From NCBI RefSeq assembly GCF_010907035.1, contig NZ_QUMK01000061.1, positions 1-35,537 on the forward strand: a stretch of DNA of 35,537 nt, written 5' to 3'. The translations under genes were made by a program, and so were the position numbers. Each line of letters opens with the position of its first letter. The stretch's first letter is position 1. This document shows positions 1 to 35,537 of this stretch, in pieces. The stretch comes from Rhodopseudomonas sp. BR0M22. Its GTDB lineage: Bacteria > Pseudomonadota > Alphaproteobacteria > Rhizobiales > Xanthobacteraceae. The notes beneath the pieces are model-generated. The model saw only the letters and a list, made by a program, of their open reading frames with translations. It had not been told where the DNA came from and did not search any database.

Positions 1-81
1 ATTTTGAGATATACCGCCCGCATGCAGGCGATAAATCTCAACGCGCTCCTCGAGGCTGAGCTGGCCATAACACTGTCCCAT
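1..81 (-). CDS. IS30-type transposase, N-terminal fragment (runs off window)
   Basis: Reading leftwards from an ATG at 81-79, 27 codons are visible before the window ends. The peptide begins [19 protein letters not shown], which matches the N-terminal helix-turn-helix start typical of IS30-family transposases (a YxxLSxEERxxIxxL pattern). No convincing Shine-Dalgarno precedes the ATG. The frame is open upstream into the decayed IS3-type gene, but that is probably coincidental at an insertion junction. The DDE catalytic part lies outside the window, so I cannot say whether the element is intact. Confidence 0.6.
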
Positions 82-128
82 CGCAACACCACTGTAGCAG
101 GTGTTGCACTTGCATCGTGAACCCAAGA
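82..128. mobile_element. Probable terminal region of the IS30-type element and its junction with IS3-type DNA
   Basis: IS3-type similarity (the RPHSALGYL block) stops at about 130. The IS30-type reading frame starts at 81. The 47 bases between should therefore hold the element's terminal inverted repeat; the stretch near 101-115 (gttgcacttgca) is a candidate. The exact end cannot be fixed because the partner repeat lies outside the window. The arrangement suggests an IS30-like element inserted into the 3' part of an older IS3 copy. Confidence 0.4.
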
Positions 129-500
129 GGTAGCCAAGCGCCGAGTGTGGCCGCTCGGCGTTGTGGTTGGTGATCCGGGCGGCGATCTTGGTTCGGGCGT
201 CGTGGAGTTCGAAGAACAGCCTCTTGTTGAGAAGCGCGTCACGCGTGCGGCCGTTGAAGCTCTCGACGAACCCGTTGTGCATGGGCTTGCCGGGCGCGAT
301 GAAATGTCAGTCGATGTTGTTGTCCCGGCACCAGGCGAGCATGGCGTCGCAGGTGAACTCGGTGCCGTTGTCGGAAACAATCATCCCCGGCTTGCCGTGC
401 CGTTCGACGATCGCGGTCATCTGACGATCGCGGTCATCTCGCGGGCCAACCCGCCGACCGGGGATCGAGGTGTCCGGGATCGCACGGAGTCCACGATGGA
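129..500 (-). pseudogene. Decayed IS3-family transposase (OrfB integrase core, C-terminal part)
   Basis: On the minus strand the translation gives recognisable IS3 OrfB blocks: IPDTSIPGRR, then MTAIVERHGKPGMIVSDNGT, then a stop, then [20 protein letters not shown] and RPHSALGYL. The expected Trp codon between NNID and HFIAPGK has become TGA (309-307). A 17-bp tandem duplication (406-439) plus an apparent extra G near 445 adds 18 nt without closing the frame. Similarity fades upstream of about 500, so the N-terminal half including the first catalytic Asp is missing, and the 3' end is cut by the IS30-type sequence. This copy cannot encode an active transposase. Confidence 0.75.
406..439. repeat. 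17-bp tandem duplication inside the IS3 remnant
   Basis: The 17-mer gacgatcgcggtcatct occurs at 406-422 and again, identically and without spacer, at 423-439. In the transposase frame it repeats the codons for MTAIV. It is a simple replication-slippage type duplication in a dead gene. Confidence 0.9.
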
Positions 501-563
501 CACCGGAGGCGCAAGAACAGTGGCCAATATGGCGTGCGGGATAACCACACTCTTCAGTGCTGA

Positions 564-779
564 TCAGTTGCAGGAAAAGCGTTTCACCGAATGCTTGGTG
601 ACGAAACCGTAGCCGCAGGTGTCGCAGGTCCACAGGTAGCTCACCACGCTCTCGGTGAGATACGCCGATGCTTCGGCCGCGACCATCGAGTCGGCGCAGA
701 CCGGGCAGGTGGGAAGATCGCTGCCGCGTGGTGCGGGACGAGGAACGTTGGTCGACAGGACTTCAGCAATCGCCGGCAT
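564..779 (-). CDS. Small zinc-ribbon protein, function unknown
   Basis: A 71-residue protein starting MPAIAEVLSTNVPRP. The ATG at 779 is preferred over an upstream ATG at 800 because a strong Shine-Dalgarno (gaggaggtcacg) precedes it by the right distance. Two Cys pairs, CPVC at residues 25-28 and CDTC at 52-55, fit a four-cysteine zinc ribbon, separated by a segment ESVVSYLWTC that should form the beta hairpin. The tail is basic (TKHSVKRFSC) with a fifth Cys at residue 70. Similar short Cys4 proteins occur in Bradyrhizobiaceae, but I know of no defined role; nucleic-acid or protein binding is possible. It stands alone, next to insertion-sequence debris, with a palindrome about 50 bp upstream. 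Confidence 0.7.
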   Translation of the reverse strand: MPAIAEVLSTNVPRPAPRGSDLPTCPVCADSMVAAEASAYLTESVVSYLWTCDTCGYGFVTKHSVKRFSCN

Positions 780-1188
780 CGTGACCTCCTCATCATTCAA
801 AAGCGTTGGACCTGATTGCTCGGTGGATCTGAATGTTCAGATACATGTTCGACCGAAGTGATCACCACCTCAGTTGCACGAACTATACACTCGGAACTCT
901 GACGATGTCGCAACACAAATGCGTTCGTTTTGAGAAATTCGATTCTGCACTGCACGCCTTGGATGAGACAGTGTGGCGACTTCTCGATTTCGAACACAGT
1001 CGTTAGCGATTCAATTACTATTGCGGTCGGAAAGCGACCGTGATCAACCCGTCTCGAAGCCTGTCGCAGTTGAGTCTTGTGCATCGCAAAGCACCGCTTT
1101 GTCGGAGCTGCCGCGCATCTTGTTGCACCGGTCATTCCGCGAGTCGCGTCAACGCCTTAACTCTGATCAACCTGCCGAGAAAACCGCC
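780..1188. other. Intergenic stretch without a supported gene
   Basis: About 410 bases lie between the divergent zinc-ribbon and BrnA-like genes. The base composition is more AT-rich than its neighbours (for example around 860-1030), which is usual for a regulatory region. Open frames here (797-1135 minus, 973-1188 plus) lack recognisable motifs and convincing ribosome-binding sites. No BrnT toxin is visible. The one clear structure is the palindrome at 827-842. Confidence 0.5.
827..842. promoter_or_regulatory. Perfect 7-bp inverted repeat upstream of the zinc-ribbon gene
   Basis: ATCTGAA TG TTCAGAT is a perfect dyad with a 2-nt spacer, 48 bp upstream of the zinc-ribbon start codon. Its size and place fit an operator for a dimeric regulator. 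It does not match the classical lux-box spacing (CTG-N10-CAG), Fnr/FixK (TTGAT-N4-ATCAA) or PpsR (TGT-N12-ACA) consensus, so I cannot name the regulator. Confidence 0.35.
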
Positions 1189-1434
1189 ATGTCGCAGCCG
1201 CCCCGCCGTCCCCGCACGCTGAACGATGCCCGCACCGAGGCGGAGGCCGCCTTCAAGAAGGCCACCACCAAGCCGGTGGAAGCGCCGCCGAAGCGTCAGG
1301 CGCTGCCCGGCGTGAAGGAGATGGTGTCGCTGCGGATCGATCAGGCCGTGCTGGAGCATTTCCAGGAAGGCGGCCCCGGCTGGCAGGATCGCATCAACGC
1401 GGCTCTGCGCAAAGCCGCCGGGTTCGACGATTAG
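1189..1434 (+). CDS. BrnA-like ribbon-helix-helix protein (orphan antitoxin-type)
   Basis: An 81-residue protein with a basic, Pro/Arg-rich first half and a C-terminal segment VSLRIDQAVLEHFQ followed by GPGWQDRINAALRKA. This is the pattern of the BrnA / DUF4415 antitoxin family: a beta strand VSLRID, helix 1, then the GxGWQxRINxxLR helix 2 of a ribbon-helix-helix DNA-binding fold. In that family the antitoxin binds a BrnT RNase toxin encoded just upstream; no BrnT-like frame is present here. The ATG at 1189 is chosen because the longer frame from 973 adds residues without any family resemblance. Its stop codon TAG overlaps the stop of the convergent transporter gene. A free-standing transcriptional regulator is the alternative. 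Confidence 0.65.
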   Translation: MSQPPRRPRTLNDARTEAEAAFKKATTKPVEAPPKRQALPGVKEMVSLRIDQAVLEHFQEGGPGWQDRINAALRKAAGFDD

Positions 1435-2321
1435 GACGAGCGTCGGATCTGGGCTGCTGCGGGCGGCCGCGGCGCGCCTCGCAGATTGAGCAGATTGCCG
1501 GTCAGGATCAGCGCAGCACCGACCACCGTGTAGGCATCCAGCCGCTCGCCGTAGATCAGCCAGCCGGCGGTCGCCGACAGCGGCACCCGCAGGAAGTCCA
1601 TCGGCACCACCACGGTGGCGTCCGCATTGGTCAGCGCCCGCGCCATGCAATAGTGCGAAAACGTGCCGCAGAACGCGAGGATCACGATCCAGATCCAGGC
1701 ATAGGCAGAAGGCCATTGCCACAGCCACAGCGCCGGAACGAGGCCCGCGGCGCTCTGGATGATCAGCATCCAGAAGATGATCGCAAGCGTGCTCTCGGTG
1801 CGGGTCAGCGACTTCATCAGGGTGACCGAGATTCCGAATCCGACTGCGGCGCCAAGCGCGATCAACTGGCCCGGATCGACCGAAGAGGTCGCGGGTCGCA
1901 CGATGACCACGACGCCGATCAGCCCGAGCACGATCGCCGTGATCTTCCAGACGTTCATGTGCTCGCCGAGGAAGGTCGCGGCCAGGATCGCGATCCAGAT
2001 CGGCATCGTGAACTCGATCGACACCACCTGGGCGATCGAGATCAGCGTCAGCGCGTAGAACCAGCCGAGCTGCGCGGCGTAATGCACCAGATTGCGGCTC
2101 AGATGCGCCAGCGGCCGCGATGTCGCCATCGCAGTCAGCCCGCCGAATCTGTGGATCAGCGGGTACAGCATCGCGAACCCGATCAACGAGCGCAGCTCCA
2201 TTACCTGGAACACGTTCAGCTCGCGCAGCGTCTCGCGGCCGGCGACGGCGACGATCACCATCAGCGCCAGCCAGCCGGCCATCCACAGCGCGGCTTTTAG
2301 GATCGAGGGAGAGCTGGTCAT
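1431..2321 (-). CDS. EamA/DMT-family membrane transporter
   Basis: The protein is 296 residues if begun at the ATG at 2321, immediately before a first hydrophobic helix (ILKAALWMAGWLALMVIVAV). The frame extends upstream to 2483, but that leader is not hydrophobic and looks non-coding. About ten hydrophobic segments are visible, in two halves, each with the EamA signature of a Pro/Gly-broken helix ending in short basic loops. The closing block GERLDAYTVVGAALILTGN is typical of the second EamA repeat. The family exports or imports small metabolites such as amino acids or nucleobases; the substrate is not predictable. The gene is divergent from the RidA-like gene and converges on the BrnA-like gene, with overlapping stop codons. 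Confidence 0.8.
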   Translation of the reverse strand: MTSSPSILKAALWMAGWLALMVIVAVAGRETLRELNVFQVMELRSLIGFAMLYPLIHRFGGLTAMATSRPLAHLSRNLVHYAAQLGWFYALTLISIAQVVSIEFTMPIWIAILAATFLGEHMNVWKITAIVLGLIGVVVIVRPATSSVDPGQLIALGAAVGFGISVTLMKSLTRTESTLAIIFWMLIIQSAAGLVPALWLWQWPSAYAWIWIVILAFCGTFSHYCMARALTNADATVVVPMDFLRVPLSATAGWLIYGERLDAYTVVGAALILTGNLLNLRGAPRPPAAAQIRRSS

Positions 2322-2509
2322 CGCGGCGGTTTGGCTCGTTGATGGCGTCGGCGTTTCCTTGAGCGCTCTATCTTCGACAACAGCAGCCTTGGCAACCACC
2401 GTGCCGTGGAGAGGCGCCTGCGGTCGCTGCGGTTGATTTCCGTCGCCGCTTGTGCGCGCAATCGTGGTCAAAGCGGCGAACAAGCCGGTGACCTAAGGGA
2501 GGATCGACG

Positions 2510-2911
2510 ATGCGGGTGCTGCAACCGGACGGATGGGCAAAGCCACGAGGCTTCTCACACGGCGTTGCGTTCAGCGGCCCTGGCCAGTGGCTGGTGCTGG
2601 CGGGCCAGACGGGGACCAACGATCAGGGCGAATACGAATCGGACGACCTTGCAGCCCAGGTCGGCGCAGCGCTGCGGCGTGTGATCCGGCTGCTGGCCGA
2701 CGCCGGTGCCGGACCGGAGCACATCGTGCGGCTGACCTGGTATCTCACCAGCCGCGCCGAGTACGAGGCCGCTGGCGCCGGCATCGGAGCGGCCTGGAAG
2801 GAGACGCTGGGCCGGCATTTCCCACCCTCGACGCTGCTTTATATCGGCGGGCTGGTCGATCCTCGGGCCAAGGTCGAGCTCGAGGTGACGGCGTTCGTGC
2901 CGGCGCGGTGA
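2510..2911 (+). CDS. RidA-family (YjgF/YER057c/UK114) protein
   Basis: A 133-residue protein, close to the family's usual 125-135. Family blocks seen in order are FSHGVAFSG, WLVLAGQTGTNDQGE, a long helix around VGAALRRVIRLLADAGAG, HIVRLTWYLTSRAEYEAA, and the closing PPSTLLYIGGLVDPRAKVELEVTAFV. RidA proteins form trimers; archetypes hydrolyse reactive enamines/imines released by PLP enzymes, and the active-site Arg lies in the C-terminal block with consensus near NPxARVEIE. Here the corresponding sequence is DPRAKVELE, so the Arg position is shifted or replaced by Lys. It may therefore belong to a RidA subgroup without deaminase activity. The ATG is preceded by a good Shine-Dalgarno (gggaggatcgacg). 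Confidence 0.8.
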   Translation: MRVLQPDGWAKPRGFSHGVAFSGPGQWLVLAGQTGTNDQGEYESDDLAAQVGAALRRVIRLLADAGAGPEHIVRLTWYLTSRAEYEAAGAGIGAAWKETLGRHFPPSTLLYIGGLVDPRAKVELEVTAFVPAR

Positions 2912-3001
2912 AGCTGCCTGGTCGACTTAGCTTTGCGGATGCTTGCCAGCGCGGCCGGTTTCGGCCAATGAGCCGCGAGCTGTCCTAAGGAGTTTCGTTC
3001 G

Positions 3002-3205
3002 ATGACCCAGCGCTCGACCTCGGCCGATTTCGTCACCGCCTTCGCCACCGGCTGGCCGGAGAATCAGCCGGAGGTGATGATCCTGTCGCTGACCACGCAG
3101 AAGGGCGTGCAGGACTTTGCCCTGACCAAGGAGCAGGCGCTGCTGGTGGCCAAAACCATCAAGCGCACCGCGACCGCGCTGGCCGCGCCGAAGGCGAGGG
3201 CCTGA
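3002..3205 (+). CDS. Conserved-looking small protein, function unknown
   Basis: A 67-residue protein preceded by a strong Shine-Dalgarno (taaggagtttcgttcg before the ATG). It reads as a real, soluble, mixed alpha/beta polypeptide: a segment QPEVMILSLTTQKGVQDFAL resembles two strands, and EQALLVAKTIKRTATAL forms an amphipathic helix. There are no cysteines, signal peptide or membrane segment. I do not recognise a family. It follows the RidA-like gene by 90 bp on the same strand and may be co-transcribed. The last residues APKARA are low complexity. Confidence 0.6.
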   Translation: MTQRSTSADFVTAFATGWPENQPEVMILSLTTQKGVQDFALTKEQALLVAKTIKRTATALAAPKARA

Positions 3206-3254
3206 CCGCGCGGCTGCGGGAGGGGCATTCAAGGCTCGCCGCGGCTAGCGAACC

Positions 3255-3290
3255 CCAAAACGAAAACCGGGCCCCTTTCGGAGCCCGGTT
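3255..3290 (-). terminator. Rho-independent terminator of pucBA
   Basis: On the minus strand the sequence forms AACCGGGCTCC, a GAAA tetraloop, and GGGGCCCGGTT, with one mismatch, followed by TTTTCGTTTT. It lies about 30 bp after the pucA stop. The T-run exists only on the minus strand, so it serves pucBA and not the upstream plus-strand genes. Confidence 0.85.
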
Positions 3291-3320
3291 CGGCAATACA
3301 GCTCAGACGAGCAGTATTGA

Positions 3321-3500
3321 TTAGCCGACGTTGACCGACGACTCGATCGCCGCGGCCTTGCCGTTCCAGTACTTCGAGAACCAGGTGGTGTGCGACAGCA
3401 CAGCGAAGTGCACCAGGATCGCGATCACGGTGACGCTGCCGAGCAGGAGCGGGAGACCGACGGTCGGCTTCACCACAGTCCAGATACGAGCTTGATTCAT
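3321..3500 (-). CDS. pucA: Light-harvesting 2 (B800-850) alpha polypeptide
   Basis: A 59-residue protein with the classic LH2 alpha layout: an amphipathic start [15 protein letters not shown], a single transmembrane helix (about residues 15-38), and a short periplasmic tail. His31 in ILVHFAVL is the ligand of the B850 bacteriochlorophyll. Tyr44-Trp45 (FSKYW), which hydrogen-bond the B850 acetyl groups in the Rhodoblastus acidophilus structure, are both kept; this predicts normal 850-nm rather than 820-nm absorption. The C-terminus is short and lacks the Ala/Pro-rich tail of some R. palustris alpha subunits, resembling the 'a'-type paralogue. It has a strong Shine-Dalgarno (aaaggag) and follows pucB by 25 bp. 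No pucC or other photosynthesis gene is adjacent. R. palustris carries several dispersed puc pairs. Confidence 0.96.
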
Positions 3501-3525
3501 ATTCTATACTCCTTTGGGCAGCTAA

Positions 3526-3669
3526 TTAGTGCAGCCAGGGCGAGTAAACGTAGGCGAGGAAGTGCGCGACGATCGCGATCGCACCGAAGATGCGGGTGCC
3601 GTCGATCACGTGCTTGTGGAGCTCTTCGGACTCCTCGACCGTCAGGCCGGTCAGCGTCTTGTCAGCCAT
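3526..3669 (-). CDS. pucB: Light-harvesting 2 (B800-850) beta polypeptide
   Basis: A 47-residue protein, [20 protein letters not shown] onwards, ending in the standard SPWLH. The N-terminal cytoplasmic segment carries the conserved SEELHK. One transmembrane helix follows, with the conserved Ala-x3-His motif, His36 (IVAHFLAY), binding a B850 bacteriochlorophyll. Arg26 (DGTR) corresponds to the residue that contacts B800 in known LH2 structures. The ATG is preceded by gagg at modest spacing. Gene order pucB-pucA is the usual one, and the pair ends at a strong terminator. In R. palustris such operons respond to oxygen and light; I could not find a convincing PpsR (TGT-N12-ACA) pair upstream. Confidence 0.96.
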
Positions 3670-4027
3670 TTTGAGACCTCATAATGGGGTTTCTTGCGCA
3701 TCGCCGAGCCGCGGTGCGGCCCTCGATGGCGCGCATATTGACCGGCTCCCCCGCACCGAACATTGAGCAGGAACAAATTTTCGTGAGGGCCGCGTGATCC
3801 GTTGGTCGTAAGGTGCCGGGGAGGTCGTGTTTCGCAACGCCTGGCAGCGGCAACGCCGCGCTTGCCTTCTATCGAGCAACCCCGATGATTGGCTCAATCG
3901 AGGCCTATCCGGCCGCACCAGACGGTGGCTTCATGGAAGAGGTGGTCGTCGGGCGCGCCGTCTATGGCGAGCGCTGATGATCAGCGACAGGCTGTCACCG
4001 CGTCGGAAGGACTGATTCCAAGGCGCA
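3670..4027. other. Upstream region of pucBA, no supported gene
   Basis: About 360 bases separate pucB from the tRNA-Lys gene. The region should contain the puc promoter and leader on the minus strand, which fits the long untranslated leaders of puc operons. A 54-codon plus-strand frame (GTG at 3813 to TGA at 3977) has a protein-like end but no recognised family or good ribosome-binding site. I saw no convincing PpsR or Fnr/FixK site. Confidence 0.45.
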
Positions 4028-4103
4028 TGGTGAGCGCGGAGGGACTCGAACCCTCGACCCCATGATTAAAAGTCACGTGCTCTACCGGCTGAGCTACGCG
4101 CTC
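4028..4103 (-). tRNA. tRNA-Lys (anticodon UUU)
   Basis: A complete 76-nt cloverleaf reads on the minus strand. The acceptor arms GAGCGCG and CGCGCTC pair fully, with discriminator A and an encoded CCA. The D arm is GCTCAGCCGGTAGAGC. The anticodon stem CGTGA/TCATG closes the loop CTTTTAA, giving anticodon UUU. The variable loop is short, followed by the T arm with GGTTCGAGTCC. It is transcribed in the same direction as pucBA. Confidence 0.96.
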
Positions 4104-4257
4104 ACGTGAGGCGCTGTGTAGGGGGCGGGGCCGGCGGGGTCAATACCCGCGGTGACCGCAGTTGCCCCGACCCAAGCCAAATTAGCTCAAGCCCACAGCT
4201 ATTTATCCTGTCTTCCTCGTGCAACCATTCAGCTCGGCCGGCGGCCGCCGCCGTCGT

Positions 4258-7092
4258 TCAGGCGTCGCGCTGGAGATCGGAGCCCACCTTCTGCGGCGCC
4301 GGCATCGTGGTCGGCAGCGCCACCGGGCGCAGGCCGATCAGTTCGGCTGTCCGCACCGCCGTCGCGGTCCACCAGCCGAACTGGTTGATTCGTGAATTCT
4401 CCAGAATTGCGATCACCACCGCCGCCAGGAACGGCAGGCTCTGCAGGACCAGGACGCCTGCGAAGATGTAGATTTCCGTGATTTGGATGTTGCTGTTGGA
4501 GACCACCAGGATCGCGGCGCCGATCAGCAGCAGTACGCCGATCACGGCCTCCCAGAACGCCTGGAATTCGACCGACATCATCGTCAGGCCGCCCTTGGAG
4601 GTGCGGGCGAAGGCGAGGTGTTCGGTGATCAGGCCCTGGGCGACGGCACGGGATACCGTCCACTGCACCGACATCGCCGCAATCATGGCGCCCAGCATCT
4701 GCGGCACGCCGACCTTCACCCGCAACCGGTACAGCACCAGGAAGTGCGCCAATGTGACGATGAACGAGGCGATGATCGGCAGGGTCAGGATCTTGTCGGG
4801 AATCGCGATGTCGGCGAAGGCGACGATCGGCACCCAGATCAGGTTGAGGATCGCCACCACCACGCCGAGGCTTTCGGCGCCGAGCCAGTTCAGCCAGCCG
4901 ACGCCGAACTCGCGGCGCTGATCGCGGGAGAGTCGGCTGTTGCCCGGCAGGAACCGGCGCCAGTGCTTCTTGATGATCTGGAAGCCGCCATAGGCCCAAC
5001 GATGGCGCTGCTTCTTGAACGCCTCGTAGGTGTCCGGCAGCAGGCCGTAGCCGTAGCGGGTATTGGTGTAGTGGGTGAGCCAGCCATGCTCCATAATCTC
5101 GAGGCCGAGATCGGAGTCCTCACAGATCGTGTCGCTCGACCAGCCGCCGGCCATGTCCATCGCGGCGCGGCGGATCAGGCACATCGTGCCGTGCACGATG
5201 ATGCCGTTGTATTCGTTGCGCTGGACCATGCCGATGTCGAAGAACCCGGCATATTCGCCGTTCATGATGTAGTGCATCAGCGAGCGGTCGCCGTCGCGAT
5301 GCTCCTGCGGCGCCTGCACCAGGCCGACCCGCGGGTCGTCGAATGCGGGCACCAGGTCTTTCAGCCAGTCCGGCGTCACCACATAGTCGGCGTCGATGAT
5401 ACCGATGATCTCGGCGTCGACCGCCGTGCGTTCCATCGCGATCCGCAGCGCGCCGGCCTTGAAGCCTTTGACCTTCTGGGCGTTGATGAACTTGAAGCGC
5501 TCGCCGAGCTCGCGGCAGTGTTCCCGGATCGGATCGGTAAAGGCGGCGTCGGGCGTGTTGTTGATGATCACCACGACTTCGAAGTTCGGGTAGTCGAGCC
5601 GCGCCAGAGCATCGAGCGTCTGCTTCAGCATCTCCGGCGGTTCGAAATAGGCCGGGACGTGGATTGAGACCTTGGGGAAGGCCACCGGTTCGCCCTTCGC
5701 AATCGCGGCGGCGCGCTTGGCTTCCTGGGCGTCGGTCAGGGCGCGGGTGATCAGCCGCCGCGGCTTGCGGCCGAAGGCCACGGCCGAGATTTCCTCGATT
5801 CGCGCCAGGGCGATCGCGACCAGCGGCACCAGCAAAATGATGCCCAGCGTCAGCGCGAAGGCTGAACCGAACAGGAAGTAGTGGCCGTTCCAAAAGGCGA
5901 ACACAGTTGCGGCCCAGGCGCCGGCGCCATGGGCGGCCGCCGACAGCAGCAGCGTCTGCATCGCGGTCGGCGCGGCGAGCTGAAGAATCGGCAGCGACAG
6001 CAGGATGCCGACGAGCAGGGCGATGCCGGCGAGTTTCCAGTAGTTCGGGTCGACCACCGGCCCGGTCCAGGCGAATTTCGGCTGCCGCGAGGCGTCGAGG
6101 AAGCCCCAATACGGACCGACGCCGCCTTCGAAGAACTTCCAGGGCTGATCGATCGCTTCAACGATGTTGTATTCCATGCCGATGGCGTCGGCGCGGCTGA
6201 CGAAGTTGCGTAGCGTCACTGCCTGCTCGAACTGGCCGGGTACGGCGGCCTTGCGGTTATAGCCCGCGCTCGGCCAGCCGAATTCGGCGATCACGATGCG
6301 CTTGCCCGGGAAGGCGTCGCGCAGCTTCTGGTAGATGATCATCGCCTGATCGACGGCCTGTTTGGAGGAGAAGCCTTCCCAATAAGGCAGGATGTGCGCA
6401 GCGATGAAGTCGACCGAGGAGGCGAGCTCGGGGTGCTCGAGCCAGATGTTCCAGATTTCGCCCGACGTGACCGGCGCCTTGACCTGCGATTTCACCCGCT
6501 GGATCAGCCGGGTCAGCCGCCGCACGTTGTTCTCGGCGGTCGCCCAGCGCACCGCTTCGTCGCGCTTGTCGGCGGGCTGTGCCTCGGCGTCGCGGACCCG
6601 CTGATTTTCTTCGGCGACGAGCCGGTAGCGCTCTTCGTCGCTCAGGCCGAGATTTTCCAGCGGGATCTGGTCACCGCGATACACCGTTTCGTTGCCGACC
6701 ACGACGCCGCTGACATTGGCGTTGTGTTTGGCGAGGTCGATCGCCGACTGGATTTCGCGTTCGTTGCGGGTGACGTCCTTGTCGATCCAGGCGCCGACAT
6801 TGACCTTGAGGCCGAATTCGTTGGCGATCGGCGGCACCATTTCGGGACCGCCGGTCGACGAATACAGGCGGACCGCGCGCGTCAGCGGTTCCAGCTTCTT
6901 CAAGTCGGCGCGGATTCGCTCGGCGGAGGGGAAGTTGTCGACGTCCGGGTGCCCCGAGCCATCGAACGGCGCATACGACACGCTCGGCAAAATGCCGGTG
7001 AAGTCGGCGGCTTGTTGTTTCTCCCGAAGGAGGCCCCAGAGCGCAGCGTGAGCGGCAGCGACGAGAAAAAGAACGACGACGACGACGCGCAT
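4258..7092 (-). CDS. ndvB: NdvB-like cyclic beta-glucan synthase (GH17 + GT2 membrane protein)
   Basis: A 944-residue membrane protein. The ATG at 7092 is chosen because the signal-anchor helix (MRVVVVVLFLVAAAHAALWG) follows at once. Residues about 30-350 form a GH17-type domain with both catalytic acids: the acid/base Glu in VVVGNETVYRG and the nucleophile Glu in IAEFGWPSAG. Two or three helices (about 355-440) lead to a cytoplasmic GT2 domain with DAD in IIDADYVV, ED in ICEDSDLGLE, and the processive QxxRW motif in KKQRHRWAYGG. Four to six helices close the protein. This architecture matches Bradyrhizobium NdvB, which makes cyclic beta-(1,3),(1,6)-glucans from UDP-glucose for osmotic adaptation and symbiosis. 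The neighbours support that reading. No strong Shine-Dalgarno is visible; a hairpin sits 24 bp upstream. Confidence 0.85.
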   Translation of the reverse strand: MRVVVVVLFLVAAAHAALWGLLREKQQAADFTGILPSVSYAPFDGSGHPDVDNFPSAERIRADLKKLEPLTRAVRLYSSTGGPEMVPPIANEFGLKVNVGAWIDKDVTRNEREIQSAIDLAKHNANVSGVVVGNETVYRGDQIPLENLGLSDEERYRLVAEENQRVRDAEAQPADKRDEAVRWATAENNVRRLTRLIQRVKSQVKAPVTSGEIWNIWLEHPELASSVDFIAAHILPYWEGFSSKQAVDQAMIIYQKLRDAFPGKRIVIAEFGWPSAGYNRKAAVPGQFEQAVTLRNFVSRADAIGMEYNIVEAIDQPWKFFEGGVGPYWGFLDASRQPKFAWTGPVVDPNYWKLAGIALLVGILLSLPILQLAAPTAMQTLLLSAAAHGAGAWAATVFAFWNGHYFLFGSAFALTLGIILLVPLVAIALARIEEISAVAFGRKPRRLITRALTDAQEAKRAAAIAKGEPVAFPKVSIHVPAYFEPPEMLKQTLDALARLDYPNFEVVVIINNTPDAAFTDPIREHCRELGERFKFINAQKVKGFKAGALRIAMERTAVDAEIIGIIDADYVVTPDWLKDLVPAFDDPRVGLVQAPQEHRDGDRSLMHYIMNGEYAGFFDIGMVQRNEYNGIIVHGTMCLIRRAAMDMAGGWSSDTICEDSDLGLEIMEHGWLTHYTNTRYGYGLLPDTYEAFKKQRHRWAYGGFQIIKKHWRRFLPGNSRLSRDQRREFGVGWLNWLGAESLGVVVAILNLIWVPIVAFADIAIPDKILTLPIIASFIVTLAHFLVLYRLRVKVGVPQMLGAMIAAMSVQWTVSRAVAQGLITEHLAFARTSKGGLTMMSVEFQAFWEAVIGVLLLIGAAILVVSNSNIQITEIYIFAGVLVLQSLPFLAAVVIAILENSRINQFGWWTATAVRTAELIGLRPVALPTTMPAPQKVGSDLQRDA

Positions 7093-7115
7093 CGCAACTA
7101 AACCATCAGGGGCCA

Positions 7116-7135
7116 GGTTGGCAGGTGGACCAACC
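7116..7135 (-). promoter_or_regulatory. Hairpin in the leader of the ndvB-like gene
   Basis: GGTTGG and CCAACC form a perfect 6-bp stem around an 8-nt loop, 24 bp before the ndvB-like start codon and after the upstream gene's stop. There is no T-run, so it is not a classical terminator. It could tune translation or processing between the two genes. Confidence 0.35.
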
Positions 7136-7279
7136 CGTCCCCAAGGTCCGTCCACAGCATCGGCGCATCACAGTAGCAATGCGTCCCGAGTTCAAGCAAC
7201 TCGACCGCCCCCATGGCGAATTGAGGGCGTCCGACTGGCGAACCCGAGAAGATCCCGATCGTTCCCCCGTGCCGTGCGG

Positions 7280-7864
7280 TTATTTCGCGGGCGCGGGAGC
7301 CGGAGCAGCCGGTTGCTGGGCCGATCCCTGCGCCGGCTTTGCGGCCGGGCCGGGCTGCGTCGCGGCGGCTGCAGCGGGCTGTTGCTGAGCCGTCGGATTG
7401 ATCCAGCATGCGTGCACGCGTCCACTGAGGCTGTCGGGGGATTTCGGGTCAATGGGACCCGATCGCACGACGCATCTGAACGCGGCCTGAATGTGCCCGG
7501 TCGGGCAGCCGAACCGGTCGTACATATCGAGGTGGCGGAACGCGGTGTCGAGGTCGTCTCGCCACATCAGCACCACCACGCGGCGGCCGAGCCAGACGCA
7601 TTCGGGATTGCCCGCCGGGCCGTTGATGGCCTGCGCCGCCTCGGCGAACTCGTCGGTCTTCTTCTGGCTTTCCTTGAGCGCGTCGGCTGTCGACTGGGCC
7701 GGCTGATTGTTGCCGGCCGCCGGCTGCTTCTGCGTCTGATCCTGCGCGCGCAGATCGCCGCTCTGGGCTATGGCGCCGCCGACGCCGATCGTCAGGGCAA
7801 GACCGCTCACCGCCAGGCAACGCAGCATCGCGTTCTGGAACTCAAGGATAACTCGTCGCATCAT
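7280..7864 (-). CDS. Small exported protein of the beta-glucan locus (possible NdvD counterpart)
   Basis: A 194-residue protein if begun at the ATG at 7864 (ATG ATG; the second is 7861), preceded by gagatcgggg. Residues about 12-35 (MLRCLAVSGLALTIGVGGAIAQ) form a signal peptide. A Gln/Asn-rich linker, a helix SQKKTDEFAEAAQAI, and a compact domain follow. The domain contains NPECVWLGRRVVVLMWRDDL, GCPTGHIQAAFRCVVR and VHACW: three or four Cys suited to periplasmic disulfides. The C-terminal 45 residues are Gln/Ala/Pro repeats. It lies 187 bp upstream of the ndvB-like gene on the same strand and is divergent from the ndvC-like gene. Bradyrhizobium japonicum has a third gene, ndvD, described as needed for cyclic glucan synthesis; position and type suggest this is its counterpart, but I cannot align them here. 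Confidence 0.7.
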   Translation of the reverse strand: MMRRVILEFQNAMLRCLAVSGLALTIGVGGAIAQSGDLRAQDQTQKQPAAGNNQPAQSTADALKESQKKTDEFAEAAQAINGPAGNPECVWLGRRVVVLMWRDDLDTAFRHLDMYDRFGCPTGHIQAAFRCVVRSGPIDPKSPDSLSGRVHACWINPTAQQQPAAAAATQPGPAAKPAQGSAQQPAAPAPAPAK

Positions 7865-7981
7865 GTCCCCGATCTCGTTGCCGGGCCACTGCGGCGCCGG
7901 TCCCATCCACCTGATGCCGCTTGAATTCGTCGCTGATAGGGCGTGGCCCTCGGCAGAATCCCATGACGGACATTTTGGATT

Positions 7982-9760
7982 TTGTCCAGCAATGCCAGCT
8001 CCTCCTCGGCAGCATGGCGACCAATTGATGCCCCATCAACATCGTGCGCCGCGGAGCCGGGAAGCGGAGGGGACACAACGCGGCCTTGGCAGATCGATCG
8101 CGAGCGGCTAATCGACGGGACCCTTTTTCAACGGACGGAATCCGAACCCTTGCGCACGCCGCTGCTGTTGATCCCGATCTCGTTGGCCATGATCTTTGGT
8201 GTGTGGTGGTGGATCGCCACGCCGATTACGCTCGAACGCGCGCCGATCGAGGCCGGGTCGAAACTGGAATGCGTGTCCTACGCGCCGTTCCGCGGCACGC
8301 AGACGCCGCTCGACCCGACCACCCATATCGACGCCGAGCAGATTGCGCAGGACATGGCGCAGCTCGCCAAGATTTCGAATTGCGTCCGGACCTATTCGAT
8401 CGACAATGGCCTCGATCAGCTTCCGCCGCTCGCCGCCAAGGTCGGGCTGAAAGTGCTGCAGGGCATCTGGCTGTCCAACGATCGTTCCAAGAATCTGGCG
8501 CAGATCGCCACCGCGGTCGGTCTCGTCAAGGCCTATCCTGACGTCATCACCGGACTGGTGGTCGGTAACGAAGTGCTGCTGCGCGGCGAGATGACAACGG
8601 CGGATCTGGCCGCGACCATCCGGCTGGTGAAGGCGCAGGCCAAGGTGCCTGTCACCTACGCCGACGTGTGGGAATACTGGCTGCGTAACCGCGAGATCTA
8701 CGACGCAGTCGATTTCGTGACGATTCACATTCTGCCGTATTGGGAGGACATGCCGGTCCGCGCCCGCTACGCCGCCAACCACGTCGATGCGATCCGCAAG
8801 CAGGTCGCGGTCGCGTTCCCAGGCAAGGAAATCCTGATCGGCGAAACCGGGTGGCCCAGCGCCGGCCGGATGCGGGAAGGCGCGCTGCCGTCGCGCGCCA
8901 ATCAGGCGCGGGTGGTGTCGGAGATCCTGACCCTGGCCAAGCGGGAACACTTCCGGGTCAATCTGATCGAGGCTTACGACCAGCCTTGGAAGCGCAACCT
9001 CGAAGGCACTGTCGGTGGCTACTGGGGCCTGATCGACGCCGATAGCCGCGCGTTGAAGTATCCGGCCGGCGAGCCGATCAGCAATTTCCCGCAATGGAAG
9101 ATCGCTGCCGGCGCCGGCATGGCTTTGAGCATCGTGGTGTTCTTGACCGCAATTCTGACGCTGCGTCGCCGTCCATGGTCGCCGCGTCTGGTGGCGTGGC
9201 TGGCGGTCGGCACCTCTGCAACGGTGGCGGGCATTCTTCTCGGCGTGGCCGTCGACAAGCTTTTGGTCGAAAGCTACGGCGTCGGGCGCTGGGCGCAGTG
9301 GAGCCTGCTGCTGGCGAGCGGCGTCGTGACACCGATCCTCGCCGCTCATGCGCTGATGTCGGGACGTTCGATTCCGACGTTCCTCGACCTATTCGGGCCG
9401 CGCGAAGATCGGACGCGATCGCTGGCGGCCTGGGCGCTCGGTCTGGCGGCGGCGGTGACGGTGCTGATCGGCGCAGAGACCGCGCTCGGATTCACCTTCG
9501 ATCCGCGCTATCGGGATTTCCCGTTCGCGGCGCTGACGATGGCGGTGGTGCCGTTGTTCATGCTGATGCTGGTCAACCGTCCGCAGCAGGGCGCCCGGCC
9601 GATCGCCGAAGCGTCGTTCGCCGGGCTGATCGCGGCATGTGCGCTCTACACGGTGTTCAACGAAGGGCCAAAGAACTGGCAGTCGCTGTGGACCTGCGCG
9701 GTCTATGCGATGCTGGCGCTCACGCTGTGGCGGGCGCGGGTCGCGCAAACCCCAAAATAA
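7982..9760 (+). CDS. ndvC: NdvC-like membrane GH17 glucan transglycosylase/branching protein
   Basis: A 592-residue frame. The first available start in frame is TTG at 7982; a shorter start at TTG 8150, next to the first membrane helix (about residues 60-80), is equally possible. One N-terminal helix is followed by a GH17-type domain (about 90-370) with the two catalytic glutamates in VVGNEVLLRG and GETGWPSAG. Six or seven hydrophobic helices follow to the C-terminus (about 375-590). There is no GT2 domain. The layout fits NdvC of Bradyrhizobium japonicum, a membrane protein related to beta-1,3-glucanases and needed for beta-1,6 linkages in cyclic beta-(1,3),(1,6)-glucan. The GH17 domain resembles the one in the NdvB-like neighbour throughout. 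The last 41 bp overlap the convergent membrane-protein gene. Confidence 0.8.
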   Translation: MSSNASSSSAAWRPIDAPSTSCAAEPGSGGDTTRPWQIDRERLIDGTLFQRTESEPLRTPLLLIPISLAMIFGVWWWIATPITLERAPIEAGSKLECVSYAPFRGTQTPLDPTTHIDAEQIAQDMAQLAKISNCVRTYSIDNGLDQLPPLAAKVGLKVLQGIWLSNDRSKNLAQIATAVGLVKAYPDVITGLVVGNEVLLRGEMTTADLAATIRLVKAQAKVPVTYADVWEYWLRNREIYDAVDFVTIHILPYWEDMPVRARYAANHVDAIRKQVAVAFPGKEILIGETGWPSAGRMREGALPSRANQARVVSEILTLAKREHFRVNLIEAYDQPWKRNLEGTVGGYWGLIDADSRALKYPAGEPISNFPQWKIAAGAGMALSIVVFLTAILTLRRRPWSPRLVAWLAVGTSATVAGILLGVAVDKLLVESYGVGRWAQWSLLLASGVVTPILAAHALMSGRSIPTFLDLFGPREDRTRSLAAWALGLAAAVTVLIGAETALGFTFDPRYRDFPFAALTMAVVPLFMLMLVNRPQQGARPIAEASFAGLIAACALYTVFNEGPKNWQSLWTCAVYAMLALTLWRARVAQTPK

Positions 9761-10100
9761 GCAGGCCGATCGCAATTCCCGACAGCGCGATATTGTAGAG
9801 CACGATGCCGAAGCCGGCGCAGATCAGTCCGCCGGTCAGCAGCACGATCGACGGCCTGATAAAGTGCAGTGCCGCGATCACCAGCGCGGCGATTCCGAAC
9901 ACCGAGTTCTGGAACAGATACGTCATCAGCGTTCGGGATTTGCAGAGCATCGACCGCAGGCCGGCGTCGCAGGCCAGCGCAACCGTCGACAGCTCGATCG
10001 CGAGATAGCGCAAGTACAGGGCATAGCCGACGGTCGCAAAGCCGACGATCAGCAGGAATTGCACCTGATAGGGGGTGAGGCGGAACGGCTTCTTCTTCAT
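9720..10100 (-). CDS. Four-helix integral membrane protein, function unknown
   Basis: A 126-residue protein starting MKKKPFRLTPYQVQFLLIV. Four hydrophobic segments are visible at about residues 14-36, 60-80, 82-102 and 104-120. Two Cys (about residues 44 and 53) sit in the polar loop between helices 1 and 2 (ACDAGLRSMLCKS), possibly a periplasmic disulfide. The basic KKK start suggests a cytoplasmic N-terminus. I do not recognise a named family. It converges on the ndvC-like gene with a 41-bp tail overlap and lies downstream of the SPOR-like gene on the same strand, 72 bp away. No clear Shine-Dalgarno is seen. Confidence 0.65.
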   Translation of the reverse strand: MKKKPFRLTPYQVQFLLIVGFATVGYALYLRYLAIELSTVALACDAGLRSMLCKSRTLMTYLFQNSVFGIAALVIAALHFIRPSIVLLTGGLICAGFGIVLYNIALSGIAIGLLILGFARPAPATA

Positions 10101-10172
10101 GGCGTGATTATGCTGCGCTTCCTGGGGGCGAACAAGCTGGTGCGGCGGTCGTGACGATGACCGCTCGGGCTT

Positions 10173-11567
10173 TTAGCGGATGCCGAGGATCGATGACAGG
10201 GCAGATGGCTGTGGCGGCGGCGGTGTCTCTTGCGGCGGCGCCGGGGCGGGCGGCGGTTCCGACTGCAACGTGACCCGCTCGCGATGCCGGCGTGTCGGAT
10301 GCTTCGGGGGCGGTTGCGGCGCGCTGGCTGGTGCGACCATTGGCAGTCGCTGACCATCGTAAACCGAGGCCTCGCAGGCCCGATCCGCACTGCCGAGTGT
10401 CGCGCAGACTTTTGCCGCTGCGGCGGCATCGCCGATCGGACCGGCCACCAGTCGCAACTGGCTCGAATTGCCGTTTTCCTTGATCATGATGATCGGCTGC
10501 AGGCCTTCGAGCGTCTTGTGGGTTTTCGACAGCTTGCGCCATAGACCGCGCAAACCCTCGACGGTGTTGGCGGAGCCAAGATCGACGCCGAACTCGGTGC
10601 GAGGGGCCGGGGTTTCCGGGACCACCTCGGGAGCAGTCGGAATCTCCGGGGTCGATGCCGCTTTTGTTTCGAGCAGCTTTGCCGCTCCGGGATCAGGCGG
10701 CGCCAGAATCGACCGGGACGGGATCAGGGGCGTGGTCGAGATCGCCGCGGTCGTAGTCTGCGCTACGGGAGGCTGCGGCGGTGCGGGTTCGAGGCGATGC
10801 TTGTCGGGCCTAGATTTTTCTTGAGAAACTTCGGCCAGGCGTTTCTCTTCCGAGGGCTTTTTCGCTTCGAGTTGAACGGGAGGCGCGACCGGAGGCGCAG
10901 CCGCAGGCGCTATTGCCGGCGAGGCTGGAGCGGGCTCGGCAGCGACGATCGATGCTGTTGGCTGCGGCGGAGCTGCAGCGGGAGGTGGTTCGATTGCACC
11001 CCATTTTCTGGCGGGGGCGACGGTGCCGTTCGGTTTGGCCTCGACCGCCGGCATGGCTGGTGCAGTCGACACGGCTGGTGCCGCCGGCTTGGCGGGGATT
11101 TCCGGTAAAGATGCGGCAGCTCCCCACCGATCCATTGGGGTGTCGGCAGCGGCGGCCGGCGGTTTGCCGTTCCCGGTCGGCTCGCGGGCAATTGAGCCGG
11201 TGACTGAATCGAGACCTTGCTCGAGAGTTCCGACCCGCGCGTAGAGCCGGTCACGGTCGGTGTTCAGCGTGTCGATGGCGGCCGTCAGCCGGCTGGTGGC
11301 CGTCTGGGTGTCCTTGGCAAGGCGCTGAATCATCTGCGACTGCTTGGCGACTTCCGTCGCCGCAGTCTGCTCCTGGCGCCTGTCGGAGGCGTTCTGGACA
11401 GCCATGATAGCGAGCACCACCGCCCCGAGTGAGGCCGCCGCCCACGAGCCGAGGCGCCATTTGTCCTGAGGGCCGAGGTCTTCCTCGTCCGCCAGGAGAT
11501 GCGTCAGCCAGCCGCCGGTCTCCTCGGTCGAGAAGCTGTCTGCCAGATCGTCGGTCTTTCTGGCCAT
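10173..11567 (-). CDS. Membrane-anchored Pro/Ala-rich protein with SPOR-like C-terminal domain
   Basis: A 464-residue protein. A charged N-terminal segment of about 38 residues ([19 protein letters not shown] onwards) is followed by one transmembrane helix (about 40-58, [18 protein letters not shown]). A predicted coiled coil (about 60-125) comes next. A long low-complexity Pro/Ala/Lys-rich spacer follows (about 130-320). Residues about 322-410 contain [40 protein letters not shown] and [13 protein letters not shown], the strand-helix-strand pattern of a SPOR domain (binding denuded peptidoglycan at septa). A Pro-rich tail ends it. The topology is that of a cell-division or envelope-spanning protein. 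It is divergent from glmU, which supplies the peptidoglycan precursor. The SPOR assignment comes from pattern reading only. Confidence 0.7.
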
Positions 11568-11733
11568 CGGATGGTCTCAAAGCCTTGGGCGTGCAACGCG
11601 AATCAGATCGCCAACAGTATCAGGGAATTGCCGTTTTCAGGTGGGCCGCGATGCTGGCGGAGGCGGGAATGGCGTTTCCACTTCGGCGCAAAACGCTCTA
11701 AGAGGGCCGCACCAGCAAATGACGGATCTTGGA

Positions 11734-13092
11734 ATGACTGCCAGAACCAGCCTGACGATCGTGCTTGCAGCCGGTGAGGGGACGCGGATGCGATCTTCGC
11801 TGCCGAAGGTGCTGAACCCAGTTGCAGGTCGCTCGCTGCTCGCCCATGTGCTGAGCGCGGCACCGCACGGGGATCATGATCGGCTGGCGGTGGTGATCGG
11901 TCCCGATCATCAGGCGGTCGGCGACGAGGCCAAACGGGTTCGTGCGGACGCGGCGATTTATATTCAGGCACAGCGGCTCGGCACCGCACATGCGGTGCTC
12001 GCGGCGCGTGAGGCGATTGCCCAAGGTGCCGACGATCTGCTGATTGCGTTCGGCGATACGCCGCTGATCTCGGCCGAGACCTTCGCACGCTTGCGCGCGC
12101 CGCTACGCAACGGCTCGTCACTGGTGGTACTCGGTTTCCGCGCGGCCGATCCGACCGGCTATGGCCGGCTGGTCGTCGAGGACGGCAGGCTCACGGCGAT
12201 CCGCGAGCAGGCGGATGCCAGTGCGGACGAACTGAAGATCACGCTGTGCAACGCCGGTGTAATGGCGATCGACGGCAAGATCGCGCTCGACGTGCTCGAC
12301 AAGATCGGGAACGCCAATGCCAAGGGCGAATACTATCTGACCGATGCGGTCGGGATCGTTCGCGATCTCGGCCTGACCGCCAGCGTGATCGAGACCAGCG
12401 AGGACGAGGTCCGCGGCATCAACACCAAGGCGCAACTCGCTGAGGCAGAGACCGTGATGCAGACTCGGCTGCGCCAGGCCGCAATGGCGTCGGGCGTCAC
12501 GCTGATCGCGCCGGACACCGTTTACCTCGCTGCCGATACGACGTTCGGCAAGGACGTGGTCATCGAACCGTTCGTGGTGATCGGCCCCGGCGTCTCGATC
12601 GCCGACGGTGCGGTGATCCACTCGTTCTCGCATCTTTCCGAAGCCAAGATTGGCAGCAAGGCGCAGGTCGGTCCCTATGCGCGGTTGCGGCCGGGAACGT
12701 CGCTCGGCGAGGGCGCCAAGATCGGCAATTTCGTCGAGACCAAAGCGGCGCAGATCGACGCCGGCGCCAAGGTCAATCATCTGACCTATATCGGCGATGC
12801 CCATATCGGCGCTTCCGCCAATATCGGCGCCGGCACCATCACCTGCAATTACGACGGCTTCGACAAGCACAAGACCGAGATCGGGGCGGGCGCATTCATC
12901 GGCTCGAATTCGTCGCTGGTCGCGCCGGTCAAGATCGGCACCGGCGCCTATGTCGGCTCCGGCTCAGTGATCACCAAGGACGTGCCGGACGACGCGCTGG
13001 CGGTCGAACGCAATGTGCAGACCGCCAAGGACGGCTGGGCCAAGCGCTTCCGGGACGCCAAGGCGCGCCATCGCAAGCCGAAGGGGCATTGA
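11734..13092 (+). CDS. glmU: Bifunctional GlmU: glucosamine-1-P acetyltransferase / GlcNAc-1-P uridyltransferase
   Basis: A 452-residue protein making UDP-GlcNAc for peptidoglycan and lipid A in the cytoplasm. The N-terminal nucleotidyltransferase carries [17 protein letters not shown] (residues about 11-27), GTAHAV and FGDTPLI. The C-terminal half (from about 240) shows the hexapeptide repeats of a left-handed beta helix, with the acetyltransferase His in [11 protein letters not shown] and the acetyl-CoA-binding block [13 protein letters not shown] chose the ATG at 11734 because it places the pyrophosphorylase motif about ten residues from the start, as in the family. An ATG at 11719 (five extra residues) is also possible; both lack a strong Shine-Dalgarno. 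glmS follows 126 bp downstream on the same strand. Confidence 0.96.
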
Positions 13093-13218
13093 CGCCACCG
13101 GTTTGGTTTAACCTTGTGTCAAATCGCAATAATTGTTGACTACCAAGGCTTTCGCAGAAGCCGCTAGAAGTCGGGAGCGCCGACGGGGCGCCCGGCGAAC
13201 TGGGGATCATTCAACCGC

Positions 13219-15045
13219 ATGTGCGGCATCATCGGAATTCTGGGACGTGGACCGGTTGCCGAGCAACTGGTCGATTCGCTGAAGCGGCTCGAGTACCGCG
13301 GATATGACTCGGCCGGCGTCGCAACGCTCGAAGGCGGTGAGCTCGTGCGCCGCCGGGCCGAAGGCAAGTTGAAGAATCTCGAGGCGGTGCTGAAGCGGCA
13401 GCCGCTCTCTGGCCACGTTGGGATCGGCCACACCCGCTGGGCAACTCACGGCAAGCCGAACGAAGCCAACGCGCATCCGCACGCGGCGTCCGGCGTCGCG
13501 GTCGTGCACAACGGCATCATCGAGAATTTCCGCGAGCTGCGTGACGAGCTCGAGGGTGGCGGAGCGACCTTCGCCAGCGAGACCGACACCGAAGTCGTCG
13601 CGCATCTGGTCAATTCGTTTCTGGCCAAGGGATTGTCGCCGCAGGACGCGGTGAAGGCGGCGCTGCCGCGGCTGCGCGGAGCGTTCGCGTTGGCCTTCGT
13701 GTTCAAGGGCTACGACGATCTGATGATCGGTGCGCGCAAAGGCTCGCCGTTGGCGATCGGCTACGGCGATGGCGAGATGTATCTCGGCTCGGATGCCATC
13801 GCGCTGGCGCCGCTCACCGACGACATCAGCTATCTCGACGATGGCGACTGGGTGGTGCTGACCCACACCAGCGCCGAAGTCCGCGATACCAAGGGGGACG
13901 TCGTCAAGCGCGAGGTGATGAAGTCGGGCGCGTCGTCGTTCGTGGTCGACAAGGCGAACTATCGCCACTTCATGGCCAAGGAGATCCACGAGCAGCCGGA
14001 AGTCGTCGGCCACACCCTGGCACGCTATCTCGATATGGCGAGCGAGCGGATCGCGTTGCCGATGAAGCTGCCGTTCGACTTCAAGGACGTCCAGCAGCTC
14101 TCGATCACGGCCTGCGGGACCGCGAACTACGCCGGTTACGTCGCCAAATATTGGTTCGAGCGTTTCGCGCGGTTGCCGGTCGAGATCGATATCGCGTCGG
14201 AATTCCGCTATCGCGAGGCGCCGCTGCGCAAGGGCGATCTGGCGATCTTCATTTCGCAGTCGGGCGAGACCGCCGACACGCTGGCGGCGCTCCGCTACGC
14301 CAAGGAGCAGGGGCTGCACACGCTGTCGGTGGTCAACGTTCCGACCTCGACCATCGCTCGCGAAAGCGAGGTGGTGATGCCGACCCTGGCCGGCCCCGAG
14401 ATCGGCGTGGCATCCACCAAGGCGTTCACCTGTCAGCTCACGGCGCTGGCGGCGCTGGCGATCGCGGCCGGGCGGGCGCGCGGCACCTTGACCGATGACG
14501 ACGAAGCCAAGCTGTTGCACGGCCTGATCGAGCTGCCGCGGCTGATGGCGGCGGCGCTGACGCACGAGCCGCAGATCGAGCGGCTGGCGCGCGACATTTC
14601 CAAAGCTCAGGACGTGCTCTATCTCGGCCGTGGCACGTCGTATCCGCTGGCCCTGGAAGGCGCGCTGAAACTGAAGGAAATCTCCTACATTCACGCAGAG
14701 GGTTATGCCGCCGGCGAACTCAAGCACGGCCCAATCGCACTGATCGACGAGAAGATGCCGGTGGTGGTGATCGCGCCTTACGACAGGGTGTTCGAGAAGA
14801 CCGTCTCCAACATGCAGGAAGTGGCCGCGCGCGGCGGCCGGATCATCCTGATGACCGATGCCAAGGGCGCCGAAGAGGCCACCGTCGACTCAATGGTGAC
14901 GATCGTGATGCCGGACATGGCGTCGGCTTTCACCCCGATGGTCTATGCCATCCCGGTGCAACTGCTCGCCTATCACACGGCCGTCGTGATGGGCACCGAC
15001 GTCGACCAGCCGCGCAATCTGGCGAAGTCGGTGACGGTGGAATAG
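13219..15045 (+). CDS. glmS: Glutamine--fructose-6-phosphate aminotransferase (isomerizing)
   Basis: A 608-residue protein, the usual length. It begins MCGIIGILGRGPVAEQL; Cys2 becomes the N-terminal nucleophile of the class II glutamine amidotransferase domain after Met removal. RWATHGKPN and VVHNGIIENF mark that domain. Two SIS isomerase domains follow, with ITACGTANYAGYVAKYW, FISQSGETADTLAALR and LGRGTSYPLALEGALKLKE, and the C-terminal DQPRNLAKSVTVE that carries the closing tail. It makes glucosamine-6-phosphate, the first committed step to UDP-GlcNAc, and acts just before GlmU (with GlmM, not present here). gggatc upstream of the ATG may serve as ribosome-binding site. No glmS-ribozyme-like leader is expected or seen. 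Confidence 0.98.
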   Translation: MCGIIGILGRGPVAEQLVDSLKRLEYRGYDSAGVATLEGGELVRRRAEGKLKNLEAVLKRQPLSGHVGIGHTRWATHGKPNEANAHPHAASGVAVVHNGIIENFRELRDELEGGGATFASETDTEVVAHLVNSFLAKGLSPQDAVKAALPRLRGAFALAFVFKGYDDLMIGARKGSPLAIGYGDGEMYLGSDAIALAPLTDDISYLDDGDWVVLTHTSAEVRDTKGDVVKREVMKSGASSFVVDKANYRHFMAKEIHEQPEVVGHTLARYLDMASERIALPMKLPFDFKDVQQLSITACGTANYAGYVAKYWFERFARLPVEIDIASEFRYREAPLRKGDLAIFISQSGETADTLAALRYAKEQGLHTLSVVNVPTSTIARESEVVMPTLAGPEIGVASTKAFTCQLTALAALAIAAGRARGTLTDDDEAKLLHGLIELPRLMAAALTHEPQIERLARDISKAQDVLYLGRGTSYPLALEGALKLKEISYIHAEGYAAGELKHGPIALIDEKMPVVVIAPYDRVFEKTVSNMQEVAARGGRIILMTDAKGAEEATVDSMVTIVMPDMASAFTPMVYAIPVQLLAYHTAVVMGTDVDQPRNLAKSVTVE

Positions 15046-15120
15046 GGCGTTCGCGCCTCCAGCGGGCCCTCGGCGCGAAGCGGTCGCAGAGATCTGCCGC
15101 GGCATCCGGCAAGTTGTCGC

Positions 15121-15148
15121 GGCCGGCCGGCTGTCCACACCGGCCGGT
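15121..15148 (+). terminator. GC-rich hairpin after glmS, possible terminator
   Basis: CCGGCCGG is repeated on both sides of a short loop (ctgtccaca), followed by ttgttg. It lies about 75 bp after the glmS stop. The T-run is weak, and each arm is itself palindromic, so termination is uncertain. Confidence 0.35.
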
Positions 15149-15318
15149 TGTTGCTGGCTGCAGGAGCCCTTATATCTGGCGGCGTTGGCAGAACGCCGAA
15201 GTGCCGCGATCGAGCCTGGCCGGGTCGGATCGATCGCTTATCCCCAGGGCGGTCTGCTACACTGAACCTCGCGTCGGGGCTTCGGCCGCGACATCCGTAG
15301 CACCGACCTGGACTGCCG

Positions 15319-16113
15319 ATGACCGACCAGCTTCCGACCCCGACCGGCGATGTTCCGCCGGACCCGCCGCGCGGCGTGATGGGGCGTCTCCGCAATTACT
15401 TCCTGACAGGCCTGATCGTCGCCGGCCCGGTCGCAATCACCTTTTATCTGACCTGGTGGTTCGTGAACTGGGTGGACGGTTTCGTTCGCCCGTTGGTGCC
15501 ACCGGATTACCGTCCTGAAACCTATCTGCCGTTCGCGGTGCCCGGCTCCGGTCTGGTCGTCGCGTTCGTCGCCTTGACGTTGCTCGGCTTCCTCACCGCC
15601 AACCTGATCGGTCGCAGCCTGGTCGATCTCGGCGAACGGCTGCTCGGCCGGATGCCGGTGGTGCGGGCGATCTATCGCGGCCTCAAGCAGGTGTTCGAGA
15701 CGCTGTTCTCGGGCAATGGCAACAGCCTGCGCAAGGTCGGGCTGGTCGAATTTCCGTCGCCGGGCATGTGGTCGATCGTGCTGATCTCGCTGCCGCCGAA
15801 CCAGGAGGTCGCGACCAAGATCCCGAGCCAGGACGAGCACATCTCGGTGTTCCTGCCGTGCGCGCCGAACCCGACCACGGGCTTCTTCTTCTATGTCCCG
15901 CGGAGCAAGGTCATCCCGGTCGACATGAGCGCCGAGGAGGCCGCGACGCTGATCATGTCGGCCGGCGTGGTGCAGCCGGGTTCCGATCCGCAGAAGAAGA
16001 TCGCGGCGCTGGCGGCGACTGCGCTCGCGGCCAAGAAGGTCCGCGAACCCGGCGAGCCCGAATCGGCGTTCTCGCGCCGTCGCGTCACCAAGGCTCCCGA
16101 CAAGGTCGACTGA
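15319..16113 (+). CDS. DUF502-family inner-membrane protein
   Basis: A 264-residue protein. A Pro-rich start (MTDQLPTPTGDVPPDPPRG) precedes a first helix (about 27-50, YFLTGLIVAGPVAITFYLTW) and a second (about 72-98). The conserved DUF502 core follows: GRMPVVRAIYRGLKQVFETL, VGLVEFPSPGMWSIVLIS, VFLPCAPNPTTGFFFYVPRS and the acidic SAEEAATLIMSAGVVQP. The family is widespread in proteobacteria and plants (LIKE COV proteins) and its biochemical role is unresolved. It is a single-gene unit, 273 bp after glmS. In related genomes I would expect recG next on the opposite strand; here an 8-kb cassette intervenes. The C-terminal 50 residues are basic and likely disordered. Confidence 0.85.
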   Translation: MTDQLPTPTGDVPPDPPRGVMGRLRNYFLTGLIVAGPVAITFYLTWWFVNWVDGFVRPLVPPDYRPETYLPFAVPGSGLVVAFVALTLLGFLTANLIGRSLVDLGERLLGRMPVVRAIYRGLKQVFETLFSGNGNSLRKVGLVEFPSPGMWSIVLISLPPNQEVATKIPSQDEHISVFLPCAPNPTTGFFFYVPRSKVIPVDMSAEEAATLIMSAGVVQPGSDPQKKIAALAATALAAKKVREPGEPESAFSRRRVTKAPDKVD

Positions 16114-16134
16114 TCCGTCGATCTGCCGGGGGCG

Positions 16135-17121
16135 TCACTCGGCCGGAACGCTGGCCGACATCGGCACGCCGCGCGTTCTGGTCGATGAGCGCTTCTTCCT
16201 GCCCGACCGACTCTCCTCCATCTGCGCCGCTGTGGCGCGGAGCTGTTCCCGCAGCCACTGATTGGTCGTGTCGCTTTCGGCTGTCGCGTGCCAATAGAGA
16301 TAATTGACGTGAGGCGTGATCGGGAACGGGCAGGGCAGGCACTGCAGCAAATCCGGATCACCCAGCACGGAATCGACGCTCTCGGCCGCCGTGAGCAGCA
16401 TGTTGCTGCGGCTGACGACGTGGCAGGCGGTGGCAAAATTCTGGCAGGTCAGCCGAACGGTGCGCTTGAGACCGAGCCGCTGAAACTGGAAGTCCTCGAA
16501 CGAGAGGCCACTGCGGCGCGAGGTGACGCAGACATGCTCCAGCCGCAGGTAGGTCTTCGCATCGAGCCGCTTGCGCAAATCGGGATGATCGCGCCTGGCA
16601 AAGACCGCGATGTCTTCACTGAGGACTTGCACACGCCGCACTTCCGCTGAAATCGGCAACAGCGTGTCGATCGCGACATCGAGCGTGCCGGCCGCAAGCT
16701 CCCGCTCCAAATTGGCGCGCTCACTACGCACCGTAGCTATCTCAACCAGCGGCGCTACCGTGCTGATCCGGTTGATCAGTGCGCTGACGAGCGGCGCTTC
16801 GAGATTGTTGCGTAGCCCGATCACGAAGCGCTTGGGCGTCCGCGCCGGATCAAACCTGCTCGCATGCGTCAGCGTCGTCTCGAGCCCGTTGAGAGCTTGG
16901 CGCACCGTCGTGATGATCTGACGCGCCAGAGGCGTCGGCGTCATCTCGTGGTTGCTGCGCACGAACAATGGATCGTCGAACATCGCACGCAGGCGCCCCA
17001 ATGCGTGACTGACTGCCGGCTGGGTCAAGTTCAGGCGAAAACACGCACGACCTACACCGCCCTCGGTGTAGATCGCGTCGAACACAACGAACAAGTTCAG
17101 ATCGACGTTTCGTATATGCAT
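16135..17121 (-). CDS. LysR-family transcriptional regulator of the sugar ABC cassette
   Basis: A 328-residue protein. The N-terminal winged helix-turn-helix reads GGVGRACFRLNLTQPAVSHA, then LGRLRAMFDDPLFVRS, typical of LysR regulators of the NodD/LinR-like subgroup (start MHIRNVDLNLFVVFDAI). The effector domain (about residues 92-300) has the usual two-lobe pattern, with a class-typical DPARTPKRFVIGL opening. The last 30 residues are basic and probably disordered. The gene is divergent from the five-gene ABC operon, 90 bp apart, the usual arrangement for a regulator of the adjacent operon with a sugar-derived effector. Its ATG overlaps one ATGCAT element of the intergenic region. It converges on the DUF502 gene 22 bp away. 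Confidence 0.9.
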   Translation of the reverse strand: MHIRNVDLNLFVVFDAIYTEGGVGRACFRLNLTQPAVSHALGRLRAMFDDPLFVRSNHEMTPTPLARQIITTVRQALNGLETTLTHASRFDPARTPKRFVIGLRNNLEAPLVSALINRISTVAPLVEIATVRSERANLERELAAGTLDVAIDTLLPISAEVRRVQVLSEDIAVFARRDHPDLRKRLDAKTYLRLEHVCVTSRRSGLSFEDFQFQRLGLKRTVRLTCQNFATACHVVSRSNMLLTAAESVDSVLGDPDLLQCLPCPFPITPHVNYLYWHATAESDTTNQWLREQLRATAAQMEESRSGRKKRSSTRTRGVPMSASVPAE

Positions 17122-17153
17122 GAAATAGATCGATCCATATCCGCCGAATGCAT

Positions 17154-17183
17154 TTGACGAATACTAGCGGGCACTCTTAGATT
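17154..17183 (+). promoter_or_regulatory. Putative sigma-70-type promoter of the sugar ABC operon
   Basis: TTGACG (17154-17159) and TAGATT (17178-17183) are separated by 18 bp, about 30 bp before the permease start codon. The -35 box is a five-of-six match, the -10 a weaker match. Two ATGCAT hexamers (17116-17121 and 17148-17153) lie 32 bp apart just upstream, on one helical face, and could be part of the LysR operator. Confidence 0.45.
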
Positions 17184-17211
17184 TGCAAAAAAATAAAACT
17201 GGAAGGAAACG

Positions 17212-18237
17212 ATGAGCGTGCAATCACCCTCGCGCGGTGTTGCTGCAACTGCAGCATCGTCGCGATTTGGCGCGGCGCTGGGGAAGCCGAGCCAGGAGCA
17301 GATCGTGCTCCTCATCACGATTTCACTTCTGGTGGTGTTCGGTCTGACCCTCAACGGATTTGCGTCCGTTTCCAATCTTCTGAATTTGCTGCGCAGCATT
17401 TCGATCCTCGGCGTGCTGGGCCTCGGCATGGGACTGATCGTGATCAGCCGCGGTATCGACCTGTCCGAAGTCGCCATCATGGCCGGCTCATGGGCGATCG
17501 CGCTGATCTACATGCAGAACGGCATGTCGGTGGGCGCCGGTGTGCTGCTGGCGCTCGGCATTGCGGTGCTGATCGGCATCGTCAACGGCGTGATGGTCGC
17601 GTTCGTCGAGGCGCCGGCGCTGTTCGTGACGCTGGCCGCGGGCTTCGTGATCTACGGGCTGGCGTTCTGGATTGCCCCGGCGTGGGTGGTCTATGCGCCG
17701 AAGGATCTGCCGAGCTTGATGTATTTCGGCGCCGGGCGGCTGTTCGGCATTCCTGTTCCGATTTTGGTGTTCGCAGTCGCAGCGATCGCAATGCACTTCT
17801 TCCTGTCGCGAACGTCGATCGGACGCTTCATCTATGCGCAAGGCGACAATCCCGAGGCGGCACGGTTGACCGGCATTCCGCTGCGGCCGCTGATCGTTCT
17901 GGAGCACGTGCTCGTCGCCTTGCTCGCCTGGATTGCGGGATTGGTCTGGATAGGCACCACCGGCAGCATGCAGATGGCGATCACCCAGGGCACGATGATT
18001 TTCGACGTCGTTCTGGTCGTGGTGATCGGCGGCATCAGCCTGGTCGGCGGCCGCGGCAGCGTGTTCAGCGTCGTGGTCGGCTGCGTGCTGATCGGCACGC
18101 TGCTCAACGCGTTCACCATCATGGACGTCAACAGCGAAGTTCAGAACATCATCAAGGGCGTCGTGCTTCTGGTGTCGATCGTGCTCGACAACTGGCTGCA
18201 TCCCCGAGACGAGGAGACCGCGCGCCAGGGCGACTGA
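17212..18237 (+). CDS. Ribose-type sugar ABC transporter permease
   Basis: A 341-residue membrane protein of the RbsC/branched BPD_transp_2 family. A polar N-terminus of about 30 residues is followed by eight to ten hydrophobic helices. Family blocks are SISILGVLGLGMGLIVISRG, IDLSEVAIMAGSWAIAL (the conserved GxIDLSVG-like turn), ARLTGIPLRPLIVLEHVLVA, and the GGISLVGGRGSVFSVVVGC region that contacts the ATPase. It has an excellent Shine-Dalgarno (ggaaggaaacg). It is the first gene of the operon and presumably pairs with the second permease, which carries the lactonase fusion, to form a heterodimeric channel. It is 72 bp ahead of the binding-protein gene. Confidence 0.92.
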   Translation: MSVQSPSRGVAATAASSRFGAALGKPSQEQIVLLITISLLVVFGLTLNGFASVSNLLNLLRSISILGVLGLGMGLIVISRGIDLSEVAIMAGSWAIALIYMQNGMSVGAGVLLALGIAVLIGIVNGVMVAFVEAPALFVTLAAGFVIYGLAFWIAPAWVVYAPKDLPSLMYFGAGRLFGIPVPILVFAVAAIAMHFFLSRTSIGRFIYAQGDNPEAARLTGIPLRPLIVLEHVLVALLAWIAGLVWIGTTGSMQMAITQGTMIFDVVLVVVIGGISLVGGRGSVFSVVVGCVLIGTLLNAFTIMDVNSEVQNIIKGVVLLVSIVLDNWLHPRDEETARQGD

Positions 18238-18309
18238 CCGACGAGGCGGCGCCGCCGACGATCGAGAGACGTTTCAATCAAATCAAAATAATAACATCTG
18301 GAGGAGACG

Positions 18310-19335
18310 ATGAAGACAACCAAGGTCTGGACGATCCTGGTCGCCGGGGCCGTGTTGGCGGCGCTACCGTTTGCGGCGTCGGCGCAAGACGAAGGCACCA
18401 AGGCCGGCCGCGAGCTGCGCGCAGCCTACGACAAGGCGCTGCAGGGCAAGACGATCGCCTATCTGCCGATCGCGCTGGGCGTGCCTCTCGCGGACGAATG
18501 GGGCCGCGTGGTGCAGGAAGAGGCGGAGTGGCGCGGCATGAAATACATCGTCCGCGATCCCAACAACAATCCCTCCGCGATGCAGCAGGCGCTGACCGCC
18601 CTGGTCGATCAGAAGCCCGACGTGCTGATCGTGCAGAACCCGAGCGTGACGCTGCTGATGAAGGACCTGAAGCGTGCCGAGGCTCAGGGCACTCATGTGA
18701 TCCAGGTCAACATGTCGTCGAACTACAAGTCGGGCGCCTTCGTCGGCGTCGACTGGCGGGAGATCGGCCGAATGCTGGCGACAGAAGTCGTCAAGGCATG
18801 CGGCACAGGCTCGGGCAAGTCCGGCAAGGTTCAGATCGTGCAGGGCGAGTTGGCGGCCGCAGCCAGCGTCGACCAAGTCGGTGCCATCATGGAGGTCCTG
18901 AACAAAGACCCCAACATCAAGGTGGTGTCCAACCAGGCGGCGAATTGGGATGCAAACACTGCGCTGAACATCACCGCCACGGTAATTCAGCAGCACCCCG
19001 ATCTCTGCGCCTCGATTGGTTTCTGGGGCATCATGGAGTCGGGCGCCGCCCAGGCGATCCGCAACGCCGGCAAGATCGACGATGTGAAAGTCTTCGCTTC
19101 GGGGGAGGGCTCGCAGCTCGATTGCGATCAGGTGTCGTCCGGGAATTTCAGCAAGTTCCTCAGCTACAAGGCGACGGAGCAAGGTCACGATCTGATGTTC
19201 GCGGCGGAAACGCTGTTGATGCTCAGCGACAAGCCGGGCAGCCAAAAGCTCGCCTACTACACGCGGCCGGTCTGGATCGACAAGACCAACGCCTCGGTCG
19301 CCGGAACCTGCTTTGCGCTGCCCAAGAAGAACTAG
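18310..19335 (+). CDS. Periplasmic sugar-binding protein of the ABC operon
   Basis: A 341-residue protein with a classic signal peptide (MKTTKVWTILVAGAVLAALP, cleavage after ASA about residue 25). The mature part has the type-1 periplasmic-binding fold of ribose/galactose-binding proteins: KTIAYLPIALGVPLADEWGR, then VQEEAEWRGMKYIVRDPNNN, PDVLIVQNPSV, and the second-lobe KVQIVQGELAAAASVDQVGA. The Cys residues (CGTGSG, DLCAS, LDCDQ, GTCFAL) are numerous for this family and could form periplasmic disulfides. A strong Shine-Dalgarno (ggaggagacg) fits its higher expected expression, as does a stable hairpin just after the stop. The ligand cannot be inferred from sequence; a pentose, hexose or aldonolactone would fit the neighbours. 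Confidence 0.9.
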   Translation: MKTTKVWTILVAGAVLAALPFAASAQDEGTKAGRELRAAYDKALQGKTIAYLPIALGVPLADEWGRVVQEEAEWRGMKYIVRDPNNNPSAMQQALTALVDQKPDVLIVQNPSVTLLMKDLKRAEAQGTHVIQVNMSSNYKSGAFVGVDWREIGRMLATEVVKACGTGSGKSGKVQIVQGELAAAASVDQVGAIMEVLNKDPNIKVVSNQAANWDANTALNITATVIQQHPDLCASIGFWGIMESGAAQAIRNAGKIDDVKVFASGEGSQLDCDQVSSGNFSKFLSYKATEQGHDLMFAAETLLMLSDKPGSQKLAYYTRPVWIDKTNASVAGTCFALPKKN

Positions 19336-19347
19336 CCAGACGCGATG

Positions 19348-19374
19348 GCCGGTGCGGGGGCTGCCCGCGCCGGC
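19348..19374 (+). promoter_or_regulatory. Strong intercistronic stem-loop after the binding-protein gene
   Basis: GCCGGTGCGGG and CCCGCGCCGGC form an 11-bp stem (one G-T wobble) around a 5-nt loop, 12 bp after the stop codon. There is no T-run, so it is not an efficient intrinsic terminator. In ABC operons such hairpins after the binding-protein gene shield the upstream message from 3' exonucleases and raise binding-protein levels over permease; this is the likely role here. Confidence 0.7.
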
Positions 19375-19430
19375 TCGCCAATAATCAGAATCCGGGAGCC
19401 ACGGCGATCGGATCGTGGGAGTGATTGACG

Positions 19431-21581
19431 ATGTCGATGGCAGTTGATTCCTTTGCCGCGTCGGTGCGACGGTTTTCACCGCGTTTGTTGCTGTCCGAAC
19501 TGATGCTGAAGCAGTGGTTCGAGCCGGTCGTGCCATTCACGGTCATGATCGGGCTGTGGGCCTACTTCGCTCTGACCATTCCCGACTATGCCTCGGTTCA
19601 AAGCTCGGTATCGCTGCTCCGGCTGTTCGCCGAATTCGGCTTCGTGGCGCTCGCGATGGGGTTCTGCCTCGTCACGGGCGGTATCGATCTGTCGGTCGGG
19701 GCCATCTTCGCGCTTTGCAATTTCGCGGCGCTGTACTTCCTGCTGGTGCGCGAATGGCCGGTCGAAGCGGCCATCCCTGCCACGCTCGTGATCGGCGCGC
19801 TGCTCGGCAGCATCAACGGCTTCCTGATCGGCTTTCTCAAGACCCGACCGTTCCTCACAACCCTGGTGACACTGATCATCCTGCGTGCCTCGGTCAATCT
19901 GCTCAACACCCAATACGCGCAGGTCTTCGCGACCAATTCGGTCGAAAGCGACTCCTGGGATTTCATCGGCGGCGGCACCGTGCTGGGGATCCCGATCAAC
20001 GCGGCCACGCTGTTCGTGGTCTTGCTGATTTGCCATGTGTTCCTGTCGCGGTCGCGCTATGGCTGGCATCTGACCGCGATCGGCGCCAGCCGCAAGGCCG
20101 CGCGACACGCCGGCATTCGCGTTCGGCTGATGCTGTTCATGACCTACGTGCTGTCCGGCACGCTGTGCGCGGCGAGCGGCATTTTCTATGCCGCGCGTCA
20201 GGCGTCGACCGACTCGACAACGGGTGTCGGTTGGGAGTTTCAGGCGCTTACTGCCGTGGTTCTCGGAGGCGTCTCGCTGGCCGGCGGCAAGGGCACCGTC
20301 TGGCGGGCGATGATCGGCGCGGTGATCATCTTCCTCCTCATCAACGGTCTGGTCCGCATGGGGGTGCCGGGTTACGTGACCTCCGCCGTTACCGGCCTGA
20401 TCCTGCTGGTGGCTGTCGGCATCGACGTCAAATGGTCGAAGAACCGCGGCAAGGCGATCCAGAAGATCTACGTCAATCCGGCCTTCGTGCCGCTCGCCGC
20501 GGCGCCTGCGGTTCACGCAGGGTCGGGATCGCCTTATGCGCAGAACGACCGGCTGATCAATGCGCAGGGGATCGGCATCGATCAGGTCGAGGGGCCCGAA
20601 GACGTCATTCTCGATCGCCAGGGGCGGCTGTACGGCTCGACCCGTGACGGCAACGTGATCCGCTTCTCGGGGCCGAATTTCGAAACGCGGGAGGTGTTCG
20701 CGCATATCGGCGGCCGTCCCCTCGGGATGCAGTTCGATCGCGACGAGAACCTGATCGTGGCGGTCGCCGGCATGGGTGTTTACGGCGTGGCGCCGGACGG
20801 CCGCGTCTTCAAGGTCACCGACGAGACCAATCGCACCTGGTACAAGCTGAACGACGACAGCCGCTTGCGCATGGCCGACGATCTCGACATTGCGCCCGAC
20901 GGCAAGATCTATTTCAGCGACTGCACCACGCGCTACGAGATGACGACCAACACGCTCGACATTCTCGAAGGCCGACCGAACGGCCGCGTGGTGTGCTACG
21001 ACCCGGCGACCAAGACGACCCGGACGGTGATCAACCATTTCTACTTCCCGAACGGAATCTGCGTTTCCCACGACGGCCGATCGATCCTGATCGCCTCGAC
21101 CTCGCTGTGCAAAGTATTCCGCCACTGGATCGAGGGGCCGAAGAAGGGGCGCACGGAAGTGCTGATCGACGAGCTGCCCGGCAATCCCGACAACATCAAT
21201 CGGGCCTCGGACGGCACCTATTGGCTGGCGCTGGTAGGTATCCGCACGCCGACGTTCGATCTTGCGGCGCGCAAGCCCGGCTTTCGGCTGCGTATGGTGA
21301 AGCAGGTGCCGACCGACGAATGGCTGGCGCCGGCGCTCAATCATGGCTGCGTGCTGAAGTTCAACGAGAATGGCGAGGCGCTGGAGTCGTGGTGGGATCC
21401 GACCGGAATTTCGCACTCGACGCTGACCTCGATGCGCGAGCACCAGGGCTATCTGTACCTCGGAGGACTCGAGAACAACCGGATCGGGCGTATCAAGCTT
21501 GACGGTGTCGACGACAGTTGGACCGGTTACGACGCCTATTGGGGGGCGAAGAGCCGCGCGACGACGAAGGTGACGGGCTGA
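19431..21581 (+). CDS. Fusion of ribose-type ABC permease and SMP-30/strictosidine-synthase-like lactonase
   Basis: One uninterrupted frame of 716 residues. Residues about 20-345 are a second RbsC-type permease: GFVALAMGFCLVTGGIDLSV, KTRPFLTTLVTLIILRASVN, ARHAGIRVRLMLFMTYVLSG and GGVSLAGGKGTVWRAMIGAV, ending in the basic VKWSKNRGKAIQKI. A linker of about 40 residues leads to a six-bladed beta-propeller (about 385-705) with IDQVEGPEDVILDRQGRLYG, MADDLDIAPDGKIYFSD, NHFYFPNGICVSHDGRS and LPGNPDNINRASDGTYWLAL. The Glu in VEGPE, the Asn in FPNG and the Asn in PDN match the metal-site positions of SMP-30/gluconolactonase and related proteins. If the permease has an even number of helices with a cytoplasmic start, the lactonase lies in the cytoplasm at the channel exit. 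The ATG at 19431 follows gggag by 9 nt; the stop overlaps the next start by 1 nt. There is no frameshift or internal stop suggesting misassembly. Confidence 0.88.
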   Translation: MSMAVDSFAASVRRFSPRLLLSELMLKQWFEPVVPFTVMIGLWAYFALTIPDYASVQSSVSLLRLFAEFGFVALAMGFCLVTGGIDLSVGAIFALCNFAALYFLLVREWPVEAAIPATLVIGALLGSINGFLIGFLKTRPFLTTLVTLIILRASVNLLNTQYAQVFATNSVESDSWDFIGGGTVLGIPINAATLFVVLLICHVFLSRSRYGWHLTAIGASRKAARHAGIRVRLMLFMTYVLSGTLCAASGIFYAARQASTDSTTGVGWEFQALTAVVLGGVSLAGGKGTVWRAMIGAVIIFLLINGLVRMGVPGYVTSAVTGLILLVAVGIDVKWSKNRGKAIQKIYVNPAFVPLAAAPAVHAGSGSPYAQNDRLINAQGIGIDQVEGPEDVILDRQGRLYGSTRDGNVIRFSGPNFETREVFAHIGGRPLGMQFDRDENLIVAVAGMGVYGVAPDGRVFKVTDETNRTWYKLNDDSRLRMADDLDIAPDGKIYFSDCTTRYEMTTNTLDILEGRPNGRVVCYDPATKTTRTVINHFYFPNGICVSHDGRSILIASTSLCKVFRHWIEGPKKGRTEVLIDELPGNPDNINRASDGTYWLALVGIRTPTFDLAARKPGFRLRMVKQVPTDEWLAPALNHGCVLKFNENGEALESWWDPTGISHSTLTSMREHQGYLYLGGLENNRIGRIKLDGVDDSWTGYDAYWGAKSRATTKVTG

Positions 21582-22702
21582 TGGGATTCTTCGATCATCT
21601 GTTGCGCGATATCAGAAGCGTCATCGATCGGGACGGAGGGCAGGATGCTATCCCGCCGCTCGACGGCGCGATGAGTCCGAACGACCGGCTCGATACGGCT
21701 GTGGTCATTGGTGATCCGCTGCCCGGTGTCGATGACGTGATCGACGCCGGCGGCGGAGCCGTCTACGTCTCGGCCGGACGCCGCGTGCTGAAACTCAGCG
21801 GCACTGACTATGTGACCCGCACGATCATGGCGGAGTTCGACGGCGAGGCGGGCGGACTGGCGCTGCATCCTGACGGACGCCTTCTGGTCTGCGTTGCCGG
21901 TCGGGGGCTCGCGGCGATCGATCCGGCGCAGCCCGAACCTCGCTGGCTGAATGATGTCGGCGGGCGACCGCTTGTCGGATTGTTGTCGGTCACGGCGGCG
22001 CCCGACGGCCGCATCTTTGCCGTCGAAGGCAGCGTCGGCCGAAAACCCGACGAGTGGCGGCGCGACCTGATGGAGAAGCGATCCAACGGTCGCCTGATCA
22101 GTTGCGGAGCCGGGCTGGACGATCCGCAGGAAGTGCTGCGGGATCTGCCGTATTCTCACGGCGTGACCGTATCGCCGGACGGCGCCAGCCTGTGGTTGAC
22201 CGAGAGCTGGGCGCATCGGCTCAGCCGGTTCGCGCTCGGGCCGAGCGGGATCGGCTCACGCGAGGTGATCGCTGCCAACATGCCTGGCTATCCGGCTCGG
22301 CTGCATCCGGACGGCCGCGGTGGGCTGCTGCTCGCCGTGTTCGCGCGCCGGACTCACCTGATCGAGTTCGTGCTCAAGGAAGACGACTTCCGCAACGACA
22401 TGATGGCGTCGATGCCGCCCGACTATTGGGTGGCGCCTGCGCTCGCGGGTGGCAGCGATTGCCTCGAGCCGATGCAGATCGGCAGCGTCAAAGCGCTCGG
22501 GATTCAGAAACCTTGGGCGCCGCCTCGGTCTTACGGTCTGTTGGTGCATTTGGATGCCGAGGGCGAAGTGGCAGACAGTCTGCACAGCCGTGCCGGCGGT
22601 CGATTCCACGGCCTCACTGCGGCTTGCGCGACGCATTCCGGCGTGATCATCGCCGCGCGTGGCGCCGGATGCCTGCTGAACTACACGGGAGACCTGCGAT
22701 GA
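21581..22702 (+). CDS. Second SMP-30/strictosidine-synthase-like propeller protein
   Basis: A 373-residue soluble protein starting MGFFDHLLRDIRSVIDRDGG, with no signal peptide, so cytoplasmic. Repeated strands of a beta-propeller are visible: GGLALHPDGRLLVCVAGRGL, LLSVTAAPDGRIFAVEGSVG, LPYSHGVTVSPDGASLWLTE, and a C-terminal FHGLTAACATHSGVIIAARG. It resembles the lactonase half of the upstream fusion in layout but is clearly diverged; the blade that carries PDN in the fusion reads MPGYPARLHPDGRGGLLLAV, and FPNG is replaced by YSHG. Loss of both Asn positions suggests altered metal binding or a non-catalytic role. Its ATG overlaps the upstream stop (TGATG), and its TGA overlaps the next start (ATGA), so the three genes are translationally coupled. 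A lactonase with another specificity is the alternative. Confidence 0.82.
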   Translation: MGFFDHLLRDIRSVIDRDGGQDAIPPLDGAMSPNDRLDTAVVIGDPLPGVDDVIDAGGGAVYVSAGRRVLKLSGTDYVTRTIMAEFDGEAGGLALHPDGRLLVCVAGRGLAAIDPAQPEPRWLNDVGGRPLVGLLSVTAAPDGRIFAVEGSVGRKPDEWRRDLMEKRSNGRLISCGAGLDDPQEVLRDLPYSHGVTVSPDGASLWLTESWAHRLSRFALGPSGIGSREVIAANMPGYPARLHPDGRGGLLLAVFARRTHLIEFVLKEDDFRNDMMASMPPDYWVAPALAGGSDCLEPMQIGSVKALGIQKPWAPPRSYGLLVHLDAEGEVADSLHSRAGGRFHGLTAACATHSGVIIAARGAGCLLNYTGDLR

Positions 22703-24249
22703 GTCATGGGGTGATGCAGGCGGCACGCGAGCCGAACCCGGGGGCGCCGAGCGCGTCCCGCGAGCCGGTGCTACGGATCCGAAGTGGCTCGAAGATCTAT
22801 GGTGGCGTTCATGCCATCGAGGGTGTCGATTTCGATCTTCATCCAGGAGAAGTGCACGCGTTGGTCGGTGAGAACGGCGCAGGCAAGTCGACGCTCTGCA
22901 AGGCGATAGCCGGCGCGATCCAACTGACCTCGGGCGAGTTCTTGCTGGACGGCAAGCCGACCAGGTTCGAGCAGCCGCGGGATGCTCTGAATGCCGGAAT
23001 TTGCATGGTCTACCAGGAGACCAGCCTGGTCCCGACGATGACGGCGGCGCAGAACATCGAACTCGGCAACGAGAAGCTGTTGACGCGGTTCCGCACCCTG
23101 AACATTCAGGCTCAGCAGCTTCTGCAGTCGCTCAACTTCCACGTCGATCCCGCGACACCCGTCGCGCTGCTCGGCACCGCCAAGAAGCAGATGGTGGAGA
23201 TCGCACGGGCAATCTATCACAAGGCGCGGATCATCATTTTCGACGAACCGACGGCGTCGCTCACGCCGGAGGAGATCGTCCACTTTTTTCATCTGGTACG
23301 CGATTTGCGCAGCCGCGGCGTTTCGATCGTCTACATATCTCATGCCTTGGAAGAATCGCTGCAGATTGCCGATCGCATCACCGTGCTGCGCGACGGCAAG
23401 CTGGTGATCACCGCGCCCGCCCGCGAATTCACCCGTGAAGCTCTGGTCCAGCATATGGTCGGGCGAGACGTGGCGCAGGTCGCCTACCGCAAACCCGAAA
23501 GGAGCCATCAGCGGCGCGAGAAAGTGCTGACGGTCGAAAACGTCACCATGGGGATGACGGTCAAGAACATGTCGTTCTCGGTCTACGCCGGGGAGGTGGT
23601 TGGTATCGCCGGCTTGATCGGATCGGGCCGGACCGAAATCGCCAAGATCATCTACGGAGCGTTGAAGCGCAATCTCGTCAACGGCGGCACCATAAGGCTG
23701 CGTGGCAAGCCGATCCGCTATCGCGTCCCACGCCAGGCGATCGATGACGGCATCGCCTACATTACCGAGGACCGCAAGGCCAACGGCTTCTTCGAAACCA
23801 TGGTAGTGGACGACAACGTCTATATCGGCAGCCTTGCCACCCGTCGGGGGTGGAGCTTCCTGTTGTCGCGGGCACGGCGCAGCAAGCTCGCGAGCTATTG
23901 GGTCGAGCGCCTCAAGATTAGCGCGCTGCAACGCAAGGCCAAGATTATCGAGCTCTCCGGCGGCAACCAGCAGAAGGTGGTGCTGGCAAAGACGCTGGTG
24001 CAGGATCCTTCGATCGTCATTTTCGACGAGCCGACCCGCGGCGTCGATGTCGGCACGATCCCGCACATCCACGGTGAAATCCGCCGGCTGGCCGACGAGG
24101 GCAAAGCAGTGGTGGTGATTTCGTCGTACCTGCCGGAAGTACTCGCCGTCTCGGATCGCATTCTCGTCGCGCGGACTGGCCGTATCGTGGCCGAGTTCGA
24201 CGCGGCCGATGCGACCCAGGACAAGATCCTCTACGCGGCGGTGCACTGA
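22699..24249 (+). CDS. RbsA-type sugar ABC transporter ATP-binding protein (two NBDs)
   Basis: A 516-residue cytoplasmic ATPase with tandem nucleotide-binding domains. NBD1 (about residues 25-255) has Walker A GENGAGKST, Walker B IIIFDEPTASLTPEE and a switch His in VYISHALEE, but its signature is LLGTAKKQ instead of an LSxGxxQ form. NBD2 (about 280-510) has the degenerate Walker A GLIGSGRTEI usual in RbsA/MglA proteins, an intact signature LSGGNQQK and Walker B IVIFDEPTRGVDVG. By head-to-tail pairing, one ATP site is complete (Walker A1 + signature 2) and the other is doubly degenerate. The start ATG overlaps the previous TGA by 4 nt. It is the last gene of the operon and should energise the heterodimeric permease. 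Confidence 0.93.
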   Translation: MSHGVMQAAREPNPGAPSASREPVLRIRSGSKIYGGVHAIEGVDFDLHPGEVHALVGENGAGKSTLCKAIAGAIQLTSGEFLLDGKPTRFEQPRDALNAGICMVYQETSLVPTMTAAQNIELGNEKLLTRFRTLNIQAQQLLQSLNFHVDPATPVALLGTAKKQMVEIARAIYHKARIIIFDEPTASLTPEEIVHFFHLVRDLRSRGVSIVYISHALEESLQIADRITVLRDGKLVITAPAREFTREALVQHMVGRDVAQVAYRKPERSHQRREKVLTVENVTMGMTVKNMSFSVYAGEVVGIAGLIGSGRTEIAKIIYGALKRNLVNGGTIRLRGKPIRYRVPRQAIDDGIAYITEDRKANGFFETMVVDDNVYIGSLATRRGWSFLLSRARRSKLASYWVERLKISALQRKAKIIELSGGNQQKVVLAKTLVQDPSIVIFDEPTRGVDVGTIPHIHGEIRRLADEGKAVVVISSYLPEVLAVSDRILVARTGRIVAEFDAADATQDKILYAAVH

Positions 24250-24320
24250 CGGAGCGACCCGGCGGTCGGCGTGCTCCGGCGGCAGGCGATCGGCAGGGCG
24301 CTGCGTCGTCGGCCAATGGC

Positions 24321-26423
24321 TTACCCCGCGCCGAGCAGCGGGATCGCTTCGTCGCGTTCGTAGAGATACAACAGGCAGCGCAGCGCCTCGCCGGACGGGC
24401 CTTCGAGCTTCGGATTGTCTTTCAGGATCCGAAGCGCTTCGTCGCGCGCCTGGGTGATGAGCTGGGCGTGAACTTCGGAACGTGCGATCCGGTAGCCGGG
24501 CAGGCCGCTCTGCCGTGTGCCGAGCACGTCGCCTTCGCCGCGCAGCTTGAGGTCTTCCTCGGCGATCCGAAAGCCGTCGGTGGTGTCGCGGATCACGCGC
24601 AGCCGTGCCCCCGACAGCTCGCCCAGCGGCTCGCGATAGAGCAGCAGGCACGTCGACGCCTCAGCTCCGCGGCCGACCCGGCCGCGCAGCTGATGCAATT
24701 GTGCGAGGCCGAACCGTTCGGCGTTTTCGATCACCATGATGGTGGCTTCGGGCACGTCGACGCCGACTTCGACTACCGTGGTGGCGACCAGCACGCTGAT
24801 CTCGCCGCGCGCGAACTGGCCCATCACCTGGTCCTTGTCGCTGCCGCGCATCCGTCCATGCACCAAGCCGACCTGATGATCGCCGAAGCGTTGCCGCAGC
24901 GACTCGAAGCGCTGCTCCGCGTCGGTGAGTTTGACGTTCTCGGATTCCTCGACCAGCGGGCAGATCCAGTACACCCGCTTGCCGGCGGCAATCGCGCGGC
25001 CGATGCCGTCGATCACTTCCGGCAGCCGAGTATCGGACAGCGTGCGGGTGTCGATCGGCTGGCGGCCGGCGGGCTTCTCGCGGAGTTCCGAGACGTCCAT
25101 GTCGCCGAAGTAGGTCAGCACCAGCGTGCGCGGGATCGGCGTCGCGCTGAGCACCAGCACATCGACATCGGCGCCCTTGCTGGTCAGCGCCAGGCGCTCG
25201 CGCACGCCGAAACGGTGCTGCTCGTCGACGACCGCCAGCGCCAGCGATTTGTAGATCACGTCGTCCTGGATCAGCGCGTGAGTGCCGACCAGAAAATCGA
25301 TCTCGCCGGCGGCGAGCCGCTCCAGGATCTCGCGGCGTTCCTTGCCTTTCTCGCGGCCGGTCAGGATCGCGACCTGCATCCCGGCGCGCTCGGCGAGCGG
25401 CGCGATGGTCTTGATGTGCTGACGGGCGAGGATTTCGGTCGGCGCCATCAGTGCCGCCTGCTTGCCGGCTTCTGCGACCGCCGCTGCGGCCAGCAGCGCC
25501 ACCACGGTCTTGCCGCTTCCGACGTCGCCCTGCAGCAGTCGTAGCATCCGCACCGGCTGGAGCAGATCTTCGGCGATCGCCGCGGCGGCCTGCTGCTGCG
25601 AATTGGTCAGCGCGTAGGGCAGCGCGTCGATGATCTTGTGGCGCAGGCGGCCGTCGCCGGCGTTGCGGCTGCCGGCCGGGCGGCGGAGCTGCGCCCGCAC
25701 GAGCGCCAGCGCCAGCTGTCCGGCGAGCAGTTCGTCATAGGCGAGCCGCGACCAATAAGGCCCGTCCGGCAGAATGTCGGTCGGCTGATCCGGGATGTGG
25801 ACGTGCTTCAGCGCTTCGGCGAACGAGGGAAACCGGCAGCGCCGCAGCACCTCGGGGCTGATCCATTCCGGCAGCGCCGGCAGCTTGGTCAGCGCCTGCG
25901 CCACCGCGCGGCGCAGCGAGCCGATCGCCAGTCCCTCGGTCAGCGGATACACCGGATCGATCTGCGGCAGCTTGGCGAAAGCTTCCTCGTCGACGACGCG
26001 GTCCGGATGCACGATCTGCAGCGTGCCGTCGTAGAGTTGGCCGGTGCCGGAGACGTAGCGCTTGGCGCCGACCGGCAGCAGCTTCTGCACATAGTCCGGC
26101 TTGGCGCGGAAGAACGTCAGCACCACGTCGCCGGTGTCGTCGCTGGCATAGACCAGATACGGCGCGCGGGAGCGGCCCGGCGGCGGCGCGCGGTGGCGAT
26201 CGACCGTCACCTCCAGCGTCACCACCGTGCCGGGCACCGCGTCGCGAATCTTCGGCCGGGCGCGGCGGTCGATCACGCTCGACGGCAGGTGCAGCAGCAG
26301 ATCGGCCAGCCGCGGGGTGTCGTCGCGGTCCAGCAGATAGCGGAACAGCTTGTCCTGTTTCGGTCCGACGCCGGAAAGGCTGGTGACCGGGGCGAACAGC
26401 GGATTGAGCAGAGCAGGGCGCAT
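24321..26423 (-). CDS. recG: ATP-dependent DNA helicase RecG
   Basis: A 700-residue protein, the standard RecG length; the ATG at 26423 gives the family start MRPALLNPLFAPVTSLSGVG. The N-terminal wedge/OB domain (about 50-250) reads PYLVYASDDTGDVVLTFFRA. Helicase motifs follow: Walker A LLQGDVGSGKTVVALLA (about 300), APTEILARQH, VVDEQHRFGVRER (motif II DEQH, about 395), LSATPIPRT (III), ATTVVEVGVDVPEATIMVIE (V) and QLHQLRGRVGRG (VI). The C-terminal TRG-type region ends the protein. RecG remodels stalled replication forks and Holliday junctions. It is divergent from sdhE-mfd, which shares its helicase class, and converges on the sugar operon 71 bp away. Confidence 0.97.
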   Translation of the reverse strand: MRPALLNPLFAPVTSLSGVGPKQDKLFRYLLDRDDTPRLADLLLHLPSSVIDRRARPKIRDAVPGTVVTLEVTVDRHRAPPPGRSRAPYLVYASDDTGDVVLTFFRAKPDYVQKLLPVGAKRYVSGTGQLYDGTLQIVHPDRVVDEEAFAKLPQIDPVYPLTEGLAIGSLRRAVAQALTKLPALPEWISPEVLRRCRFPSFAEALKHVHIPDQPTDILPDGPYWSRLAYDELLAGQLALALVRAQLRRPAGSRNAGDGRLRHKIIDALPYALTNSQQQAAAAIAEDLLQPVRMLRLLQGDVGSGKTVVALLAAAAVAEAGKQAALMAPTEILARQHIKTIAPLAERAGMQVAILTGREKGKERREILERLAAGEIDFLVGTHALIQDDVIYKSLALAVVDEQHRFGVRERLALTSKGADVDVLVLSATPIPRTLVLTYFGDMDVSELREKPAGRQPIDTRTLSDTRLPEVIDGIGRAIAAGKRVYWICPLVEESENVKLTDAEQRFESLRQRFGDHQVGLVHGRMRGSDKDQVMGQFARGEISVLVATTVVEVGVDVPEATIMVIENAERFGLAQLHQLRGRVGRGAEASTCLLLYREPLGELSGARLRVIRDTTDGFRIAEEDLKLRGEGDVLGTRQSGLPGYRIARSEVHAQLITQARDEALRILKDNPKLEGPSGEALRCLLYLYERDEAIPLLGAG

Positions 26424-26579
26424 CGAACCAAAGCGGGGGTGGATGGGCGGTTGTGCGCAGGGTTGGCTGCATTTGCGGCCGATTGCAATGCGCCTGTGCG
26501 GGCTGACAGCGGCGATCCCGGTCGCTATATCAGGGCCGCCCGGCACGTCCGGGCTTTTGGCGTTGAGGTGGATTTCGAC

Positions 26580-26866
26580 ATGACGGGCACCACACGGTCG
26601 AGCGGCGGGCTCGACGACCGCCGCAAGCGGCTTCTGTTCCGCTGCTGGCATCGCGGCACACGCGAGATGGATCTGATTCTCGGCCAGTTCGCCGACGCCG
26701 AGATCGGCACGCTGTCGGAGGCCGAGCTCGACGAGCTGGAACGGCTGATCGAGGTCAACGACCACGATCTCTACGCCGCGGTCGCCGGCGGCGACACGCT
26801 GCCGGCCGAGTTCAAGGGCGGTCTGTTCGAACGGATCAAGACCTACGGCCATCAGGACGGCGCCGT

Positions 26867-26870
<4 letters not shown>
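26580..26870 (+). CDS. sdhE: SdhE-type FAD assembly factor (DUF339)
   Basis: A 96-residue protein. It has the SdhE/Sdh5 core: RRKRLLFRCWHRGTREMDLI with the invariant RGxxE motif (RGTRE), then LILGQFADAEI and the acidic LSEAELDELERLIEVNDHDL, ending near YAAVAGGDTLP. In the family this helical bundle promotes covalent attachment of FAD to succinate dehydrogenase SdhA. The start ATG follows gaggtggatttcgac. The stop overlaps the mfd start (ATGA, 4 nt), so the two genes are translationally coupled even though their functions are unrelated. This sdhE-mfd pairing recurs in alphaproteobacteria. The 153-bp gap to recG should hold divergent promoters. Confidence 0.93.
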
Positions 26871-30385
<3,515 letters not shown>

Positions 30386-30471
30386 TTTCGCCGCCGTCCG
30401 TCAGTCTTCGACGCCGTCCTTGCGCGGCGGCGAAGCTGGCGATGACGGGTGGCGCGATCAGCGCGCGGCGC

Positions 30472-31707
30472 TCACGACGCTTGGCGCCGCCGGTCCTGCT
30501 GGACGACGCGGGTGAGGATGGCACGGGCGGATTCGTCCGGCATCAGCGTCGCGACGCTGACATCTGGATCGATCCGGCCCTCGCGCCGGGCGCTGTGGGC
30601 GGTCTGCCTGATCACGCTGCTGAGCCGCCGCGCGATCGCCTGGGCGTTGCGTAGGTCGGTCGCGGCGAACACCACCAGCAGCGTGCCGTCGGTCTGCAGC
30701 GTGCCGAAGTCCATCTTGCGCATCAGCCGGCTGACGATCCGGGCGGCGTCGTTCAATGCACGCCGATCGGCGCGATGGAGGACGAAACGCGCGACCGACA
30801 GTCCCTCGCGGCGGGTCTGCGCTTGATACACGGCCGTCGCAAAGTCGCGTTCGAACGCGGCCTCGGTGAGCAGCCCGGTGCTGGGATCGAGCAATCCGCC
30901 GGCGTCGAGCGAGGCGAGGGTGCGGGTGAGGCGGGCCTCGAAGGCATGCTGGCGCACCAGCGGCAGCGCCGTGCCGACGATTCCGTCCGGATCGCCATCG
31001 ACGAATTCGAGGTTGGGCAACTCGTAGCTGTGCTGTGCCGCCGCAACGCCGGCCACGATCGGCAGGTTCCGGAAGCGGGTGTCTTCGGACAGCACAGTGA
31101 GAAATGCATCGACGACGCGCGGGCTGAAGCCTTCCGCCAGCACGATGCCGTCGAGGTCGCGGGCGTTGAGATGCTTGGCGGCGGCTTCGATCGACAGCGC
31201 GCCGACGACGCCGACGCGTTCGCCGAGCGCGACCGAGAGCGCCGGATAGGCAGAGCCGCGGCCGATCAGCAGAACTGTGGCGTCCTGTAGCGGATCGGTT
31301 TCGGACAGTTCGGCGAGGCTGCTCGGATCCGTCAGACGGCGCATCGCGGTCGCGTGCAACGTCCGCACCCGCAAGGCGGCGCGGAGTCGCGGCGCGAGCC
31401 GGACCAGCTCGGCCGGGTCGGCACAAAACGGGATCGCGTTGTCGGGCAAGAGGTCGCCATCCGCTCCGATCGCGATCAGCGGCACGTAAGGCTGCAGCAA
31501 GGCGATCTGGCGGGCCAGGGGCTTCAGGAGGGCGGCGGGCACGCCGGCGTCGACCACCACCGCCGATGGTCGCTGCCGGCCGATTGCCTCGCCGGCCTCC
31601 GGCCATGACGATGCCAGCACCGCAGACAGTCCGGCGTCCGTCAATGCGGCAAGAGTCGGCGAGCTTTCGTGGTTGGATACGACGAGGATCGGCGCGTGGT
31701 ACGACAT
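30472..31707 (-). CDS. Receiver-like/degenerate GGDEF protein
   Basis: A 411-residue protein, MSYHAPILVVSNHESSPTLA onwards. Residues about 5-120 and 140-265 have the alternating strand-helix pattern of two receiver-like domains: PSAVVVDAGVPAALLKPLAR and DATVLLIGRGSAYPALSVAL, the second with LDGIVLAEGFSPRVVDAFLT. The C-terminal part (about 270-400) opens LLDPSTGLLTEAAFERDFAT, the classic diguanylate-cyclase entry 'DxLTGLxNRxxF'. Where GGDEF should stand the sequence reads FGTLQTDGTLLVVFAATDLR, so the catalytic motif is gone. It is therefore most likely a c-di-GMP-related or signalling protein without cyclase activity. The layout resembles PleD-like regulators. It has its own terminator and is 50 bp downstream of the acyl-CoA-synthetase-like gene's stop but far from its promoter, so it is probably a separate unit or the operon's last gene. 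Confidence 0.7.
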   Translation of the reverse strand: MSYHAPILVVSNHESSPTLAALTDAGLSAVLASSWPEAGEAIGRQRPSAVVVDAGVPAALLKPLARQIALLQPYVPLIAIGADGDLLPDNAIPFCADPAELVRLAPRLRAALRVRTLHATAMRRLTDPSSLAELSETDPLQDATVLLIGRGSAYPALSVALGERVGVVGALSIEAAAKHLNARDLDGIVLAEGFSPRVVDAFLTVLSEDTRFRNLPIVAGVAAAQHSYELPNLEFVDGDPDGIVGTALPLVRQHAFEARLTRTLASLDAGGLLDPSTGLLTEAAFERDFATAVYQAQTRREGLSVARFVLHRADRRALNDAARIVSRLMRKMDFGTLQTDGTLLVVFAATDLRNAQAIARRLSSVIRQTAHSARREGRIDPDVSVATLMPDESARAILTRVVQQDRRRQAS

Positions 31708-31757
31708 TCCGAGAACGGCTCCCGCGATCGAGGCGGAAAACCGTAAGCCGCCCGCTG

Positions 31758-33293
31758 TTAATGCGGCGTCAACGTCGATGTGCGGTTTTCATCGACCTTC
31801 GGGGCGTCCCTGAAGGCTTCGACCATCAAAGGGTTTAGGCCGAGTTCTGAAAGTGCTTCACGAGCTCTGGAATTGTCCTGCGCGCGGCCGGCGAGCCGGT
31901 AGCCGCTGAGACGATCCGGCAGCGCTGTCAGCAGCGCCCCCTGGCCGAGCCGCTTTGCCCATTCCTGCAGATCCTGCGCCAGGAACCGATAACCACCCAC
32001 CGCCATCACACCGGCCGGAGGTGCCGTAATGCACACCGCACCGGTCGCCCGGTCGAGCCGTGCCGCGTAGCCGGTGTCGACGAAGTCCGGCGGCGGAGCC
32101 ATCGTGATCGAGCTGTTCAAAGGCGGGATCGGCGCATAGGCAGCGAGCGTCACCATCGGACCGCGCAGCCCCAGCGTGCCTTTCGGCGTGATCAGGAGTT
32201 CGCCTGCGACCGACCCGCCGGAATGATTGCGGGGCGCGGTGTGCGGCCCTGGCATGATCGTCGCCGGGGTGCCGTCCGGCATCCGTTGGGCGCCGAAAAG
32301 CCCGGCTTCGCCAAACAGATAGACATCGGTAAAGCCGGCAGGTGCGCCCGTCCAGCTCGGGCTCGAGGTGACCTGCTCGGGCGCCCGCCACAGCCCAACC
32401 ACGCTCCTTAGCGCAGGAGCCTGCGCCGCAAGGCCGGCTTCGCCGAGCCGAAGGGCGAGCGGTGCCGGTGCGACCAGCGCCTGACAGCCGAGCTCGACCA
32501 CCTGCCGCTCGAGCACCGTATCGTCGAATGGGTGGTGCAGCGCGAGTGTGCCGCCGCTCAGCAGCCACGTCACCATCGACGAGACGAGACCGGCGAACGA
32601 AGCCGGGGCCTGGGCCGACAGCATCACGGCGCCTTGCGGAACCGCGCTTTCCAGGAAGACGGCCAAGCCGCCCGCGATCAGGTGCAGATGGCTTCGCGGG
32701 ATCGCGCGGACACCGTCGCCGGTCGTCTCGAATGAGATCACCGCGGCGCGTCGGGCTTCCTGCGTGCCGGGGGCCGGCGGCAGCGCGGTAGTATCGGCCA
32801 TGGCGGCGTCGAGCGAGGCCATTCCTTCCGGCAGATCGTCGCCGAAGCCGCAGACGTGGCGAATCGAGAACGCTTCGGCCGCAGCATTCATCACCAGATC
32901 GGAATGGCTGACGCCGTCGATCCAGCGCGTCGACACGATGGCACGCGCGCCGGTGCGATTGAGCGCGGCGGTGAGGTCGGCATGGCGCCAGAGCTGCGGC
33001 AGCAGCGCCACGACGAGCCCGGCGCGATGCGCCGCCAGTACCGTGAGCGGAAATTCGATGGTGTTCGGCAGTTGCGCCGCGATCACCGAATTGCTCGGCA
33101 GACCGGCGGTGACAAAATGCGCAGCGAGCGCCGAGATCGCGCGGTCGGCTTCGGCATAGGTCAGCCGCCGCGGCGGCTGCCCGGTGATGCGCTGCTTGTC
33201 CGGCGGATCGATCAGTGCGACCGCATCGGGCTGCCGCGCCAGGGTGCGGCGAAACAGTCCGTCGAGCGTCGGCGAGGTGGCGGGCTGACTCAC
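31758..33293 (-). CDS. Adenylate-forming (acyl-CoA synthetase-like) protein with degenerate motifs
   Basis: A 511-residue protein begun at GTG 33293, preceded by a good Shine-Dalgarno (agaggtgat). The fold is recognisable: LTYAEADRAISALAAHFVTA, VIAAQLPNTIEFPLTVLAAH, and ELLITPKGTLGLRGPMVTLA match A2- and A6-type blocks of the ANL superfamily. The phosphate-binding loop (usual YTSGTTGxPKG) reads ISFETTGDGVRAIPRSHLHL, with no Lys; the A5 region is DVYLFGEAGLFGA; A7 is VDTGYAARLDRATG. The C-terminal Lys for adenylation (usual PxTxSGKxxR) is not visible; LPDRLSGYRLAGRAQDNSRA stands there. It may be inactive or use an unusual substrate. The start is 4 bp after the upstream solute-binding-protein stop, indicating one operon. 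Confidence 0.8.
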   Translation of the reverse strand: MSQPATSPTLDGLFRRTLARQPDAVALIDPPDKQRITGQPPRRLTYAEADRAISALAAHFVTAGLPSNSVIAAQLPNTIEFPLTVLAAHRAGLVVALLPQLWRHADLTAALNRTGARAIVSTRWIDGVSHSDLVMNAAAEAFSIRHVCGFGDDLPEGMASLDAAMADTTALPPAPGTQEARRAAVISFETTGDGVRAIPRSHLHLIAGGLAVFLESAVPQGAVMLSAQAPASFAGLVSSMVTWLLSGGTLALHHPFDDTVLERQVVELGCQALVAPAPLALRLGEAGLAAQAPALRSVVGLWRAPEQVTSSPSWTGAPAGFTDVYLFGEAGLFGAQRMPDGTPATIMPGPHTAPRNHSGGSVAGELLITPKGTLGLRGPMVTLAAYAPIPPLNSSITMAPPPDFVDTGYAARLDRATGAVCITAPPAGVMAVGGYRFLAQDLQEWAKRLGQGALLTALPDRLSGYRLAGRAQDNSRAREALSELGLNPLMVEAFRDAPKVDENRTSTLTPH

Positions 33294-33297
33294 GGGA

Positions 33298-35169
33298 TCA
33301 CCTCTGCGGCGGTTGCTGCGGTGGCCGGTACCACCAAGTTTCGGGAAGATAACCCGTCAGGGCAGTGTCCTTGGGACGTTCTATCCGATTCCACCGCGCG
33401 ATCCATTGCTCGCGGATGCTGTACACAGGGACCACGTAGAACCCCGAGATCAGGACGCGATCGAGCGCGCGGACTGCGTCGATGAAATCGACTCGATCGC
33501 GTGCGCTTAGCAGCGCGGCGATCATCGCGTCGATCGCCGGATCTTTAGCGCCCATGTAGTTGCGCGTCCCCGGGGTGTCGGCGGCATCGCTGCCCCAGTA
33601 GAACGATTGCTCGTTCCCGGGCGACAGCGATTGGTCCCAGCGGTTCGGGATCATGTCGAAGTCGTAGGCGAGGCGGCGCTGATCGAACTGCACCGCGTCG
33701 ACGGTGCGGACCGACACGGTGATGCCGGCGCGCTTGAGGTCGCGAGCGAATGCCAGGGCGATGCGTTCCTGTTCGCGTGTCGTCACCAGAAGTTCGAAGG
33801 TGAGGGGCTGGTGTGTATCCCGGTTGCGCAGCGCGGTCCCGTCGAGCTGGTATCCGGCCTGTTCGAGCAGATCGAGGGCGCGGCGAAGGCCGTTGCGATC
33901 ACGGCCCGACCCATTCGTGTTCGGCAAACGATAGGTGCCGTCCAGAATATCGGCGCGCAGGCGCGGCAGATAAGGCTGCAGCAGCCGGCGCTCGCCGTCG
34001 TCGGCGGGGCGGCCATAGGCCGACAGTTCCGATCCGCCGAAGAAGCCTCCGGAGCGAGTGTAGAGGCCGAAGAAGTAATTGCGATTGATCCACTCGAAGT
34101 CGAACAGGTTCAAGATCGCTTCGCGCACCCGGACATCGGCGAACACCGGCCGGCGGGTATTGAACACCAGCGTGTCGGTCGGCTCCGGCGTGCCGGGCTT
34201 GATGGCGTCCCGGATCACTTCGCCGCTCCGTGCGGCGGGAAAATCATAGCCCTGGCTCCAACGCAGCGGATCGGTCTCGACGCGGAAATCGTACAGGCCG
34301 CGTTTGAACGCTTCGAACTGGGCGTTGGCTTCGCGGAAATATTCGATCCGGACTTCGTCGAAATTCCATAGGCCGCGGTTGATCGGCAGGTCCCGCCCCC
34401 AATAATTCGGATCGCGGGTGAGGGTGACGCTGGTGCCGGCCTGGACGCTGGTGACGCGATAGGGGCCGGATCCGAGCGGGGGCTTCAGCGAGGTTTCTTC
34501 GAAGCTGTAGGGATCGACCGCATGGCGCGGCAGCACCGGCATCAGGCCGAGGATCAGCGGCAGCTCGCGATCCGGCGCACCGCCGAAGTCGAACCGGACG
34601 GTGAGGGGATCGAGAGCCTCGGCACGGGCGACCTTGCCGTAATACAGCCGGTGGTTCGGCCGGCCCTTGTCGCGCAACAGTCGCCAGGAGAACAGCACAT
34701 CCTCCGCAGTGACAGGCTTGCCGTCCGAGAACCTGGCGCGTGGATCGATCCGGAACGTGACGTAGCTGCGAACCTCGTCGGTCTCGACCGAGCGTGCGAG
34801 CAGTCCGTACAGTGTGAACGGCTCGGCTTGGCCGCGCGTGAGCAGGCTCTCGATCACATAGCCGCGCATCTGCTGCACTGCGATGCCCTTGACGATCAGC
34901 GGGTTGAGGCTGTCGAAGGCGCCGACTACGCCCGCCACCATCCGGCCGCCCTTGGGCGCTGCCGGGTTCACATAGGGCATCGCGGTGAAGTCGGGCGGTT
35001 GCGCGGGCTTGCCGTGCATCGCGATGGCATGGCTGACGATTCCGGGACCGGAGGACGGCTCGGCGGCGGCCACCGTCACGCCGGCGACACATCCCGAGCC
35101 GATCGCCAGCACGGTCGCGAATGCCCCGATCCAGCGGATCGAGCGTTGATTTGATTCGGCGCGTCTCAC
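33298..35169 (-). CDS. Family-5 extracellular solute-binding protein (oligopeptide/YejA type)
   Basis: A 623-residue protein if begun at GTG 35169, which gives a compact signal peptide (MRRAESNQRSIRWIGAFATV, hydrophobic core to about residue 35, cleavage near VAAAE). The frame is open to TTG at 35244, but that adds a polar leader without ribosome-binding site. The mature part has the SBP_bac_5 pattern: VGAFDSLNPLIVKGIAVQQM, TFRIDPRARFSDGKPVTAED with VLFSWRLLRD, LGSGPYRVTSVQAGTSVTLT plus DPNYWGRDLPINRGLWNFDE, and FYWGSDAADTPGTRNYMGAK. Closest by layout are YejA-like proteins, which bind peptides or drugs. No permease or ATPase gene is adjacent, so it either uses components encoded elsewhere or serves another role. 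It is translationally coupled to the adenylate-forming protein. Confidence 0.88.
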   Translation of the reverse strand: MRRAESNQRSIRWIGAFATVLAIGSGCVAGVTVAAAEPSSGPGIVSHAIAMHGKPAQPPDFTAMPYVNPAAPKGGRMVAGVVGAFDSLNPLIVKGIAVQQMRGYVIESLLTRGQAEPFTLYGLLARSVETDEVRSYVTFRIDPRARFSDGKPVTAEDVLFSWRLLRDKGRPNHRLYYGKVARAEALDPLTVRFDFGGAPDRELPLILGLMPVLPRHAVDPYSFEETSLKPPLGSGPYRVTSVQAGTSVTLTRDPNYWGRDLPINRGLWNFDEVRIEYFREANAQFEAFKRGLYDFRVETDPLRWSQGYDFPAARSGEVIRDAIKPGTPEPTDTLVFNTRRPVFADVRVREAILNLFDFEWINRNYFFGLYTRSGGFFGGSELSAYGRPADDGERRLLQPYLPRLRADILDGTYRLPNTNGSGRDRNGLRRALDLLEQAGYQLDGTALRNRDTHQPLTFELLVTTREQERIALAFARDLKRAGITVSVRTVDAVQFDQRRLAYDFDMIPNRWDQSLSPGNEQSFYWGSDAADTPGTRNYMGAKDPAIDAMIAALLSARDRVDFIDAVRALDRVLISGFYVVPVYSIREQWIARWNRIERPKDTALTGYLPETWWYRPPQQPPQR

Positions 35170-35385
35170 GCCGCGATTTTTACCACATTGGCGCTGCGAA
35201 ACCGGCGCCGGAGGATTGTTGCCATTGATCTTTTCATTCGCCAATGTATTGAAGGCGGGCAGTCGATGTTGCCTACCGGCTCGTCACGTAACCGCCTCAA
35301 TTGGCACCGAGACAGCGGCCAACGGCCGGATGTCGCTCCCGCGTCGCGGTTGGGGTGCGCGACCGTTTCAGAAAGGGTTTTCCGA

Positions 35386-35537
35386 ATGAAGTCTTGCAAC
35401 TTGGTCGCGTCGGCCGGGCTGCGCGGGCGAGCTTTCGCCCTGCTGGCAGCGACCGCGTTCGCCGCGCTGACCGTCGCTCCCGTCGCGCAGGCTCAGCAGC
35501 CGGCCGCCCCGAAGGCCGCCCCCAAGGCGGGACAGAA
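35386..35537 (+). CDS. N-terminus of an exported Ala/Pro-rich protein, possibly IalB-like (truncated by window)
   Basis: From the ATG at 35386, preceded by gaaaggg, 50 codons are visible. MKSCNLVASAGLRGRAFALL and the following Ala-rich stretch form a signal peptide with likely cleavage at AQA-QQ (about residue 36). The mature protein begins QQPAAPKAAPKAG, a low-complexity Ala/Pro/Lys segment. Invasion-associated-locus-B (IalB) proteins of Bradyrhizobiaceae often start this way, which makes it the best guess, but no IalB domain lies inside the window. It is divergent from the solute-binding protein gene. Confidence 0.55.
   Translation, partial: MKSCNLVASAGLRGRAFALLAATAFAALTVAPVAQAQQPAAPKAAPKAGQ

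Follow-up and report, generated by a model that had tools for sequence, protein, structure and literature searches.

A gene of Rhodopseudomonas sp. BR0M22 encodes an RbsC-type permease and a six-bladed propeller in one protein, and 59 non-redundant full-length copies of this fusion (the one described here included) were found in alpha-, beta- and gammaproteobacteria. The gene lies in the window, the stretch of 35,537 nucleotides of contig NZ_QUMK01000061.1 that was analysed in this study, where it is the third of five genes on one strand. Our confidence is evenly balanced that these genes encode a CUT2-like ABC importer with a tethered strictosidine-synthase-like (SSL) hydrolase acting on the cargo at the inner mouth. 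The cassette and its regulator comprise the following features.

16135..17121, minus strand: LysR-type regulator, divergent from the cassette (Pfam HTH_1 and LysR_substrate)
17212..18237, plus strand: permease 1, RbsC/AraH type, without a propeller (Pfam BPD_transp_2, 1.6e-28)
18310..19335, plus strand: periplasmic binding protein (Pfam Peripla_BP_4, 5.4e-38)
19431..21581, plus strand: fusion protein of 716 aa, permease 2 and SSL-type propeller (reading frame and Pfam)
19527..20426, plus strand: permease domain of the fusion, aa 33-332, predicted TM1-TM10 (structure model, hydropathy, charge counts)
20427..20561, plus strand: linker of the fusion, aa 333-377, K/R-rich, without an extra membrane segment (hydropathy)
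20562..21545, plus strand: fused propeller, aa 378-705 (site alignment; fold match to SSL proteins and DFPase)
21581..22702, plus strand: free second propeller with a degenerate metal site (Pfam SGL, 1.2e-07)
22699..24249, plus strand: ATPase with two ABC domains (Pfam ABC_tran, two stretches)

The 716-codon frame of the fusion is open throughout; a TTG at 19425, two codons 5' of the start, is an alternative start. Pfam matches along the product are BPD_transp_2 (aa 61-328, 4.7e-36), SSL_N (368-412), SGL (430-603) and Str_synth (aa 483-569, 3.1e-23). The SGL match reached 46.3 bits (cut-off 26.3) and Str_synth scored higher than SGL. The permease half is of the RbsC type. The first-pass annotation, which had read a single frame joining an RbsC-type permease to an SMP-30/strictosidine-synthase-like domain, is borne out on both counts, the SSL affinity being the closer one. 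A second full-length copy (51% identity over aa 13-708) is encoded elsewhere in the genome. A 655-codon frame (19476-21443) lies antisense to the fusion gene on the minus strand, a frequent feature of GC-rich genes. Sequences of this kind are already known and carry the RefSeq name 'SMP-30/gluconolactonase/LRE family protein'. Among the titles and abstracts listed by searches of the open-licence PMC literature, none describes a permease-propeller fusion of this kind. A table row of PMC6710368 names the SMP-30 protein blr6437, with no architecture given in that row, and residue names sought in PMC6100192 were not found there.

All four domains (BPD_transp_2, Str_synth, SSL_N and SGL) were matched in each of the 59 non-redundant fusions, so that the search for co-linear homologues recovered both halves together. 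Full-length matches (E at most 1e-90, or recorded as full-length) were obtained in 11/61 relatives, 10/385 genomes of the class and 11/398 of the phylum; these samples overlap, and the window's genome is among them. Of 1664 plasmid records with a match, 15 reach a coverage of at least 80%; they belong to Alphaproteobacteria, Paraburkholderia and Pantoea. With the propeller alone as query, matches were found in 20/289 class genomes; all ten places at 49-100% identity lie in frames of 713-739 codons, while all 13 at 33-39% identity lie in frames of 358-412 codons. In a propeller tree with 35 fused, 17 free and 13 standalone sequences, each group forms one side of a branch (support 100/99 for the fused clade, 100/100 for the free and 99/99 for the standalone one). 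The standalone set consists of 12 of the 13 low-identity places (L131 had no usable frame) and the Pseudomonas plasmid protein L090. A single fusion event would be the simplest reading and, judged from these sequences, the fusion is a stable family and no oddity of the window's genome.

A scan of genome contigs yielded 48 loci, in 43 of which the fusion is unbroken. Contig ends cut it in two loci (L073, L084), and in three others (L078, L079, L083) the frame is broken at about aa 428, within the propeller and not between the domains. The break falls at 8281-8284 in each of the three, at the same GC-rich spot; one locus belongs to Bradyrhizobium oropedii and two to B. altum, and the contigs of both genomes have accessions of similar series. 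It is probably a systematic sequencing or assembly error, or it may be real or programmed; since none of the three breaks separates the domains, they leave the standing of the different readings unchanged. They are also what speaks for an artefact in which two genes were joined by a missed stop. Against this stand the non-redundant fused copies from independent assemblies, complete plasmids included, and the position of the breaks at one spot inside the propeller in these two genomes, so that such an artefact, scarcely credible for the window, is already refuted for the family. Homologues always encoded as two separate proteins, which had been named as a finding that would speak against the fusion, were not what the searches returned, given the ten close propellers in fused frames and the unbroken contig loci.

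The fusion was modelled with medium confidence (mean pLDDT 71.3, pTM 0.53), and the model shows ten long helices ahead of the propeller. Membrane sides were assigned on the basis of the ten-helix plan of RbsC and BtuC before K and R were counted, with helix ends taken from the model; K+R per residue was 0.151 on the side that bears the coupling loop and the C-terminus versus 0.028 on the other side. The largest 19-residue hydropathy mean in the linker region was 0.29 (aa 345-380). Foldseek with the fusion gave strictosidine synthases as best matches, followed by DFPase (TMt approx 0.70), with propellers only and no permease among the 50 best matches. From the ten helices and the positive charge on the C-terminal side we infer that the fused propeller is cytoplasmic, and this placement fits hydrolysis after entry. 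Of the two topologies considered by the first-pass annotation, the charge bias and the model thus point to the cytoplasmic C-terminus and away from the periplasmic one.

The conserved site of the fused propeller comprises E390, D483, D484, N541, D587 and N588. In the alignment, E390, N541, D587 and N588 are invariant in 59/59 non-redundant fusions, position 483 is D in 52 and N in seven, and position 387 is E in 44, D in 14 and A in one. Standalone SSL proteins keep the equivalents of E390, D484, N541 and D587 in 13/13 cases. N590 (35/35 fused, 1/13 standalone) and H662 (35/35 and 0/13) mark the fused clade and, as far as such patterns tell, may shape its substrate pocket. The subgroup domains Str_synth and SSL_N occur throughout the fused members, and the propeller is closer to hydrolases of the SSL type than to classical gluconolactonases. 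By alignment it retains the catalytic metal site (E, N/D, N, D), with metal binding putative. Free calcium is low in the cytoplasm, and the propeller may therefore need another metal. Retention of EGPE, FPNG and PDN at the metal positions, as proposed in the first-pass annotation, holds for the metal-type residues; within EGPE only the last glutamate (E390) is invariant. That description was also incomplete, as it missed the fourth site, D483, and the free propeller gene at 21581-22702.

By sequence, the best PDB relative of the fused propeller is rice TGW6 (8kg3), an ester hydrolase. Both share the GPE, PNG and PDN positions, E390 aligns with the GPE glutamate, and the TGW6 equivalents of the fusion site are E, N, N, D and N; TGW6, in contrast, is a standalone plant protein with N at the position of D483. 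A true strictosidine synthase was considered and rejected, because the catalytic glutamate is absent: the GEHFEQ glutamate of 6n5v, which we take to be catalytic Glu309, aligns with S663 in an ungapped stretch. The six-bladed fold is shared with DFPase, PON1 and SMP-30, and the catalytic calcium ligands of PON1 (E53, N168, N224, D269 and N270; PMC7766523) are of the same residue types as the fusion site. These proteins, however, match more weakly than SSL proteins, are not fused to a membrane domain and have N at the one ligand where 52/59 fusions have D. A natural fusion of a calcium-propeller lactonase to an unrelated domain exists in Deinococcus; according to PMC12362111, its ligands are Glu, Asn, Asn and Asp, the same types as in the fusion, it is active on 2-coumaranone, and the partner is a soluble Cu/Zn superoxide dismutase (SOD), whereas here it is a transporter permease.

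The free propeller differs at this very site. In 17/17 sequences the equivalent of E390 is D, that of N588 is R and that of D587 is A, G, S or C; the equivalent of 483 is T or L, and N541 is still N in 5/17. The alignment kept 58 rows, the row of L081 being left out as it was the fusion itself. The structure model (pLDDT 86.6, pTM 0.87) found strictosidine synthases as best foldseek matches, then PON1, xylonolactonase and RPA3624, and no signal peptide is visible in the protein. Fused propellers thus keep the calcium-site residues without exception whereas free ones have lost them, and the pair looks like an enzyme-like domain with a pseudoenzyme.

The remaining subunits resemble CUT2 or ribose-type importers (RbsABC, AraFGH, AlsABC). 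Both permeases score above the Pfam cut-off for BPD_transp_2, the ATPase has two ABC_tran stretches in one protein, and the Peripla_BP_4 binding protein is of the sugar type, with ribose/allose-type binding proteins as its PDB relatives and an N-terminus that, judged by eye, resembles a signal peptide. For the cargo, by contrast, the neighbouring genes of several relatives suggest something other than a monosaccharide. The cassette departs from that plan in having two unlike permeases, one of them propeller-fused, and a free propeller gene, and all NCBIfam equivalog scores of both permeases are far below the cut-off; the earlier remark that this is not the standard ribose-transporter layout was therefore correct. 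The start of the free propeller gene overlaps the fusion stop codon by one base, and the ATG of the ATPase gene (start read by eye) overlaps the stop of the free propeller gene, so these genes are probably translationally coupled. Among the loci retrieved, 82 span 11 kb or more and have an intact fusion frame; 80 of these, and 53/55 in the non-redundant set, carry permease 1, the binding protein, the fusion, the free propeller and the ATPase in this order on one strand; L065 and L092 each lack one cassette gene because the contig or record ends there. Judged by fusion matches, one genome (G400; contigs C25, C26 and C41) has five cassettes, of which three share a contig and lie less than about 18 kb apart in all. 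On the Shinella HZN7 plasmid pShin-09 (L213/H16), a binding-protein gene and a broken three-piece fusion match lie at the record end; no annotated fusion gene was found at this match, which may be a remnant cassette.

The window cassette and its LysR gene are located between DUF502 and recG, with glmS next to DUF502 on the left and mfd next to recG on the right (names from reading translations). Fifteen other genomes of the genus were compared: recG directly follows DUF502 in 13 of them; in G010 DUF502 is followed by genes for a LysR regulator and a phenolic acid decarboxylase, with recG further on; and in G007 the fetched stretch contains no recG. The DNA is 82-85% identical to six Bradyrhizobium loci, only over approximately 16.2-24.26 kb of the window, and LysR relatives (81-88%) occupy the same location in Bradyrhizobium cassettes, while the same-genus cassette L140 matches at about 67-69% in scattered pieces. 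On these comparisons the cassette appears to be an insertion, with horizontal gain as the best reading. The DUF502-recG junction (16114-24320 in the window) resembles a hot spot for insertions within the genus, carrying LysR and the cassette here and LysR and the decarboxylase in G010.

Gene neighbours were sought in the 55 non-redundant loci, and 29 neighbour proteins and one set of HMG-CoA reductase loci were typed with Pfam. No single pathway emerged from the recurrent neighbours in these loci, among them CoA-transferases, carboxymuconolactone-decarboxylase-like proteins, aldehyde dehydrogenases, zinc alcohol dehydrogenases and, near the cassettes of L142 and L148, a protein of 884-885 aa that combines an AMP-ligase with an enoyl-CoA hydratase. 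Genes linked in relatives also encode a CoA-ligase and acyl-CoA dehydrogenases. Within the window, no catabolic partner, an aldonate-pathway gene included, adjoins the cassette. A degradative HMG-CoA reductase is encoded directly upstream of the cassette in L089 and L158, and in L156 it lies one gene farther upstream, which makes 3/55 loci; a gene of the GntR-aminotransferase type is divergent from the reductase in all three, and an HMG-CoA lyase follows directly after the ATPase in L158. Seven other HMG-CoA reductase plasmid loci (7 of 37 records) have the same divergent gene; there the position following the reductase is occupied by a TRAP transporter five times and by a tripartite tricarboxylate permease once, and at the seventh locus no transporter is listed in it. 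At HMG-CoA reductase loci the cassette thus replaces acid transporters of known type in a setting of mevalonate degradation. TRAP systems transport mevalonate as the acid, and their loci therefore do not mark the lactone as the imported form.

HMG-CoA reductase is encoded in 19/385 class genomes, in 3/10 with a cassette versus 16/375 others (Fisher one-sided p = 0.0099), a weak support given that the test ignores relatedness and that the reductase adjoins the cassette in only one of the three (G400). In G263 it lies about 257 kb from the cassette. G341 was rejected as a linked case, the two being approximately 14.5 kb apart with pentapeptide, POR, CoA-transferase and UDP-sugar genes between. 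The full-length fusion tree (quick method, no bootstrap) implies at least two gains of the reductase link, and the cargo in the linked branches is most likely mevalonate or mevalonolactone. As the reductase is absent from the window's genome, cargo of this type cannot be assumed for the window, and the variety of neighbours is too great to show one shared chemistry; the cargo would differ between branches.

ABC importers are thought to release their cargo unchanged. In the importer proposed here, the cargo, a small lactone or ester, would be brought by the binding protein and driven by the double ATPase through a CUT2-like pair of different permeases, and the metal-dependent SSL-type hydrolase at the cytoplasmic end of one of them would open the ring or split the ester as the cargo emerges. 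The product, unable to leave, would enter catabolism. The free propeller, a presumed pseudoenzyme, would probably serve as scaffold or regulator, paired with either the fused propeller or the second permease. Topology, catalysis, cargo, coupling and the role of the free propeller are inferred parts of this model; its observed parts are the conserved fusion, the gene order of the cassette, the single clade of fused propellers and a site kept in these but lost in the free ones. In a bolder version, which we hold only tentatively, the system is a hydrolytic counterpart of group translocation: a neutral lactone is handed from permease to tethered lactonase in one act of transport and ring opening, two branches are mevalonolactone importers, and the free pseudo-propeller completes a two-propeller vestibule under the permease pair.

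Alternatively, the fused propeller might bind cargo at the inner mouth and gate the importer by trans-inhibition, with no turnover. A non-catalytic role is plausible, since the free propeller has lost its site and yet stays in the cassette wherever the DNA reaches; the complete metal-type site in every fused propeller, as in the standalone SSL proteins, argues against regulation only, and we regard this reading as rather doubtful, though it deserves weight. Import of an aldonolactone with hydrolysis to the aldonate, the trapping suggested by the first-pass annotation, would suit the CUT2-type subunits, the sugar-type binding protein, sugar-like neighbours in a Pantoea locus and an FGGY kinase near L145. 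It found no support in the SSL affinity of the propeller (TGW6 first by sequence, rather than gluconolactonases), the window neighbourhood free of aldonate-pathway genes, or the CoA-acid, alcohol/aldehyde and, in three loci, HMG-CoA reductase genes elsewhere, and is improbable. More improbable still is a propeller outside the membrane acting before uptake: calcium is available in the periplasm, and secretion or a lumenal location is common among SSL and PON proteins, but the coupling loop and the C-terminus fall on the same side of the ten predicted helices, positive charge is strong after TM10, the linker has neither membrane segment nor signal, and the free propeller lacks a visible signal peptide.

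If the tethered-hydrolase importer is true, a conserved family whose permease brings its own hydrolase, with a pseudoenzyme to match, would offer a simple system for testing vectorial transport coupled to chemistry, for which the HMG-CoA-reductase-linked members give a concrete candidate cargo. Many genes whose only name at present is 'SMP-30/gluconolactonase/LRE family protein' would then also gain a role in uptake.
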